Below are positions 1-64,000 of a DNA stretch of 64,000 nucleotides, one piece after another. Position numbers and translations under genes: made by a program. Positions within the stretch are counted from its first letter, which is position 1. The number at the start of each line of letters is the position of its first letter. The notes below the pieces were generated by a model. That model did no database searches and was not told where the DNA came from. It saw only the letters and a program-made list of their open reading frames with translations. Source of the stretch: Pseudomonas putida (GTDB taxonomy: Bacteria; Pseudomonadota; Gammaproteobacteria; Pseudomonadales; Pseudomonadaceae); NCBI RefSeq assembly GCF_016406145.1, contig NZ_CP066306.1, positions 3,472,001-3,536,000 of the forward strand, in the 5' to 3' direction.

Positions 1-88
1 ACGCCACATCAGTCCCGACTCATCCTGTCATTTGCCAAAGCTTGGGGCAGGGTCGATACCACTGACATCCATGCCAAAGGAGGCACCT

Positions 89-1222
89 ATGTCTACGCTT
101 TATCCCAGTATTGATCCTGAGGGGCTGGTCGAGTACTCGGTGGTCTACACCGACCGCTCGCTCAATCACATGTCACAGGCATTTCAAGGCGTGATGAAAA
201 ACATTTCCAGGACCCTGAAACAGGTCTACAACGCCCAGGCTGTTGCGGTGGTACCAGGGAGCGGCACATTCGGCATGGAAGCGGTGGCACGGCAGTTTGC
301 CACCGGCCAGCAATGCTTGGTGATACGCAACGGCTGGTTCAGTTATCGCTGGAGCCAGATCCTTGATATGGGCAACATTCCGGCAGCCACAACGGTGCTG
401 AAAGCCCGACCGATAGACACGGGTCGCCAAGCGGCTTACGCCCCACCCCCTCTTGACGAAGTCCTGGCAGCCATCAAGGCGCAGAAGCCGCAGATGGTCT
501 TCGCCCCCCACGTTGAAACCTCATCGGGGATTATCCTGCCCGACGAATACGTCCGGGCCGTCGGCGACGCCGTGCATGAAGTGGGTGGCTTGTTCGTGCT
601 GGACTGCATCGCCTCCGGCACGCTTTGGGTTGATATGCAGAAATGTGCAGTGGACTTGCTGATCAGCGCACCGCAGAAAGGCTGGAGCGCCTCCCCTTGC
701 TGTGCCCTGGTGATGTTCAGCGCGTTGGCACTGGAGCGCATGGAGCAGACGCGTAGCAGCAGCTTTGCCTGCGACCTGAAAAAGTGGCTTCAGATCATGC
801 AGGCCTACGAACAGGGCGGGCATGCCTACCATGCGACCATGCCCAGCGACTCGCTCGCGCGATTCAACGACGTGATGAACGAGATGCAGGCCTACGGTTT
901 CGATAAGGTCCGCGGCGAACAACAGGCTCTGGGCGATCGGGTACGCACCATGTTGACCCGCAAAGGCATCAAAAGCGTGGCTGCTGCCGGTTTTCAGGCC
1001 CCTGGCGTAGTGGTGAGCTACACCGACGATGCGGGTATCAAGACCGGTAAGAAATTTGCCGACCACGGCCTACAGATCGCCGCCGGGGTACCGTTGCAAT
1101 GCGACGAGCCCGCCGATTTCCAGACCTTCCGCATCGGTCTGTTCGGGCTCGAAAAACTACACAATATCGAGCGCACGGTCAGCACCCTCGAGCAGGCGAT
1201 CAACGAAGTGATGGCGACCTAA
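89..1222 (+). CDS. Class V PLP-dependent aminotransferase (alanine/serine-glyoxylate type)
   Basis: A 377-residue fold-type I aminotransferase of the class V (alanine-glyoxylate / serine-pyruvate) family, which moves an amino group between a small amino acid and an oxo acid using pyridoxal phosphate. Visible marks are the GSGT cofactor loop near residues 57-60, HVETSSG near 141-147, the PLP-contacting Asp in LDCIASG near 172, and the Schiff-base Lys in SAPQKGW near 197. The start at 89 is chosen over an in-frame ATG at 32 because AAAGGAGG lies just upstream of 89 and family similarity begins there. No signal peptide is seen. It stands alone at the window edge, so its substrate cannot be read from context. 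Confidence 0.85.
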   Translation: MSTLYPSIDPEGLVEYSVVYTDRSLNHMSQAFQGVMKNISRTLKQVYNAQAVAVVPGSGTFGMEAVARQFATGQQCLVIRNGWFSYRWSQILDMGNIPAATTVLKARPIDTGRQAAYAPPPLDEVLAAIKAQKPQMVFAPHVETSSGIILPDEYVRAVGDAVHEVGGLFVLDCIASGTLWVDMQKCAVDLLISAPQKGWSASPCCALVMFSALALERMEQTRSSSFACDLKKWLQIMQAYEQGGHAYHATMPSDSLARFNDVMNEMQAYGFDKVRGEQQALGDRVRTMLTRKGIKSVAAAGFQAPGVVVSYTDDAGIKTGKKFADHGLQIAAGVPLQCDEPADFQTFRIGLFGLEKLHNIERTVSTLEQAINEVMAT

Positions 1223-1241
1223 ACCATCATCCTGGCCGCAG

Positions 1242-1260
1242 CACCTGTCGCAGGTGAATT
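1242..1260 (+). terminator. Weak stem-loop after the aminotransferase
   Basis: CACCTG-TCG-CAGGTG forms a 6-bp stem 20 bp after the stop codon, followed by a short AATTT run. The T tract is poor, so this is only a possible terminator. Confidence 0.35.
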
Positions 1261-1282
1261 TGCCCCCAAGGCGCGCCCCCTT

Positions 1283-2143
1283 TCAAGGCGCGCCGAACAG
1301 CATCGTCCAGTACACACCCTCATCGCTACGCGAGTTCGCGGCAAAAGCAGCACCTACATGGGTAAACATCGGGTTCATCAGGTTGGCGCAATGCCCGGGG
1401 CTGGCGAGCCAGCCTGCCATCGCCTTGCTTGCAGCCCCCTGCCCGGCGGCAATGTTCTCGCCGATCTGGCGGCCACGGTACCCGGCATCGCGCGCTCGAT
1501 CTGCCGGTAGATCGCCGTTAGGGTCACGGTGCGCGAAGAAATTGGCGTTGGCCATCGCACGACTGTGTCTCTGCGCCGCCGCGCCCAGAGCGGTATTCCA
1601 GGCCAACGGACGTGCAGCGGCGAAGCGCTGGCGGCCACACCAGCGCGGCTTCGCCCGTGCTGCGTTGGCCTGTGCCAGCAACGCTTTGCTAACGGATTGC
1701 CCATTGCCGAGCTGGGCATCGAGCAAGGGACGCGCCAACACTACCCGCCACACGTTCCGGTCGCGACTGATACCAATATCGGCAAATTGACTATCGAGCA
1801 AGGCAGCACAGTAATCGCTGCGTAGCATGTCAAAGGCCTCCTCGGCATCTCGGGCACCGACCAGACGGATGGCTCGCACCTTCACCGCCTGGTAGCCGAC
1901 AGCCTTCAACTCTTCCCGCAAACCACCGCCGTAACCGACCGGCAACGCCAGCTTCGACTTTAACGCCAGCGGCGTCGATATCTGAACCAGGTGTCTCTCA
2001 CAGCGCTGTGGCTGGGCACGGTAGTCGTTGATGGCTCCTACCAGTTGCCGCTCCCCGCTGGCATGGGCGGGGCTGACGAACAAGGAGAGCAAAGGCATGA
2101 GGCAAAACGAAAAAATGGCGGAGCAGCGGACAGCGTGGCGCAT
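1283..2143 (-). CDS. Secreted CAP-domain (SCP/PR-1-like) protein
   Basis: A 286-residue exported protein with an N-terminal hydrophobic signal ending at an AHA-type cleavage site and a C-terminal bacterial CAP domain (about residues 165-285). CAP marks seen are FFAHRDPNGD, IGENIAAG and SPGHCANLMNP, which carry the His and Glu residues typical of the family cleft. The middle region (about 40-150) has paired cysteines and matches nothing I recognise. A GTG start at 2182 is possible, but the ATG at 2143 gives a cleaner signal peptide. Neither start has a strong ribosome site. Role is unknown; bacterial CAP proteins are extracellular or periplasmic. Confidence 0.8.
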   Translation of the reverse strand: MRHAVRCSAIFSFCLMPLLSLFVSPAHASGERQLVGAINDYRAQPQRCERHLVQISTPLALKSKLALPVGYGGGLREELKAVGYQAVKVRAIRLVGARDAEEAFDMLRSDYCAALLDSQFADIGISRDRNVWRVVLARPLLDAQLGNGQSVSKALLAQANAARAKPRWCGRQRFAAARPLAWNTALGAAAQRHSRAMANANFFAHRDPNGDLPADRARDAGYRGRQIGENIAAGQGAASKAMAGWLASPGHCANLMNPMFTHVGAAFAANSRSDEGVYWTMLFGAP

Positions 2144-2323
2144 GGGCGAACGGCTCAAGAAGGATGACGGCAGCAAAGCCACTTGAAGGGGCTCGGCTCA
2201 GACTGGGCGTCTCAAGTAAGGTTCAAGCGGCAATGATGATTTGTCGGTAGAGCGAAGCGCTGGCTTGGGCGTGGCCGCCAGATTTCCGCACTTGGCCTGG
2301 AAATGGAGCGGTTTGGCTCCTAT

Positions 2324-2344
2324 ACCAGAACAGCCGGTTCTGGT
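2324..2344. promoter_or_regulatory. Perfect dyad ACCAGAAC-AGCCG-GTTCTGGT upstream of the diguanylate cyclase
   Basis: Eight-base arms match exactly around a 5-base loop, about 85 bp before the start of the diguanylate cyclase. It could be a regulator site or a 5' leader hairpin. No known regulator is assigned. Confidence 0.3.
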
Positions 2345-2428
2345 AGACAATCGCCAGCCGACCCTGACCTCGCAGAGAGCGCTGCGGCCTTTGACAGGCG
2401 CCGCCCGCCCCCAGAAAAAGGAAGTCCC

Positions 2429-3466
2429 ATGCCAGCTTGCCCCCTACCCACCGACGAAGCAGCTCGCCAGCGCACCCTGGATGAGATGCACCTGCTCGAT
2501 ACGCCGGCCGAGCATTACCTCGACACCCTGGTACGGCTTACCCAGCAACTGGCACACGTGGACACGGTGCTGATCAGCCTGATCGACCAAGAGCGCCAGT
2601 GGTTCAAGGCACGTATCGGGCTGGCGGCCAGCGAGACGCCGCGCAACGTTTCTTTCTGTGGCTACGCCATCCTTGGGGAGGACACATTGTTGGTGCCCGA
2701 TGCCACGCGTGACCCGCGTTTCGTCGACAACCCGCTGGTACTCAGCGCCCCCTATATCCGCTTTTACGCAGGGCACCCCCTGCGCGCGGGGAATGGCAAG
2801 GCCATAGGGACATTGTGCATGCTCGACCCCCGCCCGCGCACGCTGAACGAAACGCAGCAAGCGAACTTCAAGGACCTGGCCACGCTTGCAGAGGGTTACC
2901 TGCAGCTGCGTGGCCTGATCCAGAGTAACCGTGACTTGCGCCTGGAAATGGACCGAGAGCAGCGCAAGGCCATGCTTGATCCGTTGACGCAGTTGTGGAA
3001 CCGCAACGGTCTGACAGCGTTTCAGGACCACGAGCGGCGCCGGGCAGCACAGAGCAGCCAGCGCCTGGGGGCGATCTATGCGGACCTTGACCATTTCAAA
3101 AGCATCAACGACAGGTATGGCCATGCCAGCGGCGATCAGGTGCTCTGCGAATGCGCCCGCCGCCTGCGCGCAGCCTTGCGCCCGGACGATCTCGTGGTGC
3201 GCCAGGGCGGTGAGGAATTCGTCGCTCTGGTCATGGTCAACGACAGCGAAGAGCTCAAGGGTATTGCCGAGCGGGTACGGCAGATGATCGGCAGCGAGCC
3301 GGTACAACTTTCCACCGGCCCGCTACGGGTCAGCCTGAGCATCGGCTGCACGCTGCTCAACGATGACGAACACCTCGACCAGGCGCTGGAACGCGCCGAC
3401 ACCGGGCTCTACAGCGCCAAGCAGAATGGGCGGGACCGGGTGGTTTACGTGCAATCGGTAGCCTGA
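2429..3466 (+). CDS. GAF-domain diguanylate cyclase
   Basis: A 345-residue cytoplasmic protein with an N-terminal GAF domain (about residues 25-160, with FCGYAIL, DPRF and IGTLCMLDP typical of the sensor subfamily), a short linker helix, and a C-terminal GGDEF domain (about 180-340). The active-site loop is GGEEF, and RPDD (RxxD) sits five residues before it as the product-inhibition I-site. Both catalytic and feedback residues are therefore intact, so it should make cyclic di-GMP from GTP. The start at 2429 follows AAAAAGGAAG; a longer frame from 2303 lacks a ribosome site and GAF similarity. No membrane segment is seen and the GAF ligand is unknown. Confidence 0.9.
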   Translation: MPACPLPTDEAARQRTLDEMHLLDTPAEHYLDTLVRLTQQLAHVDTVLISLIDQERQWFKARIGLAASETPRNVSFCGYAILGEDTLLVPDATRDPRFVDNPLVLSAPYIRFYAGHPLRAGNGKAIGTLCMLDPRPRTLNETQQANFKDLATLAEGYLQLRGLIQSNRDLRLEMDREQRKAMLDPLTQLWNRNGLTAFQDHERRRAAQSSQRLGAIYADLDHFKSINDRYGHASGDQVLCECARRLRAALRPDDLVVRQGGEEFVALVMVNDSEELKGIAERVRQMIGSEPVQLSTGPLRVSLSIGCTLLNDDEHLDQALERADTGLYSAKQNGRDRVVYVQSVA

Positions 3467-3614
3467 GCGAAAGCCGCAAGGCACTGGTGCTCCAGCTCGA
3501 TACCGAAAGCCGCCAGATCCGACTCGACCACGCCCAGGGATACCACCGCATCGCTCGCGTCAGGATGGGGCCCTGGCCGTGCCCTGTATGTCGGCCGTCT
3601 GCCTGGAGCCGACC

Positions 3615-5000
3615 TTATGAAGCCGCTACGCGCTGGAGCTCATTGACCGATACGCCAGTTTGCTCGAGCCAGGCTTTACGTCGGGCAAACAATGCAGGCG
3701 CGGTGACGTTGACCTCTGTGATCAACACATCCAGCTCGGCATTTTTCAAGTGCCCGTTTTCGACCAGTACCCGCCCGGCCACCATGGTCATGTCGACATC
3801 CCCACCCTGGACCGCATGGACGAGGTTGTGATGAAGATTGGCCAGCGGTCCTTGGGTGATCAACGGTGTCATTCTTGGCGTATCAATGCGCACCGCGATG
3901 ATGTCCGCTGCCTTGCCTTTTTCCAGGGAGCCTATCTGCTTGTCCATACCCAGCGCGCGGGCGCCGTCAATGGTCGCCATGCGGCAAACCGACCATGCGT
4001 CGAGGGCAGCAGCATTGAGGCTGACGAACTTGGCCAACAGCGATGACACTTTCATTTCCTCGAACATGTCCAGGTTGTTGTTTTCTTTCTCGCCATCGGT
4101 CCCCAAACCGACCGCGACGCCGGCCGCCAGCATTTTTTCCACCGGTGCGGCACCCGAGGCCAGTTTCATATTGCTGACCGGGTTGTGTGCCACTCCGACT
4201 TTGCGCTCGGCCATCAAGGCAATTTCGGCATCGTCCACCCAGACACAGTGAGCGAGCAACACCTTCCTGGCATTGAGCAGGCCAAACTTTTCCAAAGCCT
4301 GGACGGGCCTGATGCCATGGCGGCGAAGGGTTTCTTCAACATCGAAGCGGCTTTCGTTGCTGTGGGTGTGGAATCCGACGTCATTGGCTTTGCAGATGTC
4401 AGCAATTCGTTGCCAGGCCTTGGGCACTGCATAGAACAGGTGCTCCAAGCCGACCCAGACATTGATGCGGCCATTGGCTGCACCATGCCAGCGCTCGATC
4501 AAGGTTTCATTACTCTCCAACGTCTCGAAGTAGTCATGGTCCGGGTGCTCTGCTACGTATGGCACGAGCACCGCCCGGATGCCGAGCTCATTGGCCGCTT
4601 CGGCGCTACCGTGCATGTACCGCCACATGTCCACAATAGTCGTGGTGCCGGACAACAGCGCTTCGCTATAGCAGAGCATGGAAGCCAGGCGTGCTTCGCT
4701 GGGCAGCAGAACGCGGTGCATGGGGTCAATATACTGCTGCAGCCAGTCCCATACCGGCAAACCTTCCGCCGTGCCGCGAAGGATGCCGGAATGGCAGTGG
4801 GTGTTGACCAGCCCGGGCATCAGCAGCCGATCGGTCAGGCGCCGGACCTTGGCTTCGGGATACCGCGTGAGCAACTCAGTTGCAGGGCCGACGTCGGCAA
4901 TCACGCCGTCGCAAATCAATACGGCGCCATCCTCAATGACGGTGTTAAAGGCGTCCATGGTAAGCACCACGTCAGCCCTCAGGAGTTCACTGATCATCAT
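3615..5000 (-). CDS. TRZ/ATZ-family amidohydrolase (heterocycle deaminase or chlorohydrolase-like)
   Basis: A 461-residue metal-dependent hydrolase of the amidohydrolase superfamily, in the branch holding atrazine-type chlorohydrolases, cytosine/guanine deaminases and 8-oxoguanine deaminase. The metal ligands are visible: the HCH motif at about residues 68-70, FHTHSNE in the middle, LLAHCVW, and the late Asp in GLGTDGEKENNN. It would remove an amino or similar group from a ring substrate. Two adjacent ATGs (5000 and 4997) follow AAAGGTCGAAC. It is 37 bp downstream of a nucleobase permease on the same strand, with a divergent LysR gene beyond, so the substrate is likely a purine, pyrimidine or pterin imported by that permease. 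Exact substrate unknown. Confidence 0.85.
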   Translation of the reverse strand: MMISELLRADVVLTMDAFNTVIEDGAVLICDGVIADVGPATELLTRYPEAKVRRLTDRLLMPGLVNTHCHSGILRGTAEGLPVWDWLQQYIDPMHRVLLPSEARLASMLCYSEALLSGTTTIVDMWRYMHGSAEAANELGIRAVLVPYVAEHPDHDYFETLESNETLIERWHGAANGRINVWVGLEHLFYAVPKAWQRIADICKANDVGFHTHSNESRFDVEETLRRHGIRPVQALEKFGLLNARKVLLAHCVWVDDAEIALMAERKVGVAHNPVSNMKLASGAAPVEKMLAAGVAVGLGTDGEKENNNLDMFEEMKVSSLLAKFVSLNAAALDAWSVCRMATIDGARALGMDKQIGSLEKGKAADIIAVRIDTPRMTPLITQGPLANLHHNLVHAVQGGDVDMTMVAGRVLVENGHLKNAELDVLITEVNVTAPALFARRKAWLEQTGVSVNELQRVAAS

Positions 5001-5037
5001 GTTCGACCTTTTATGAATGTTTCTGAAGGGCCGGTAT

Positions 5038-6411
5038 TCAGCTTTCGCCAAGTACCGCGTTACGCGCCGCACTGGCCTGCGCTTCATCTGTTTTGGTAGG
5101 TCCGTTGAACACCAGGTTGAGGATCAGTGCAGTGAGCACACTGAGAATGATCCCGCTTTCGGTGAACACCCGACTCCATTGGGGAAGGTGGTGGAAATAC
5201 AGCGGGGAAACCATCGGGATCATGCCAATGCCAACGCTGGTGGCGGCGATCAGCAAGTTGTAGCGCGACTGCTCGAAGTCAACCGTAGACAGGATGCGCA
5301 CCCCCATGAGCGTAACCATGCCGAACATCACCATGCCGGCGGCGCCGAGCACATATTGCGGTGTCGACGCCACCACATACGCCAGTTTTGGAAAGAGCCC
5401 GAGGGCGATGAGGATCAGCGCACCGGCTATGCACACATAGCGACTCTTGACCCCGGTCATGGTGACCAGGCCGATGTTCTGCGAAAACGACGTGTAGGGA
5501 AACGCATTGAATACGCCGCCGACAATGGCGCCCATACCATCGGCACGAAGTCCGCGCACCAGGCGCTGGCGGCTGGTCGGCCGGTCGACCATGCTTCCCA
5601 ATGCCAGGAACATCCCCGTCGACTCGACCATGGTCACCAACATCACCATGCACATTGAGATCACGGCCACGGCGTCGAACGTCGGCAGGCCAAACGCAAA
5701 GGGCGTGATGGTGGAGAACCAAGGCGTTTGAGCGATGCCATCAAGGACGATATCCCCGCGAATGAAGGCAATCACAAAACCGACCAATACACCCAGCAAC
5801 ACTGCGATATTGGCAATAAAGCCTTTAGCGAATCGGTTGAGCCCTAGAATCAACAGTAACTGAGCCAGCGAGATAGCCAGGTAGACCGGGTTTCCGTAAT
5901 CCGGATTGGGCCCGCCATCAGCCAGCGTTGGTTGTCCGCCGGCTGACCAGTCGATGCCAACGCGCATCAGGCTGATGCCGATCACCAGCAACACAGTCCC
6001 CGTCACCACCGGCGGAAAATAGCGCAGCAGCCGCCCCATCACCGGGGCGAACAAAAAACCAAACAGACCCGACGCGATAATCGCACCATACACGCCCGGC
6101 AGGCCGAGGCCGGGGGTCACGGCGATGGCAATCATCGGCGTGACCGAAGCGAAGGTCACGCCCATCATGATGGGCAGTTGAATGCCGAAAAAACGGTTGC
6201 CCGCGCACTGCAAGAGCGTCGCCAGGCCCGCCGCAAAAAGATCGGCATTTATGATCAGGGTCAACTGGTCCTTGGGAAGTTTCAGTGCAGCGCCGAGGAT
6301 CAGCGGCACAATAATGCAGGCCGAATACATCACCAGCACATGCTGAAAGCCAAGTACTGCAGTTTGTATCAGCGGTAAGCGCTGATCTACCGGGTGCACG
6401 CTAGGGGTCAT
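5038..6411 (-). CDS. NCS2-family nucleobase:cation symporter (xanthine/uracil/urate type)
   Basis: A 457-residue inner-membrane permease with about 12-14 hydrophobic segments. The NCS2 signature is present in the C-terminal half as PYTSFSQNIGLVTMTGV, with the QN pair and following Gly that line the substrate site in XanQ/UraA-type carriers. A matching polar motif around VMYSACIIVP lies in the first segment. The ATG at 6411 follows AGAGGACAA and sits where family similarity begins; a much longer upstream frame is only non-coding extension. It is the first gene of a probable operon with the aminohydrolase and is divergent from a LysR regulator. Subfamily resembles urate/xanthine carriers more than uracil carriers, with moderate certainty. 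Confidence 0.9.
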   Translation of the reverse strand: MTPSVHPVDQRLPLIQTAVLGFQHVLVMYSACIIVPLILGAALKLPKDQLTLIINADLFAAGLATLLQCAGNRFFGIQLPIMMGVTFASVTPMIAIAVTPGLGLPGVYGAIIASGLFGFLFAPVMGRLLRYFPPVVTGTVLLVIGISLMRVGIDWSAGGQPTLADGGPNPDYGNPVYLAISLAQLLLILGLNRFAKGFIANIAVLLGVLVGFVIAFIRGDIVLDGIAQTPWFSTITPFAFGLPTFDAVAVISMCMVMLVTMVESTGMFLALGSMVDRPTSRQRLVRGLRADGMGAIVGGVFNAFPYTSFSQNIGLVTMTGVKSRYVCIAGALILIALGLFPKLAYVVASTPQYVLGAAGMVMFGMVTLMGVRILSTVDFEQSRYNLLIAATSVGIGMIPMVSPLYFHHLPQWSRVFTESGIILSVLTALILNLVFNGPTKTDEAQASAARNAVLGES

Positions 6412-6514
6412 TTGTCCTCTCCTGAAACGTATTGTCGAGGCAGTGATGAAATAAATAGTTATTGTGGTTATGGGTAGCGCAGCACCACCATGCGCCAGCC
6501 CGTACCCGTTGTAA

Positions 6515-6529
6515 AAATGGGTCCCATTT
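6515..6529. promoter_or_regulatory. 15-bp palindrome AAATGGG-T-CCCATTT between permease and LysR gene
   Basis: A perfect 7+1+7 palindrome 20 bp before the LysR start, followed by an A/T-rich run. The loop is too tight for a good transcription terminator, so a LysR-type autoregulatory operator in the divergent promoter region is more likely. Confidence 0.35.
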
Positions 6530-6549
6530 AATTTTTTTATGGAGCAGCG

Positions 6550-7440
6550 ATGAGGTTGTCTCTTGAACAACTGGCCGCTTTTTCTGCGGTCGTCAGTGAG
6601 CGCTCTTTTTCGGCCGCAGCACGCAAATTGGGCAAGTCGCAATCCGCTGTGAGCATTTCCGTTGGCAACCTGGAAATCGATCTGGGAATTACCCTGTTTG
6701 ATCGCAGTCAGCGCTATCCACAACTCACCAATGAAGGCCGGGCCTTGTTGCGTGACGCCGAGGCCATTCTGGGCCAGTGCTGCAACATGGAAAGTCGCGC
6801 GAGCAGCCTGGCGCAGGCGTTGGAGACTGAGCTGGTGATCAGCATCGACGAGGCGATTCCCTATCAGTCCCTTGCACCTGTTCTAGAGGAGTTTTCCCGC
6901 CGCTTCCCCCATGTCGACCTTACTGTGTTGCATCCTTGCGGGCAGGATGTACTGACAATGATCGAAGACAAAAAACTATTGCTTGCCATGATGTGTACCC
7001 GCACTCATTACCCGCGAAATCTGCAATTCATACGCCTTGGCAGCATCACGTTCAGCAACGTCGTCGGCCGCCAACACCCTCTGGTCGCAATGCCCACCGT
7101 CAGCTTCAATCAATTAAGCAACTACCGACAGTTGATCTACCTCCCCTTCCAGGACCGCTTGCCCACCAGTGAATACCTGAATTCACCCAACCATTGGCGT
7201 GTAGAAAGCTATTTGACCTTGATGGGCATGCTGCGCGCAGGCATGGGATGGGCCACAGTGCCCAGGCAACTGATACAAGCGCTGGGTCCCAATGGGGAGT
7301 TTGTGGAACTGCAGCTGGAAGCTTACCCGTACACCGATTGGACGGTAGGCGTCGACCTTGTCTGGTCGTCAGGCTTACGTTTGGGCAAAGCGGGTACCTG
7401 GCTGCGTGAGGCGCTGGGGCGAACGCCGATAGCTACATAA
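6550..7440 (+). CDS. LysR-family regulator, divergent to the nucleobase permease
   Basis: A 296-residue LysR-type regulator with an N-terminal winged helix-turn-helix (about residues 1-65, FSAAARKLGKSQSAVSISVGN is the recognition region) and a periplasmic-binding-like effector domain. GGAG lies 6 bp before the ATG. It is transcribed away from the permease/aminohydrolase pair over a 138-bp region, the usual LysR arrangement, so it likely controls them in response to the ring substrate or a product. That link is inferred from position only. Confidence 0.85.
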   Translation: MRLSLEQLAAFSAVVSERSFSAAARKLGKSQSAVSISVGNLEIDLGITLFDRSQRYPQLTNEGRALLRDAEAILGQCCNMESRASSLAQALETELVISIDEAIPYQSLAPVLEEFSRRFPHVDLTVLHPCGQDVLTMIEDKKLLLAMMCTRTHYPRNLQFIRLGSITFSNVVGRQHPLVAMPTVSFNQLSNYRQLIYLPFQDRLPTSEYLNSPNHWRVESYLTLMGMLRAGMGWATVPRQLIQALGPNGEFVELQLEAYPYTDWTVGVDLVWSSGLRLGKAGTWLREALGRTPIAT

Positions 7441-7460
7441 AAATTAGAACGCAGACCTCA

Positions 7461-7877
7461 TCAAGACGTACGCCTCTGCAGCACAGTGAACGCATACATC
7501 CCCGCCAGCATGGCCAATACGAATACCAGTACCTGCCAGTGCCCGGTAAGCGAGATGGCGACAGCAGGCCCCGGGCAGATGCCGGCAATGCCCCAGCCTA
7601 TGCCAAACACCAGGCTGCCACCGATCAGGCGGGCGTCCAGCTCCCTTTTCACAGGTAACTGCATGGGGGCGCCAAGCAACGACCGCTTGTGTTTGCCTGC
7701 CCAGTTCAGCGGTGCAGCCGCCACCGCGATGGCCCCGGCCATCACCAGTGCGAGTGACGGATCCCAAGCCCCGGTCACATCAAGAAAAGCCAACACTTTG
7801 GCGGGGTTCGCCATGCCTGCCAAAAGCAGGCCCAGACCAAAGATCAACCCGGCGAAAAAAGCTGTCAACTTGCTCAT
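7461..7877 (-). CDS. YeeE/YedE sulfur-transport protein, C-terminal half
   Basis: A 138-residue membrane protein with about four hydrophobic segments, matching the second half of YeeE/YedE (TsuA-like) sulfur-compound channels. The conserved GIGWGIAGICPGPA segment carries the Cys expected in this half. It begins 2 bp after the stop of the preceding gene, which encodes the first half, so the two are surely co-transcribed and probably form one transporter. Families of this kind import thiosulfate or related sulfur anions. The split arrangement (PmpA/PmpB-like) is common in Pseudomonas. Substrate not proven. Confidence 0.85.
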   Translation of the reverse strand: MSKLTAFFAGLIFGLGLLLAGMANPAKVLAFLDVTGAWDPSLALVMAGAIAVAAAPLNWAGKHKRSLLGAPMQLPVKRELDARLIGGSLVFGIGWGIAGICPGPAVAISLTGHWQVLVFVLAMLAGMYAFTVLQRRTS

Positions 7878-7879
7878 TC

Positions 7880-8314
7880 TCAGGCCCCCAGCACATGGCG
7901 GATGACGTACACGGTCGCAAAACCGCTGGCCATGAAGCACACCGTGGCCACGAGGGAACGGGATGACAAGCGCGAGACTCCACACACGCCGTGGCCACTG
8001 GTACAACCCGAGCCGTACCGTGTCCCCAGGCCAACCAGCAGCCCGGCAATCACCAGCGCCGGCCACGAGGTGTCGATCTCGATTTCCGGCAGCACGGCGA
8101 ACAGCCCCCACACCAATGGCGCGACCAGCAGGCCGAGAAGAAACAGCGCTTTTTCGCCCCAGCCCTCACTGCCCCATTGCAGCAAGCCTGCAAGCAGGCC
8201 GCTGATGCCGGCGATGCGACCATTGGCCAGAATGAACAGGCTGGCGGCCAGCCCGATCAAGGCTCCTCCCCCCAAGGCAGTCCAGGGTGTGAAGTTGATC
8301 CAATCAATGCTCAT
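7880..8314 (-). CDS. YeeE/YedE sulfur-transport protein, N-terminal half
   Basis: A 144-residue integral membrane protein with about four hydrophobic segments and the family hallmark GSGCTSGHGVCG near residues 101-112, whose cysteines relay sulfur anions in TsuA-type channels. GGAG lies 7 bp before the ATG at 8314. It is immediately upstream of the partner half. No rhodanese, TusA or ArsR-type gene is adjacent, although such partners are frequent elsewhere. A thiosulfate-oxidising cytochrome pair sits 50 kb away in this window. Confidence 0.87.
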   Translation of the reverse strand: MSIDWINFTPWTALGGGALIGLAASLFILANGRIAGISGLLAGLLQWGSEGWGEKALFLLGLLVAPLVWGLFAVLPEIEIDTSWPALVIAGLLVGLGTRYGSGCTSGHGVCGVSRLSSRSLVATVCFMASGFATVYVIRHVLGA

Positions 8315-8408
8315 GTTGCATCTCCGGCGCAGTGAAGCTGGTATAGGGCGTTGAACAGCACATCAACATGGCAGGCATGATAACGATTTGCCAGGCGCCC
8401 CACACCGC

Positions 8409-9728
8409 TCAACCCGGCAGCGCCGCCAACACCGCAGTGACCATGCCGTTGAACGTCGCCGGCGAGTCCACCACGCGCGCAGTGACTTTCGCCTCACCGT
8501 CGGCACGGGTGGCGCGCCGGGCCTGGTCGGCAGTGGCCGACAGCTTGACGATCACCACTTCACGGCGCGGGTTGATATAGATTTTCTGGCCGAAGCGCCC
8601 GCTGGCCTCGACAGAGCCATCGCCATCGTTTTTCTGGAACCAGTAGTTGCGGTAAGCGTAGCCCGGGCGGCCGGGGGCAAGGTTGCCTTGGGCAAACAAC
8701 GCCGGGTCGGCGGGCTGGAATGTGCTGCGCACCGCTTGGTTGAAGCTGTCATCCTTGACGTCGCGGGCCAGCTCTCGGCGCACCCGTTCGGCGAAGCGCG
8801 CAGTGTCGCGCAGGTTGCAGCTGATACCGCCGCTGGCCATCTCGGTACCGAGCGGGTCGACTTGAACATAGGCATCATCCTGGGCAAAGCGTGACCAGAT
8901 ACGTTGTTCAACCAGTTGGGCCCAGTTCAGCCCGGTGATGCGCCGCAGTGCCCAGGCCAACGCTTCGGGTGAGCCGTTCTGGTAGAAGAACAACGGTTTG
9001 GCACCTGAGCCCGACGCCTTTCGTGCGTGCTGGAGGAAACTGTAGATATCCTCCGGCATGCCCTCGGCCCGAGGTATCAGCCCAGTGGCGGCAAACAGCC
9101 CAAGGTCCGGCGGCACCTGCGGCGGGTACTCCACGGCCACCTGCATGTCGAGGTTGGCCTGCACCGTCGCCTCGCCAAACGGCGTGCCGCCGAGTTCCGG
9201 CACGTAATGGGCCAATGTACGTTGCGGGTCCAGAGTGCCTTCGGCGATCAGTTGGGCGGCGATCAGGCCAGTGACCGACTTGGTCATCGAGGCCCAGATA
9301 TGCGGCTGGCCAGGTTGGAAGCCCTCCAGATAACGCTCGTACACCACCTGGCCACGGTGCAGCACGATCAGCCCGTCGGTGCTGGTCTGTTGCAGGTAGC
9401 TCGCCAACGTCAGGGGCTGCTCGCCGGCGGCGAACGCCACCTGATCCAGTGGCAGTTCGGTGCCGGCAGGCAAGGCTAGCGGCGTGGAAGCGCGGCCGAT
9501 CCCCCGGGTCGGCGAAACCTCGCGGGCGTGGCGCATGGACCAGCGCAGGTACGGTGGCTGGAACGCGTTGGCCTGGTTCACGCGCAACTGCGGTGCAGGT
9601 GGAAACCCTTGCATCACGCCCTGCTCTACCGGTGCGCTGCTGGCCATGCCCGGGGCAAGTGTACCGGCCAGCATCAAAGCGATGGCCGGCAGGTTGGCGG
9701 GTGAAGCGTGCATGCTGCGTTTGGACAT
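8409..9728 (-). CDS. Exported serine hydrolase, class C beta-lactamase / NylB-type fold
   Basis: A 439-residue protein with an N-terminal signal-like stretch (to about residue 32, ending ASSAP) and a beta-lactamase-related serine hydrolase domain. The nucleophile motif SMTK (SxxK) is present in WASMTKSVTGL, and YQN in FFYQNGSPEAL fits the YxN catalytic tyrosine. The third KTG-like element is replaced by a GQKI stretch, as in esterases and 6-aminohexanoate-dimer hydrolases rather than true beta-lactamases. AGGAG lies 7 bp before the ATG. It follows the DUF1302 gene by 19 bp on the same strand, so it is probably an esterase or amidase acting on that cluster's substrate in the envelope, not a drug-resistance enzyme. 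Confidence 0.8.
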   Translation of the reverse strand: MSKRSMHASPANLPAIALMLAGTLAPGMASSAPVEQGVMQGFPPAPQLRVNQANAFQPPYLRWSMRHAREVSPTRGIGRASTPLALPAGTELPLDQVAFAAGEQPLTLASYLQQTSTDGLIVLHRGQVVYERYLEGFQPGQPHIWASMTKSVTGLIAAQLIAEGTLDPQRTLAHYVPELGGTPFGEATVQANLDMQVAVEYPPQVPPDLGLFAATGLIPRAEGMPEDIYSFLQHARKASGSGAKPLFFYQNGSPEALAWALRRITGLNWAQLVEQRIWSRFAQDDAYVQVDPLGTEMASGGISCNLRDTARFAERVRRELARDVKDDSFNQAVRSTFQPADPALFAQGNLAPGRPGYAYRNYWFQKNDGDGSVEASGRFGQKIYINPRREVVIVKLSATADQARRATRADGEAKVTARVVDSPATFNGMVTAVLAALPG

Positions 9729-9747
9729 TGTCTTGCTCCTGGGTGGT

Positions 9748-11601
9748 CTAGAAGTTGGCGCCCACGCTGAATGCAACGTAGTCGCGGTCGCCGCGGGTGC
9801 CGTAATCGCCATCGAGATAATCGGTGTAGGCAAGGCTTGCCCAGTACTTGCTGGCCAGCGCCACGTCGACGCCCAGGCTGATCGAGCGCGAGCCTTCATT
9901 GAAGCCCGAGCCGTCGGCAGGCGAATAGCCTTTCACATCGTGTGACCAGGCCAGGTTGGGACGGATGTCCACGCCCGGGACAAGGTTCTGATAGCTCCAG
10001 GTTGCCCGCAGGCGGTAGCCCCAGGAAAACGGCGTGACGAACCCTTCGCCGTTGCAGTCGCCAGGGCTTTTCGAAATCGCCTGGCAAAGGCTGTTGTCGG
10101 CCAGCTCTCCGTTGCCGTAGGCCCCGGAGCGGCCATAGCGCGGCCCGAAACGCCCCTCGAGCCCACCCACATAGGTTGCGCCCACCTCCCCCATCAACAG
10201 CAACTGGTTGGCCCCCATGACCTGGCTGAACGCCTGCACTGCCGACACTTGGGCCTGGGTCACTTCCTTGCGTCGATAACCGTCGAACAACGTATCGTCG
10301 GTCGACGGGCGCAGGCCTTCAGCGTTGAGCGGGCTGCGGCCCGGGGCGTTGAGCAGCGACTGCAGTACATCGTTGCCGTTGAGCTGCACCGGCTGATTGG
10401 GGCGGTAACTCAACTCCCCCTGCACGGCGGTGCCGTTGTGCAGGGTGGTGGCGAAGGTGATGCCATATAGCCGGATATCCTCGGGGTACTGCGCCAGGTA
10501 CTGCGAGGTTCCCATGCGCAGGGCGCCGGCCAGGGTCTGCCCGGCGCTCGAAGCCAGGAAGGCACCGCAGCCAGACAGTGGCACGCCAATGTTGCCGCAC
10601 AAGTCCCTGGCAAAACCGGTATTGGCGTAGTAACGGCTGCTGACTGTGCCCAAGTAGGGAGAGCGGCTGTGGTAGTTGGCCGCGAACAGGCCAAACTCGG
10701 TATCCAGCGCTTGGACATACCAGTGCAAGGCAAAACCCCATTGGCCTCCATTGCGCGCATCCTGGTCGGCCCCCCGCGGCACGCGCAAGCCCTCATCTGT
10801 CAGCGTCACGCCCATGGACGCCAGCGCTTGGGAAACCCCCGGGTTGGTGACCATCTGCCCACCGACATCCAGGCCTTGGCAGCCCTCGGGCATGAAGTCG
10901 TTGCCGGAGAAGAAGGTCCCACAGTTGTCCAGCCGGGTCTGCTCCCAGTCCAGTTGATAGAAGGCGTCGAATGACAGGGCCTGGTTGAGGTTTTGCGTGA
11001 CATACAACAGGTTGACCGGCGCCAGAGCGTCTTTGACCTCTGAGCCTGGCCGGCGCAGTGCGGCCTGATTGAACGGGCTGATCACGTTCAGGCCACCCTG
11101 AATGAACAGGCTTTCGCCCCAGTTCACCACCTGATTGCCAAGGCGCACTGAGCCGGGCTCACCGTCGATGTCGTAGAGGGCATAGGCAAACGCATCGAGC
11201 AGTTCCGCTGCGGCGGTTTTGGCCGATGCCTGGCGGTTGTGGTCGTCGATGTCGACAGCACGCTGGCTGTGGTCGCGCTGCACCGTGTCATACCAGTAGG
11301 TGCCGCGCAGAAACACCCCAACGTTGTCCCGGTGCAATTCCAGGTCATGGGTTGCTTTGAAAATGGCCGAGAACACATCACCCGAGCGGTAGTTCCGCCG
11401 GCCGTCATTACTGTTGGCGGCCTGCAGCAGCTGCTTGTCGGGGTTGGCTGTACTGACGGCAGTGCCGAACGAAAGCGCCGTGTCGAAACGCCCTTCGAGC
11501 GGGCCGGCCTGGAATTGCAAGGCAGCCGCCGGGGTGGCGAGCAGGCAGCATAGAGCCGCCAGCGGCGCTTGGCGCCGGCAGATATGGATGTATTCGCTCA
11601 C
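9748..11601 (-). CDS. DUF1302 outer-membrane protein
   Basis: A 617-residue exported protein with an N-terminal signal (cleavage after AAA near residue 27), a DUF1302 start (QAGPLEGRFDTALSFG) and a C-terminus ending in aromatic/Phe like beta-barrel proteins (SVGANF). Family members pair with DUF1329 proteins in gene clusters for hydrophobic substrates such as steroids, and probably act in envelope transport. The start is GTG with GAGG six bases before it. An AACAACAA motif lies 10 bp upstream. It shares an operon with the serine hydrolase. Its promoter closely matches that of the DUF1329 gene 10 kb away. Confidence 0.88.
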   Translation of the reverse strand: MSEYIHICRRQAPLAALCCLLATPAAALQFQAGPLEGRFDTALSFGTAVSTANPDKQLLQAANSNDGRRNYRSGDVFSAIFKATHDLELHRDNVGVFLRGTYWYDTVQRDHSQRAVDIDDHNRQASAKTAAAELLDAFAYALYDIDGEPGSVRLGNQVVNWGESLFIQGGLNVISPFNQAALRRPGSEVKDALAPVNLLYVTQNLNQALSFDAFYQLDWEQTRLDNCGTFFSGNDFMPEGCQGLDVGGQMVTNPGVSQALASMGVTLTDEGLRVPRGADQDARNGGQWGFALHWYVQALDTEFGLFAANYHSRSPYLGTVSSRYYANTGFARDLCGNIGVPLSGCGAFLASSAGQTLAGALRMGTSQYLAQYPEDIRLYGITFATTLHNGTAVQGELSYRPNQPVQLNGNDVLQSLLNAPGRSPLNAEGLRPSTDDTLFDGYRRKEVTQAQVSAVQAFSQVMGANQLLLMGEVGATYVGGLEGRFGPRYGRSGAYGNGELADNSLCQAISKSPGDCNGEGFVTPFSWGYRLRATWSYQNLVPGVDIRPNLAWSHDVKGYSPADGSGFNEGSRSISLGVDVALASKYWASLAYTDYLDGDYGTRGDRDYVAFSVGANF

Positions 11602-11611
11602 TCCTGACCTC

Positions 11612-11619
11612 TTGTTGTT
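11612..11619 (-). promoter_or_regulatory. Crc/Hfq-type AACAACAA motif before the DUF1302 gene
   Basis: Reads AACAACAA on the coding strand, ending 10 bases before the GTG start. It fits AAnAAnAA, the catabolite-activity motif bound by Crc/Hfq in pseudomonads. Function inferred. Confidence 0.55.
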
Positions 11620-11692
11620 TTATTAGAGAGTGAAAGGTGGGGGACCGCAGATGAGGCACCGGCCGCCCAGGCAGGCGGTATCGGTAATGTGG

Positions 11693-11746
11693 ATTATCGG
11701 GGTAGTGGAAGCAGGCTCACAAATAGCGTCTTCGGATCAGTGCCAT
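11693..11746 (-). promoter_or_regulatory. DUF1302 promoter with conserved upstream element
   Basis: On the coding strand a TTGTGA -35 (11717-11722) and GATAAT -10 (11693-11698) are 18 bp apart. The 29-bp stretch 11718-11746, covering the -35 and the bases upstream, is identical at 25 of 29 positions to 21697-21725 in front of the DUF1329 gene, where -35 and -10 have the same spacing. This suggests one activator for both. Confidence 0.6.
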
Positions 11747-11807
11747 GCCGTATTGTTATGGCCTGGGCGGGGTGGGGTGGCGTCAATCGAGCGCCCCCCA
11801 GATGACC

Positions 11808-12239
11808 TCAGACAGCCAACAGTTCCAAGGCCATGCGCACCTTGCCTGGTATGGCAACCGCGCGCTGCTCACGACGATCAACGAACACATGGGTAAAGCG
11901 ACCGGCTGCGCACGCTTCAGGCTCCCCCTCGACGAAAACAGCCAGCGCGTAGTGCACCGAGCTGTTCCCTGTCCCCGTGACTGCGATACCCACTTCGATG
12001 CGTTGCGGAAAGGCGACCGCGGCGAAGTAGTCACAAGCAGACCCGGCCACATAGGCCACCACCGGGTCGCGGTGGATATCCAGACCGGCATGCTCGATCA
12101 GCCAGGTGTTCACGGCGCTGTCAAAAAACCCGTAGTAGACGACATTGTTCACATGCCCATACAGATCGTTGTCGTGCCAGCGCGTGGTGATCGGCTGGAA
12201 GTGGCGATAGGCGCCGCGCAGCGGGCGTTCCCTGGCCAT
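11808..12239 (-). CDS. Acyl-CoA thioesterase, 4HBT/YbgC-like
   Basis: A 143-residue single hotdog-fold protein. The catalytic-region motif WHDNDLYGHVNNVVYYGFFD near residues 21-40 holds the Asp and the HVNN signature of 4-hydroxybenzoyl-CoA/YbgC thioesterases. It would hydrolyse an acyl-CoA or aryl-CoA thioester in the cytoplasm. It starts 2 bp after the iron alcohol dehydrogenase ends and is the last gene of the four-gene run 16469-11808. It may free CoA or release a pathway acid that is exported or overflows. Confidence 0.87.
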   Translation of the reverse strand: MARERPLRGAYRHFQPITTRWHDNDLYGHVNNVVYYGFFDSAVNTWLIEHAGLDIHRDPVVAYVAGSACDYFAAVAFPQRIEVGIAVTGTGNSSVHYALAVFVEGEPEACAAGRFTHVFVDRREQRAVAIPGKVRMALELLAV

Positions 12240-12241
12240 GA

Positions 12242-13405
12242 TCAGAACGCCGCCTGGTAGAGTTCGACGGCATCGGCGAGGGCGACCTTGCGCGGGTTGT
12301 TCACCAGCAGGCGCTGCTGCTGCAGGGCCTCTTCGGCAAGCTGTTGCAAACTGTGCCGGGGCACGCCGACATCACGCAACCGGCTCGGCAAGCCGCAGCG
12401 TGATGCCAATTGTTCCAGTTCGGCAATGAACTGGCTGCACAACTCATGGGGGCCGCCAGGCACCAGCCGCTCGCCCAACAGCGCCGGCGCCAGCGCCGCG
12501 TAGTCGGCGAATGCCTCGCTACGGTTGAAGCGCATAACATGCGGCAGCACCAAGGCATTGGCCAGCCCGTGCGGTACGTGAAAACGCGCCCCCAGCGGGT
12601 AGGCCAAGGCATGCACCGCAGCGACCGGCGCATTGGCGAATGCCTGGCCGGCCAGGCAGGCCCCCAGCAGCATGGCCTGACGGGCCTGCAGATTACCGCC
12701 GTTGTGCACCGCCTGGTCGAGGTTGCCTGCCAGCAGTGTCAAGGCTTCGCGGGCCAGCAAGCTGGACATTGGGTTGCGCTTGAACTTGCTGGTGCTGGCT
12801 TCGATGGCATGGACCATCGCGTCGATGCCCGTGGCGGCGGTGATCGCCGGTGGCAGGCCCAGGGTGCGCTCGGCATCGAGCAGCGCAAGGTCAGGCAGCA
12901 GTAGCGGTGAAATCACTGCCATCTTGGCGCACTCGCCGGTGGTGATCACGGCAATGGGCGTGACCTCCGAGCCGGTGCCGGCGGTGGTGGGCACCTGGAT
13001 CAGGGGTAGGCGCTGGCCCCTGGCCTGGTCAATGCCATACACCGCCTCCAGGGTCTGGTCGCACCCTGGGTGGGCCAGCAGCGCCACCAGTTTGGCGACG
13101 TCCATGGAGCTGCCGCCACCGAAACCGACAATCAGCTCGGCACCGATATGCCGGGCCCGGCCGACGGCAGCCAGCACGCAGGCATGGCTGGGGTCGGCGC
13201 TGACATCACTGAAAATCGCCGCGCTCAGGTTCGCCCGGGTGAAGCCAGGCAGTACATCGTCAAGCATCCCCAGGCTGACGATACCGGGGTCGGTGACGAT
13301 CAGCACGCGGCGCACGCCGCGCTGCTGGCACAGCTGGGCCAGGCGGCCAGCGGCGCCCGGTTCGCAGAGCAGCTGGGCGGTGGTGGCAAAACTGAATGGC
13401 TGCAT
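12242..13405 (-). CDS. Iron-containing (type III) alcohol dehydrogenase
   Basis: A 387-residue NAD(P)-dependent alcohol dehydrogenase of the iron family. The nucleotide loop FGGGSSMDVAK, PTTAGTGSEVTP, and the metal-binding run with conserved His residues (DAMVHAIEA, FANAPVAAVHALAYPLG, HVPHGLANAL) are intact. Two ATGs are possible, 13411 and 13405. The second is chosen because AAGGA is 8 bp before it and only 2 bp before the first. An AAGAACAA motif lies just upstream. In this operon with acyl-CoA enzymes it likely oxidises an alcohol released from an ester or sulfate ester. Confidence 0.9.
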   Translation of the reverse strand: MQPFSFATTAQLLCEPGAAGRLAQLCQQRGVRRVLIVTDPGIVSLGMLDDVLPGFTRANLSAAIFSDVSADPSHACVLAAVGRARHIGAELIVGFGGGSSMDVAKLVALLAHPGCDQTLEAVYGIDQARGQRLPLIQVPTTAGTGSEVTPIAVITTGECAKMAVISPLLLPDLALLDAERTLGLPPAITAATGIDAMVHAIEASTSKFKRNPMSSLLAREALTLLAGNLDQAVHNGGNLQARQAMLLGACLAGQAFANAPVAAVHALAYPLGARFHVPHGLANALVLPHVMRFNRSEAFADYAALAPALLGERLVPGGPHELCSQFIAELEQLASRCGLPSRLRDVGVPRHSLQQLAEEALQQQRLLVNNPRKVALADAVELYQAAF

Positions 13406-13418
13406 GTTCATGTTCCTT

Positions 13419-13426
13419 TTGTTCTT
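13419..13426 (-). promoter_or_regulatory. Crc/Hfq-type AAGAACAA motif before the alcohol dehydrogenase
   Basis: Reads AAGAACAA on the coding strand, overlapping the leader of the ribosome site, and fits AAnAAnAA. Function inferred from the known Crc/Hfq target motif. Confidence 0.5.
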
Positions 13427-13446
13427 GTGGGTGAACGGCACAGCGA

Positions 13447-15234
13447 TCAGAAGGCGAAGTGCGCTTCATCCAGGCTCATCAGGCACTGGGCGCCGCCACG
13501 CAACGCCTCACAGTGGGCACTTGCGCGCGGCAGGATGCGCCGCCAGTAAAAGTCCGCTGCGTGCAACTTGGCCTGGTAGAACGCGCTGTCGCCGCTGCCG
13601 GCAGCCAGTGCCGCACTGGACCGCTCGGCCGCCCGCAGCCAAAGCGCAGCCAGCAGCACATAGCCTGAATAGGCAAGAAAATCGACCGACACCGCTCCAA
13701 TTTCCTGGGGGTCGCAGCGGCAGGCATCGAGCACCTCGGCGCTCAGGTTGCGCCACTCCTGCAAACGCAGGGTCACCGCCTCGGCCATCCCTGTCAGGTC
13801 ATCTGCGCGGCACTCGTGCGCCGCCTCCAGCAGTTCATCGATCAACAGGCGCAGCTGCTCGCCGCCATCGGCCAGTACCTTGCGGCGCACAAGGTCCAGG
13901 GCCTGGATACCATTGGTGCCCTCATACAGCTGGGTGATCCGGCTGTCGCGCATCAACTGCTCCATGCCCCACTCGCGAATGTAGCCATGGCCGCCATACA
14001 GCTGCACACCCAGGCTGGCGACCTCTTGGCCGACATCGGTGAGGAAGGCTTTGACCACAGGAATCAGCAGCGCTGCCCGACGCCCGGCGGCGGCCTGCAC
14101 TTCAGGCTGCGCCGCACCATGTTCCAGGTCGAGCGCCTGGGCAGCGTAGGCCGCCAGCATCCGGCAGCCCTCGCTGAGGGTTTTCTGGGTGAGCAGCATG
14201 CGCCGCACATCAGGGTGGCAGATGATCGGGTCGGCGCTGCGCTCGGGCGCCACCGGGCCGGCCAGGCTGCGCGACTGCAAGCGCTCACGGGCATAGGTCA
14301 GGCCGCCCTGGAACGCGGCTTCGGCAATGCCCAGCCCCTGCAGCCCCACCTGAAAGCGCGCATCGTTCATCATGGTGAACATGCAGGCCAGGCCCTGGTT
14401 GGCCTCACCCACCAGCCAGCCACGGGCGCCGTCGAAGTTCATCACGCAGGTGGCAGCCCCCTTGATGCCCATCTTGTGCTCGAGGGCACCGCAGCCCAGG
14501 GCGTTGGGCACCCCCGGGCCACCGTCAGCCGCGCACTCGAACTTGGGCACCAGGAACAGGCTGATGCCGCGCACTCCGGCCGGCGCATCGGGCAGGCGGG
14601 CCAGCACCAGGTGGATGATGTTGTCGGTCAGGTCCTGATCGCCGCCACTGATAAAGATCTTGCTGCCACTGATGCGATAGCTGCCATCGCCTTGCGGCTC
14701 GGCACGGGTACGCAGCAGCGCCAGGTCGGTGCCAGCCTGCGGCTCGGTCAGGCACATGGTGCCGGCCCACTCGCCGCTGACCAGCTTGCCCAGGTAGTCG
14801 CGCTTCAGCTCCGGGCTGCCATGCCGGTGCAGGGCAAGTACAGCACCTTCGGTGAGGCCCGAGTAGATGCGAAACGCCAGCGAGGCGCTCATCAGCATTT
14901 CGTGAAAACAGGCTGCAACCATCTGCGGCAGGCCCTGGCCATCGTGTTCGGCCGGGCCGGTCATGCCGCCCCAGCCCTGCTCGACATACAGCCGGTAGGC
15001 CTGGCGGAAGCCCTCGGGGGTCAGCACCTGCCCTTGCTCCAGGCGGCAGCCCTGCTCGTCGCCCTGGCGATTGAGCGGGGCCACCACCTCGCTGGCAAAG
15101 CGAGCGCCCTGTTCAAGAATGCCATCGATGGTTTCACGGTCCAGGCCGTTGCCCAGGCGGGCGCAATGTTGCGTCACATCGAAGACTTCATGCAGGACGA
15201 ACTGCATGTCACGCAAGGGGGCTCGGTAGTTCAT
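13447..15234 (-). CDS. Acyl-CoA dehydrogenase, long FadE1/FadE2-type
   Basis: A 595-residue FAD-dependent acyl-CoA dehydrogenase, longer than the usual 380-400 residues because of a C-terminal extension found in the Pseudomonas ~600-residue class. Flavin and substrate motifs are visible: MCLTEPQAGTDLAL near 160-175, SGSKIFISGGDQD, GVQLYGGHGYIREW and the Glu-containing YEGTNGIQALDL catalytic region. It introduces the alpha-beta double bond in an acyl-CoA. The start at 15234 overlaps the stop of the preceding hydroxyacyl-CoA dehydrogenase gene by 4 bp, so translation is coupled. Chain length or ring preference is not readable. Confidence 0.9.
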   Translation of the reverse strand: MNYRAPLRDMQFVLHEVFDVTQHCARLGNGLDRETIDGILEQGARFASEVVAPLNRQGDEQGCRLEQGQVLTPEGFRQAYRLYVEQGWGGMTGPAEHDGQGLPQMVAACFHEMLMSASLAFRIYSGLTEGAVLALHRHGSPELKRDYLGKLVSGEWAGTMCLTEPQAGTDLALLRTRAEPQGDGSYRISGSKIFISGGDQDLTDNIIHLVLARLPDAPAGVRGISLFLVPKFECAADGGPGVPNALGCGALEHKMGIKGAATCVMNFDGARGWLVGEANQGLACMFTMMNDARFQVGLQGLGIAEAAFQGGLTYARERLQSRSLAGPVAPERSADPIICHPDVRRMLLTQKTLSEGCRMLAAYAAQALDLEHGAAQPEVQAAAGRRAALLIPVVKAFLTDVGQEVASLGVQLYGGHGYIREWGMEQLMRDSRITQLYEGTNGIQALDLVRRKVLADGGEQLRLLIDELLEAAHECRADDLTGMAEAVTLRLQEWRNLSAEVLDACRCDPQEIGAVSVDFLAYSGYVLLAALWLRAAERSSAALAAGSGDSAFYQAKLHAADFYWRRILPRASAHCEALRGGAQCLMSLDEAHFAF

Positions 15235-16469
15235 ACGCGGCCCTCGCTCACGTCTGCCAGCTGTTTGCCAGCCGCCGCCAGCCGCATCAAAAGACCAGCC
15301 GGGCGCCAATGTTCGCCAAACAGGCCTTGCAGCCGCTCCAACCTTGCCAGCAGCAGCCCCAGCCCTTGTTGATCGGCCCAGCACATCGGCCCGCCCGTCT
15401 CTGCCGGGAAGCCGTAGCCATGCAGGTAAACCCGATCGATGTCCTGGCTACCACTGGCTATGCCCTGTTCGAGAATCTTCGCCCCTTCATTGACCAGCGC
15501 CAGCAGGCAGCGCTCACGGATCTCTTCGTCGTCGATCGCGCGCCGACGCACACCCAGGTCCTGAGCGACCTTCAGCACCAAGGCATCGACCTCGGGGTCA
15601 TGCAAGGCTTCGCGGCTGCCGGGTGCGTAAAGGTAATAGCCCTGGCCAACCTTCTGCCCGAAGCGGCCGAGCGCGCACAGGGCATTGTCGACCTGGACCA
15701 ACGGGGCATCCATCCCCTGCCCGGCCAGTTGACGTGCGCGCCACTCCAGGTCTATGCCGACCACGTCATACATGCGAAACGGGCCCATGGCAAAGCCGAA
15801 CCCCTGAAGCGCCCCGTCCACCTGCCGCGGCGTGGCGCCCTCGAGCAGCAACTGCCGGGCCTCGGCGACATAGGTGCGCAGCATGCGGTTGCCGATGAAA
15901 CCGGGGCAGTTGCCTGCCACGACCACCTCCTTGCCCATGCGTTGGCCCAGGGCCACGGCCGCGTCCAGCACTGCGGGCGCGGTAAGCTGCCCACGCACCA
16001 CCTCCAGCAGTTTCATCACATGCGCCGGGCTGAAAAAGTGCAGCCCCAACACCTGTTCAGGCCGCCCGGTTACTGCGGCGATGGCATCGATGTCCAGCGC
16101 CGAGGTATTGCTGGCCAGGATCGCTTCAGGCTTGAGCGTGCTGTCCAGGGCGCGGAAGATCTCTTGCTTGAGCGCCAGGTTTTCGTACACCGCTTCAATC
16201 ACCAGGTCGGCCTCGGCAAGCTCGGTGTAGGCCGTTACCTGCCGCACCCGTGCCAGGCAGGCATCGGCCTGGGCCTGGTCGATACGGCCTTTGCCGACCT
16301 GCTGCGCCCAAGTCTGCGCGAGCATGGCAAGGCCTGCCTCGGTGGCGCTGGGGTCGTTGTCCAGCCACAGCACAGGCAGCCCGGCACGGGCCAGGCTGAT
16401 GACGATGCCGCGGCCCATGGTCCCGGCCCCGATCACGGCCGTCTGCTGAACGTTGTAGGAAGTACTCAC
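15231..16469 (-). CDS. 3-hydroxyacyl-CoA dehydrogenase
   Basis: A 412-residue cytoplasmic NAD-dependent enzyme with a Rossmann start (VIGAGTMGRGI near 12-22), the catalytic stretch GLHFFSPAHVMKLLEVV, and two copies of the C-terminal 3HCDH helical domain (first around FIGNRMLRTY, second around LLALVNEGAKIL). It has no fused enoyl-CoA hydratase. The chosen start is GTG at 16469 because AGGAG lies 8 bp before it; an ATG at 16502 has no such site. First gene of the operon hydroxyacyl-CoA dehydrogenase, acyl-CoA dehydrogenase, alcohol dehydrogenase, thioesterase, divergent to a LysR gene. Confidence 0.9.
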   Translation of the reverse strand: MSTSYNVQQTAVIGAGTMGRGIVISLARAGLPVLWLDNDPSATEAGLAMLAQTWAQQVGKGRIDQAQADACLARVRQVTAYTELAEADLVIEAVYENLALKQEIFRALDSTLKPEAILASNTSALDIDAIAAVTGRPEQVLGLHFFSPAHVMKLLEVVRGQLTAPAVLDAAVALGQRMGKEVVVAGNCPGFIGNRMLRTYVAEARQLLLEGATPRQVDGALQGFGFAMGPFRMYDVVGIDLEWRARQLAGQGMDAPLVQVDNALCALGRFGQKVGQGYYLYAPGSREALHDPEVDALVLKVAQDLGVRRRAIDDEEIRERCLLALVNEGAKILEQGIASGSQDIDRVYLHGYGFPAETGGPMCWADQQGLGLLLARLERLQGLFGEHWRPAGLLMRLAAAGKQLADVSEGRV

Positions 16470-16528
16470 GCGTGACACTCCTGATTCGGTAGGTGAAGGC
16501 ATTGCCCTCACCCTAGTCAGGCGCCTAC

Positions 16529-16571
16529 TATTTTTGAAATTCTAATTTTCCATCCCATGTATTTTTCAAAT
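16529..16571. promoter_or_regulatory. Phased AT-rich repeats in the divergent LysR/beta-oxidation promoter
   Basis: TATTTTTGAAAT at 16529-16540 and TATTTTTCAAAT at 16560-16571 start 31 bp apart, about three helical turns, and differ in one base. A GAAATT/AATTTTC partial dyad overlaps the first copy. This looks like a LysR operator pair; the second copy overlaps the LysR start codon. Confidence 0.35.
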
Positions 16572-17469
16572 GAATATATCCAACTTCGATCTCAACTTGC
16601 TGCGCGTGCTGGACATGCTGCTGCGTGAACAGAACGTGTCACGCGCTGCCGAGCGTCTGGCGTTGACCCAGCCTACAGTGAGCAACGCCTTGGCGCGCCT
16701 ACGGGACGTTCTCGGTGACCCGCTGCTGGTGCGGGTCGGCCGACGCATGCGCCCTACCCCACGCGCCCTGGCCCTGGAAGGGCCGATTCGCGCGGCCCTG
16801 CAACAGATCGAGCAGACGCTCGGCGCCGGCGACAGCTTCGACCCGGGCCGCAGCCACAGGCAACTGCGCATCGCCCTGACCGACTTCGCCGAACAATTGT
16901 GCATGCCCAGGCTGCTGGCCACCTTGCAAACCCAAGCGCCGCATTTGCGTGTGGACGTACTGCATCTGGCGCCCAACCTGCCGGCCGACGCCCTCGACCG
17001 TGGCGAACTCGACCTGGTGCTGGGGCGCTTCGACGATGTGCCGGCGCGCTACGAGCGCCGCCACTGGCGCAGCGAAACCCTGCACGTGGCGGTGCGCCAG
17101 GGGCACCCAGAGGTCGATGGCGCGCTCGATCTGCAAGCCTTCCTGGGCTTGCGTCACTTGTGGGTGCATGGCGGCCAGACCCGGGGCATGGTCGACCAGT
17201 GGCTGGCCGAACAGGGCCTTGCCCGGCGCATTGCCTACACCACGCCCAATTACCTGCAGGCCGCGCACCTGGCCGCCAGCTCCGACCTGTGCGTGGTCTT
17301 GCCCACCGCCCTGGCCCGCCATTTCGCCCAGCTACTGCCCTTGCAGGTCTTTGACCTGCCTTTCGCCCTGGAGCCCTTCGAGCTGGAACTGGTGTACCTT
17401 GCCCACCGTCAGCACGACCCGGCACTGGCCTGGCTGGTAGCGCGCATCATGGACATACGCGGCGGCTGA
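16570..17469 (+). CDS. LysR-family regulator, divergent to the beta-oxidation operon
   Basis: A 299-residue LysR-type regulator. The DNA-binding region (LLREQNVSRAAERLALTQP through the SNALARLR helix) is at residues 18-50, and the NodD/PcaQ-like start MNISNFDLNLLRVLD places it in the NodD-related branch that often senses aromatic or fatty ligands. The effector domain follows from about 90. It is divergent from the hydroxyacyl-CoA dehydrogenase operon over 100 bp and upstream of the alkylsulfatase-like gene on its own strand, so either could be its target. Confidence 0.85.
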   Translation: MNISNFDLNLLRVLDMLLREQNVSRAAERLALTQPTVSNALARLRDVLGDPLLVRVGRRMRPTPRALALEGPIRAALQQIEQTLGAGDSFDPGRSHRQLRIALTDFAEQLCMPRLLATLQTQAPHLRVDVLHLAPNLPADALDRGELDLVLGRFDDVPARYERRHWRSETLHVAVRQGHPEVDGALDLQAFLGLRHLWVHGGQTRGMVDQWLAEQGLARRIAYTTPNYLQAAHLAASSDLCVVLPTALARHFAQLLPLQVFDLPFALEPFELELVYLAHRQHDPALAWLVARIMDIRGG

Positions 17470-17552
17470 GCCATCGCATTGAGGTATGGCCACCCATGCA
17501 AGAGTGGTATTGGTTTGCCGGCAACCTCTGTCCTTAGAGTGGTTGCCCCCAT

Positions 17553-17560
17553 AACAACAA
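17553..17560 (+). promoter_or_regulatory. Crc/Hfq-type AACAACAA motif before the alkylsulfatase-like gene
   Basis: AACAACAA runs directly into the GGA ribosome site, 10 bases before the ATG at 17571, so a bound Crc/Hfq complex would block translation initiation. Inference from motif. Confidence 0.55.
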
Positions 17561-17570
17561 GGACCACCCC

Positions 17571-19529
17571 ATGCGCCTACGCTACCTGCCCACCCTGCTG
17601 GCCCTCGCCCTGCCCTCTGCGGTGCTTGCCCAGGCACCGGCCAAGGATGCCACCGACCTGACGCGCCAAAGCAACCAGCAGTGGCTGCAGCGCCTGCCCT
17701 TCGACGACCGGGCAGACTTCGACAACGCCCGCCGCGGGCTGCTGGAAAGCGTCGACCAGGCTGTGCTCAATGCCGATGGCAAAACGGTCTGGGACCTGCA
17801 GCGCTACGCCTTCCTCAAGGGCGAGGCACCGGCAACGGTCAACCCGAGCCTGTGGCGCATCGCTCAACTCAATACCATCGCCGGGCTGTTCAAGGTCACC
17901 GACCGCATCTACCAGGTGCGCGGCCTGGACCTGGCCAACATGACCTTGATCGAAGGCGAGCACGGGCTGATCGTGATGGACCCGTTGCTGTCGGTCGAGA
18001 CCGCCCGGGCCGGGCTGGCCATGTACTTCAGGCATCGCCCGCAGCGCCCGGTGGTGGCGGTGATCTACACCCACCCACACGTCGATCATTTTGGCGGCGT
18101 GCGCGGGGTGGTCGATGAGGCCGACGTAAAAGCCGGCAAGGTCCAGGTCATTGCCCCTGATGGCTTCTTCGAACATGCCATCAGCGAGAACGTACTGGCT
18201 GGGCCGGCGATGAAGCGCCGGGCGCAATACATGTATGGTGCGCCGCTGCCACGCGGGCCCCGCGGGCAGGTTGACGCGGGGCTGGGCAAGGGTGTGCCGG
18301 CCAATGCCACAGTCAGCCTTATCGCCCCCACTCGGCTGATCGAAAAACCCTTCGAAACCCTGCGTATCGACGGCGTAGATATCGAGTTCCAGCTCACCCC
18401 CGGCACTGAAGCACCCGCCGAGATGAACCTGTGGTTCCCTGCGTTCAAAGCCCTGTGCATGGCCGAAAACGCCTCCCATGTGCAGCACAATATCCTCACC
18501 TTGCGTGGCGCGCAGGTGCGCGATGCCAAGGTCTGGGCGCACTACCTGGACCAGTCGCTGCTGCGCTACGGCGATCAGGCCGAGGTGGTGTTCGCCCAGC
18601 ACCATTGGCCGACCTGGGGCGGGGCGGCGATCCGTGAGTACCTGGCCGATCAGCGCGACATGTACGCCTTCCTCGACAGCCAGACGCTGCGCCTGCTCAA
18701 CCGCGGCCTCACCCCTACCGAGATTGCGGCCGAACTGACGTCGCTGCCACCCCGGCTGGCCAACAAATGGTACAGCCGCGACTATTACGGCTCGCTCAGC
18801 CACAACGTGCGGGCGGTGTATCAGCGCTACATGGGCTTCTACGACGGCAACCCGGCGACCCTCAACCCCTTGCCGCCAAGTGAGGCAGGCCAGCGCTATG
18901 TGGCGGCGCTGGGCGGCAGCGAGCGGGTGCTGACACTGGCGCGCGAGGCTTACGGCAAGGGCGACTACCGCTGGGTGGCGGAGCTCACCCGGCACTTGGT
19001 GTTCGCCCAATCCGATAACAGCGCTGCACGTGGCCTGCAAGCCGATGCCCTGGAGCAACTGGGCTACCAGAGCGAGAACGCCACCTGGCGCAATGCTTAC
19101 CTGACCGGTGCGCAGGAACTGCGTAACGGCGTAGCGACCGGTGCCAGCAAAGGCGGCAGCGCCGACGACCTGGTACGCGCACTGACCCCGACGCTGTTCT
19201 TCGACTACCTGGGTGTACGCGTCGATGCAGCCAAGGCGGCAGAGCAGGACCTGACCATCAACTGGCGCTTCACCGACCTCAACGAAGACTACGCCCTTAC
19301 CCTGCGCAACGGCGTGCTCACCCACCGCGATCACGCGCAACACGCCAAAGCGGATGTGCAGATCAATATGAGCAAGGCCACCCTGGACCGCATCGCACTG
19401 AAGCAGACCGGTTTTCTCAAGGAAGCCAAAGCGGGAGTTATCGACATCAGCGGTGAGCGCATGAAGTTCATGCGTTTCATGGCTGGGCTGGATGAGCCTG
19501 ACGGGCGCTTCAATATCGTCACGCCCTGA
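17571..19529 (+). CDS. Periplasmic metallo-beta-lactamase-fold alkylsulfatase, SdsA1/BDS1 family
   Basis: A 652-residue exported enzyme: signal peptide to about residue 22 (AVLAQA), a metallo-hydrolase domain with THPHVDHFGG (THxHxDH metal motif) near 165-174, further ligands around AENASHVQHN and AQHHWPTWGG, a middle dimerisation region (GFYDGNPATLNPLPP), and a C-terminal SCP2-like sterol-carrier domain from about 535. This is the full architecture and length of SdsA1-type alkyl sulfatases, which split primary alkyl sulfates such as SDS into alcohol and sulfate. A secondary alkyl sulfate or other sulfate ester is also possible. It sits among acyl-CoA and alcohol dehydrogenase genes that could burn the alcohol released. 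Confidence 0.87.
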   Translation: MRLRYLPTLLALALPSAVLAQAPAKDATDLTRQSNQQWLQRLPFDDRADFDNARRGLLESVDQAVLNADGKTVWDLQRYAFLKGEAPATVNPSLWRIAQLNTIAGLFKVTDRIYQVRGLDLANMTLIEGEHGLIVMDPLLSVETARAGLAMYFRHRPQRPVVAVIYTHPHVDHFGGVRGVVDEADVKAGKVQVIAPDGFFEHAISENVLAGPAMKRRAQYMYGAPLPRGPRGQVDAGLGKGVPANATVSLIAPTRLIEKPFETLRIDGVDIEFQLTPGTEAPAEMNLWFPAFKALCMAENASHVQHNILTLRGAQVRDAKVWAHYLDQSLLRYGDQAEVVFAQHHWPTWGGAAIREYLADQRDMYAFLDSQTLRLLNRGLTPTEIAAELTSLPPRLANKWYSRDYYGSLSHNVRAVYQRYMGFYDGNPATLNPLPPSEAGQRYVAALGGSERVLTLAREAYGKGDYRWVAELTRHLVFAQSDNSAARGLQADALEQLGYQSENATWRNAYLTGAQELRNGVATGASKGGSADDLVRALTPTLFFDYLGVRVDAAKAAEQDLTINWRFTDLNEDYALTLRNGVLTHRDHAQHAKADVQINMSKATLDRIALKQTGFLKEAKAGVIDISGERMKFMRFMAGLDEPDGRFNIVTP

Positions 19530-19547
19530 GTACGCAATAGCGCCGCG

Positions 19548-19847
19548 CTAAGCAGTGCGGCGCAACCACACCCCTAGCACCAACCCGGCCACCAGTAACG
19601 CAGTCAGCGGTACGGTGCGCGCCGCGGCCCAGCCCCGCTCGCTACGCAACATGGCCAGGCCGCGGCGGTAGATGGCGCGTTCGCGTACCCTGCCCAGCAG
19701 CGCCAAACACAGTGCCGCGCCCGCCACAGCCTCCATGCCGCCGCGCCATGCCAGGCAAGCCAGCACCACTAAAGACAACTGTGTTCGTCGCCAGGCCAAC
19801 ACCGTACGCTCGGCCTGCAAACCGGTGTCGGCAGTGCCGTCAGCCAT
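19548..19847 (-). CDS. DUF202 (YidG-like) membrane protein
   Basis: A 99-residue inner-membrane protein with three hydrophobic segments and the DUF202 start ERTVLAWRRTQLSLVVLACL near residues 13-32. It overlaps the preceding DUF202 gene by 8 bp. Function of the family is unknown; E. coli has the same paired arrangement (yidG/yidH). Confidence 0.8.
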   Translation of the reverse strand: MADGTADTGLQAERTVLAWRRTQLSLVVLACLAWRGGMEAVAGAALCLALLGRVRERAIYRRGLAMLRSERGWAAARTVPLTALLVAGLVLGVWLRRTA

Positions 19848-20226
19848 GCCAGCGCCCCCATAACAGCGGTACCAGTGCCGCGCAGGCCAGCGCGCAGGCC
19901 ACGCTCAGCAGCGGTACCAGCCGTGGCAGCGGCAACGGCGCATCGCGACGTAATGCGCGCTCCACCACCAGCCAGCGCCACCCAGCACCAAGGCTTACCA
20001 GCAGGCTCGCCAGCAGCAACGCGAATTCCATGGCCAGGCGCCCGGATTGGGGCCAGGCATGCGCGGCGAAGGTTTCGAGGGCAATGGCACCGCCCAGCAG
20101 TGCCAGGGCGGTACGTAGCCATGCCAGAAAGGTGCGTTCATTGGCCAGGGTGAAGCGCGGGTCAGGTGGCTTGCCAGGCCCCAGCAACCAGCGCTCCCAG
20201 GCGCTGTAATGGTGATCGGAACTCAT
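19840..20226 (-). CDS. DUF202 (YidH-like) membrane protein
   Basis: A 128-residue inner-membrane protein with the DUF202 signature RFTLANERTFLAWLRTALAL near residues 23-42 and three hydrophobic segments. The start at 20226 places MSSDHHYS before the signature; a longer frame upstream has no support. It is 28 bp after the DUF1329 gene on the same strand and overlaps the second DUF202 gene, so the three may be one transcript. No function is known. Confidence 0.8.
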   Translation of the reverse strand: MSSDHHYSAWERWLLGPGKPPDPRFTLANERTFLAWLRTALALLGGAIALETFAAHAWPQSGRLAMEFALLLASLLVSLGAGWRWLVVERALRRDAPLPLPRLVPLLSVACALACAALVPLLWGRWHG

Positions 20227-20254
20227 CGGCTGTCCTGTGTGTGACCCTGGGTGC

Positions 20255-21601
20255 TCAACGCAGCCCTTGGCTGCGCAGTGCTCCAGGCGAGAAGTACGAA
20301 GCGCTGGTGCGCACATCAAAGGTGAACGGCTTGGGTTGCTCGTTGGTCAGGCCCGACAGTTGGTAGCGCCCACTGCGCAGGTCGTAGATCACCTCCATGG
20401 CGTTGACCAGAGCCTGCCCGGTGACGTGGTAGTAACTGTGCGCCTGGGCCGTGCGCCACAGCCGCCCTTGGTGGTCGAAGAAGTCTGCCTCGACGATGGC
20501 CCAGCTGTCCTCATCCAGGTAATAGCGGCGGCTGGCATAGATATGCTCGGCCCCAGGCTTGAGAGTACCAACCAGCTCCCATACCCGGTGCAATTCGTAG
20601 CGTGTAGGCTGCGGGTTGACGTGGCCCTGCCCTACCAGCGCGGTGTAGCTGAGCTGTGGCGAAGCCAGGCGATAACTGTTGTAGGGTACGTGCAGGGTTT
20701 TCTTGCCGACCAGGGTCCAGTGGTAAAGGTCGGGGGCACCGTTGAACATGTCGCGGCTGTCGGCGGTGCGCAGCCCGGCAGTACCCGGAGTGATGTTGTC
20801 ATAGGCCACTGCAGGCGCACGCCGTACGCGCCGCTGGCTGCTGCTGTACAACCACGACAGGCGCGGCTGGGCGACCTGGTCGAGGGTTTCGTGCAGTACC
20901 ACAGCATCACCTGCCAGGCGCGATGGGGCGGTCAGTCGGTAGCTCAGGTAATACAGTACGTTGCTTGACTGGCCGCCGGGCAGCACATCGGGCCGGGCGA
21001 AGGTTTGCTGCGCGCTGAACATGACGAAGCGACCATCACGACGCGGGGTGATGCTGTCCGACGCCAAGCTGTAACTGCCGTTGCGTGGCCGCGTCAGGTG
21101 GTTCCAAAGTACCTGCAGGCCATTGCGTGGCAGCGGAAACGCCAGTACCCCGGCAAAACCCTGCACGCCGTTGCCGTCATTGACCAGATGGGCGCTGGCG
21201 GCGTTGTACCGGGCCCACTCGCTCACCCGAGCGGGCACCGCGACACTGCGGTGCGACGGGTAGACCGGAAGGCGAAAAGAGCCGGGGTAACGCTCGAGCA
21301 GCGCCACTTGGCCTGTGGTGAGCTGCTCGCGATAGCGCGAGTAGTTCTGCGCAGTGATGGTGTACAGCGGCTGCTCATCGGCGTAGGGGTCCAGCGGCGT
21401 GCCGTTGACTGCCAGCGAAACCTGCCCCGGTTGCAGCCCCCCGCTCCAGGCCGGTATGCGGCCATCAGTGCTGGGCGCGCGCTCGGCACCCACGGGTGTC
21501 AGCTGCGGGGGCAGTGGCGTGAGTGGCGTGGCGCCAAGGTGAAGGGCCAGCAGGCTGGCATTGACGAACAGAACGCTTCGCAGCAGGGCGACAGGTTTCA
21601 T
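20255..21601 (-). CDS. DUF1329 envelope protein, LolA/LolB-like fold
   Basis: A 448-residue exported protein with an N-terminal signal (to about residue 24) and a DUF1329 body, including PLTPLPPQLTPVGAERA at the mature start and the late YYLDEDSWAIVEADFFDHQGR region. DUF1329 proteins resemble lipoprotein carriers and are nearly always found with DUF1302 proteins in clusters for hydrophobic compounds, so it probably carries substrate across or out of the periplasm. AACAACAACAA lies 13-23 bp before the ATG. Its promoter matches that of the DUF1302 gene at 11601, and a LysR gene diverges from it over 155 bp. Confidence 0.88.
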   Translation of the reverse strand: MKPVALLRSVLFVNASLLALHLGATPLTPLPPQLTPVGAERAPSTDGRIPAWSGGLQPGQVSLAVNGTPLDPYADEQPLYTITAQNYSRYREQLTTGQVALLERYPGSFRLPVYPSHRSVAVPARVSEWARYNAASAHLVNDGNGVQGFAGVLAFPLPRNGLQVLWNHLTRPRNGSYSLASDSITPRRDGRFVMFSAQQTFARPDVLPGGQSSNVLYYLSYRLTAPSRLAGDAVVLHETLDQVAQPRLSWLYSSSQRRVRRAPAVAYDNITPGTAGLRTADSRDMFNGAPDLYHWTLVGKKTLHVPYNSYRLASPQLSYTALVGQGHVNPQPTRYELHRVWELVGTLKPGAEHIYASRRYYLDEDSWAIVEADFFDHQGRLWRTAQAHSYYHVTGQALVNAMEVIYDLRSGRYQLSGLTNEQPKPFTFDVRTSASYFSPGALRSQGLR

Positions 21602-21613
21602 GGGGTTGGCCTC

Positions 21614-21624
21614 TTGTTGTTGTT
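21614..21624 (-). promoter_or_regulatory. Crc/Hfq-type AACAACAACAA motif before the DUF1329 gene
   Basis: Three-fold AAC repeat on the coding strand, ending 12 bases before the ATG, giving two overlapping AAnAAnAA matches. Likely a translational repression site for Crc/Hfq, by motif only. Confidence 0.55.
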
Positions 21625-21671
21625 GGCTGACCTGGCCGGGCGGGCTTGCCTTGGCACGCCCTTTCCGGGTG

Positions 21672-21725
21672 ATACTAGGAGCCGCGCTTCGAACCCCACA
21701 AATAACGTGTTCGGATACGTGCCAT
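21672..21725 (-). promoter_or_regulatory. DUF1329 promoter with conserved upstream element
   Basis: On the coding strand a TTGTGG -35 (21696-21701) and TAGTAT -10 (21672-21677) are 18 bp apart. The 29 bp at 21697-21725 match 11718-11746 at 25 positions, with the invariant core TTCGGAT and the flanking GTGCCAT. It ends 31 bp before the divergent LysR gene, the expected place for that regulator's operator. Confidence 0.6.
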
Positions 21726-21756
21726 ATCAGTTCGGCATACCCTTGGAACCGCTGCG

Positions 21757-22719
21757 ATGACCCTCAAACAGCTCCGCTACCTGATCGCAATCGTCGAAGC
21801 CGGCAGTTTTTCCTCGGCTGCGCGTCGTGCCTACATCGCCCAGCCAGCGTTGAGCAGGCAGATCGGCCTGCTGGAGAGTGAACTGGAAATGCAGTTGCTC
21901 GACCGCCAGCACGACGGCATTGTCCTGACCGACGCCGGTCGGCAGCTTTACGAGGTGGCCCGCCAGGTGGTGCAGAAGCTCGATTCGGTGAAGGACGAGC
22001 TCAAATCAAGCCGCGGTGACCCCAAGGGGCACGTTGCCATTTCCATTCCGGCCACTGCCGCAGACCTGCTGCTGCCGGAAATCCTCAAGCGTGCCGAACA
22101 GCGCTTTCCCGGCGTGACATTGACCGTGTGGGATGGCCTGAGCCGCAACGGTGGCCAGGCCATCGAACTGGGCAAGGTTGACTTCGGCGTGGTGCCCAAC
22201 GCCGAGGAGCTTGAACATGTCGAAGCCGAGGCGATCTTTACCGAGGCGCTGTACTGGGTCGGCCCTTCAGCTGCCGGCGCTGCCGACACCATTACCCTGG
22301 CCGAAGCCGCCGCCACGCGGCTGGTGCTGCCACCAAGGGCGCTGCACCTGCGCCGGCGCATCGAACAGGCGGCCATGGAAGCCGGCGTGCCTTTGGCGGC
22401 CGCCTACGAGCAACAAGCGGCACCCGGCATAGCCAGCCTGGTGCGCGCAGGGCTGGCGGCGACCATCAGCAACTGGCCGCCGCTGTGTGAGCTGCTCGAA
22501 CCGACGCAGGCGCGGCTCATCGTCGAGCCACGCATCAGCCGCACCATTGCCCTTGCGCACTCACGGCACAAGCCCCTGTCGTTTGCCGCCGGTTGCTTGC
22601 ACGACCTGGTGCGCGGGCTGCTGATCGAACTGGTACTCGGCGGCCGTTGGCGTGGTGAGCTGATCGGCGGCGATGACGCGCCGCTCGGGTCGGTGCCGGG
22701 GGTTCAGCTGGCTGTCTGA
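21757..22719 (+). CDS. LysR-family regulator, divergent to DUF1329
   Basis: A 320-residue LysR-type regulator. The helix-turn-helix spans about residues 15-50 (SFSSAARRAYIAQPALSRQI) and the co-inducer domain begins near 90. It lies in the CynR/Nac-like branch. Transcribed away from the DUF1329 gene with the shared promoter element between them, it is the best candidate regulator of both the DUF1329 and the DUF1302 operons. The effector may be a CoA ester or the free substrate; this is not visible. Confidence 0.85.
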   Translation: MTLKQLRYLIAIVEAGSFSSAARRAYIAQPALSRQIGLLESELEMQLLDRQHDGIVLTDAGRQLYEVARQVVQKLDSVKDELKSSRGDPKGHVAISIPATAADLLLPEILKRAEQRFPGVTLTVWDGLSRNGGQAIELGKVDFGVVPNAEELEHVEAEAIFTEALYWVGPSAAGAADTITLAEAAATRLVLPPRALHLRRRIEQAAMEAGVPLAAAYEQQAAPGIASLVRAGLAATISNWPPLCELLEPTQARLIVEPRISRTIALAHSRHKPLSFAAGCLHDLVRGLLIELVLGGRWRGELIGGDDAPLGSVPGVQLAV

Positions 22720-24020
22720 GAGCGCACCGGCACGCCATGCTCGACCGCAACCGGTTCACCCAGGCGCTTCAGGGTACGCTGCGGGTTCAAGGTCACCAGG
22801 CCCGCCAGCCCGGCCACGACCAGTACTGCGCCACAGACCAAAAAGCCTTGGGCATAACCTGCGGGATGCTCGGCGCCCGCTCCTTGCACCAGCAACCCGG
22901 TTACAACCGGCGCAGCCAGGCCGGCCAGCGAAGCGATACCGTTACCGATGGCAAGCACGCCGCCCCGCTGCGCCGTCGGGGTGAACTCGGCGAGCATGGC
23001 CGGCCCTACGGAGTACATGACCAGTGCCAGCCCGCCACTGAAGGTCAGTGCACCAACCCGCACGGCGGTGCTCAGGCCTGGCAACATCAGCGACGCAGAC
23101 AGCAGCCCGGCAAGTATCAGGCACAGCGAAACGAATACGCCGCGCGCCACCCGCGACGATACCCCACGACGCATCAGGCGTTGTGACAACCAGGCCATCA
23201 ACAGGCTCAACGGCGTGGTCACCACCACGAACATCACAAAGATCCGCCCCGTCTGCAGCGGGTCAATGCCCAAGCCGACCTGCAGATAACTGGGCACCCA
23301 GGTCAGCGTCAAGGCCAGCGACCAGTTGGCGGCGAAGTGGCAGAGGTAGTTGCCCATCACGCTGGGGTCACTCAGCAGCTTGCGATACGGTATGGCCGGC
23401 TCATCGCTCTTGAGCTGGCTGGCGCGCAGGCGCTCAAGGGTGCCCTCCTGCCCCAGCCGCCACCACAGCAGGCACCACACCAGGCCGATCAGCGAAAGGA
23501 TGATGAAGTTGGTGCGCCAGCCGTAGTGCAGGCTGACCCACGGGATCATCGCGCCAGCCACCAGCAGCCCCATGGCGCTACCGGCATGCAGCAGCGCCAC
23601 AGGCAGGTTGCGACGGTCATTGGGGAACCACTTGTACAGCGCATGGGTGGCGACCGGCGATGCCGGCCCCTCACCGATGCCCAGCAGCACGCGGCAGGCA
23701 ACGATGGCCCACAGGGAAGTGGCGAACAGCATCGGCAACTGGATCACCGCCCAGAACAGGCCCATGCCCAATAGCAGTGTGCGAGTGGGGCGCCGGTTGG
23801 CCATGAAGCCTCCGACCACGGCGGACAGGGCGAAGAACCAGTGCAAAGCGCCGCCAATGAGCCCGAACTCGGTTGCCGTCAGGCCCAGTTCGGCACTCAT
23901 CGGCACCGCAACCAGGCCGATCACCACCTTATCGAGAAAGTTGACCAGCATCAGCAGGGCCAGCAGTACGGCCACCATCCAGGCCGTACGGGGGTTGGGC
24001 AGGGAAGCATCCACAGTCAT
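22704..24020 (-). CDS. MFS transporter, ACS (anion:cation symporter) type
   Basis: A 438-residue inner-membrane carrier with 12 predicted segments. The loop motif after segment 2 (GGFMANRRPTRTLLLGMGLFW) and the segment 4 motif RVLLGIGEGPASPVATHALYKWFPNDRR are those of the ACS family, which takes up organic acid anions. The ATG at 24020 marks the normal N-terminus. Its last codons overlap the 3' end of the convergent LysR gene by 16 bp. It is 63 bp after the acyl-CoA dehydrogenase at 24084 and completes the ligase, dehydrogenase, transporter operon, so it likely imports that pathway's carboxylate. Confidence 0.87.
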   Translation of the reverse strand: MTVDASLPNPRTAWMVAVLLALLMLVNFLDKVVIGLVAVPMSAELGLTATEFGLIGGALHWFFALSAVVGGFMANRRPTRTLLLGMGLFWAVIQLPMLFATSLWAIVACRVLLGIGEGPASPVATHALYKWFPNDRRNLPVALLHAGSAMGLLVAGAMIPWVSLHYGWRTNFIILSLIGLVWCLLWWRLGQEGTLERLRASQLKSDEPAIPYRKLLSDPSVMGNYLCHFAANWSLALTLTWVPSYLQVGLGIDPLQTGRIFVMFVVVTTPLSLLMAWLSQRLMRRGVSSRVARGVFVSLCLILAGLLSASLMLPGLSTAVRVGALTFSGGLALVMYSVGPAMLAEFTPTAQRGGVLAIGNGIASLAGLAAPVVTGLLVQGAGAEHPAGYAQGFLVCGAVLVVAGLAGLVTLNPQRTLKRLGEPVAVEHGVPVRSQTAS

Positions 24021-24031
24021 GGCGATTACTC

Positions 24032-24042
24032 TTGTTATTGTT
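24032..24042 (-). promoter_or_regulatory. Crc/Hfq-type AACAATAACAA motif before the MFS gene
   Basis: On the coding strand AACAATAACAA holds two overlapping AAnAAnAA matches, 11-22 bases before the ATG at 24020. Function inferred. Confidence 0.5.
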
Positions 24043-24083
24043 GTGGAATGTAACAAAAGGCCACCGCAGTGGCGGCCCAAGGG

Positions 24084-25247
24084 TCACGCGGGCATCAGGA
24101 CGCCTTTGGCGATGGTGTTGCGCTGAATTTCACTGGTACCGGTCAGGATGCGCATCATTCGGGTGGCACGGAAAATCCATTCCACCGGGTGGCCCTGCAT
24201 CAACCCGGCACCGCCATGCACCTGCACGGCCTTGTCGGCAATGCGGAATGCCGCCTCGGATACGAACAGCTTGCACATCGGCGCCTGGGTACGGATGTTA
24301 CCGCCGGCATCGTTCACCTGCGCAGTGGCGTAGACCATGCTGCGTGCTGCGTGCAGCTCAGTGGCCATGTCGGCGATCATATGGTTGACCGCCTGGAACA
24401 TGGCGATCGGCTGGCCGAACTGCTTGCGGCTACGGGCATGCTCGATCGACAGGTTCAGGGCCAGGCCGGCCATGCCCAGCAAAGTCGGGCAGTGCAGCAG
24501 CCGGTTGAGGGTAATGCGCCCCATGGCCAGCTTGAACCCTTGGCCCTCCTCGCCGATCAGGTTGGCCGCCGGCACGCGCACCTCATCCAGCACGATGTCG
24601 CCATGAGCCCCACCACCGGACATCACCGCATAGTCGCTTTCGACACGCACGCCCGACGCCTTGAGGTCGACGAAGAACGCCGAAATGCCCTGCGCGCCTT
24701 GCCCGGGCCCGGTCACGGCCAGCAACACCGCTAGGTCAGCGTAAGTGGCACCAGAGATGTAGCGTTTGCTGCCGCTCAGCACGTAGTGATCACCGTCGCG
24801 GCGCGCCTGGGTGCGGATGGCAGTGGCGTCCGAACCCGCCTCGGCCTCGGTCAGGGCGAAGCACACGGCTTTCTCGGCGCGACACACCGGCTGCAGGAAA
24901 TGCTCCACCTGATAGGGGCTGGCCACTTTGAGCAGGTGGCCCACCCGCGGCGGCCCGGACAGCTCGCCCAGTACATGCGGGGCGAGCATCGAACCGGTCA
25001 GCACCGTGGCTTCCTTCACGGCGCACAGGTCAGCCACGCTCAAACCTGCACCACCCATGGCCTCTGGCAGCATGAGGGTGTAAAGGCCCTGCTCGCTGGA
25101 GCGCTTCCATACTTGCCGCAAGACTGCCTGAGGATGCGGGCGCGCCCAGTCCAGCTGCATCTCCTGCTCCAGCGGGCGAACCTGGTCGCGGACGAACCCT
25201 TCGATGGCTTCGATGATCTGCGCAGCTTTTGCACTCGGTTGATACAT
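24084..25247 (-). CDS. Acyl-CoA dehydrogenase
   Basis: A 387-residue acyl-CoA dehydrogenase of standard length. Motifs: CFALTEAEAGSDATA near 130-145 (flavin/substrate), YVLSGSKRYISGA, the SRKQFGQPIAMFQAVNHMIADM helix, and VQVHGGAGLMQGHPVEW with IFRATRMMRILTGTSEIQR at the end. The ATG at 25247 is preferred over one at 25253 because AGGGAG is 7 bp before it. It follows the acyl-CoA ligase by 15 bp. It would oxidise the acyl-CoA made by that ligase, a second entry to the beta-oxidation module encoded 9 kb away. Confidence 0.88.
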   Translation of the reverse strand: MYQPSAKAAQIIEAIEGFVRDQVRPLEQEMQLDWARPHPQAVLRQVWKRSSEQGLYTLMLPEAMGGAGLSVADLCAVKEATVLTGSMLAPHVLGELSGPPRVGHLLKVASPYQVEHFLQPVCRAEKAVCFALTEAEAGSDATAIRTQARRDGDHYVLSGSKRYISGATYADLAVLLAVTGPGQGAQGISAFFVDLKASGVRVESDYAVMSGGGAHGDIVLDEVRVPAANLIGEEGQGFKLAMGRITLNRLLHCPTLLGMAGLALNLSIEHARSRKQFGQPIAMFQAVNHMIADMATELHAARSMVYATAQVNDAGGNIRTQAPMCKLFVSEAAFRIADKAVQVHGGAGLMQGHPVEWIFRATRMMRILTGTSEIQRNTIAKGVLMPA

Positions 25248-25262
25248 GGTCATGCTCCCTGA

Positions 25263-26810
25263 TCAGATACGACGATCGCTGTGTTGCCAGTAGGCTTCCC
25301 GGACCAGGCGGCGCACCACCTTGCCATTGGGGTTTTTCGGCAGTTCGGTGACAAAATCCACGCCTCGCGGCTTCTTGAAACCGGCCAGGGCGCGGCCGCA
25401 GCGCTCGATGAGCTCGGCGGCGTCAAGCTGTGCGTCGGGCTTGAGCACCACCACAGCGCGCACCGCTTCACCCCACTGCTCGTCAGGCACGCCGACCACT
25501 GCCGCCTCGAACACTTCGGGGAAGCCGTAGATCACCTGCTCCACTTCGCTGGGGTACACATTGAAGCCCCCGGAAATGATCATTTCCTTCTTGCGGTCGA
25601 CGATGAACACATAACCCTGCGCATCGACCGTGGCCAGGTCGCCGGTCAGGTAGTAGCCGTCGCGCATGACTTCGGCTGTGAGCGCCGGCGCGCGCCAGTA
25701 GCCCTGCATGATGTCCGGCCCCTTGACCACGATTTCGCCGATCTCGCCCGGTGCCACATCCTCGAATGCCTCGTTCACCACCCGCAGGTCGGTCTCGAAA
25801 TAGCAGCGCCCGCAAGAGGCCAGGCGCTGGTAGTTGCCGTCTTCGATCAGGTGGTCCTGCTCGGTCAGTACCGTGACCAGCGAGCAGGTTTCGCCGGCAC
25901 CATAACCTTGCACGAGAATCGGCCCGAACAGCTCGATGGCCTTTTTCACCAGGGCCGGGGCCATGGGCGCGGCGCCATACATGACCAGTTTGAGGCTGGA
26001 CAGGTCGAAGCGCTCGACGTCGGGGTAATTGACCAGCCGGTTGATCATGGCCGGCACCAGGAACAGCCGCGTCACCCGCTCACGTTCGATGGCCTCCAGC
26101 AACAGGCGATCGTCGTAGCGGTCGAGCAGCAGGTTGCAGGCGCCCACCGCCAGCAGCGGCATGATCTGCATGCCGCTGGCATGGGTGATCGGCCCCACAT
26201 GGGCCATCACATCATCAGGGCCGGAGCGCCGCGTGGGGCTGGCGATGCTCTTGCGGACCAGCGCCTTGCGGTTGCCAAACGACAACATGGCCGCCTTGAG
26301 CACACCGGAGCTACCGGAGGTGTAATGCAGCACTGCCAAGGCGTCGTCGGCAGGGTCCAGGCTACACGGTGCCTCGCTGCCGCGCTCAAGCAGCGCGGCA
26401 TAACCCAGGTCACCGCCCTCGCCCTCCAGCGCGATCACCTGGCGCAACATCGGCAAGGCCGCGCGTCGTTCAGCCAGCGCCTGGGCGAAGGTGGCATCGG
26501 TGATCAGCGCAACGCTGCAGGAGTCTTCCAGCACCCGTACCACTTCATCCAGCGACAACCGCGCATTGATCGGCACCTTGACCATCGCCGCCTTGTACAG
26601 CGCCACCTCTGCCTCTACCAGCTCCACGCGGTTGGCAGCCAGGATCGCCACATGTTCACCGGTGGCCACGCCCAGTGCACCCAGCCCCGAGGCAAGGCGG
26701 TTGCTGCGCCGTTCCAGCTGGGCATAGGTCAGGCGCGTCTGGCTGTCCGCCACGGCAGTGTGGTCCGGCCAGTAGCGGGCACTGCGGGTAATGATCTTTC
26801 CAAGGTTCAC
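25263..26810 (-). CDS. AMP-forming acyl-CoA ligase
   Basis: A 515-residue ANL-superfamily adenylate-forming ligase. The phosphate loop is HYTSGSSGVLKAAM near residues 167-180, YGAAPMAP and GYGAGETCS follow, and the late hinge YLTGDLATVDAQGYVFIVDRKKEMIISGG plus the catalytic Lys in KNPNGKVVRR are intact. It activates a carboxylic acid to its CoA thioester in the cytoplasm. The start is GTG, with AACAACAA immediately before it and only a weak ribosome site. It is the first gene of the operon ligase, acyl-CoA dehydrogenase, MFS. Fatty, branched or aryl acid cannot be told apart by eye. Confidence 0.9.
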   Translation of the reverse strand: MNLGKIITRSARYWPDHTAVADSQTRLTYAQLERRSNRLASGLGALGVATGEHVAILAANRVELVEAEVALYKAAMVKVPINARLSLDEVVRVLEDSCSVALITDATFAQALAERRAALPMLRQVIALEGEGGDLGYAALLERGSEAPCSLDPADDALAVLHYTSGSSGVLKAAMLSFGNRKALVRKSIASPTRRSGPDDVMAHVGPITHASGMQIMPLLAVGACNLLLDRYDDRLLLEAIERERVTRLFLVPAMINRLVNYPDVERFDLSSLKLVMYGAAPMAPALVKKAIELFGPILVQGYGAGETCSLVTVLTEQDHLIEDGNYQRLASCGRCYFETDLRVVNEAFEDVAPGEIGEIVVKGPDIMQGYWRAPALTAEVMRDGYYLTGDLATVDAQGYVFIVDRKKEMIISGGFNVYPSEVEQVIYGFPEVFEAAVVGVPDEQWGEAVRAVVVLKPDAQLDAAELIERCGRALAGFKKPRGVDFVTELPKNPNGKVVRRLVREAYWQHSDRRI

Positions 26811-26811
26811 G

Positions 26812-26819
26812 TTGTTGTT
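26812..26819 (-). promoter_or_regulatory. Crc/Hfq-type AACAACAA motif abutting the ligase GTG start
   Basis: AACAACAA on the coding strand lies one base before the GTG at 26810, replacing a normal ribosome site. Strong position for Crc/Hfq repression, by motif. Confidence 0.5.
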
Positions 26820-27016
26820 CTCGTCGACAGGAAGACATCGACGATGCTAAACAGCCAGGCGCGGGCGGATGTAATACCAGTTTCCGATGCCGGCCATAAC
26901 GAATTTGGCTGGCGCCTTCATCAAAGCCTTTCATTAAGGATGTTTAACCTGATTTCACCCGTCCTGCAGAGCATGCGTAATTAACATTGCGCGTCTTTGA
27001 TCCAGGATTCCCAGCA

Positions 27017-27808
27017 ATGCGAAATACGCTGTTACGCGCGACCTTGCTCCTGTCGGTAACTGCGGCATCGGCAGCAGTTGCCGCGCCGACACCAACACTC
27101 ACCGTACTCAGCTCGGGCGGCATCATGGGAGCTATCCGCGCGGCGCAACCCGCTTATGAAAAGGCCTACCACATCAAACTCGACATCCAGGCGGCGCCCT
27201 CGATGGGTGAGACCCCACAGGCCGTGCCTAACCGGCTCGCCCGCCAGGAACCCGCGGATGTTGTATTGATGGTAGGTTCGGCGCTGGACAGCTTGCAGGC
27301 CAAGGGCTTGGTCAAGCCGACCAGTCGTGTCGATCTCGGCAAATCCTATATCGCCATGGCAGTACGCAAGGGTGACCCCAAGCCAGACATCAGCAGTATG
27401 AAAAGTTTTCGCCAAACCCTGCTGGACAGCACATCGGTAGCCTATTCCGATAGCGCCAGCGGCGTGTATCTCTCACGTTCATTGTTCCCCCGTATGGCGT
27501 TGGGCGAGAGCTTCAAGGCCAAAGCCCATATGATTCCCGCCGAGCCAGTGGGGGCAGTGGTGGCGCGCGGCCAGGCGCAGATCGGCTTCCAGCAACTGAG
27601 CGAGCTCAAACCCGTACCAGGCATTGATATCGTTGGCCTGGTTCCAGCGCAGGCACAGAAGATGACGCTGTATGCCGGCGCTGTTGTCAGCACCAGCGTA
27701 CATCAGACGCAGGCACGACAACTGCTGGACTATCTTGCATCAGCCCAGTCCGACGCGGCTATCCAGGCCAGCGGCCTGACACCGTTGAAGCATGCGGCCA
27801 GGCAATAG
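27017..27808 (+). CDS. SBP-fold exported protein, candidate aconitate isomerase
   Basis: A 263-residue protein with a signal peptide (to about residue 25, AAVAAP) and a type II periplasmic-binding fold related to molybdate-binding ModA (SSGGIMGAIRAAQPAYEKAY, DVVLMVGSALDSLQAKGLV, SGVYLSRSLFPRM). It has no ABC permease or ATPase nearby. An aconitate isomerase described in a Pseudomonas strain (to my recollection) is a protein of this length and fold, and the neighbours here are CitMHS, DctA, OprD and a PrpF-type isomerase. I therefore infer trans-/cis-aconitate isomerisation in the periplasm. The alternative is an orphan binding protein. The ATG at 27017 has AGGA 9 bp upstream. Confidence 0.65.
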   Translation: MRNTLLRATLLLSVTAASAAVAAPTPTLTVLSSGGIMGAIRAAQPAYEKAYHIKLDIQAAPSMGETPQAVPNRLARQEPADVVLMVGSALDSLQAKGLVKPTSRVDLGKSYIAMAVRKGDPKPDISSMKSFRQTLLDSTSVAYSDSASGVYLSRSLFPRMALGESFKAKAHMIPAEPVGAVVARGQAQIGFQQLSELKPVPGIDIVGLVPAQAQKMTLYAGAVVSTSVHQTQARQLLDYLASAQSDAAIQASGLTPLKHAARQ

Positions 27809-27817
27809 CAGTCAACA

Positions 27818-27837
27818 GGCCGGGCTCATGCCCGGCC
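27818..27837. terminator. Bidirectional stem-loop between convergent genes
   Basis: GGCCGGGC-TCAT-GCCCGGCC forms a perfect 8-bp GC stem between the ends of the SBP-fold gene and the OprD gene. No T tract on either side, so termination is probable but not classic. Confidence 0.45.
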
Positions 27838-27843
27838 ACTGGC

Positions 27844-29100
27844 TCACCAGATGGCAATGTCATAAGTCAGGTAAAGGCGGTTGCTGTCCCGACCGCGGGA
27901 AAAGTCAGACCTGTAGACATAGTTGCGCAGCCGTACCCCAAGCCCTTTGAGTGCCCCGCCCTGCACCACATACGCAAGCTCGGCGTCACGCTCCCATTCA
28001 CTCAGCCCCTGCGCCCCGGAGCGGCCGTTGTCCCCGCTCAGGTAGCGTGTCATGAAGGTCAGCCCAGGCACGCCTGCGGCGGCAAAGTTGTAGGCATAGC
28101 TTGCCATCCAGGTCTTTTCTTCTTCCTCGATGAACTTGCCGATGCCAACGTTGCTGAACGAATACACCGTTGCACCACTGATGTACGGCAGGCCGGCTTC
28201 ACCGTCCAATACCTGATACCCGGCGCCGAAGGTGTGCCCTGAATGCGCGTAAGACACCTGTGCGCTGAACATGTCGTTGTCGATGCTGCCACCGTACGCG
28301 GCGCCGCTGTCACGGCTGGTGAAATACCGCAGGTCGGTGGTCAGCACCCCGCCGGCCAGCGCAAGGTCATGTACCAGGCCGGCAAAGTCCTGGCGGTAGA
28401 AGTGCTCGAGCTGACCGTGGAAGTAGCTCAAGCGCAAGTGCTTACTGAACGCGTAGTCGGCGCCGGCGAAGCTGAAGTCGCCAGACTCGGCGCCGCCATA
28501 ACCGTCCAGGTACAAGCCGGTACTGTTGGACGAGTCGCGTTGCTTGAACCGGTCCAGATGCCCGGCAGTGAGCGTCAGCCCATCGATGTCGGTACTCGTC
28601 AGCTGCGTGCCCTGGTAGGTCTGCGGCAGTAATCGGGCATCGTTGTAGACCAGTACGGGTGTCTTGGGCAGCAAGGTACCGTGCTTGACCACCGTACTAC
28701 CCAGGCGGGCCTTTGCCGTCACCCCGGCACTGGCGAACTCCTGGGCGGCGCGACCGTCGTCATGCACCGGCAGCAGGCCCGTACCACTGCGGCCGCGGCC
28801 GGAGTCCAGCCTGACCCCCAAGAGCCCCATCGCATCGAGCCCCAGGCCCAGCGTGCCTTGGGTAAAGCCCGACTGATAGTCGAGCAGAAAGCCTTGCGCC
28901 CACTCGGTTCGCTCGCTTTTGGCGGTGGCGGCAGCGCGTGCGCTCATGCCCTGCTCGTCGCGGAAATTCTCGTTGAAATAAACGTTGCGCAGTTGCAGCT
29001 TGAGTTTGCCGTCATCGATAAATCCAGCAGCGCCGGCAACAGGCAGGCAGCCGCAGAGCAGGCCACAGGCGGCCGCCGCACGCAGAGCGGTTGGGGACAT
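27844..29100 (-). CDS. OprD-family outer-membrane porin
   Basis: A 418-residue outer-membrane channel with a signal peptide (to about residue 25, AGAAGF) and OprD-family marks: GFIDDGKLKLQLRNVYFNEN at the mature start, WAQGFLLDYQSGFTQGTLGLGLDAMGLLG, and a final aromatic-rich strand. OprD channels in pseudomonads admit small acids or amino acids. It ends the operon PrpF, DctA, CitMHS, OprD and so probably admits a tricarboxylate or dicarboxylate. AACAACAA lies 13-21 bp before the ATG. Confidence 0.9.
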   Translation of the reverse strand: MSPTALRAAAACGLLCGCLPVAGAAGFIDDGKLKLQLRNVYFNENFRDEQGMSARAAATAKSERTEWAQGFLLDYQSGFTQGTLGLGLDAMGLLGVRLDSGRGRSGTGLLPVHDDGRAAQEFASAGVTAKARLGSTVVKHGTLLPKTPVLVYNDARLLPQTYQGTQLTSTDIDGLTLTAGHLDRFKQRDSSNSTGLYLDGYGGAESGDFSFAGADYAFSKHLRLSYFHGQLEHFYRQDFAGLVHDLALAGGVLTTDLRYFTSRDSGAAYGGSIDNDMFSAQVSYAHSGHTFGAGYQVLDGEAGLPYISGATVYSFSNVGIGKFIEEEEKTWMASYAYNFAAAGVPGLTFMTRYLSGDNGRSGAQGLSEWERDAELAYVVQGGALKGLGVRLRNYVYRSDFSRGRDSNRLYLTYDIAIW

Positions 29101-29113
29101 GTTCGGTACTCTT

Positions 29114-29121
29114 TTGTTGTT
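29114..29121 (-). promoter_or_regulatory. Crc/Hfq-type AACAACAA motif before the OprD gene
   Basis: AACAACAA within the A-rich leader AAAAACAACAAAAGAG on the coding strand, about 13 bases before the ATG. It fits AAnAAnAA. Confidence 0.55.
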
Positions 29122-29165
29122 TTTGAATGAGTAGAAAGCGGGCGCCCGGCGGCGCCCTGGGCGGA

Positions 29166-30470
29166 TCAGACGAAGAAGGACAAGGCACCGGTGAGCAGGG
29201 CCAGGGCAGTGATCACCAGCGAGGTGAGCACCGCCCATTTGACGGTGGCCTTCTGAAAGTCGCCGATATCGCGGTCGACCATGCCCACCAGCAACAGGGT
29301 CGAGGCCACCAGAGGGCTCATCAGGTGCACCGGCTGGCCGAGCACCGAAGCGCGGGCGATCTCTACCGGGTCGATGCCGTAGGCGGCAGCCGCGTTAGCC
29401 AGGATCGGAACTACGCCAAAGTAGTAGGCATCATTGGACAGGACGAACGTCAGCGGCATGCTGGTGATCGCCACCACCAGCGGGAACCAGTGGCCCCAGG
29501 ACTGCGGAATCCAGTCCACGAGTGTCTGCGCCAGCGCATCGACCATCTTCGTGCCGGAGAAGATGCCGGCGAAAATCCCTGCGGCAAACACCAGCAGCAC
29601 GACCGTCATGGCGTTGCCGGAGTGGGCCAGGATGCGCTCTTTCTGCACCTCGAGTTGCGGGTAGTTGATCATCAAGGCAGCGACAAAACCGATCATGAAC
29701 AGGATCGCTGCGTGCATCACGCCCAGAACCAGCGCGATCATCACCGCTACCACGAGCAGCAGGTTCACGTAGGCAAGCCGCGGACGCTTGTGCGGCGTGT
29801 CCTCGAGAATCGCCTTGATGTAGCAATTGCCGCCACCGGATTCGAGCTTGATGTTGCCGATGCGTTTGCGTTCGGCACGGCCCAGCAGGAACGCGGTAAA
29901 GACCACCCAGGCAGCTCCACCGATCATGGTCGGCAACATCGGGATGAAGTACTCGGTCGCATCGAGCCCCAGCGCGGCGATGGCCCGTGTCGCCGGCCCG
30001 CCCCATGGGCTCAGGCCACTCATGATGCTCAGCGAAAGCATCGCCACCGTTGCCAGGATCATCGGGTTCATGCCGATGCGCTTGTACAGCGGCAACATGG
30101 CCGCACAGGTGATCATGTAAGTAGTAGTGCCATCGCCGTCGAGCGCCACCAGCAGCGAAAGCAGTGCAGTGCCGATGGCGATCTTGATCGGGTCGCCATT
30201 GACGCGTTTGAGAATCTTGCGGATCAGCGGATCGAACAGCCCTGCGTCGATCATCAGGCCAAAGAACAGAATGGCGAACAACAGCAGTGCAGCCGACGGG
30301 GCAACCATCTTCAGGCCGTCGAGCATCATCTTGCCGGTTGTCGGCGCAAACCCGCCGATCACGGCGAACACGATGGGAACAACGGTAAGCGCAACGATCG
30401 GCGACAGGCGTTTGCTCATGATGAGGTAGGTGAAGGTCACCACCATGATCAGGCCAAGCAATGCGAGCAT
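29166..30470 (-). CDS. CitMHS-family metal-citrate / tricarboxylate:H+ symporter
   Basis: A 434-residue inner-membrane protein with about 12 segments. The CitMHS pattern is clear: LLGLIMVVTFTYLIMSKRLSP at the N-terminus, ALDGDGTTTYMITCAAMLPLYKR in the first half, SGLSPWGGPATRA, and a C-terminal repeat with SNDAYYFGVVPILA. Family members move citrate complexed to Mg or Ca, or related tricarboxylates, with protons. It sits between DctA and OprD genes on one strand. With the candidate aconitate isomerase it most likely imports aconitate or citrate. Confidence 0.9.
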   Translation of the reverse strand: MLALLGLIMVVTFTYLIMSKRLSPIVALTVVPIVFAVIGGFAPTTGKMMLDGLKMVAPSAALLLFAILFFGLMIDAGLFDPLIRKILKRVNGDPIKIAIGTALLSLLVALDGDGTTTYMITCAAMLPLYKRIGMNPMILATVAMLSLSIMSGLSPWGGPATRAIAALGLDATEYFIPMLPTMIGGAAWVVFTAFLLGRAERKRIGNIKLESGGGNCYIKAILEDTPHKRPRLAYVNLLLVVAVMIALVLGVMHAAILFMIGFVAALMINYPQLEVQKERILAHSGNAMTVVLLVFAAGIFAGIFSGTKMVDALAQTLVDWIPQSWGHWFPLVVAITSMPLTFVLSNDAYYFGVVPILANAAAAYGIDPVEIARASVLGQPVHLMSPLVASTLLLVGMVDRDIGDFQKATVKWAVLTSLVITALALLTGALSFFV

Positions 30471-30482
30471 GATTGGGTTCTC

Positions 30483-30490
30483 TTGTTTTT
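30483..30490 (-). promoter_or_regulatory. Crc/Hfq-type AAAAACAA motif before the CitMHS gene
   Basis: AAAAACAA followed by GAG on the coding strand, 12 bases before the ATG at 30470; fits AAnAAnAA. Confidence 0.5.
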
Positions 30491-30530
30491 ATTCTAAGGC
30501 GTGGCCATCTGGCGCGCAGACGGCCCCCTG

Positions 30531-30563
30531 CCCCACTCGGCATCACAGTGATGCTGAGCGGGG
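30531..30563 (-). terminator. Long hairpin between DctA and CitMHS genes
   Basis: Arms 30531-30546 and 30548-30563 pair at 14 of 16 positions (core GCATCAC/GTGATGC). It follows the DctA stop by about 33 bp and precedes CitMHS. No T tract; it may be a transcript-processing or partial terminator hairpin that sets different levels of the two genes. Confidence 0.45.
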
Positions 30564-30595
30564 TTCAAGTCAACGAAGGGTGTTAAGGGTTATGT

Positions 30596-31912
30596 TCAGC
30601 CGTGATGACGAGGCTCTGCGGGCCAGCTGGACACCGCTGGCCCGACCTCATCGGCAAGGGGCTCACGCTCACCGTTCAGGGTGCGCATCAAGGTGTCCCT
30701 CTCACAGGCATTTTCGGAAAGCGAGACCACCACGGTGGCAACTGCATTGCTGGCAAGACTGGTCAGGGCGCGCGCCTCGGACATGAAACGATCAACGCCG
30801 ATCAGCAGCGCCAAGCCTGCCAGCGGGATGTCGTGGATGACGGTCAGGGTCGAGGCCAGGGCTACGAAGCCACTCCCGGTCACACCGGCAGCGCCCTTGG
30901 AAGACAGCAGCATGATTGCGAGCATGGTGATGGTCTGCCCCAGGGTCAGGTCGATGTTACAAGCCTGGGCGATGAAGATTGCCGCCAGTGACAGGTAGAT
31001 CGCCGTGCCATCCAGGTTGAAGGAGTAACCGGTGGGCAGCACCAGCCCCACCACCCCTTTTTTGCAGCCCAGTTTTTCCAGCTTCTCCAGCATGCGCGGC
31101 AACACCGGCTCGGTAGAAGAAGTACCGAGCACCACCAGAAACTCCTCACGAAAATAACGCAGCAGTTTCCACAGGCTGAAACCATGCGCGCGGCAGATGC
31201 CACCCAGCACGACGATGACGAAGAAGGCGCAGGCGATGTACAAGGTCCCCACCAGCTTCGCCAGGGCGCCAAGCGAGCTGATGCCGTACTGGCCTACGGT
31301 AAAGGCCAGGGCACCGAACGCACCGATCGGCGCGAAGCGCATCAGGTAGCCGAAAATGCGAAACACCATGGCCGAAGCGGATTCGAGCACATCCAGCACC
31401 GGCTTGCCCTTCTCACCCATCGACGACAGGGCAAAACCGCTGAGTACCGCGATGAACAGCACCGGCAGCACTTCGCCTTTGTTGAATGCGCCGATGAAGG
31501 TATCGGGAATGATGTGCATGAAAAAGTCGACCACACTCAGTTTCGCCGCAGACGCAGCATACTGGCTGAGCCCCTCAGTGCTGAGGGTGGCGGGGTCGAT
31601 GTTCATGCCCTCGCCAGGCCGAAAGAGGTAGACCGCCGCAAGGCCGATGATCAGGCTGACAACGGTCAACCCCAGGAACAGCAGCAAGGTCTTGCTCATC
31701 AAGCGCCCCAGCGAACGCTTGTCGGTCATGCCGGCAATCCCGGTGACGATGGTGCAGAACACGACAGGCGCGATCATCATCTTGATCAGCTTGATGAAGG
31801 CATCGCCCAGCGGTTTGAGCGCAACGGCCTCTTGCGCCCAGAAATGCCCGACCACTACGCCCAGCACGACGGCGCAGAGAATCTGGAAGTACAGTGATTT
31901 TGCGATCTTCAT
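30596..31912 (-). CDS. dctA: DctA-type C4-dicarboxylate:cation symporter
   Basis: A 438-residue DAACS-family carrier. Typical marks are KLIKMMIAPVVFCTIVTGIA near residues 40-60, the serine-rich loop LGTSSTEPVLPRMLEKLEKLG, and the transport core TGYSFNLDGTAIYLSLAAIFIAQA and SKGAAGVTGSGFVALASTL. It takes up succinate, fumarate or malate across the inner membrane. Pseudomonads have more than one paralogue; this copy is inside a tricarboxylate cluster behind a PrpF-family gene, so its substrate may be shifted. Symbol given for the family, not for the primary dctA locus. Confidence 0.87.
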   Translation of the reverse strand: MKIAKSLYFQILCAVVLGVVVGHFWAQEAVALKPLGDAFIKLIKMMIAPVVFCTIVTGIAGMTDKRSLGRLMSKTLLLFLGLTVVSLIIGLAAVYLFRPGEGMNIDPATLSTEGLSQYAASAAKLSVVDFFMHIIPDTFIGAFNKGEVLPVLFIAVLSGFALSSMGEKGKPVLDVLESASAMVFRIFGYLMRFAPIGAFGALAFTVGQYGISSLGALAKLVGTLYIACAFFVIVVLGGICRAHGFSLWKLLRYFREEFLVVLGTSSTEPVLPRMLEKLEKLGCKKGVVGLVLPTGYSFNLDGTAIYLSLAAIFIAQACNIDLTLGQTITMLAIMLLSSKGAAGVTGSGFVALASTLTVIHDIPLAGLALLIGVDRFMSEARALTSLASNAVATVVVSLSENACERDTLMRTLNGEREPLADEVGPAVSSWPAEPRHHG

Positions 31913-31989
31913 GAGGCATCACCCATTGTTGAAATTGTGCGGATGCGCTTTGTTGCCTGGGTTACCACGGTTTGACGCCAGGCCAGATT

Positions 31990-33069
31990 TCAACCGGCCA
32001 TACGCTGAAAACCAGGGGCGTATACAAATCCGGAGAACAGCCTGCGGGCAGTTCGTACCACCGAGGCCTGAATGGTCTGGCCATCAGGGCCACCGCGCGA
32101 AAGCGCGACATCGATTCCGCCGCTGGGATGTTCCAGGCGTACTTGGGTGAGTGCTTCGGCAGTATCACCGAGCATGTCCATCACGACAGTGCCTGGGCTG
32201 ACGCAGGCAGTTGCCAGCCCGATGGACCCTGTGATGGCCAGCGCCCGGTGGCAGTTGTGCGGCATGAAATACCGGACCTGCAGCGTACCGTCAAAGCGTG
32301 GTGCCGATATCAGCACGGGCTTTGGGATCACCATGCCGCTGACGTCGCCCAGGCCCATGGCCTTGCCCGCTTTCAGGCGCAGGGCTTCCAGGCGCTGCAG
32401 CAGGGCCGTGTTCGCATCCAGTTGCGCAGGGGTTTCGGACCCCGTTACGCCCAGTTGTGCGGCATCGACGATCATCATGGGCATGGCCATGTCGATGCAG
32501 GTGACGGGAATACCGTCGATCACATCCTTGGCCTGCCCCGTCGGGAACAGCTTGCCGGTCTTGCTACCCACGGCATCGAGGAAGGTCAGGTGAACCGGGG
32601 CGGCAGTCTCCGGCACGCCGTCGATCGCCGTACGCCCTTCATAGCGCACGATGCCGCCGGGTGTCTCCACCAGCGAATTGACGAAAGTGTTGGTGTTGAG
32701 GTTGCGGATACGCACCAGGGTCTTGCCGTCATTGCCCTTGACCAGCCCTTGCTCGATGGCGAACGGGCCAACGGCACACAGCATGTTGCCGCAGTTGGGG
32801 GCGGTATCGACGCGGCGCTGGGCAACCATCACTTGCACGAACAGGTAGTCAACGTCGGCGTCGGCATGCAGCGAAGGGCTGATGATGGCCACCTTGCTCG
32901 TCTGCGGGCTGCCACCGCCGATGCCGTCGATCTCAAGCTCGTGACCGGAGCCCATCAGGTTGATCAGCAGCTCGTCGCGCTCGACCACATTGGCTGGCAG
33001 ATCCCACGCATGAAAAAACGGGCCTTTGGAGGTACCGCCGCGCATGAGCACACAAGGAATTCGTTGCAT
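31990..33069 (-). CDS. PrpF/4-oxalomesaconate tautomerase-family isomerase
   Basis: A 359-residue cytoplasmic PrpF-family protein (diaminopimelate-epimerase fold). The N-terminal IPCVLMRGGTSKGPFF carries the Lys of the family, and a second family loop is NCGNMLCAVGPFA. Relatives isomerise double bonds of tricarboxylates: PrpF on methylaconitate, GalD on 4-oxalomesaconate. No AcnD, gallate or propionate genes lie nearby, and transport genes for tricarboxylates do, so aconitate isomerisation is the best guess. First gene of the operon to OprD, divergent from a LysR gene. ATG at 33069 chosen because family similarity begins there. Confidence 0.85.
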   Translation of the reverse strand: MQRIPCVLMRGGTSKGPFFHAWDLPANVVERDELLINLMGSGHELEIDGIGGGSPQTSKVAIISPSLHADADVDYLFVQVMVAQRRVDTAPNCGNMLCAVGPFAIEQGLVKGNDGKTLVRIRNLNTNTFVNSLVETPGGIVRYEGRTAIDGVPETAAPVHLTFLDAVGSKTGKLFPTGQAKDVIDGIPVTCIDMAMPMMIVDAAQLGVTGSETPAQLDANTALLQRLEALRLKAGKAMGLGDVSGMVIPKPVLISAPRFDGTLQVRYFMPHNCHRALAITGSIGLATACVSPGTVVMDMLGDTAEALTQVRLEHPSGGIDVALSRGGPDGQTIQASVVRTARRLFSGFVYAPGFQRMAG

Positions 33070-33129
33070 GACTACTGACTCTTGTTGATCAATTGGGGAA
33101 ATTGATGTTCTGGGCACAAGAGTGACAAA

Positions 33130-33145
33130 GATTGATAAATCGATC
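33130..33145. promoter_or_regulatory. Dyad GATTGAT-AA-ATCGATC in the PrpF/LysR divergent region
   Basis: A 7+2+7 inverted repeat with one mismatch, centrally placed in the 147-bp intergenic region. Candidate LysR operator. Confidence 0.4.
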
Positions 33146-33216
33146 CAATGCAAATATCGTAGCTATTATTGCGTTTAACAAAACAATAAAGCGGTAACTC
33201 CCCTTAGGAACGCATC

Positions 33217-34110
33217 ATGGAATATGAGCTGCAAGACATAAGATCTTTCGTGAAAATCGCCGAACTTGGCAGCTTTCACGAGGCGGCTGAGGTGCTACAC
33301 CTCTCGCAACCTGCGTTGAGCCGGCGGATAAAAAAGCTCGAGGAGGGTCTGGGAACGCCCCTGCTCGAGCGAACCACCCGTCGCGTGAGCCTGACCACAG
33401 TCGGCCGCGATTTTCTGCCCAAGGCCAGACGCCTGCTGGATGACTTTGAAGATTCGATCCTGAGCATTCGTGAACTTGCAGAGCGCCAGACAGGCCAAGT
33501 GACCCTGGCCTGCATCCCCACCGCCGCGTTCTACTTCCTGCCCTCGGTGATTCGTGACTACAACGAGCAGTACCCGAAAATCCGTATTCGCCTGCTGGAC
33601 CTCAGTGCCAACGAGGGGCTGGAGGCGGTACTGCGCGGCGAAGCCGATTTCGGCATCAACATGATGAGCGGCCAGCATCCGGATATCGAGTTCGTGTCGC
33701 TGGTGCAGGAGCGTTTCGTGCTGGCCTGCCGGCGCGATCACGAGCTGGCCGACCGCGCGTCGGTCACCTGGACAGAGCTTGCCGATTACCGGCTCATCGG
33801 CGTCGGCCGCCTCAGTGGCAACCGCATGTTGCTGGACCATGCGCTGTCCGGGCTTAGCTGGCGGCCGAAGTGGTTCTATGAGGTGCAGCACCTTTCCACC
33901 TCGTTGGGCATGGTCGAAGCAGGGCTGGGGGTGTCGGCCATGCCAAGCCTGGCCATGCCGGCTGCCGACCATCCAACGCTGGTGAGCATTCCGCTGATGG
34001 AGCCCGAGGTGACGCGCACGCTCGGGCTGGTGTATCGACGTGGAGCCTCGCTTTCACCTGCGGCTGAAAAGTTTGTTTCCATTCTGCTGGAGAAATGGCC
34101 GAACCGTTGA
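33217..34110 (+). CDS. LysR-family regulator of the tricarboxylate operon
   Basis: A 297-residue LysR-type regulator. The helix-turn-helix (SFHEAAEVLHLSQPALSRRIK, about 18-38) and effector domain from about 90 are intact. It is divergent from the PrpF, DctA, CitMHS, OprD operon with a dyad between them, so it is presumably that operon's activator, sensing a tricarboxylate. The link rests on position. Confidence 0.87.
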   Translation: MEYELQDIRSFVKIAELGSFHEAAEVLHLSQPALSRRIKKLEEGLGTPLLERTTRRVSLTTVGRDFLPKARRLLDDFEDSILSIRELAERQTGQVTLACIPTAAFYFLPSVIRDYNEQYPKIRIRLLDLSANEGLEAVLRGEADFGINMMSGQHPDIEFVSLVQERFVLACRRDHELADRASVTWTELADYRLIGVGRLSGNRMLLDHALSGLSWRPKWFYEVQHLSTSLGMVEAGLGVSAMPSLAMPAADHPTLVSIPLMEPEVTRTLGLVYRRGASLSPAAEKFVSILLEKWPNR

Positions 34111-34206
34111 TCGGTTGGGGTTACTCAAGAGTCAGGTTATTAACGGATTGTCCGGGGGCGGGATATCGGGAGGTGGACGCCACAGCAATCCCCCAAAGGC
34201 CAAAAA

Positions 34207-34986
34207 TCAGAACGCCGGCACAACATCGCCGTGGTAGCGATCCAGGATGAACTGCTTCACCTGAGGCGAATTCAACAATGCCCCAAGCTTCTGTACAGCC
34301 GGGTCGCTAGCCTTGTCCCTGCGTACATACAGGTAGTTGGCGTACGGCGATTCGGAGCTTTCGATGAACAACGCATCCTTGTGCGGCTCAAGCTTGGCCT
34401 CCAGCGCGTAGTTGGCATTGATCAGCGCCAGGTCCACCTGACCAAGGACGCGCGGCAGCATGGCGGCTTCAAGTTCCTTGAACTTCAGATGTTTCGGATT
34501 GCTGGTGATGTCAGCGGCGGTCGCCATTATGTTGCCAGGGTCCTTGAGCGTGATCAGCCCCTGCTTGGCAATCAGTAGCAGTGCGCGCCCGGAGTTGGTG
34601 GGGTCGTTGGGTATCGCAACGATGGCGCCGTCCTGCAACTCGGCCACAGATTTGACCTTGCTTGAGTAGGCCCCGAACGGTTCGATGTGTACAGCAACAA
34701 CCGGTACCTGGTCGCTATTGGGCCGGTCTTTCTTGTACGCCTCGTAGTAGGGCTTGCTCTGGAAGTAGTTGGCATCCAGCCGGCCCTCGTCTACCTGGCG
34801 GTCAGGCTGGATATAGTCGGTGAAGACCTTGATATCCAGCTCGACCCCCTGCTTGGCCAGCTCAGGTTTGAGGAATTCCAGAATCTCGGCGTGAGGCACA
34901 GGCACCACAGCGATCTTGAGCGTTTCAGCCTGTGCAGTACCGAGCGTGGCAGCCAGCAGAGCCAGCGAAAGTGCAATGCGCTTCAC
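34207..34986 (-). CDS. MetQ/NlpA-family methionine-type substrate-binding protein
   Basis: A 259-residue exported binding protein of the MetQ/NlpA family: signal peptide to about residue 20 (GTAQAETLK, no lipobox cysteine), then KIAVVPVPHAEILEFLKPEL, IKVFTDYIQPDRQVDEGRLDANYFQ and VAIPNDPTNSGRALLL. The start is GTG with AAGGA 8 bp before it, overlapping the stop of the oxidase gene by 4 bp. No MetI permease or MetN ATPase is beside it, so it must use a permease encoded elsewhere. Coupling with an N-methyl amino acid oxidase suggests capture of an N-methylated amino acid. Confidence 0.87.
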   Translation of the reverse strand: MKRIALSLALLAATLGTAQAETLKIAVVPVPHAEILEFLKPELAKQGVELDIKVFTDYIQPDRQVDEGRLDANYFQSKPYYEAYKKDRPNSDQVPVVAVHIEPFGAYSSKVKSVAELQDGAIVAIPNDPTNSGRALLLIAKQGLITLKDPGNIMATAADITSNPKHLKFKELEAAMLPRVLGQVDLALINANYALEAKLEPHKDALFIESSESPYANYLYVRRDKASDPAVQKLGALLNSPQVKQFILDRYHGDVVPAF

Positions 34987-36158
34987 GAGAGTTTTCCTTG
35001 GAATCGTTGGAGGGTGAACGATGACAGATCGAGGTCTGTCGAGCCCCGGATGCACCACTGGGCGAATGCCTCGCCCAAGGCGGCGGAGTGTTTGAAACCA
35101 TGGCCAGAGCACGCTGACACCACCAGGGTGTGCTTCAGCGCAGGGTGTTCGTCGATAATGAAGTGGCGATCTGCAGTGACGGTGTAGGCACAAACGGCAG
35201 ACTTGACGACCTTGTTGGTCACCCCGGCGATACGGCCTTGTACTTGCAACTCGTACATCTCGCGCTCTTCTGCCGCGCTCACGGTCCGGTCCAGCAGGTC
35301 GGGCAGCGATGCCGTGTGGTATTGGGCCGTGGCGATTTTCAGGCTGCCCTCACCCGGCAGCGCAGGGAAACCGTAATTGATTTTGTCGTCCCCGCGCCCA
35401 TGGGTCAGGATGAACGTTGGCGATGCACCCTCAAGGCCCGCCTCGGCTTCGAGCTCGAACCAGAACAGCTTCTGCCGGTAGACACGCAGCAAACGGTCGA
35501 ACGGCTCGCCCAACAAACCACCCGCCCAGTTGCCGGCGCTGAACACCAGTTTGCGGGCCTTTAACGTACGCAGGTTGGTGCAGACCGTGACGCCGCTTTC
35601 ATCCGAGCTGATCTGAGTAACCGTTTCACCTGTGTGCAGCGTTGCCCCGTGTTGCACTGCCAGGCGCAACTGCGCGTCGATGCACCGTTCGGGGCGCACG
35701 AAGCCGCCACCGGGCTCGAAGTAGCCGATCGCATCGTCGCGCACGTTGGCAAATTGCGGGAAGCGCTGACGGATCTGTGCAGCGCCAAGCACTTCGTGCT
35801 CGATTCCGTAGGCTTGGGCCAGGCCTATGGTGCGCAGGGTGAAATCGCTTTTATCGTCCGGATCGAAGTCGGGACTGGAGGTCAGTGCCAGCAAACCGGA
35901 CTGCTCGAACAGCGATTCGCCGGACAGCGCCTCAAGTTCACGCCAGATTTGCTGGGCCCTCTTCACGATGGGCACATACTGGGCACCCTCGCCAACGGAA
36001 AGCCGGGTAATGCGCGTATCACCGTGGCTCGAGCCAAAGGTATGCGGTGGGTGGTAGCGATCGACCCCCACCACATCCACGCCCGCCTTGGCCAATTGAT
36101 AAACGGTGGCGGCCCCCATGGCACCAAGCCCGATGACGACTACTTCGCAGTGCTCCAC
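34983..36158 (-). CDS. solA: SolA-type N-methyl-amino-acid oxidase (monomeric sarcosine oxidase family)
   Basis: A 391-residue FAD enzyme: VVVIGLGAMGAATVYQLAK Rossmann motif at the start, SSHGDTRITRLSVGEGAQYV near 43-62, and the covalent-flavin Cys region AVCAYTVTADRHFIIDEHP near 315-335. MSOX/SolA enzymes oxidatively demethylate sarcosine or N-methyl-L-tryptophan, giving formaldehyde and H2O2. It overlaps the MetQ-type gene by 4 bp. Length and the AVCAYT motif fit SolA. The exact substrate is not certain. Confidence 0.83.
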   Translation of the reverse strand: MEHCEVVVIGLGAMGAATVYQLAKAGVDVVGVDRYHPPHTFGSSHGDTRITRLSVGEGAQYVPIVKRAQQIWRELEALSGESLFEQSGLLALTSSPDFDPDDKSDFTLRTIGLAQAYGIEHEVLGAAQIRQRFPQFANVRDDAIGYFEPGGGFVRPERCIDAQLRLAVQHGATLHTGETVTQISSDESGVTVCTNLRTLKARKLVFSAGNWAGGLLGEPFDRLLRVYRQKLFWFELEAEAGLEGASPTFILTHGRGDDKINYGFPALPGEGSLKIATAQYHTASLPDLLDRTVSAAEEREMYELQVQGRIAGVTNKVVKSAVCAYTVTADRHFIIDEHPALKHTLVVSACSGHGFKHSAALGEAFAQWCIRGSTDLDLSSFTLQRFQGKLS

Positions 36159-36221
36159 TGACTATCGCTCGCTCAAAAAGGCGCTAGTTGAAAGCAGGCG
36201 GGCTCAGTAAACAAAGAATTA

Positions 36222-36243
36222 AAGGGTATATCGATATGCCCTT
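36222..36243 (-). terminator. Probable terminator after the AraJ-like MFS gene
   Basis: The near-perfect palindrome AAGGG-N-ATATCGATAT-N-CCCTT, read on the minus strand, is followed by TTTAATTCTTTG. It lies 20 bp past the MFS stop and before the oxidase gene. Confidence 0.5.
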
Positions 36244-36262
36244 GAGTAGACCGTATTCAACG

Positions 36263-37507
36263 TCAGCTTTCTTTCACTGGCGCGGCTGCCGTTGCGCGAG
36301 TGCCTTGAGCAGCAGGACCGGACCGATCGCTTGCCATCCACAACAGCAGTGACAAGCCCACCGCCAGCACTGCAATCAGCGCCCCCACCCAGCCCAGCGC
36401 CGCCAGACCCAACTGCTCAATGGTAACGCCGCCAATCACAGCGCCCAACCCGATGCCCGCGTTCGCCGCAGAGACGTTCAGCGTGCCGGCGAGGGCCTGC
36501 GCTTTGGCGCCTGCGATCATCACGCGCACCTGGCAAACAGGGAACAACGCGGTATACGCAATGCCCCACGCCGCCAGGGCCACAACCAGCAACCACAGCG
36601 TATCGACCGCGGGTGGTGCACCCGCCATGCCGGCGCCCAGCACCGTCAACAACACGATGGTCGCGCCAAGCGGGCTGCGGTCGACCAGCCGCCCGCCGAT
36701 GGCGTTGCCGATCATGCCTACCGCACCGAAGCCCATCAGCCACCAGCCGACCTGCGCGCTGGGCACATGGGCAAGGCGCTCGAGCAGGTCGGCCAGGTAG
36801 GTGTATGCGCTGAACATGGCAGTGAACACCACCACCGAGAGCGCCACGTGGAAGACGAACTTCGGATCCCGCAGGATGACCGTCTGGCGTTCGCCGCCCG
36901 CCCTTTTGGGGGCATCTGGCAGCTGTGGCAGGAACACCCACATCAGCAGCGCAATGACCAGGCAAAGACCCGAGATCAACCAGAAGGTGCCCCGCCAACC
37001 GAGCGCATCGGCTGCCAGTGTGCCCAGGGGAATACCGAACACGAACGCCGCCGTGATGCCCAGATAGACCCGGGCGACCGCCTTGCCTTCATTGCCTTTA
37101 CCCGCCAGCTGGGCTGCCGATTCACTGGCGGTGCCCCAGAACACCGGAAGCGTGGCAGCAGCCAGGATGCGCGACAATGCCATGGTCCAGAAGTCAGTAG
37201 CGACCGCCGACAGCGCATTGGATGCGGCGAAGATCAGCAGAACCCCGAGAAACACCTTTTTGCGATCCCAGTGGGATATCGCAGCGGTGAGAAACGGCCC
37301 GACAAGCATCACGGTAAAGGCGAACACGGTGACCAACTGACCCGCTTTGGGCACGGTAATGCCCAGATCCCGGGCGAGCCCGGGCAAGATGCCGAGAATG
37401 ATGAATTCGGTGGTCAGCACCGCGAACGCCGCCATCGTGAGGATCAGAATGCTGGTGCCTGCACGGGCATCTGCTGCCCCCGACAGGGACGCAGGGTTGG
37501 CATGCAT
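36263..37507 (-). CDS. DHA1-type MFS efflux transporter (AraJ/YdhP-like)
   Basis: A 414-residue 12-segment drug:H+ antiporter family protein. Marks: MAAFAVLTTEFIILGILPG near the N-terminus, the loop SHWDRKKVFLGVLLIF after segment 2, and GITAAFVFGIPLGTLAADALGWRGTFWLI in segment 5. The ATG at 37507 has GGAG 9 bp upstream. It is divergent from a LysR gene over about 115 bp. Substrate unknown; the subfamily contains sugar and drug exporters. Confidence 0.87.
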   Translation of the reverse strand: MHANPASLSGAADARAGTSILILTMAAFAVLTTEFIILGILPGLARDLGITVPKAGQLVTVFAFTVMLVGPFLTAAISHWDRKKVFLGVLLIFAASNALSAVATDFWTMALSRILAAATLPVFWGTASESAAQLAGKGNEGKAVARVYLGITAAFVFGIPLGTLAADALGWRGTFWLISGLCLVIALLMWVFLPQLPDAPKRAGGERQTVILRDPKFVFHVALSVVVFTAMFSAYTYLADLLERLAHVPSAQVGWWLMGFGAVGMIGNAIGGRLVDRSPLGATIVLLTVLGAGMAGAPPAVDTLWLLVVALAAWGIAYTALFPVCQVRVMIAGAKAQALAGTLNVSAANAGIGLGAVIGGVTIEQLGLAALGWVGALIAVLAVGLSLLLWMASDRSGPAAQGTRATAAAPVKES

Positions 37508-37622
37508 GAGCGAATACTCCAGAACAGAAAAATGGAGCAGGAGGGTATACTGGAATAAAATTATCATCTTAGGTATTTAAGAAAGGATAATTAAGAAATT
37601 TATTCAACAATTGGAGGCGCCA

Positions 37623-38552
37623 TTGCTCAGTGAACAACGCTTGAAGGGCATTGCGGTTTTCATTTGCGTGGCAGAGGCCGGAAGCTTCACTGCTGCGGCC
37701 GAACGCATGAGCCTGACCACCTCCGCAGTCAGCAAAAGCGTGGCGCGGCTGGAGCAGCGCCTAAATATGAAGCTCTTCGCACGCACGACACGGCGCCTGG
37801 CACTGACCGATACGGGGGCCAATTACTACCAGACCTGCAAGCAGATCCTGGCCAGCCTGGAAGAGGCCGAAATGCAAATGCACAGTGCCCAGACCGAGCC
37901 CTGCGGCCGGGTGCGCATCGACCTGCCGGCGTCATACGGCAAACTGCGGGTGCTACCCCTACTCATCGAGTTCATTGCCGAGCATGAGCTGCTGATGCCA
38001 CATATCACGCTCACAGACCGCTTCGTCGATCCCATCGAGCATGACATCGACATCCTGGTGCGCATTGGCGGGCCGCAGACCTGGCCCCAGGGTGTAGAAC
38101 GGCGGCTGATTGGCATCCAGCAGCACATCTTTTGCGCAGCACCGGGTTATCTGCAACGACGGGGCGTGCCTGAGACGGAACGGGACCTTCATGAGCACGG
38201 ATGCGTGCTTTACGGCAGGACCGACGGCGGTGTGTATCCACTGCACTTCCCAGGTGCTCATGCCAGTGACAGCGAGCAGCGTGTGGTCTCGGGCCGTATT
38301 GCCATCGGTAACGCTGAAGGCCAGCTTGCCATGGTGCTGGCCGGGCTGGGGGTGGCCCAATTGCCCTCCTGGCTGGTGCAGGAACATCTTGACGCTGGCA
38401 CGCTGGTCCAGATCCTGCCTGAGCTGAGTACCATCGGCCTGCCGATCAACGTTGCATGGCTGAAAAGCCGGCAATCGCTTCCTAAAGTAGGCGCATTGGT
38501 CGATGTCATCTGCGCGAGGCTGAGCCAGCAGGCAGCAGCCCAAGCCGGCTAG
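37623..38552 (+). CDS. LysR-family regulator, divergent to the MFS exporter
   Basis: A 309-residue LysR-type regulator. The TTG at 37623 is preferred as start because GGAGG lies 5 bp before it; an earlier in-frame TTG at 37611 overlaps that site. Helix-turn-helix at about residues 15-45 (SFTAAAERMSLTTSAVSKSV) and ARTTRRLALTDTG follow the CrgA/DsdC-like branch. It overlaps the 3' end of the convergent MerR gene by 4 bp at a shared CTAG. Confidence 0.85.
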   Translation: MLSEQRLKGIAVFICVAEAGSFTAAAERMSLTTSAVSKSVARLEQRLNMKLFARTTRRLALTDTGANYYQTCKQILASLEEAEMQMHSAQTEPCGRVRIDLPASYGKLRVLPLLIEFIAEHELLMPHITLTDRFVDPIEHDIDILVRIGGPQTWPQGVERRLIGIQQHIFCAAPGYLQRRGVPETERDLHEHGCVLYGRTDGGVYPLHFPGAHASDSEQRVVSGRIAIGNAEGQLAMVLAGLGVAQLPSWLVQEHLDAGTLVQILPELSTIGLPINVAWLKSRQSLPKVGALVDVICARLSQQAAAQAG

Positions 38553-39496
38553 AGGTGGTGCTCAATGCTTTCCTCCCCTTCTGCACGCTGGGTGGGCGAG
38601 AGCTCCAGCGCCCCCCTGAGCAAGGCATTGAGCATCGCGCCTGCCTCGCCACCCCGCCCATCCAACAGCCTCAGCGGAATTCCCTTCAGTGCAGTGGCCG
38701 ACTCGGCCAGGCCATCACCCAGCAGCGCCAATGGGCAGGCGATATCCATCTGCAAGGCGCGCAGACGATCTGCCAGGCCACGGCTCACAGGGGGCTGCAC
38801 CAGCACCACCAGCGCGGCGGGCGCAATGGCTGCACACAACAGGGGCAATTCCTCCAATGGTTGTTCGCTGCTCAGCACGTCAATACGCTGCTGCTCACTG
38901 CTCAGCAGCAAGCCGTTGCACAGCAGTTCAAGCTCAGCACTGCCCCCTGTATCGGCCAGCAGCACGCGCGGGGCGTTGGCCTGGTTCAACTGCAGGCGCA
39001 GCAGCAACCGGGCGCGCAGAAAGGCATCGAGAAACAGCCACTGGCTACGCTGGCCGTATGAGCTGCCCGACTGTAATGTGCGCCATACAGGCATCAGTAC
39101 GTCGAGCAACACCGTGGTTTTGGGAAACAGCGTGAAAAGCTGCCCGTGAATACCCTCGAGCGCCTGGCCATCGAACGCCTGGGTTGCACGTAGCACGGCA
39201 GCACGCCACGCGGCAAAGCCATCGGCAGCCGGTTCAACCGTTTGCTCGTATGCGTCTCGCCGTCTGGCCAGCATTTCGCTTACTTTGCTGATCGGCAGGC
39301 CACTGGCGGTCCAGCGCAGTATGTCGCGGATGTGCTGAACATCCTGTGCGGTGTAAAGGCGATGACCGCCATCGGTGCGCTGCGGCCGGATCAGGCCATG
39401 CCGCCGCTCCCAGGCACGCAAGGTCACCGGGTTGACTCCGGTCAGGCTGACAACGTCACGCATTGGCAACAGGTCGGTGAAGGTGGCTTCGTTCAT
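38549..39496 (-). CDS. MerR-family light-response regulator, LitR/CarH class without B12 site
   Basis: A 315-residue regulator: MerR winged helix at about residues 10-80 (RDVVSLTGVNPVTLRAWERR, HRLYTAQDVQHI), then a four-helix region and a Rossmann-like C-terminal domain in the CarH/LitR layout. The cobalamin-ligand histidine motif expected in the C-terminal part is absent (ADTGGSAELE stands there), and the Trp/Glu-His helix reads WLFLDAFLR. It therefore fits the class II LitR (PplR) group, which represses light-induced genes and works with a short LOV protein instead of B12. It is divergent from just such a LOV gene. Probable targets are the TGTACA dyads at 40057, 40108 and 46224. Confidence 0.87.
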   Translation of the reverse strand: MNEATFTDLLPMRDVVSLTGVNPVTLRAWERRHGLIRPQRTDGGHRLYTAQDVQHIRDILRWTASGLPISKVSEMLARRRDAYEQTVEPAADGFAAWRAAVLRATQAFDGQALEGIHGQLFTLFPKTTVLLDVLMPVWRTLQSGSSYGQRSQWLFLDAFLRARLLLRLQLNQANAPRVLLADTGGSAELELLCNGLLLSSEQQRIDVLSSEQPLEELPLLCAAIAPAALVVLVQPPVSRGLADRLRALQMDIACPLALLGDGLAESATALKGIPLRLLDGRGGEAGAMLNALLRGALELSPTQRAEGEESIEHHL

Positions 39497-39592
39497 TGCG
39501 GCGGGTCATCAGGACGGTTACACATACTAAACCTATAGCTGCATGCAGGCTAAGCTGCGCATAAGCATACGCAACTACTTCAAGGAGGCCCC

Positions 39593-40039
39593 ATGATCGA
39601 CGCAAAACTCCTGCAATTGATGGTCGAGGCGTCCAACGACGGCATCGTCATTGCCGAGCAGGAAGGAAACGACAGCATCCTCATCTACGTCAACCCCGCC
39701 TTCGAGCGCCTGACCGGCTACGCAGCCGATGACATTCTCTATCAGGATTGCCGCTTCCTGCAGGGCCAGGACCATGACCAGGAAGCGCTGGATGCCATTC
39801 GCCAGGCCATCCGGGACGGGCGCCCGAGCTGCCAGGTACTGCGCAATTACCGCAAGGACGGCAGCCTGTTCTGGAATGAACTGTCGATTTCGCCAATACG
39901 AAACGAGGCCGATCAATTGACGTATTACATTGGTATACAGCGTGACGTCACGGCCCAAGTGTTCGCCGAGGAGAGAGTACGAGAGCTGGAAGCAGAGGTC
40001 GCCCAGTTAAGGCGACAACTGGATGATAGGGACAGCTGA
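39593..40039 (+). CDS. Short LOV blue-light photoreceptor (PpSB-LOV type)
   Basis: A 148-residue single LOV domain protein with no output domain. The photoactive Cys is residue 53 in YQDCRFLQGQD, and the flavin-contacting NYRKDGSLFWNELSISP is intact. The C-terminal helix AEERVRELEAEVAQLRRQL would form a dimer coiled coil. This is the length and layout of P. putida PpSB1/PpSB2-LOV proteins, whose Cys53 forms the FMN adduct in blue light. AAGGAGG precedes the ATG. Divergent to the MerR regulator, it most likely relays light to it by direct binding. Confidence 0.92.
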   Translation: MIDAKLLQLMVEASNDGIVIAEQEGNDSILIYVNPAFERLTGYAADDILYQDCRFLQGQDHDQEALDAIRQAIRDGRPSCQVLRNYRKDGSLFWNELSISPIRNEADQLTYYIGIQRDVTAQVFAEERVRELEAEVAQLRRQLDDRDS

Positions 40040-40056
40040 CACCTCCCGCGCAAAAC

Positions 40057-40080
40057 TGTACAAAATTGTGACCCTGTATA
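40057..40080. promoter_or_regulatory. LitR/PplR-type operator 1, TGTACA-N12-TGTATA
   Basis: TGTACA at 40057-40062 and TGTATA at 40075-40080 are separated by exactly 12 bases. This matches T(G/A)TACA-N12-TGTA(C/T)A, the site I recall for the P. putida class II LitR proteins. It lies 61 bp before the NTF2-like gene. Confidence 0.8.
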
Positions 40081-40107
40081 GCTTTATGCGGTGGAATCGA
40101 CTATACC

Positions 40108-40131
40108 TGTACAAGAAACCATTTTTGTACA
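40108..40131. promoter_or_regulatory. LitR/PplR-type operator 2, TGTACA-N12-TGTACA
   Basis: Perfect 6-12-6 dyad, 51 bp centre-to-centre from operator 1 (about five helical turns), ending 9 bp before the ATG at 40141. It would cover the transcription or translation start region of the six-gene operon. Confidence 0.82.
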
Positions 40132-40140
40132 GGGCCGCGC

Positions 40141-40563
40141 ATGTCCAGCTATCTGCAAACCTTCGCCGAACGCTTTGCCAGCCTCGATGCGAACAATCTC
40201 GACCGTCTGGGTGACTTGTACAGCGAGGATGTCACGTTCCGCGACCCACTGCACAAGATCGACGGGCTGAGCGACCTGCGCGCCTACTTTGCTGAGCTCT
40301 ACGCCAACACCCAGGAGGTGCGTTACACCTTCGAGGGTACCGACGAGGTCCAACCGGGCCACGGCTACATTCGCTGGACCCTGCATTTTCGCCACCCACG
40401 CCTGGCCAACGGGCGCCTGATCAGCCTGCAGGGTTGCAGCCACCTTCTCTGGCACGAACGCGTGCACTTCCATCAAGACTACTTCGACGCCGGTGCACTG
40501 CTTTACGAGCATGTGCCGGTGGTAGGCAGCGCTGTCCGTTGGCTCAAGGGGAGGCTCGCATGA
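40141..40563 (+). CDS. NTF2/SnoaL-like protein, first gene of the light-regulated operon
   Basis: A 140-residue SnoaL/NTF2-fold protein (YLQTFAERFASLDANNLDRL, LYSEDVTFRDPLHKIDGLSDL). Such small cone folds bind hydrophobic ligands or act as isomerase-like enzymes. It is the first gene behind two LitR-type operators, and its stop overlaps the SDR start by 4 bp. Homologues are known as a constant member of this light/ROS lipid cluster, but no enzyme activity is assigned. Confidence 0.83.
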   Translation: MSSYLQTFAERFASLDANNLDRLGDLYSEDVTFRDPLHKIDGLSDLRAYFAELYANTQEVRYTFEGTDEVQPGHGYIRWTLHFRHPRLANGRLISLQGCSHLLWHERVHFHQDYFDAGALLYEHVPVVGSAVRWLKGRLA

Positions 40564-41312
40564 GCCGCTGCTGGCTGACTGGCGCCAGCAGCGGCATCGG
40601 TGCCGCGCTGGCGCAACAGCTGCTGGAACAGGGGCATCAGGTTGCGCTGGGTGCTCGGCAGGCCGAAAACCTGGCGCCGTTGACCGCGCAGTTTCCCCAG
40701 CAGACATTGCTGGCTATCGGCGATATCAGTGACCCTCGGCAGGTCGCTGATGTTGCCGCACACATTGAACGCAGCTGGGGCGGGCTCGACCTGGTGATTC
40801 TCAATGCAGGCACCTGTGAGTACCTGGAACCGGGCCATTTCGACCCGGACCTGGTCGAACGCGTAGTGCGCACCAACCTGATTGGCGTCAGTCACTGCCT
40901 GCACGCTGCCCTGCCCTTGCTGCGGCGTGGCCAACGCCCGCACCTGGTGGTCATCGGCAGCTCGGTGTCCTGGCTGGCGCTGCCCCGTGCCGGGGCCTAC
41001 GGTGCCTCCAAAGCGGCCGTGCGCTACCTGATCGAATCGCTGCGCATCGACCTGGTCAACGAGGGCATCGATGTCACGCTGATCAGCCCTGGCTTTGTCG
41101 ATACGCCATTGACCCGTCGCAATGACTTCCCCATGCCCCAGATCTGGAGTGCAGAACGCGCCGCCAGGCACATTGTCGTGCGCTTACCCAAGCGCCTGCT
41201 AGAAATCAACTTCCCCGGTGTATTCACTGTGGTGCTGCGCCTGCTGGGCGCAATGCCGGTGCGCTGGCGACTGAAGCTAGGCCAGCGCCTGGCACGTAAG
41301 CAACAGGACTGA
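40560..41312 (+). CDS. Short-chain dehydrogenase/reductase
   Basis: A 250-residue classical SDR: TGASSGIG cofactor motif at residues 7-14, NAG near 84, catalytic Ser in GSSVSW and YGASK near 144-148. The C-terminal tail is hydrophobic and basic, suggesting membrane association. ATGA overlap with the preceding gene. Within the operon it probably oxidises or reduces a lipid intermediate made by the methyltransferase and FAD enzyme. Confidence 0.88.
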   Translation: MSRCWLTGASSGIGAALAQQLLEQGHQVALGARQAENLAPLTAQFPQQTLLAIGDISDPRQVADVAAHIERSWGGLDLVILNAGTCEYLEPGHFDPDLVERVVRTNLIGVSHCLHAALPLLRRGQRPHLVVIGSSVSWLALPRAGAYGASKAAVRYLIESLRIDLVNEGIDVTLISPGFVDTPLTRRNDFPMPQIWSAERAARHIVVRLPKRLLEINFPGVFTVVLRLLGAMPVRWRLKLGQRLARKQQD

Positions 41313-41319
41313 AACAGAC

Positions 41320-42567
41320 ATGCGCATCGCAATCATCGGTAGCGGTATTGCCGGCCTTACTTGTGCCTATCTGCTCTCTCGGCGGCATGAAGTCACTGTA
41401 TTCGAGGCCGCCGACTGGATTGGTGGCCACACGCATACTGTCGATGTCCAATGGGGTGGCCAACAGTACGCAGTGGACACCGGTTTTATCGTCTTCAACG
41501 ACTGGACCTACCCGCACTTCATCCGCCTGCTCGACCAGCTCAAAGTTGCCTCCAGGCCCACTGAAATGAGCTTTTCGGTACATGACCCGCGTAGCGGTTT
41601 CGAATACAACGGCCATGACCTGAACACGCTGTTCGCCCAGCGCAGCAACCTGTTATCGCCAGGCTTCTGGGGCATGCTGCGCGATATCCTGCGCTTCAAC
41701 CGCAAGGTCCTTGCCGACCTGGACAGCCAGCGTATCGACGAAGCCACCACCCTGGGTGGCTACCTGCAGACGCAGGGATATGGCCAGCGCTTCATCGACC
41801 ACTACATCGTGCCGATGGGCTCGGCTATCTGGTCGATGTCACGCGCCGACATGCTCGGTTTTCCGCTGCAGTTCTTCGTGCGCTTTTGCCGTAACCACGG
41901 CCTTCTATCGGTGAGCAACCGCCCGCAATGGCGGGTGATCGAGGGTGGCTCGCGCAGTTACCTGGCACCGTTGTGCAAGCCATTTGCCGAGCGCATCCGC
42001 CTCAACTGCCCTGTTGACCGTGTCAGCCGTGACGAAGGCGGCGTGACCGTGTTCAGCGCAGCCGGCAGCGAGCGCTTCGACAACGTGGTGTTCGCCTGCC
42101 ACAGCGATCAGGCTTTGGCCTTGCTGGAGGCGCCCAGTGCCGATGAGCGCGCAGTACTCGGCGCCATCACCTATGCCAGTAACGATGTGGTGCTGCACAC
42201 CGACACCCGACTGCTGCCAACCCGACGCAAAGCCTGGGCCAGTTGGAACTACCGACTCGGCGGCCCGCAGCAGGCACCGGCCGCGCTGACCTACGCGATG
42301 AACATCCTGCAAGGTATCGAAGCGCCGGTGACCTTCTGCGTGAGCCTGAACCAGACCGCGCTGGTGGACCCGACGCAGATCCTCGCCCGCTTCAACTACG
42401 CGCACCCGCAGTACAGCCTCGTCGCCCTCGCGGCCCAGGCCCGACAGGCTGAACTGCAGGGCCGACAGCACAGCTACTTCTGCGGCGCCTACTGGGCCAA
42501 CGGCTTCCACGAGGACGGCGTGGTCAGCGCCTTGAAAGTGGCTGAGTTTTTTGGGGAAAGCTTGTGA
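41320..42567 (+). CDS. FAD-dependent amine-oxidase-like oxidoreductase
   Basis: A 415-residue flavoprotein of the amine oxidase/desaturase superfamily: IAIIGSGIAGLTCAYLLSRR then VFEAADWIGGHTHTVD dinucleotide motifs, and a C-terminal FAD segment YFCGAYWANGFHEDGVVSAL. Always found next to DUF1365 and a Cfa-type gene. Homologues in this cluster take part in modifying membrane fatty acids (including furan fatty acid chemistry in alpha-proteobacteria), so a fatty-acyl desaturase or oxidase is likely. 7 bp after the SDR gene; its stop overlaps DUF1365. Confidence 0.88.
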   Translation: MRIAIIGSGIAGLTCAYLLSRRHEVTVFEAADWIGGHTHTVDVQWGGQQYAVDTGFIVFNDWTYPHFIRLLDQLKVASRPTEMSFSVHDPRSGFEYNGHDLNTLFAQRSNLLSPGFWGMLRDILRFNRKVLADLDSQRIDEATTLGGYLQTQGYGQRFIDHYIVPMGSAIWSMSRADMLGFPLQFFVRFCRNHGLLSVSNRPQWRVIEGGSRSYLAPLCKPFAERIRLNCPVDRVSRDEGGVTVFSAAGSERFDNVVFACHSDQALALLEAPSADERAVLGAITYASNDVVLHTDTRLLPTRRKAWASWNYRLGGPQQAPAALTYAMNILQGIEAPVTFCVSLNQTALVDPTQILARFNYAHPQYSLVALAAQARQAELQGRQHSYFCGAYWANGFHEDGVVSALKVAEFFGESL

Positions 42568-43376
42568 TCAGCAGCCTGTGCCACGGCTGGGTCAGCCATA
42601 GGCGCCTGACACCGCGCCCGCATGCCTTCCGCTATCGGATCGGCATGTTCTACCTGGACCTGGATGAACAACCCCGCCTGCTCAGCCTCAGCCGCTGGCT
42701 AGGGCGGTCGCGACTGGCGCCGCTGAGCTGGCGCGAAAGCGATTACCTGCCGGCGCTTACCCGCAATGGCATGCCATTGGCCCAGGCCGCTCGGCAATTG
42801 GTCGGCCAGGCCACCGGGCAAACGCCTGAAGGCGCCGTACACCTGCTAACCCAGCCGCGCTGCTGGGGGCTTTCGTTCAACCCGGTGAGTGTCTACTTCT
42901 GCCACGACCACGCCGGCCAGCTGCAGGCGATCCTGCTGGAGGTGCGCAACACGCCATGGCGCGAGCGCTTTCACTACGTATTGCCGGTGCAAGACGGCCT
43001 GTCTACCGGGTTTTCCGTGGCCAAGGCGTTCCATGTGTCGCCGTTCATGCCCCTGGACATGGAGTATCGCCTGCGTTTCTTGCTTGATGCGCGGCGCGTT
43101 CACGTCCACATGGAAAATTGGCGCAAGGGGCAAAAGGTGTTCGATGCCGACCTTGCGCTGCAACGCGGGCCGCTGGATCGCGCCGCCCTGCACCGCCATA
43201 TCCTGAGCTTCCCCTGGATGAGCCTGCGTACCGTAGCGGCCATCTACTGGCAGGCCTTGCAGCTACTGCTCAAGCGCACGCCCATCCACGACCATAGCGC
43301 CAGCCTGGGTAACCTGAGCCTGGGCCAAGCCGCCTCCAAGGAGTTAGATGATGACCGAGCCCACCCTGAGCGTTAG
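42564..43376 (+). CDS. DUF1365 protein
   Basis: A 270-residue protein of the DUF1365 family (ISSLCHGWVSHRRLTPRPHAF, FNPVSVYFCHD, KAFHVSPFMPLDMEYRLRF). The start is GTG with a 4-bp overlap to the FAD gene, and the end overlaps the methyltransferase by 26 bp. The family is almost always paired with the flavoprotein and Cfa gene; its biochemical role is unknown. Confidence 0.88.
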   Translation: MISSLCHGWVSHRRLTPRPHAFRYRIGMFYLDLDEQPRLLSLSRWLGRSRLAPLSWRESDYLPALTRNGMPLAQAARQLVGQATGQTPEGAVHLLTQPRCWGLSFNPVSVYFCHDHAGQLQAILLEVRNTPWRERFHYVLPVQDGLSTGFSVAKAFHVSPFMPLDMEYRLRFLLDARRVHVHMENWRKGQKVFDADLALQRGPLDRAALHRHILSFPWMSLRTVAAIYWQALQLLLKRTPIHDHSASLGNLSLGQAASKELDDDRAHPER

Positions 43377-44610
43377 CAAGTCCACCGGCCTGACACCGCT
43401 GCTTGGCAACCTGGCCAGAACCGCCGTGCTGGCCCAGTTGCGCGGCTTGGCCCGCGGCAGTTTGCGAGTCATCTGCAATGATCGTCAGTGGACCTTCGGT
43501 GAAGCCGGCAGTGCTCTGCACGCCCAGGTCGAAATCGTTGACGAGGCCGCTTGGAGCCTGGTCGCCAGTAATGGCTCGATCGGCGCCGGGGAAGGCTATA
43601 TCCATGGCTACTGGCGCACACCCGACCTGGCCGCAGTCACCCGTGTGTTCGTCGCCAACCTCGAGGTGCTCGATGCCATGGAGGGCGGGTTGGCCCGCCT
43701 GGCACGCCCGGCCCTGCACTTGCTGCACCGGCTCAACCGCAACAGCCGACGCGGTTCACGGCGCAACATCCTGGCCCATTACGACCTGGGCAACGCCTTG
43801 TTCGAACGCCTGCTCGACCCAACCATGATGTACTCGGCGGCGCAGTTCGAGAGCGCCGAGCAAACCCTGGAGCAGGCGCAACTGAACAAGCTTGAACGCA
43901 TCTGCCAGAAGCTCGAACTCCAACCCCACGAACACCTGCTGGAAATCGGCACCGGCTGGGGCAGCCTGGCCATCCATGCTGCCACTAAGTATGGCTGCCG
44001 CGTCACCACCACGACGCTGTCCGAGGCGCAGTACGCCCATACCCTGCAACGGGTGCAAGCGCTGGGCCTTACGCAACGCATCACGGTGCTGCGCGAGGAC
44101 TACCGCGACCTGAGCGGGCGCTTCGACAAGCTGGTTTCGATCGAGATGATCGAAGCCGTCGGCCACCGTTACCTGCCCACCTACTTCCGCCAGTGCGCCG
44201 CACTGCTCAAGGAGGATGGCCTGATGCTGCTGCAGGCCATCACCATTCGCGACCAGCGTTACGCCCAGGCGCGGCGTTCGGTGGACTTCATCCAGCGCTA
44301 CATATTCCCAGGCGGTGCGCTGCCATCACTGAGCGTGCTGCTGGACACCGCCAGCCGCAAGACCGGGTTGAACCTGTTGCATATGGAGGACTTTGGCCAG
44401 GACTATGCGCGCACCTTGCGCCACTGGCGCGATAACCTGCGCCAGGCGCGCACGGCACTCAAGGAACTGGGTTACGACGAAACGTTCCAGCGCCTGTGGG
44501 AGTTCTACCTGTGTTACTGCCAGGGTGGTTTCGAGGAGCGTGCCATTGGCGTGGCGCAATTGCTGTGGGCCGCGCCGCAAGCCCGTCGGGCGCCTTTGCC
44601 AGGTGCCTGA
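43351..44610 (+). CDS. Cfa-type SAM-dependent fatty acyl methyltransferase
   Basis: A 419-residue protein of the cyclopropane-fatty-acid synthase family: YDLGNALFERLLDPTMMYSA, SAM motif LEIGTGWGSLAIHAA, the SLEAQYA-like SEAQYAHTL stretch, and EMIEAVGHRYLPTYF. It adds a methyl or methylene group from SAM to unsaturated acyl chains in phospholipids. ATGs at 43348 and 43351; the second has AAGGAG at better spacing. In this cluster it is not the housekeeping stress Cfa but the light/ROS paralogue, and it may start furan or methylated fatty acid synthesis. Confidence 0.9.
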   Translation: MTEPTLSVSKSTGLTPLLGNLARTAVLAQLRGLARGSLRVICNDRQWTFGEAGSALHAQVEIVDEAAWSLVASNGSIGAGEGYIHGYWRTPDLAAVTRVFVANLEVLDAMEGGLARLARPALHLLHRLNRNSRRGSRRNILAHYDLGNALFERLLDPTMMYSAAQFESAEQTLEQAQLNKLERICQKLELQPHEHLLEIGTGWGSLAIHAATKYGCRVTTTTLSEAQYAHTLQRVQALGLTQRITVLREDYRDLSGRFDKLVSIEMIEAVGHRYLPTYFRQCAALLKEDGLMLLQAITIRDQRYAQARRSVDFIQRYIFPGGALPSLSVLLDTASRKTGLNLLHMEDFGQDYARTLRHWRDNLRQARTALKELGYDETFQRLWEFYLCYCQGGFEERAIGVAQLLWAAPQARRAPLPGA

Positions 44611-44612
44611 AC

Positions 44613-45101
44613 ATGTCACGTACCTGGCTTATCGCCAACGCAGTGTGGTTGCAGGCTGGCTGGTGGGTGTGTGTACTCGGCGCCCACAAGCCCTGGCTGC
44701 TTGCTCTGGTACCGTTAGGCCTGGCGCTGCATTTGGGTTATTGCCATGAGCGTCGCGCAGAAGTGCGTGCGCTGCTGGCGATAGGGCTTGCAGGATGTCT
44801 ATTGGACAGTCTGCTGGGGGCATTGGGGGTATTCGCTTTTGCCCAGTGGCCCCTGCCCGGCTGGCTGGCCCTTATGTGGCTGGTGTTGGCCAGCGGGTTA
44901 CGCCACAGCCTGGCTTGGGCTGCCCGCCCTCTGTGGCTCGGGGGGATGCTTGGACTTTTCGGTGGGCCGTTGGCCTACCTGGCGGGGGCGCGGCTAGCCG
45001 GTGTGGAACTGCCGATGGGTCCCCTGCCTACCGCCCTGATACTGGCACCGATCTGGGCGGTGGCATTTCCGTTGATGCTACGTCTGGCGAGAGCAGCCTG
45101 A
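44613..45101 (+). CDS. DUF2878 membrane protein
   Basis: A 162-residue integral membrane protein with five or six hydrophobic segments (WLIANAVWLQAGWWVCVLG at the start), DUF2878 family. It starts 2 bp after the methyltransferase stop and ends the six-gene operon. It meets the convergent DUF3833 gene with 1 bp between stops. Function unknown; it may hold the lipid-modifying proteins at the membrane. Confidence 0.82.
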   Translation: MSRTWLIANAVWLQAGWWVCVLGAHKPWLLALVPLGLALHLGYCHERRAEVRALLAIGLAGCLLDSLLGALGVFAFAQWPLPGWLALMWLVLASGLRHSLAWAARPLWLGGMLGLFGGPLAYLAGARLAGVELPMGPLPTALILAPIWAVAFPLMLRLARAA

Positions 45102-45102
45102 G

Positions 45103-45639
45103 TCACGGCGATGTCGTTGGCAGGCGGCGGAAAAACAAGGTGATCTGCCCGACTTCCACACCCAATTTGCGCATGCTCGAGCGGTTGATCAGGGTGTCTT
45201 CATCCATCAGGTACATCCAGTCATCGATATCCATTTCCCAATGCCGGCCGTCGACCGGCAGGTCCAGCCGGTAGCGCCAGTGCAAGGCATTGCCCGCAAC
45301 CTCGCCGCGGGCCTCGCCGATCACATCGCCCGCACGTCCACGCCAGCGCCCGGGGCCGTCCGGGGTCAGGGTCCAGATGCGCCGCTGACGCGTACCGTCG
45401 CTGTACACAAAGTGCTCGTCAAGGATCAGCCGGTCACCTTCGCGGCGGCTGTCGATGCGCACATCGAAGCGTTTGACCACCTCCCCCGAGCGATTCTGGA
45501 ACATGCCCCAGGCCTGCACCGGCACGGAGAAGAACGTGACCAGGTCGAGCGCCGGCTTTTCACGGGCGTAATGGTCGACTTCGACATTGCCGCAACTGCC
45601 GAGCAGCAAGCAGCCAACCAATAGCAACACTCTTCGCAT
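45103..45639 (-). CDS. DUF3833 lipoprotein
   Basis: A 178-residue protein with a lipoprotein signal (lipobox LLGSC, Cys near residue 16), DUF3833 family (FFSVPVQAWGMFQNRSGEVVK, RQRRIWTLTPDGPGRWRGRAGD). The ATG at 45639 has AAGGAG 7 bp upstream. It follows the chalcone-isomerase-like gene by 2 bp. Family role unknown; found with DUF2878 and chalcone-isomerase-like proteins in the light cluster. Confidence 0.87.
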   Translation of the reverse strand: MRRVLLLVGCLLLGSCGNVEVDHYAREKPALDLVTFFSVPVQAWGMFQNRSGEVVKRFDVRIDSRREGDRLILDEHFVYSDGTRQRRIWTLTPDGPGRWRGRAGDVIGEARGEVAGNALHWRYRLDLPVDGRHWEMDIDDWMYLMDEDTLINRSSMRKLGVEVGQITLFFRRLPTTSP

Positions 45640-45641
45640 GT

Positions 45642-46196
45642 TCAATCTCCTTGATCATTACCGGCCAGGCCGAGCAGGCGCTGGCGCAATTGAGGGTCCC
45701 GGGCCCGCGGGTCCAGCCAGATGGCAAAAAATGCCCTGGCAAACGCCGGGTCGGCGATTTCGCGACGCAGTTGACCATCGACATAGAACCGGGAGCCCTG
45801 CCCCGGCAGGTACACCCCGGTGATGCGCATGCCCGGGCGCACATCGACGAACGCTTCATTCATAGCTTGCTCCCAACGCGCAAGAGTGGCCTCGGGTAAA
45901 GGACGGTCGCTCAGGCGACGCATTTCATCCAGACTGGCCTGCACCAACGCCTCGCGTGATAACCCCCGGTGGTAAAGAAGTTCCAGGGCAAACGGCTCAC
46001 TCCAGCCCTGCGGCGAGCCGGCGCTCCACAAACGGGCGGTATAGACACGCAGGCCAAACCAGGTGAACTCACCGCTGCCGACGCTGCGCGCCTCGGGCAC
46101 CGCTGGCCGCCAGTCCGCCACCGCGGGTGGCATGACAGCAAGCGCAGCGGCAAGCACGAACAGATTGAGGGCTGGGATAGTGCTTCGCATGGCCAT
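45642..46196 (-). CDS. Chalcone-isomerase-like exported protein
   Basis: A 184-residue protein with a signal peptide (to about residue 28, AVADW) and a bacterial chalcone-isomerase-like domain (GSGEFTWFGLRVYTARLW, FALELLYHRGLSREALVQAS, FAIWLDPRARDPQLRQRLLG). The fold binds fatty acids in plant relatives, and no flavonoid is expected here. First gene of a two-gene operon with DUF3833, behind a perfect LitR-type operator 28-51 bp upstream. Envelope lipid binding or modification is a reasonable guess. Confidence 0.83.
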   Translation of the reverse strand: MAMRSTIPALNLFVLAAALAVMPPAVADWRPAVPEARSVGSGEFTWFGLRVYTARLWSAGSPQGWSEPFALELLYHRGLSREALVQASLDEMRRLSDRPLPEATLARWEQAMNEAFVDVRPGMRITGVYLPGQGSRFYVDGQLRREIADPAFARAFFAIWLDPRARDPQLRQRLLGLAGNDQGD

Positions 46197-46223
46197 ACTC
46201 TGAAGACCGGAATATCCAAATAT

Positions 46224-46247
46224 TGTACAAGTATATTTTCATGTACA
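46224..46247. promoter_or_regulatory. LitR/PplR-type operator 3, TGTACA-N12-TGTACA
   Basis: A perfect 6-12-6 dyad 28 bp before the chalcone-isomerase-like start. On the minus strand TTGTAC and TACAAT inside it resemble -35/-10 boxes with about 15-bp spacing, so a bound repressor would cover the promoter. It links this operon to the operators at 40057 and 40108. Confidence 0.82.
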
Positions 46248-46299
46248 ACTTTATGTAGAGATATCGGTTCTTTCCCACAAAATAATGACGGACGGCAAT

Positions 46300-46316
46300 C
46301 GTTCGGTTATCGAACG
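46300..46316. promoter_or_regulatory. Dyad CGTTCG-GTTAT-CGAACG upstream of the MFS gene
   Basis: A perfect inverted repeat about 145 bp before the MFS start. The GTTCG/CGAAC arms resemble IclR-family operators. No IclR gene is nearby in the window, so the regulator would be encoded elsewhere. Confidence 0.4.
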
Positions 46317-46459
46317 GTAGCGCGGTTTCTGGCATTGACGGTCCCTGCTTCACTGCTCACCATGCCACGGCCTTGCGGGTGCTCTCTGCCTTGAGCCAAA
46401 CCCGCAGGCCAGAAGCATCCAGCAGCTCATTACAATTTCAAGAAACAGGGACATCGGCC

Positions 46460-47758
46460 ATGCCTCCTATTCCCCATGCTTCCATGGGCAGCAAGATTCG
46501 CGACGCCTTTGCTGTCGGCAAGACGCGCTGGGGCATGCTCGCCCTGGTGTTCTTCGCCACCACACTGAACTACATCGACCGTGCCGCCCTCGGCATCATG
46601 CAGCCCATGCTGGCCAAGGACATGAGCTGGACGGCGATGGACTACGCCAATATAAACTTCTGGTTCCAGGTGGGTTACGCCATCGGCTTCCTGCTGCAGG
46701 GCCGGTTGATCGACAAAATCGGCGTAAAACGCGCATTTTTCATGGCGGTACTGCTCTGGAGCCTGGCCACCGGTGCCCATGGCCTTGCCACATCGGCCGC
46801 AGGCTTCATGGTCTGCCGCTTCATCCTCGGCCTGACCGAAGCCGCCAACTATCCGGCTTGTGTGAAGACCACGCGGCTGTGGTTCCCCGCGGGTGAAAGG
46901 GCCATCGCCACCGGGCTGTTCAACGCCGGTACCAACGTTGGCGCGATGGTCACCCCGGCGCTGCTGCCAGTGATCCTGGCCGCCTGGGGCTGGCAGGCCG
47001 CCTTTATCGCCATGGGTTGCCTGGGCCTGGTCTGGGTGGTGTTCTGGGGCTTGAAATACTTCAACCCTGAAGAGCACCCGACTGTGCGCCAGAGCGAGCT
47101 GGAGTACATCCAGCGTGAGGCCGAGCCTGAGGCGGTACGTGTGCCCTTCAGCCGCATCATGCGCATGCGCGGTACCTGGGCCTTCGCGGTGGCGTTCGCG
47201 ATCACCGCACCGGTGTTCTGGTTCTACCTGTACTGGCTGCCACCTTTTCTCAACCAGCAGTACAACTTGGGCATCAGCGTGACCCAGATGGGCATACCGC
47301 TGATCCTGATCTGGCTCACGGCCGACTTCGGCAGCATTGGCGGCGGCATCCTGTCGTCCTGGCTGATAGGCCGTGGGGTACGCGCCACACGGGCACGCCT
47401 GATATCGATGTTCATCTTCGCCTGCACCATGATCAGCGTGACCTTCGCCGCCAACGCCAGTGGCCTGTGGGTAGCGGTGCTTGCCATTGCCGTGGCGGTC
47501 GGCGCGCACCAGGCCTGGACGGCGAATATATGGAGCCTGCTGATGGATTACACGCCCAAGCACCTGATAAGCACGGTGTTCGGCTTTGGCAGCATGTGTG
47601 CGGCCATCGGCGGCATGTTCATGACGCAGATCGTCGGCACCGTGCTGACGGTTACCAATAACAACTACGCAGTGCTGTTCACCATGATCCCGGCGATGTA
47701 TTTCATTGCACTTGTGTGGTTGTACTTCATGGCGCCGCGCAAGGTCGAAGCGGCGTAA
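46460..47758 (+). CDS. MFS transporter, ACS/hexuronate-type
   Basis: A 432-residue inner-membrane carrier of the anion:cation symporter family: TLNYIDRAALGIMQPMLAKD in segment 1, the loop GRLIDKIGVKRAFFMAVLLW, and the segment 4 signature RFILGLTEAANYPACVKTTRLWFPAGER. The layout fits ExuT-type carriers for hexuronates, aldonates or aromatic acids. The ATG at 46460 has AGGG about 9 bp upstream. It stands alone between the light cluster and terC. A dyad upstream suggests IclR-type control. Related MFS genes occur in light/ROS clusters of alpha-proteobacteria, but no operator lies close to this one. Confidence 0.87.
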   Translation: MPPIPHASMGSKIRDAFAVGKTRWGMLALVFFATTLNYIDRAALGIMQPMLAKDMSWTAMDYANINFWFQVGYAIGFLLQGRLIDKIGVKRAFFMAVLLWSLATGAHGLATSAAGFMVCRFILGLTEAANYPACVKTTRLWFPAGERAIATGLFNAGTNVGAMVTPALLPVILAAWGWQAAFIAMGCLGLVWVVFWGLKYFNPEEHPTVRQSELEYIQREAEPEAVRVPFSRIMRMRGTWAFAVAFAITAPVFWFYLYWLPPFLNQQYNLGISVTQMGIPLILIWLTADFGSIGGGILSSWLIGRGVRATRARLISMFIFACTMISVTFAANASGLWVAVLAIAVAVGAHQAWTANIWSLLMDYTPKHLISTVFGFGSMCAAIGGMFMTQIVGTVLTVTNNNYAVLFTMIPAMYFIALVWLYFMAPRKVEAA

Positions 47759-47820
47759 GCGTCAGTTGCACCCTTCCTGGAAGGGGCATGCCGGCGGATG
47801 CCAGCCAGTCAAGCGACCTG

Positions 47821-47857
47821 GAGCCGGCTTGCCGGCGAATGGGGCGCAAAGCGCCCC
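47821..47857 (+). repeat. REP element between MFS and terC
   Basis: AGCCGGCTTGCCGGCGAATGGG with an adjoining GGGGCGC-AAA-GCGCCCC hairpin, between convergent genes. Same core as the REPs at 51225, 51331 and 54802. Confidence 0.75.
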
Positions 47858-47866
47858 CGCCATGAA

Positions 47867-48619
47867 TCAGCCTTCGGTCGCTTCGCGCTTCATCCGTGCC
47901 CGGCGGGCCAGGATGTTGAGCACTTCGATCGCCGTCGAGAAGGCCATTGCCGCATACACGTAACCTTTTGGCACATGGGCACCGAAACCTTCAGCGATCA
48001 AGGTCATGCCGATCATGATCAGGAAGCCCAGGGCCAACATGACCACGGTCGGGTTGTCGTTGATGAAGTTCGCCAACGGGTCAGCGGCCACCATCATGAC
48101 GATCACGGCAGTGATCACGGCAATGATCATGATCGGCAGGTGCTCGGTCATGCCCACAGCGGTGATGATGCTGTCAACCGAGAACACGATGTCCAGCAGC
48201 AGGATCTGGAAGATCGCGGCCGCGAAGCCCAGGGTAACCGTGGAGGACACCTTGGCTTCTTCCTTGGCGCCGTGCGGGTCGACGTTTTCGTGGATTTCCT
48301 TGGTTGCTTTCCACAGCAGGAACAGGCCACCGGCAATCAGGATCACGTCCTTCCAGGAGAAGGCATTACCGAACACTTCGAATACCGGGTCGGTCAACTG
48401 AACGATCCACGCCACCGTGCTGAGCAGCGCCAAACGCATGATCAAGGCCATGCTGATACCGATACGGCGTGCCTTGGAACGGTATTCGACCGGCAACTTG
48501 TTGGTCAGGATCGAGATGAAGATCAGGTTATCGATGCCCAGTACGACTTCCATGGCCACCAGTGTGGCAAGGGCTACCCAGGCGGTGGGGCTTGCGGCGA
48601 GTTCCAGCAAATATTCCAT
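47867..48619 (-). CDS. TerC-family integral membrane protein
   Basis: A 250-residue inner-membrane protein with seven to eight segments and the TerC signature ([21 protein letters not shown] near 22-42, [16 protein letters not shown] near 140-155), including the paired acidic residues in segments. TerC proteins move or tolerate metals such as manganese during protein export. Function inferred from family. Followed by a small lipoprotein gene in the opposite direction of travel (upstream, same strand) 25 bp away. Confidence 0.88.
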
Positions 48620-48644
48620 TTTTCAGTCCTGCAACGTTTCTGGG

Positions 48645-48884
48645 TCAGATGTCCTGGGTTTTATCTTGCTGGTCGGCGTCCTTGGGCTTCTGCCCTTCGG
48701 TGCCGATAGCGTCGCTCAGCGCCTGCTGCGCCGCTTCGTTGGTGTCATCGATGGCCTGCTTGGCCGATTTGGCGGCCTGGTCGAGCATCTGCTGGGCAGA
48801 TTTCTCGGCCTGGTCGCAGCCTGCCAGGCTCATCAGTGCCAAGGCTAGCACCAAGGGTGTGCCAATGGATTTGAATTGCAGCAT
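48645..48884 (-). CDS. Small Ala/Gln-rich lipoprotein
   Basis: A 79-residue lipoprotein: signal with lipobox LAGC (Cys near residue 22), then a heptad-like helix (AEKSAQQMLDQAAKSAKQAI) and a polar acidic tail rich in Asp, Gln and Lys. GAGG lies 5 bp before the ATG at 48884. It lies 25 bp upstream of terC on the same strand and may share its transcript. Function unknown. Confidence 0.75.
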   Translation of the reverse strand: MLQFKSIGTPLVLALALMSLAGCDQAEKSAQQMLDQAAKSAKQAIDDTNEAAQQALSDAIGTEGQKPKDADQQDKTQDI

Positions 48885-49018
48885 GGGGTCCTCGCTTGTC
48901 GATATCCCGGCGGCGCGCAATGCGCCTGATGGCGTCGAATTCTAAAGATGCCGATACATCAGGAAAATTCGTATTTTCAGCGGTTATACTTCGGTTTTAA
49001 CGAATCGGGAACCCAGTG

Positions 49019-49912
49019 ATGCTCAACTATCGACAGCTTCACTATTTCTGGGCCGTAGCCAAGACCGGCAGCATCGCCCGCGCCAGTGAGCAACTGAACC
49101 TGACCCCCCAGACCATCAGCGGTCAAATCAGCCTGTTCGAGCAGACCTACGGCCTGGAGCTGTTCCAGCGGGTCGGGCGGCAGCTGGAACTGACCGAAAC
49201 CGGTCGCCAGACCTTGGTCTACGCCGAGCAGATGTTCCAGATCGGCGGTGAACTGGAGGCCATGTTGCGCGCCGGCCCGCAGGAACAGATCCTGTTTCGC
49301 GTGGGGGTTGCCGACGTTGTGCCCAAATCGATCGTCTATCGTCTGCTCGCGCCCACCATGGAGCTGGACGATGTGCTGCGCATCAACTGCCGGGAGGACA
49401 AACTCGAACGCCTGCTGGCAGACCTGGCGATCCAGCGCCTGGACCTGGTGATATCCGACAGCCCGATGCCCAACCACCTGGATATTAAGGGTTACAGCCA
49501 GAAGCTCGGGGAGTGCGGTTTGAGCTTCTTTGCGACAAAAGCCTTGGCCCAACGCCACGCTGGCGTCTTTCCTGGCTGCCTGCACGATGCACCATTGCTG
49601 ATCCCGGGCCAGGAGACGGTGGTGCGCAGCCGGCTGCTGCGCTGGCTTGGAGAGCAGCAGGTGCAGCCGCGGATAATCGGCGAATTCGACGACAGCGCCT
49701 TGATGCAGGCATTCGGCCAGTCGGGCAGCGGGATCTTCGTGGCTCCCAGTGTGATTGCCGAGGAAGTGTGCCGCCAGTACGGGGTGGAGCTGATCGGGCA
49801 GACCGAGGCGGTGCACGAGTCGTTCTACGCCATCTCAGTTGAGCGCAAGGTCAAGCACCCCGGGATCGTGGCCATTACCGAGGGGGCGCGTCGGGAGCTG
49901 TTCCATTGGTGA
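49019..49912 (+). CDS. nhaR: NhaR-type LysR regulator
   Basis: A 297-residue LysR-family protein with the NhaR N-terminus (MLNYRQLHYFWAVAKTGSIA, QLNLTPQTISGQISLFEQTY) and an NhaR-like effector domain. A GTG sits directly before the ATG; the ATG at 49019 is used. NhaR activates Na+/H+ antiporter and stress genes in enterobacteria. No nhaA is adjacent, so the target here is unclear. Same strand and 78 bp from sstT. Confidence 0.85.
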   Translation: MLNYRQLHYFWAVAKTGSIARASEQLNLTPQTISGQISLFEQTYGLELFQRVGRQLELTETGRQTLVYAEQMFQIGGELEAMLRAGPQEQILFRVGVADVVPKSIVYRLLAPTMELDDVLRINCREDKLERLLADLAIQRLDLVISDSPMPNHLDIKGYSQKLGECGLSFFATKALAQRHAGVFPGCLHDAPLLIPGQETVVRSRLLRWLGEQQVQPRIIGEFDDSALMQAFGQSGSGIFVAPSVIAEEVCRQYGVELIGQTEAVHESFYAISVERKVKHPGIVAITEGARRELFHW

Positions 49913-49990
49913 ACGCAAAGAGGCCGGGACGGCCCTACCAAGGTCTATGGTAAAGTCACGCCCTTTCAAGATACCGAGATAGCGCAGCAC

Positions 49991-51202
49991 ATGTCCCCCC
50001 TCCTCCGCGTCCTCAACCGCACCAGCCTGGTGACCCAGATCGTCATCGGCCTGATCGCCGGTATTGCCCTGGCCTTGCTTGCGCCAGCCATCGCCCTCGA
50101 CCTGGGCTTTCTCGGCAAGGTGTTCGTCAGCGCCCTGAAAGCAGTCGCGCCGGTGCTGGTGTTCATTCTGGTCATGGCTTCGATCGCCAACCATCGCCAT
50201 GGCCAGGAAACCCACATCCGCCCGATTCTCTGGCTGTACCTGCTGGGCACCTTCTCCGCTGCAGTGGTGGCCGTTGTCGCCAGCATGCTGTTCCCTTCGC
50301 AGCTTGCCCTGAGCGCCGGCGATGTCACCCTGAGCGCGCCTGGCGGTATCGGTGAAGTGCTGCAAAACCTGGTGCTGAGCGCCGTCGACAACCCGATAAA
50401 CGCCCTGCTCAACGCCAATTTCATTGGTGTGCTGACCTGGGCCATCGGTTTGGGCGTGGCCCTGCGCCATGCCGGCGAAACCACCCGCACCGTGGTCGAG
50501 GACCTGTCCAACGGTGTAACCCTGATAGTACGGGTGGTCATCCGCTTCGCCCCGTTGGGCATTTTCGGCCTGGTCAGCTCGACACTCGCCCAGTCAGGCC
50601 TCGATGCCCTGCTTGGCTACCTGCACCTGCTGGCAGTGCTGATCGGCTGCATGCTGTTCGTGGCGCTGGTGATGAACCCGCTGATCGTGTTCTGGAAGAT
50701 CCGCCGCAACCCTTACCCACTGACGCTGCTGTGCCTGCGCGAGAGCGGTATCACGGCCTTCTTCACCCGCAGTTCGGCGGCCAACATTCCGGTCAACCTG
50801 GCACTGTCCGAGCGCCTGGGCCTGCATGAGGACACCTACTCGGTGTCGATCCCGCTGGGTGCGACCATCAACATGGCTGGCGCGGCCATCACTATCACCG
50901 TGCTGACCCTGGCAGCGGTGCATACGCTGGGCATCCCGGTCGACCTGCCTACCGCGGTGCTGCTGAGCATGGTGGCGGCGGTCTGCGCCTGTGGTGCGTC
51001 AGGCGTGGCTGGCGGTTCGCTGCTGCTGATCCCGCTGGCGTGCAGCCTGTTCGGCATTCCCAGCGAAATCGCCATGCAGGTGGTGGCTGTGGGCTTCATC
51101 ATTGGCGTGCTGCAGGATTCGGCAGAGACTGCGCTGAATTCTTCGACCGACGTGCTATTCACTGCGGCGGCCTGCCAGGCGCAAGAGCGCCGTAGTGCTT
51201 GA
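49991..51202 (+). CDS. sstT: Serine/threonine:Na+ symporter SstT
   Basis: A 403-residue DAACS-family carrier: [63 protein letters not shown] (serine-rich loop and core), and [20 protein letters not shown]. Length and the loop fit SstT rather than DctA. It imports L-serine and L-threonine with sodium. Confidence 0.9.
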
Positions 51203-51210
51203 GATAGCCA

Positions 51211-51250
51211 GGGCCGCGTAGCGGCCCATTCGCCGGCAAGCCGGCCCACA
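51211..51250 (-). repeat. REP element, inverted copy of a pair
   Basis: GGGCCGC-GTA-GCGGCCC hairpin followed by CCCATTCGCCGGCAAGCCGG, the reverse orientation of the copy at 51331. The two form a bipartite element in the sstT-yceH gap. Confidence 0.75.
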
Positions 51251-51330
51251 ATAGATGGCGTCAAGGTTTGAAATCAAGCAACACTGCAGCCCCACAGGCT
51301 CTGCACATGCCTTGAGTTCAGGGCCAGTCT

Positions 51331-51358
51331 GTGGGCGCCGGCTTGCCGGCGATGGGGC
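51331..51358 (+). repeat. REP element, forward copy of a pair
   Basis: TGTGGGCGCCGGCTTGCCGG then CGATGGGG, facing the copy at 51211-51250 about 80 bp away, as in P. putida REP pairs. Confidence 0.75.
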
Positions 51359-51423
51359 AGTGATTGCTTAACCCGGGCGCTTTACCTACGCTAGTGGCCT
51401 TTTCCTCGCAATGAGACTTGGCC

Positions 51424-52071
51424 ATGTCAGAAAATCAAACCGCAGACGAAGGCCGCTTCAGCAGTACCGAGATCCGCATTCTTGGCGCGCTGATCGAAAA
51501 ACAGGCCACCAGCCCTGAAAGCTACCCACTGACTCTCAATGCCCTGGTGCTGGCCTGCAACCAGAAGACCAGCCGTGAGCCTGTCATGAACCTGACCCAG
51601 GGCCAGGTTGGCCAGGCGCTGCGTGCCCTGGAAAGCCAGGACATGACCCGGCTGCAGATGGGCAGCCGCGCTGACCGTTGGGAGCAACGGGTGGACAAGG
51701 CACTGGAGCTGGTACCGGCCCAGCTGATACTGATGGGCCTGATGTTCCTGCGTGGGCCGCAAACCCTCAACGAGCTGCTGACCCGTAGCAACCGCTTGCA
51801 CGACTTCGATGACACCGAACAGATCCAGCACCAGCTGGAGCGCCTGATCTCCCGCGGCCTGGCACTGCACCTGCCACGCCAGGCTGGCCAGCGCGAAGAC
51901 CGCTATACCCATGCACTGGGTGACCCGGCAGAAATCGAGCAGATTCTTGCCGCTCGCCAGCAGGAAGGTGGGGCGCGCAGCAGTGGCGGCAATGTGTCGG
52001 AAGAAAGGATCGAAGCCTTGGAAGCAAGGATTGCCGCGCTGGAGGCGCGCCTGGCCGAACTTGAAGGCTAA
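51424..52071 (+). CDS. YceH/DUF480 protein
   Basis: A 215-residue conserved protein of the DUF480/YceH family with two winged-helix-like domains ([43 protein letters not shown]) and a C-terminal heptad coil ([21 protein letters not shown]). Present in most gamma-proteobacteria, function undefined. The start is the ATG in GCCATG; a TTG two codons earlier is less likely. Confidence 0.87.
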
Positions 52072-52076
52072 GCCAC

Positions 52077-52265
52077 TCAGTGTTCCGGTTCTGGGAAGTT
52101 GCGGCAGCTTTTGCGCTCGGCCATTTCCCGGTCACTGGGGCGCTGGTCGACGAACACGGTACGGCCGTCTGCGTAGATTTCCAGGTAACCCCAGTGCAGG
52201 TCCTGCTCCTGCTGCCCGGGCTGGGGTGGCACTAGCCACCAGGGTTCGCGGCTGATCAGGGTCAT
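52077..52265 (-). CDS. Small hypothetical protein, 62 residues
   Basis: A 62-residue acidic/Trp-rich protein (REPWWLVPPQPGQQEQDLHW) with no signal or membrane segment. It sits 5 bp from the end of yceH in the convergent sense and is not recognised. Codon use looks coding and the start has a modest GGGAATT leader. It may be a Pseudomonas-only family. Confidence 0.55.
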   Translation of the reverse strand: MTLISREPWWLVPPQPGQQEQDLHWGYLEIYADGRTVFVDQRPSDREMAERKSCRNFPEPEH

Positions 52266-52320
52266 GGCTTGAATTCCCGAGGGTGTCTGCAGTAAGCATA
52301 GACACCCCCGGTTTTCAGGA

Positions 52321-53883
52321 TTACGCCGGCGCCGAGGTACGGATCAGGTGATCGAAGGCCGCCAGCGATGCCTTGGCACCCTCGCCCACCGCAATGACGA
52401 TCTGTTTGTACGGCACGGTGGTCACATCGCCGGCTGCGAACACGCCCGGGATGCTGGTCGCACCTCTGGCATCGACGATGATCTCACCGCGCGGCGACAG
52501 CTCGACCGTCCCCTTGAGCCAGTCGGTGTTAGGCAACAGGCCGATCTGCACAAAGATACCTTCCAGCGCCAGGTCATGCTGCTCGTCGGTGGTACGGTCC
52601 TTGTAGCGCAGGCCGGTTACCTTCTCGCCATTGCCCACCACTTCGGTGGTCAGCGCGCTGGTGATCACCTTGACGTTCGGCAGGCTGTGCAACTTGCGCT
52701 GCAGCACGGCATCGGCACGCAGCTGGCTGTCGAATTCGATCAACGTCACCTGGGCGACGATGCCTGCCAGGTCAATGGCTGCTTCCACGCCGGAGTTGCC
52801 GCCGCCGATCACCGCCACACGCTTGCCCTTGAACAACGGGCCGTCGCAGTGCGGGCAGTAAGCCACGCCACGGGCGCGGTATTCCTGCTCACCCGGCACG
52901 TTCATTTCGCGCCAGCGGGCGCCGGTGGCGAGGATCACAGTCTTGGCTTTGAGCGAGGCACCGCCGGCAAGGCGTACTTCGTGCAGGCCGCCGTCGGTGG
53001 CAGGAATCAGTGCTTCACCGCGCTGCAGGTTCATGATGTCGACGTCGTACTGCTTGACGTGCTCTTCCAGTGCAGTTGCCAGTTTCGGCCCCTCGGTTTC
53101 CTGCACCGAGATGAAGTTCTCGATGGCCATGGTATCGAGCACCTGGCCGCCGAAGCGCTCGGCAGCGACACCGGTACGGATGCCTTTGCGTGCTGCGTAG
53201 ATGGCGGCCGCGGCACCGGCGGGGCCACCGCCGACCACCAGCACATCAAAGGCGTCCTTGGCGTTGATCTTTTCGGCCTGGCGGGTGCCGGCGTTGGTGT
53301 CGATCTTGCCGAGGATTTCTTCCAGGCCCATGCGCCCCTGGCCGAACACTTCGCCGTTCAGGTAGATGCTGGGCACTGCCATGATCTTGCGCGACTCGAC
53401 TTCATCCTGGAACAGCGCACCGTCGATGGCCACGTGGCGTACGTTCGGGTTGAGCACCGCCATCAGGTTCAGCGCCTGGACCACGTCCGGGCAGTTCTGG
53501 CACGACAGCGAGAAGTAGGTCTCGAAGGTGAACTCGCCTTCCAAGGCCTGGATCTGCTCGATCACTTCGGCACTGGCCTTGGAGGGGTGGCCGCCAACTT
53601 GCAGCAGCGCCAGCACCAGGGAGGTGAATTCGTGGCCCATGGGGATGCCGGCAAAACGCAGGCTGATGTCAGCGCCCGGGCGGTTGAGCGAGAACGAAGG
53701 CCGACGGGCGTCGGTGCCGTCCGCGCTCAAGGTAATGAGGTTCGACAGGCTGGCAATTTCCACCAGCAGGTCGTGCAATTCGCGGGACTTCGCGCCGTCG
53801 TCGAGGGAAGCAACGATCTCGATCGGCTGGGTGACCCGCTCCAGGTAGGTTTTCAGTTGCGATTTAAGCGTGGCGTCCAACAT
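52321..53883 (-). CDS. ahpF: Alkyl hydroperoxide reductase flavoprotein subunit AhpF
   Basis: A 520-residue NADH-dependent disulfide reductase that recharges AhpC. Domain order: N-terminal thioredoxin-like pair (residues 1-200) with redox pair SCQNC near 128-131, then a thioredoxin-reductase part with [19 protein letters not shown], the active pair CPHC near 345-348, and NADH motif [12 protein letters not shown]. The ATG at 53883 follows AAGGA. It lies 125 bp after ahpC on the same strand with a terminator-like hairpin between them. Confidence 0.95.
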
Positions 53884-53913
53884 ACGGGCGATTCCTTTTT
53901 CAATCTTCGGATA

Positions 53914-53945
53914 CAAAAACGCCCAGGCAATAGCGCCCGGGCGTT
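53914..53945 (-). terminator. Rho-independent terminator of ahpC
   Basis: On the minus strand CGCCCGGGCGC-TATT-GCCTGGGCG forms a strong stem followed by five Ts. It lies 60 bp past the ahpC stop and before ahpF, so ahpF partly depends on read-through or its own promoter. Confidence 0.75.
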
Positions 53946-54007
53946 TGGCGGGGCAGTGAGTACTTCAGCTTTGGCGGCTGCTCACCGCCCACGACTGGCG
54001 CACGGTC

Positions 54008-54571
54008 TTAGATTTTGCCGACCAGGTCCAGGGATGGCGCGAGGGTAGCTTCGCCTTCTTTCCACTTGGCTGGGCAGACTTCGCCTGGGTGAGCGGCGAT
54101 GTACTGGGCAGCCTTGACCTTGCGCAGCAGCTCGCTGGCGTCGCGGCCTACACCACCGTCGTTGATTTCGACGATCTTGATCTGGCCTTCCGGGTTGATC
54201 ACGAAGGTACCGCGATCGGCCATGCCGGCTTCTTCGATCAGCACGTCGAAGTTGCGCGAGATGACGTGGGTCGGGTCACCGATCAGCGGGTACTTGATCT
54301 TGCTGATGGTGTCGGAAGTGTCGTGCCAGGCTTTGTGGGTGAAGTGGGTGTCGGTGGACACACCGTAGATTTCCACGCCCAGCTTTTGGAACTCGGCGTA
54401 GTTGTCAGCAAGGTCACCCAGCTCGGTCGGGCAGACGAAAGTGAAGTCGGCCGGGTAGAAGAACACGACAGACCACTTGCCCTTCAGGTCGGCTTCGCTT
54501 ACCTGAACGAATTCGCCGTTGTGGAAGGCGGTGGCGTTGAACGGTTTGACCTGGCTGTTGATGATAGGCAT
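54008..54571 (-). CDS. ahpC: Alkyl hydroperoxide reductase peroxiredoxin AhpC
   Basis: A 187-residue typical 2-Cys peroxiredoxin. Peroxidatic Cys in [13 protein letters not shown] (about residue 47) and resolving Cys in [10 protein letters not shown] (about 165). It reduces H2O2, organic peroxides and peroxynitrite and is recharged by AhpF, encoded next on the same strand. An OxyR-type site lies 73-109 bp before the ATG. Confidence 0.96.
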
Positions 54572-54643
54572 GAGAGACGCTCCTTCATGGGGTTGAAATC
54601 AGTTGACGGAGAGAATCCTAACCGCTGGTCGCCACGAAGGCTC

Positions 54644-54680
54644 ATTGGCAAACCTCATGCTTGCGATTGGTTTTGGCTAT
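54644..54680 (-). promoter_or_regulatory. OxyR-type operator of ahpC
   Basis: On the coding strand ATAG-N7-CAAT-N7-ATGA-N7-CAAT matches the OxyR pattern ATAG-N7-CTAT-N7-ATAG-N7-CTAT at 13 of 16 fixed bases with exact spacing. A TAGGAT -10 (54615-54620) lies just downstream, so the site abuts the -35 region, the usual place for an activator. Confidence 0.65.
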
Positions 54681-54801
54681 AAGCGAGGTTTATTAATAGA
54701 AGGGATTGGGCTGAGCAAAGGATTGCGCAAGCATTCAATAGCCTTATAGCTGGCAAGCCAACACACAAGTACAGCGCCGAGCTTGAGAGCTGGGCCGTAC
54801 C

Positions 54802-54829
54802 TGTGGGAGCCGGCTTGCCGGCGATGGGG
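54802..54829 (+). repeat. REP element downstream of gor
   Basis: TGTGGGAGCCGGCTTGCCGG then CGATGGGG, 10 bp past the gor stop. Same core as the copy at 51331. May also act in transcript 3' end protection. Confidence 0.75.
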
Positions 54830-54839
54830 TCCGTGAGGT

Positions 54840-56195
54840 TTAGCGCGTAACGGTCCGCATGGTGACGAACTCTTCCGCCGCCGTCGGGTGCACGCCAATG
54901 GTCTCGTCGAACTGCTGCTTGGTAGCGCCTGCCTTCAGGGCAACACCCAACCCCTGGATGATCTCGCCGGCATCAGGGCCGACCATGTGGCAGCCCAGCA
55001 CCTTGTCGGTCTCGGCGTCCACCACCAGCTTCATCAGGGTCTTTTCCTGGATGTCGGTGAGGGTCAGCTTCATGGCGCGGAAGCGGCTCTCGAAGACCTG
55101 CACCTTGTGCCCGGCTTCCAGCGCCTGCTCTTCAGTCAGGCCCACGGTACCGATCGGCGGCTGGCTGAAAACTGCGGTGGGGATGTTCTGGTAATCCACC
55201 GGGCGGTACTGCTCGGGTTTGAACAGGCGCCGCGCCACGGCCATGCCTTCGGCCAGGGCGACCGGGGTGAGCTGCACGCGGCCAATCACATCACCAATGG
55301 CCAGGATCGACGGGGCGGTGGTCTGGTACTGCTCGTCGACGCGGATATAACCGCGCGCGTCCAGCTCCACACCGGTGTTCTCCAGGCCCAGGTTGTCGAG
55401 CATCGGGCGTCGGCCGGTGGCGTAGAACACACAATCGGTGACCAGCTCGCGGCCATCCTTGAGCGTGGCCTTGAGGCTGCCGTCCTCAAGCTGCTCGATG
55501 CGCTGGATATCGGCATTGAACTGCAAGTCCATGCCGCGTTTTTCCAGTTCTTCCTTCAGGTGGGTACGCACCGAGCCGTCGAAGCCGCGCAGGAACATCT
55601 CGCCGCGGTACAGCAAGGTGGTGGCGGCGCCCAGGCCTTGGAAAATGCCGGCAAACTCGACCGCGATATAGCCGCCCCCCACCACCAGCACCCGGCGTGG
55701 CAGTTCTTTGAGGTAGAACGCCTCGTTGGAGGTGATGGCCAGTTCTTTGCCCGGGATATCCGGCACCTGTGGCCAGCCACCCGTAGCGATGAGGATGTGC
55801 CCGGCGCTGTAGCGCTGGCCTTGCACTTCCACTTCGTTGGCGCCGGTGATGCGCGCATGGCCTTCCAGCAAGGTCACGCCGCTGTTGACCAGCAGGTTGC
55901 GATAGATGCCGTTGAGGCGCTCGATTTCGCGGTTCTTGTTGGCGATCAGGGTACCCCAGTCGAAGTGGCCCTCTTCCAAGGACCAGCCGTAGCCGGCTGC
56001 CTGCTCAAGCTCATCGGCGACGTGGGCGCCATACACCAGCAGCTTCTTGGGCACACAACCAACGTTGACGCAGGTGCCACCCAGGTAGCGGCTCTCGGCC
56101 ACCGCCACTTTTGCGCCAAAGCCCGCGGCGAAGCGTGCCGCTCGCACACCACCGGACCCGGCACCAATCACGAACAGATCAAAATCGTAGGCCAT
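54840..56195 (-). CDS. gor: Glutathione-disulfide reductase
   Basis: A 451-residue FAD/NADPH disulfide reductase. [20 protein letters not shown] start, redox pair in [14 protein letters not shown] near 38-51, NADPH motif [19 protein letters not shown], and active-site His in [11 protein letters not shown] near the end. It keeps glutathione reduced in the cytoplasm and complements the AhpCF defence next to it. Own transcription unit. Confidence 0.95.
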
Positions 56196-56247
56196 GTATT
56201 CAGTCTCCTTGGCTGGCGCTCAGCATACCGCCGTTGGCCGCCACAAA

Positions 56248-56273
56248 CAAAAAAGCCACCCCGAAGGGTGGCT
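56248..56273 (-). terminator. Rho-independent terminator of galU
   Basis: On the minus strand AGCCACCC-TTCG-GGGTGGCT with a stable UUCG loop, followed by six Ts. 20 bp past the galU stop. Convincing terminator. Confidence 0.85.
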
Positions 56274-56293
56274 CGTCGACCTGCAGGGGCTTA

Positions 56294-57133
56294 TCAGTAA
56301 GCCTTGCCAGTCTTGTAGTAGTTCTCGAAGCAGAAATTGGTCGCGTCGATATAGCCTTCGGCGCCACCGCAGTCGAAACGCTGGCCCTTGAACTTGTAGG
56401 CGATCACGCAGCCGTTCTGTGCCTGCTGCATCAGTGCGTCGGTGATCTGGATCTCGCCGCCCTTGCCCGGTGGGGTGTTGCGGATGATATCGAAGATATC
56501 CGGGGTCAGGATGTAGCGGCCGATGATCGCCAGGTTAGATGGGGCGTCTTCCGGCGCAGGCTTTTCGACCATGTTGGTCACACGGAAGATGTCATCGCGG
56601 ATCATGTCGCCGGCAATCACGCCGTACTTGTTGGTTTCCTGCGGATCGACTTCCTGGATGGCGATGATCGAGCAGCGGAACTGGTTGTACAGCTTGACCA
56701 TCTGGGTCAGTACGCCATCACCTTCCGGGTTGACGCACAGGTCGTCCGCCAGCACCACGGCAAACGGTTCGTCACCGATCAGCGGCTGGCCGGTCAGAAT
56801 GGCGTGGCCCAGGCCTTTCATTTCGGTCTGGCGGGTGTAGGAGAACGAGCACTCGTTGAGCAGGCGGCGGATGCCGACCAGGTATTTTTCCTTGTCGGTG
56901 CCTTTGATCTGGTTTTCCAGCTCGTAGCTGATGTCGAAGTGGTCTTCCAGGGCGCGCTTGCCGCGGCCGGTGACAATGGAAATCTCGTTCAGGCCAGCGT
57001 CCAGGGCCTCTTCAACGCCATACTGGATCAGTGGCTTGTTGACCACCGGCAGCATTTCCTTGGGCATGGCTTTGGTAGCAGGCAGGAAGCGAGTGCCGTA
57101 ACCGGCTGCCGGGAACAAGCATTTCTTGATCAT
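56294..57133 (-). CDS. galU: UTP-glucose-1-phosphate uridylyltransferase
   Basis: A 279-residue nucleotidyltransferase: FPAAGYGTRFLPATKAMPKE (residues 7-26) is the UTP loop and KPLIQYGVEEA follows. It makes UDP-glucose for trehalose, LPS and exopolysaccharide. Directly upstream ugd, on the same strand and 48 bp away, turns UDP-glucose into UDP-glucuronate. Confidence 0.95.
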   Translation of the reverse strand: MIKKCLFPAAGYGTRFLPATKAMPKEMLPVVNKPLIQYGVEEALDAGLNEISIVTGRGKRALEDHFDISYELENQIKGTDKEKYLVGIRRLLNECSFSYTRQTEMKGLGHAILTGQPLIGDEPFAVVLADDLCVNPEGDGVLTQMVKLYNQFRCSIIAIQEVDPQETNKYGVIAGDMIRDDIFRVTNMVEKPAPEDAPSNLAIIGRYILTPDIFDIIRNTPPGKGGEIQITDALMQQAQNGCVIAYKFKGQRFDCGGAEGYIDATNFCFENYYKTGKAY

Positions 57134-57181
57134 ATACGTCCTTAAACAAAGGCAGAGCCTGTGGAATTCGGCGCAGTCTAA

Positions 57182-58543
57182 TCAGGCGGCAGTCACCTTA
57201 CAATGCCCCGCCTGCGGCCGACCGATGCCATGATAGAGATAACCCAGTGTAGATAGTTCCAAGGGATCGTAAATATTACGGCCATCAAATATCACCGGCA
57301 TGCGCATCAGCCCGCGCACACGGCTGAAATCCGGTTGGCGGAACTGCTTCCATTCAGTCACCAGGGCCAGTGCATCGGCACCTTCCACGCAGGCGTAGGG
57401 GTCATCGGTGAGTTTCAGTTGGCCATTGGCCAGCGCCTGCGCATAGCGCTCGGCAACCCCGGCCAGCGCCACCGGGTCACAGGCCTGCACGCGTGTACCT
57501 GCGGCCAGCAAGGCATCGAGCAGCACCAGGCTGGGCGCTTCGCGCAGGTCATCGGTGCCCGGTTTGAAAGCCAGCCCCCATACCGCCACGGTACGCCCAC
57601 GCATGAACCCACCGAAATGCTGCTGCAGCGCGGTGAACAACAGGGTTTTCTGCTGATCGTTGCGCGCTTGTACTGCCCGCAGGATTGCAGGCTGATAACC
57701 TTGCTGCTCGGCTGTGCGGACCAACGCGCGGATATCCTTCGGGAAGCATGACCCCCCATAACCACAGCCGGCATAGATGAAATGGCTGCCGATGCGCCGG
57801 TCGCTACCAATGCCGTGGCGCACTTGTTCTATGTCCACGCCCAGGTGTGCGCACAGCCCGGCAAGTTCATTGATGAACGATATTTTGGTTGCCAGGAAGG
57901 CATTGGCTGCGTACTTGCTGAACTCGGCCGCACGCGGGGACATCACCAGGATACGTTCGCGATTGCGCACAAAGGGCGCGTAGAGGCGTTGCAGGCACTG
58001 CCGTGCTGCCTCGTTGTCCGTGCCGATGATGATGCGGTCCGGGCGCATGAAATCGTCGATGGCGCTGCCTTCCTTGAGAAACTCCGGGTTGCTCGCCACC
58101 TCGACAGTAAAACCGGCGCTGCGGTCGCGCAGGCCCTGCATCACGTGCCGGGCCACGCGCTCTGCGGTGCCGACTGGCACGGTGGACTTGTTGACCACCA
58201 GGCAACTGCGCGGCAAATGGCGGCCAAGGCTGTCGGCCACGGCCAGCACGTGCTCCAGATCGGCCGAGCCATCTTCCTGGCTGGGCGTGCCGACAGCGAT
58301 GAACACCACCTGCGCCTTGGCCAGCGACGGCTGCCACTGGTCGCTGAAGCTCAGCAGCCCTTGGCCGACCCCAGACTGCAGCAGTGCCTGCAGCCCCGGT
58401 TCATGGATCGGACACTGGCCCTGACGCAGTTGTGCCAGGCGGTGCGGGTCGCGCTCCAGGCACACCACCCGGTTGCCCATCCCGGCGAAACAGGCTGCCG
58501 TCACCAGCCCTACATACCCTGCCCCGATCACACAGAGGTCCAT
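57182..58543 (-). CDS. ugd: UDP-glucose 6-dehydrogenase
   Basis: A 453-residue NAD enzyme: MDLCVIGAGYVGLVTAACFA start, and catalytic Cys in CGYGGSCFPKDIRAL near 253-267. It oxidises UDP-glucose to UDP-glucuronate for capsule, LPS or aminoarabinose synthesis. Followed by galU 48 bp on, so the two are likely one transcript supplying nucleotide sugar. Confidence 0.93.
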   Translation of the reverse strand: MDLCVIGAGYVGLVTAACFAGMGNRVVCLERDPHRLAQLRQGQCPIHEPGLQALLQSGVGQGLLSFSDQWQPSLAKAQVVFIAVGTPSQEDGSADLEHVLAVADSLGRHLPRSCLVVNKSTVPVGTAERVARHVMQGLRDRSAGFTVEVASNPEFLKEGSAIDDFMRPDRIIIGTDNEAARQCLQRLYAPFVRNRERILVMSPRAAEFSKYAANAFLATKISFINELAGLCAHLGVDIEQVRHGIGSDRRIGSHFIYAGCGYGGSCFPKDIRALVRTAEQQGYQPAILRAVQARNDQQKTLLFTALQQHFGGFMRGRTVAVWGLAFKPGTDDLREAPSLVLLDALLAAGTRVQACDPVALAGVAERYAQALANGQLKLTDDPYACVEGADALALVTEWKQFRQPDFSRVRGLMRMPVIFDGRNIYDPLELSTLGYLYHGIGRPQAGHCKVTAA

Positions 58544-58643
58544 GGCCGCGCTCCTTGAGTGAGATAGCGGACATTGCTACCCCACGGGGGTTGCAACGCG
58601 GTGACGGCGGGATGACAGAACAGTGAGGCCAAGGATGAGCGCG

Positions 58644-59558
58644 TCAGCTACCGGTTCCCTGCCCGATCAGCACCCCCTCGACCTTCTGCCCATACAGGTT
58701 GACCCCGTCGTTGGCATGGAACTTCACCCGGGTTTTCTCGACAGAGCCATCCACCAGCCGAGGGTCCTGCGGCCGTTCGTGGCGATTGACCCAGGCCGCC
58801 ACATCCCACGCCTGCTGATCACTCAGGCTGCCTGGCCGGCCCAGCGGCATGTTGTGCTTGATGAAGGAGGCCGCCGTATTGATCCGGTGCATGCCGGCGC
58901 CCCAGTTGTAGGAATCCTTGCCCCACAAGGGCGGCATCACGTATTCGCCGGCCACTTTCTGCCCCTCGCCATTATCACCGTGGCAGATGGCGCACTGTTC
59001 GCGGTAGACCTGCTGGCCGCGCTTGAAGTCGTAGCCACCCTGGGGTTGCGGTACTTCAGGGTACCCACGCCCGGCGATCTCCACACCCGTAGGCGCTTTG
59101 GTGGACAGCCAGTAGGCATAGGCCGACAGCGCAGTCATCTGCGGGCTGTCGGCGGCGGGGGGCTTGCCGTTCATGCTGAACTGGAAGCAGCCTTGGATAC
59201 GTTCGGCGTAGGTGTTGACCTTGTCGTTCTTCTTGCGATATGCCGGGTACATCGGGTAAGCACCCCACATCGGCGCGGAGTGTGCCAAGCGGCCTTGGTC
59301 CAGGTGACAGTTGCTGCAGTTCATGCCATTACCCACCGCCTCGGGCATCAGTCGGCGGGTGTCGACGAACAGCGCATGGCCTTCGCGCACCATTTTGCCG
59401 AAGGCGTTGTCTGGCAGTTCGCTTTCAGCAGGAGGCTCGAACTGCGTTGCGGCCTGGGCAGCCGGAATATTCAGCTGCGACTGGTCTTCCATGGCGATGG
59501 GCGCCGCAACAGCATGCCCCATGGCCGACAGCAGCAACGCTGGCATCAATACTTTCAT
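58644..59558 (-). CDS. tsdA: Diheme cytochrome c, thiosulfate dehydrogenase TsdA type
   Basis: A 304-residue periplasmic diheme cytochrome. Signal to about residue 19 (AVAAP), heme motifs CSNCH in GMNCSNCHLDQGR near 81-85 and CAICH near 180-184. The run YPAYRKKNDKVNTYAERIQG followed by CF is that of TsdA, where the Cys after this helix is the unusual His/Cys ligand of heme 1. TsdA joins two thiosulfates to tetrathionate. GGAGG lies 7 bp before the ATG and the start overlaps the tsdB stop by 4 bp. Confidence 0.83.
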   Translation of the reverse strand: MKVLMPALLLSAMGHAVAAPIAMEDQSQLNIPAAQAATQFEPPAESELPDNAFGKMVREGHALFVDTRRLMPEAVGNGMNCSNCHLDQGRLAHSAPMWGAYPMYPAYRKKNDKVNTYAERIQGCFQFSMNGKPPAADSPQMTALSAYAYWLSTKAPTGVEIAGRGYPEVPQPQGGYDFKRGQQVYREQCAICHGDNGEGQKVAGEYVMPPLWGKDSYNWGAGMHRINTAASFIKHNMPLGRPGSLSDQQAWDVAAWVNRHERPQDPRLVDGSVEKTRVKFHANDGVNLYGQKVEGVLIGQGTGS

Positions 59559-60205
59559 GGCTTGACCTCCTGGCTGGCGGGTTTGGCAAAGAATTCGGCA
59601 ATTGCCATGACCTCTTGATCGGTCATGGCCTTGGCCACACCGACCATCAGCTGATTGGGGTCGTTGCTGCGGCTGCCATCGCGCCAGCCGTTGAGTTGCG
59701 CCACCAGGTAGCTGGCAGGCTGCCCGGCCAAGGGCGGAAAGTGCTCGCCAACTCCACTGCCACCAGGGCCATGGCATTGCACGCAACCGGGAATATTGCG
59801 GCTCCAGTCGCCGTAAAGGGCCAGTCGGGTGGTGGGGTCGTCTGCGATTTGCTGGCGGCGCAAGCCGGGGGTCGGGTCGCCAGGCAGGCTGGCCAGGTAG
59901 TCGCTGACGGCCGTGATCTCATCCTCGGTCAAGGCTTTGGCCAGCGGCTCCATCACTGCCTGTTTACGGCTGCCGGCACGCCAGTCATGCAACTGCTTGC
60001 TCAGGTAGCCGGCCGGCAGGCCGGCCAAACGTGGGAACCCAGCGGCGGCTATGCCCTTGCCGTCCGCACCATGGCAGCCCATACAAGCCATGGCGGCGGG
60101 GTTGGCGCCACCCTGGGTGAAGATCTTCTGGCCATCGGCGGCGTGCGCCATGGGCCAGGCCAGGATCAGCAGGCTGCCGATCAGGACTCGACTCAACGGG
60201 GTCAT
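59555..60205 (-). CDS. tsdB: Diheme cytochrome c4-like electron acceptor TsdB
   Basis: A 216-residue c4-type cytochrome with a signal peptide (to about residue 22) and two homologous domains, each with one heme motif (CMGCH near 41-45 and CVQCH near 140-144) and a late Met ligand. In pseudomonads a c4-like TsdB beside TsdA takes its electrons. The ATG at 60205 has GGAG 7 bp upstream; a GTG just before it is less likely. First gene of the pair. Confidence 0.83.
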   Translation of the reverse strand: MTPLSRVLIGSLLILAWPMAHAADGQKIFTQGGANPAAMACMGCHGADGKGIAAAGFPRLAGLPAGYLSKQLHDWRAGSRKQAVMEPLAKALTEDEITAVSDYLASLPGDPTPGLRRQQIADDPTTRLALYGDWSRNIPGCVQCHGPGGSGVGEHFPPLAGQPASYLVAQLNGWRDGSRSNDPNQLMVGVAKAMTDQEVMAIAEFFAKPASQEVKP

Positions 60206-60350
60206 CACGAATCTCCATTTCTTTTGTTATAAGCTTAGGCTTAAAACACATAAGCAAATGGATACTAGCCCCGCCAGGGAATTGCCAACAACGCCAACCC
60301 GACCAACAGATGGCAATTGGCCTTGTTAACCGCGCTTTAGTTGAGCCAGA

Positions 60351-60710
60351 TCAACCGCCAGAGATGCACTTGGTCGCCGCCGTGCGCACATCACCAAGGC
60401 GCAGCGGGAAGTTGTTCAAGCGTTCATGCAGCTTGATGCTGCTGCCGCTGCCACGTTCCTCGATGTCCACCAGTGCCGCTGGCCCGGCGCCGGCAGTCAG
60501 CTTTTGCGGCACGATCAACCGCAGGCCATCGTCGCGCTGCTCTTCGACCAAGGGATCACGGGTGTTCGCCAGCTCCTGCTTGACACAGTCGGCATACTCG
60601 CGGGGCGTCTTGCCAGAGATCACATCCATCGTTTCGTGCGACTGCTCCAGCTCGGAAACGCTGACACAACCACCCAGCGTCAGGGACAACGCCGCCACCA
60701 TCCACTTCAT
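60351..60710 (-). CDS. Small lipoprotein, hypothetical
   Basis: A 119-residue protein with a lipoprotein signal (lipobox LGGC, Cys near residue 15) and a compact body (SGKTPREYADCVKQELANTR). The ATG at 60710 follows an ATTTGGCATACC leader; a longer frame upstream lacks the signal. Between tsdB and the DUF1883 gene. Function unknown. Confidence 0.7.
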   Translation of the reverse strand: MKWMVAALSLTLGGCVSVSELEQSHETMDVISGKTPREYADCVKQELANTRDPLVEEQRDDGLRLIVPQKLTAGAGPAALVDIEERGSGSSIKLHERLNNFPLRLGDVRTAATKCISGG

Positions 60711-60870
60711 TTGGCATACCTCAGCTATCAGGAATGCATCAGACCACGGCCAGGCACTTTTGCTCCGTGCTTTGGCAGATTTATCTAGCCCCATGCCATA
60801 AGGCGCGCCAGCCAATCCCGACATCGTGGTATCGTTCGCGTTTGCAGAACCCGACTTTGCGGAGCACCCC

Positions 60871-61173
60871 ATGAAATTCGTACACCAGCGCGAGCATCTC
60901 AACGAGGACGACATCGTTGTCATCGAGTGCTCTCAACGCTGCAACATCCGCCTGATGAACGACGCCAACTTCCGCAGCTTCAAAAATGGCGGCCGACACA
61001 CTTACCACGGCGGCCACTTCGAGCGTTTTCCGGCCAAGATCACGGTACCCAGCACCGGTTTCTGGAACATCACCATCGACACCGTGACCACCCGCCCGAT
61101 CTCGGTAACGCGCAAGCCGACCTTGACCCACAAGATCAAGGTCATCCGTCGTTCGTCGTCCAAACTCAGATAA
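60871..61173 (+). CDS. DUF1883 protein
   Basis: A 100-residue beta-rich protein of the DUF1883 family (MKFVHQREHLNEDDIVVIECSQR, GGHFERFPAKITVPSTGFWN). GGAG is 6 bp before the ATG. In other bacteria the domain is found alone or with TIR-like domains. Function unknown. Followed after 7 bp by a 56-residue gene. Confidence 0.8.
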   Translation: MKFVHQREHLNEDDIVVIECSQRCNIRLMNDANFRSFKNGGRHTYHGGHFERFPAKITVPSTGFWNITIDTVTTRPISVTRKPTLTHKIKVIRRSSSKLR

Positions 61174-61180
61174 GACCGCC

Positions 61181-61351
61181 ATGACCCAGAACATCAAGTA
61201 CGTCATCAAATACAAGCTCGACGGCGAACGCCGCTGGGATTTCGCCGTCATGCCCGATGCCTCGCACGAGCAGGCACTCGATGCCCTGCGCAAGATCCAC
61301 GGCGACGACGCCGACAAGATCAGCGACATCCAGGTGAGCAAAGCACTTTAA
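61181..61351 (+). CDS. Small protein, 56 residues, downstream of DUF1883
   Basis: ATG at 61181 to TAA at 61351, 56 residues (MTQNIKYVIKYKLDGERRWD start, DIQVSKAL end). It begins 7 bp after the DUF1883 stop and ends 16 bp before the nitronate monooxygenase start, filling the gap exactly in an operon-like way. Codon use is GC-rich and coding-like. No family recognised. Too short for standard ORF cut-offs. Confidence 0.7.
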   Translation: MTQNIKYVIKYKLDGERRWDFAVMPDASHEQALDALRKIHGDDADKISDIQVSKAL

Positions 61352-61367
61352 GGCCCAGGAGAACCGC

Positions 61368-62444
61368 ATGAGCAACTGGCCCGACCGTCGTATTCTCGAT
61401 CTGCTGGGCATCGAGTTGCCCATCCTCCAGGCGCCCATGGCCGGCGCCAGCGGCTCGCCCCTGGCCATCGGGGTGGCCAAGGCCGGCGGCCTGGGCGCCC
61501 TGCCCTGTGCCATGCTCACGGGCGAGCAGGTGCGCGCCGAGATTGTCGCGTTTCGCAGTGCTTGCCCGGGCCTCCCGCTGAACCTTAATTTTTTCTGTCA
61601 CCAGCCGCCCGCCCCCGACATCGACCGCGACACGCGCTGGAAGCTGGCACTCCAACCTTATTACACAGAGGTTGGCGCCGACTTCCAGGCCCCCACACCG
61701 GTTTCCAACCGTGCACCGTTTGACGAGCACAGCTGCCAGCTGGTCGAGCAATTGCGCCCTGAGGTGGTGAGTTTCCACTTCGGCCTGCCCGAAGCTGCGT
61801 TGCTGCAGCGTGTGAAAGCATCCGGGGCCAAGGTGCTGTCCAGTGCCACCACAGTGGAAGAGGCGCTGTGGTTGGAGGCCAACGGTTGCGACGCGATCAT
61901 TGCCATGGGCTTTGAAGCCGGTGGCCATCGCGGCATGTTCCTCAGCGAAGACATCAACAGCCAGATCGGCACCTTCGCCCTTGTGCCACAGGTTGCCGAT
62001 GCGGTGGACCTGCCGGTGATCGCCGCTGGCGGCATCGCTGACCACCGCGGCCTGGTTGCAGCATTGGCCCTGGGTGCGAGCGCCGTGCAAATCGGCACGG
62101 CCTACCTGTTCTGCCCGCAGGCCAAGGTATCTGCGGCCCACCGACGTGCGCTGGACAGTGCACCGGCCAGCGACACGGCCCTGACCAACCTGTTCACCGG
62201 GCGCCCGGCACGCGGCATCAACAACCGCCTCATGCGCGAGCTGGGGCCGATGAGTGAACTGGCGCCACACTTCCCCTTGGCTGGCGGCGCGCTGATGCCG
62301 TTGCGGGCAATCACCGACCCGCAAGGCAGCAGCGACTTCAGCAATTTGTGGGCGGGGCAAGCGTTGCGGCTGGGCAAGGCAATGCCGGCTGAACAGTTGA
62401 CCCGGGAGATTGCAGAGAAGGCGCTGGCGCTGGTTGGGCGTTAG
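61368..62444 (+). CDS. Nitronate monooxygenase
   Basis: A 358-residue FMN TIM-barrel enzyme of the 2-nitropropane dioxygenase/NMO family: LPILQAPMAGASGSPLAIGV near 17-36, the His-containing phosphate region GFEAGGHRG near 181-189, IAAGGIADHRGLVAALALGA and VQIGTAYLFCPQA. It oxidises nitronates such as 3-nitropropionate, protecting central metabolism. GGAG precedes the ATG. Confidence 0.88.
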   Translation: MSNWPDRRILDLLGIELPILQAPMAGASGSPLAIGVAKAGGLGALPCAMLTGEQVRAEIVAFRSACPGLPLNLNFFCHQPPAPDIDRDTRWKLALQPYYTEVGADFQAPTPVSNRAPFDEHSCQLVEQLRPEVVSFHFGLPEAALLQRVKASGAKVLSSATTVEEALWLEANGCDAIIAMGFEAGGHRGMFLSEDINSQIGTFALVPQVADAVDLPVIAAGGIADHRGLVAALALGASAVQIGTAYLFCPQAKVSAAHRRALDSAPASDTALTNLFTGRPARGINNRLMRELGPMSELAPHFPLAGGALMPLRAITDPQGSSDFSNLWAGQALRLGKAMPAEQLTREIAEKALALVGR

Positions 62445-62487
62445 GAATTTACCTGGGGCGCCGGTTTAAGGGCGCTGTGGTGTATGG

Positions 62488-62512
62488 CACCGGCTGTGCC
62501 GGCTCCTACAGG
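62488..62512 (+). repeat. Short REP-like palindrome upstream of modA
   Basis: CACCGGCTGTGCCGG then CTCCTACAGG. The CCGGC/GCCGG core and TACAGG tail resemble a variant P. putida REP, in a non-coding gap. Confidence 0.5.
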
Positions 62513-62543
62513 ACGCCAGACAGCACCTTTCAGCTTGGGGTCT

Positions 62544-62571
62544 ATCGCTATATAGTTACCGCTATAACGAT
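62544..62571. promoter_or_regulatory. ModE-type operator of modA
   Basis: ATCGCTATATA at 62544-62554 and TATAACGAT at 62563-62571 form an inverted repeat with 8 of 9 arm bases matched. This fits the E. coli ModE box (CGNTATATA and TATAACG arms). It ends 27 bp before the modA ATG, overlapping the promoter, so ModE-molybdate would repress. Confidence 0.7.
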
Positions 62572-62586
62572 AACCTGCACTCCTAG

Positions 62587-63356
<770 letters not shown>

Positions 63357-63357
<1 letters not shown>

Positions 63358-64000
63358 TGCCACTGGACGCCAGTGACCTGGGTGCCATCTGGCTGACGGT
63401 GAAACTGGCCAGCCTGACCACCCTGATCTTGCTGCTCATCGGCACGCCTATCGCCTGGTGGCTGGCGCGCACGCGCTCTTGGCTGCGCGGTCCGGTGGGT
63501 GCGGTGGTGGCGCTACCACTGGTGCTGCCGCCGACGGTGATCGGTTTTTACCTGCTGATCGCGCTCGGCCCGCATGGCTGGATAGGCCAGGCCACCGAGG
63601 CGCTGGGCCTGGGAAGCGTGGTGTTCAGTTTCACTGGCCTGGTGATCGGCTCGACGGTGTACTCCCTGCCGTTCGTGGTGCAACCGCTGCAGAACGCCTT
63701 CTCTGCCATCGGCCAGCGCCCGCTGGAAGTTGCCGCCACCTTGCGCGCCAGCCCGTGGGACACCTTCGTGCATGTAGTACTGCCGCTCGCTCGGCCTGGT
63801 TTCATCACCGCCACCATTCTCGGTTTCGCCCACACCGTAGGCGAGTTTGGCGTGGTGCTGATGATCGGTGGCAACATCCCCGACAAGACCCGCGTGGTCT
63901 CGGTGCAGATCTTCGATCACGTCGAGGCCATGGAGTATACGCAAGCCCACTGGCTGGCCGGTGCCATGCTGGTGTTCTCGTTCCTGGTGCTGCTTCTGCT
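63357..64000 (+). CDS. modB: Molybdate ABC transporter permease, 3' end cut by window
   Basis: Partial; at least 214 residues in the window with no stop before 64000. [20 protein letters not shown] start, [20 protein letters not shown], and the EAA-type loop near [20 protein letters not shown]. About five membrane segments visible. ATG shares bases with the modA stop. Confidence 0.92.

Follow-up and report, generated by a model that had tools for sequence, protein, structure and literature searches.

In Pseudomonas mendocina, the regulator PmlR2 binds two TGTACA-N12-TGTACA sites at a single promoter, one located over the -35 element and the other downstream of the transcription start but ahead of the start codon, and represses in vitro; blue-light-activated PmSB-LOV binds the N-terminal half of PmlR2 and removes it from the DNA (PMC9758184). 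Light induces phrB and ufaM in this species, the induction of the ufaM cluster amounting to 25- to 33-fold, and pmlR2 (1.4-1.5) and pmSB-LOV (0.9-1.1) are barely light-responsive (PMC9758184). The lipid genes of P. mendocina belong to a nine-gene operon together with pmlR1 and phrB (PMC9758184). Three LitR proteins (PplR1-3), two short LOV proteins (PpSB1,2-LOV) and 19 light-inducible genes are described in P. putida KT2440 (PMC9758184), where the operator consensus is T(G/A)TACA-N12-TGTA(C/T)A. The class I regulators CarH/LitR of Thermus thermophilus and other organisms use B12 and bind tandem 11-bp direct repeats with the half-site nAnnTnnACAn (PMC8156234, PMC9304148).

The window, i.e., the whole stretch of 64,000 bases of P. 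putida DNA that was analyzed, carries a MerR gene on the minus strand, a short LOV gene and a six-gene operon, followed by the convergent genes for a DUF3833 protein and a chalcone-isomerase-like protein (hereafter the pair), the two gene groups meeting at stops located at 45101 and 45103 (Table 1). The locus resembles that of PmlR2/PmSB-LOV in the TGTACA-N12-TGTACA motif, in the presence of two sites per promoter and in the adjacency of the MerR and short LOV genes, and the CFA-synthase-family methyltransferase would correspond by position and family to UfaM, whose gene, ufaM, is named in PMC9758184. Unlike those of P. mendocina, the lipid genes of the window come after the LOV gene and converge with the pair; the word chalcone does not occur in the accessible text of PMC9758184. 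As in KT2440, there are three LitR-like members of the MerR family in the genome, along with two short LOV proteins. It is, in our opinion, very probable that the three sites are class II LitR operators and that both gene groups are co-controlled by light through the LOV-LitR switch.

Table 1. Genes and predicted operators of the locus (positions in the window).
Feature	Position	Strand	Basis
MerR-family regulator, class II LitR (PplR2-like)	38549..39496	-	Pfam MerR_1, CarH profile and model match
Short LOV blue-light receptor (PpSB2-LOV-like), Cys53	39593..40039	+	PAS_9, PDB 7a6p
Operator site 1, six-gene operon: TGTACA-N12-TGTATA	40057..40080		pattern scan
Operator site 2, six-gene operon: TGTACA-N12-TGTACA	40108..40131		pattern scan
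SnoaL_2/NTF2-like gene, first of six-gene operon	40141..40563	+	domain match
Short-chain dehydrogenase	40560..41312	+	domain match
FAD-dependent amine-oxidase-like oxidoreductase	41320..42567	+	domain match
DUF1365	42564..43376	+	domain match
CFA-synthase-family methyltransferase	43348..44610	+	CMAS
DUF2878, last of six-gene operon	44613..45101	+	domain match
DUF3833, lipoprotein-signal-like N-terminus (LLGSC, by eye)	45103..45639	-	domain match
Chalcone-isomerase-like protein, N-terminal signal-like helix	45642..46196	-	Chalcone_3
Operator of chalcone-isomerase-like/DUF3833 pair: TGTACA-N12-TGTACA	46224..46247		pattern scan

A pattern scan for TRTACA-N12-TGTAYA gave exactly three matches in the window, whereas 100 dinucleotide shuffles averaged 0.01 matches and never exceeded 1, and the letters and the N12 spacing of the three dyads are those given in an earlier note on this DNA. 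When up to three mismatches were allowed, 28 window matches were obtained vs 11.2 expected, so that only the near-exact sites are informative. The gene coordinates likewise agree with the layout described in the earlier note, with two sites in front of the six-gene operon and one in front of the convergent pair: sites 1 and 2 are placed between the stop of the LOV gene (40039) and the start of the operon, site 2 being followed after 9 bases by the ATG at 40141, and 27 bases separate the pair operator from the downstream start codon of the chalcone-isomerase-like gene (46196, minus strand). All three sites fit T(G/A)TACA-N12-TGTA(C/T)A, and they are predicted, on the basis of their sequences, to be class II LitR-type operators, as had been claimed. 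The scan of the whole genome (5,854,781 bases), which the earlier note had proposed as a check, yielded 10 sites and, with the reversed control pattern, none; since the consensus is self-complementary, every site appears on both strands. Judged by the 10 sites present genome-wide, the predicted regulon is larger than the eight genes named in the earlier note.

The window MerR protein gave a MerR_1 match (E 4.5e-15), and its family profile was aligned with Thermus CarH (3whp/5c8d) over positions 7-232 with an E of about 1e-25. Its AlphaFold2 model (pLDDT 83.0, pTM 0.63) matched full-length CarH 5c8f (E 2.0e-13) and, with a target TM-score of about 0.73, the isolated CarH cobalamin domain. When the MerR profile was aligned with Thermus CarH, no equivalent was found for the Trp, Glu and His residues of the Wx9EH motif or for the later His, and Pfam B12-binding_2 did not match the protein even at E 10, unlike a paralogue in locus L015, which does match this family; the NCBIfam CarH score (70.3 bits) is far under the cut-off of 400. 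The protein combines the features of class II LitR, namely a MerR domain, a CarH-type four-helix bundle and the absence of B12-ligand motifs, and the Wx9EH motif and B12 binding characteristic of class I LitR/CarH are absent, as judged by alignment. The CarH/LitR fold, the lack of these motifs and the neighboring short LOV gene bear out the opinion that the regulator of this region is a LitR protein. The C-terminal domain of class II LitR has been described as showing no similarity to known domains (PMC9758184); the model of the window MerR suggests that this domain may be a worn B12-binding fold. The LOV protein consists of 148 aa with a single PAS/LOV domain, the photoactive Cys53 in DCRFLQ and no effector domain, and it matched PDB 7a6p with an E of 2.5e-81.

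The promoter of the six-gene operon was analyzed in relatives, where a -35 element, TTGACT, overlaps site 1, directly preceding its right half, in 32/39 cases, and TANNNT is located 16 bases past TTGACT, also in 32/39; the overlap of the operator with a sigma-70-type promoter is clear in these relatives. The starts of sites 1 and 2 are 51 bases apart in the window, a distance shared by 22 of the 25 relatives in which both sites fit the consensus, and this two-site layout in the relatives matches the published layout of P6650 (PMC9758184). The TTGACT and TANNCT elements of the relatives are absent from the promoter of the six-gene operon in the window, where the core promoter is weak and no good candidate for it was found: the core elements have drifted in the window and in locus L075, and both operators have been kept. 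The pair operator contains a TATNCT-like -10, which in the window is a TATACT on the minus strand.

The membership of the pair was examined in the best 80 of 391 scan-confirmed relatives of the chalcone-isomerase-like gene, together with flanks of at most 10 kb. A consensus operator was found within 200 bp upstream in 39/80 of these loci, its frequency depending on the identity to the window gene: 30/39 at 65% or above, 6/17 at 60-65% and 3/24 below 60%. Within the same distance upstream of the first gene of the six-gene operon, it was present in 35 of the 39 loci carrying this gene, and the remaining DNA of the same loci gave a background of 11 matches in 1,462,273 bases. N12 sites with at most one mismatch were absent upstream of the LOV (0/33), MerR (0/32), DUF3833 (0/66) and CFA (0/40) genes used as controls; the lack of an operator at the sensor genes is in keeping with the fact that their expression is constant in P. 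mendocina (PMC9758184). Spacers of N8 to N10 were not observed at the pair loci or at those of the first operon gene, and spacers N11 and N13 to N16 gave 3 to 7 at the pair loci.

One could argue that light control concerns the six-gene operon only and that the site of the pair is a relic, or weak and inconsequential. In line with this reading, the consensus site is missing in 41 of the best 80 of 391 pair relatives, including 9/39 at 65% identity or above and 21 of the 24 below 60%. What speaks against it is that the exact N12 site occurs in 24 of these 80 relatives vs at most 3 for any other spacing from 8 to 17, that 29 non-redundant sites are present at the chalcone-isomerase-like gene against the low background mentioned above, and that separated pairs keep the site. 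MerR, LOV and first operon genes were absent from 26 loci whose flanks extended to 9 kb or more in both directions; the operator was retained in 8 of these (6/12 at 60% identity or above), one of which, L101, still has DUF2878 beside the pair; the operator therefore travels with the pair, in part of the lineage only. We regard the relic reading as unlikely. The link between operator and pair is lineage-limited, as the 3/24 relatives below 60% identity indicate, and the claim that the pair belongs to the same response stands in this restricted form: the pair is very probably under the control of the LOV-LitR switch in the part of the lineage in which the operator is conserved.

An unrelated regulator recognizing TGTACA might also be invoked, since this hexamer is short and palindromic. 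LexA and Fur are among the regulators whose half-sites are similar. Class II LitR footprints show the same spacing, two-site layout and target genes (PMC9758184), and other sites in the genome precede folE-, cryB- and photolyase-type genes, which makes such a regulator a very improbable candidate. The question as to which LitR protein is involved is more finely balanced: the sites may serve another paralogue (PplR1- or PplR3-like) rather than the adjoining MerR protein, in which case proximity would be no guide. The DNA-binding domains of the three LitR-like proteins share 34 to 41 identical residues out of 68, and the three proteins of P. putida are reported to act cooperatively (PMC9758184). 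Nothing decisive speaks against this possibility, which we find plausible, if somewhat less likely than not; it is compatible with the proposed regulon and alters only which protein sits on which site. Since the DNA-binding domains are so similar, the protein acting at each site cannot be named, and the assignment of the operators to the region's own MerR protein, as implied in the earlier note, had to be given up.

The function of the pair was approached through the chalcone-isomerase-like protein, the nearest named relative of which is that of P. putida HAI-2 (89% identity). Its model (pLDDT 89.3) resembles chalcone-isomerase and fatty-acid-binding folds, the best match being AtFAP1 4doo (E 3.8e-7, 12% identity). 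The search for solved structures by sequence yielded no relative of this protein, only three chance matches at E 0.18 or worse. Our guess is that the pair may be involved in envelope lipid handling, in view of the fold, the signal-like N-terminus, the lipoprotein-like partner and the neighboring fatty-acid operon. The PP_0738-PP_0742 cluster is given in PMC11014904, the accessible part of which contains nothing on the pair.

Since TGTACA is a palindrome, the operator can be read either as a direct or as an inverted repeat. The site is reportedly called a direct repeat in the abstract of Sumi et al. (2020). Among 44 unique sites with one substitution in the loci compared, many of these sites being related by descent, 30 had the base next to the outermost one changed from G to A, and none showed the mirror-image inner C to T change (0/44). 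In all three site groups, the outer change was seen in left as well as right halves. The fact that the variants face outward, 30 to 0, suggests that the two CarH-type half-sites of the operator form an inverted repeat, and the direct-repeat reading was rejected as less likely on the same counts. Read inward, the half-site is TnnACA with tolerant n positions, which equals the CarH half-site nAnnTnnACAn. The A+T fraction is 0.91 and 0.90 outside the two halves vs 0.67 and 0.72 inside. The single flank positions give a mixed picture: the A three bases outside the right half was counted, for the inverted vs the direct prediction, in 5/22 vs 8/22 sites at the pair, 13/25 vs 12/25 at the operon promoter and 24/39 vs 6/39 elsewhere; at the pair, the -4 position is confounded by the -10 element. 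The interior dyad symmetry is weak, being reached by 33/2000 shuffles. Taken with the mixed flanks, the variants favor the inverted-repeat reading. The regulator fold and the half-site would be shared with CarH; in contrast to the tandem CarH sites, the half-sites would be opposed at a distance of 18 bp, and the window MerR has no Wx9EH counterpart. Upstream of the pair operator, a third half-site was observed in 2, 7 and 2 of 40 consensus sites at spacers of 14, 15 and 16, respectively, which is suggestive of an additional half-site at this operator.

The other seven sites in the genome precede a DCC1-like/FolE/DUF3429 group, a cryB-type photolyase-related region, an FAD oxidoreductase gene, a RudS/MerR/photolyase group, a short EAL gene (two sites) and a GAF-EAL gene. 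The first four of these target kinds agree with published targets. A search of 398 genomes gave 10 with a close orthologue of the GAF-EAL gene, and in 7 of these the gene is preceded by an exact operator; the three genomes in which the operator is missing have only one or two operators genome-wide. Genome G117, however, has two operators in all, one of them at the GAF-EAL gene. A homologue with 36% identity in G020 follows a consensus site at a distance of 196 bases. On visual inspection, the EAL signature residues seem intact. The operators of the short EAL gene are located 136 and 513 bases upstream. As a conserved target, this gene is a weak candidate and was set aside: a consensus site within about 140 bases upstream was present in 3/35 loci (L185, L193, and L213), and two further loci of the 35 showed two-mismatch sites only.

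Under the proposed mechanism, one or more of the three LitR proteins would occupy the three operators in the dark, sites 1 and 2 at the six-gene lipid operon, whose promoter they would flank and cover, and the third site over the promoter of the pair. Blue light would generate the flavin-cysteine adduct in the short LOV protein, which, once activated, would bind the DNA-binding half of LitR and lift it off the DNA, and both gene groups would therefore be transcribed together. That the P. mendocina mechanism holds in this strain and for the pair is what we infer by analogy. The switch itself is known, and the pair and the EAL genes are probably new members of its regulon. We are evenly divided as to whether the LOV-LitR switch of the P. 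putida group extends past DNA repair, pterins and lipids and directly controls c-di-GMP phosphodiesterase genes as well as the envelope pair, through inverted CarH half-sites that would mark a reversion to the dyad geometry of ordinary MerR regulators. In this case, blue light would lower c-di-GMP through derepression of the GAF-EAL gene and, in fewer genomes, of the short EAL gene, which is followed downstream by GGDEF and chemotaxis-type genes. The novel part would consist of this c-di-GMP branch and the operator geometry.

Blue light elicits a response in non-phototrophic Pseudomonas, and a conserved operator makes it possible to flag targets of this response without experiment. The pair may add envelope lipid handling to a response in which the neighboring operon makes modified fatty acids. 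The c-di-GMP branch, if true, would link light to the decision between a swimming and a surface-bound life. Should the half-site geometry be right, it would indicate how the class II LitR dimer is placed on DNA, in contrast with CarH, and would be relevant to those who build light switches.

Beyond the window, exact LitR-type operators (TRTACA-N12-TGTAYA) were found in the same genome, G000, upstream of two further genes encoding EAL proteins. Two of them precede a short EAL gene, which is followed by GAF-GGDEF and PAS-MCP genes, and their distribution across the relatives is patchy. Another lies upstream of a GAF-EAL gene that has a PAS-PAS-MCP gene after it, and is retained in seven of the 10 orthologues; a second operator-like site, with one mismatch, occurs about 85 bp farther upstream. 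A distant GAF-EAL homologue in another genome, G020, has a consensus operator 196 bases ahead of it; no short LOV match was obtained in that genome at E 1e-30.

Positions of the operators and related features
Feature	Locus or window position	Genome position
Short EAL, exact operator	L013:6508-6531	G000 C1:3567507
Short EAL, exact operator	L013:6885-6908	G000 C1:3567884
GAF-EAL, exact operator	L014:5347-5370	G000 C1:3837346-3837369
GAF-EAL, operator-like site	near L014:5432	
GAF-EAL homologue, consensus operator		G020 C1:4057147-4057170
Six-gene operon, paired operators	window 40057-40131	
Class II LitR gene	window 38549-39496 (-)	

At the six-gene operon, a TTGACT-N16-TANNNT core promoter is present in 32 of the 39 related loci, and both this strain and the related locus L075 have diverged from it in the core elements that lie between the paired operators. 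For the class II LitR, modelling predicts a worn B12-binding Rossmann-type fold in the C-terminal half, which the published description calls dissimilar to known domains.

At the chalcone-isomerase-like gene, an extra TRTACA half-site located 14-16 bases upstream of the operator (loci L082, L083, L086, L098, L102, L105, L108, L110, L111, L116, and L120) suggests a putative third contact.
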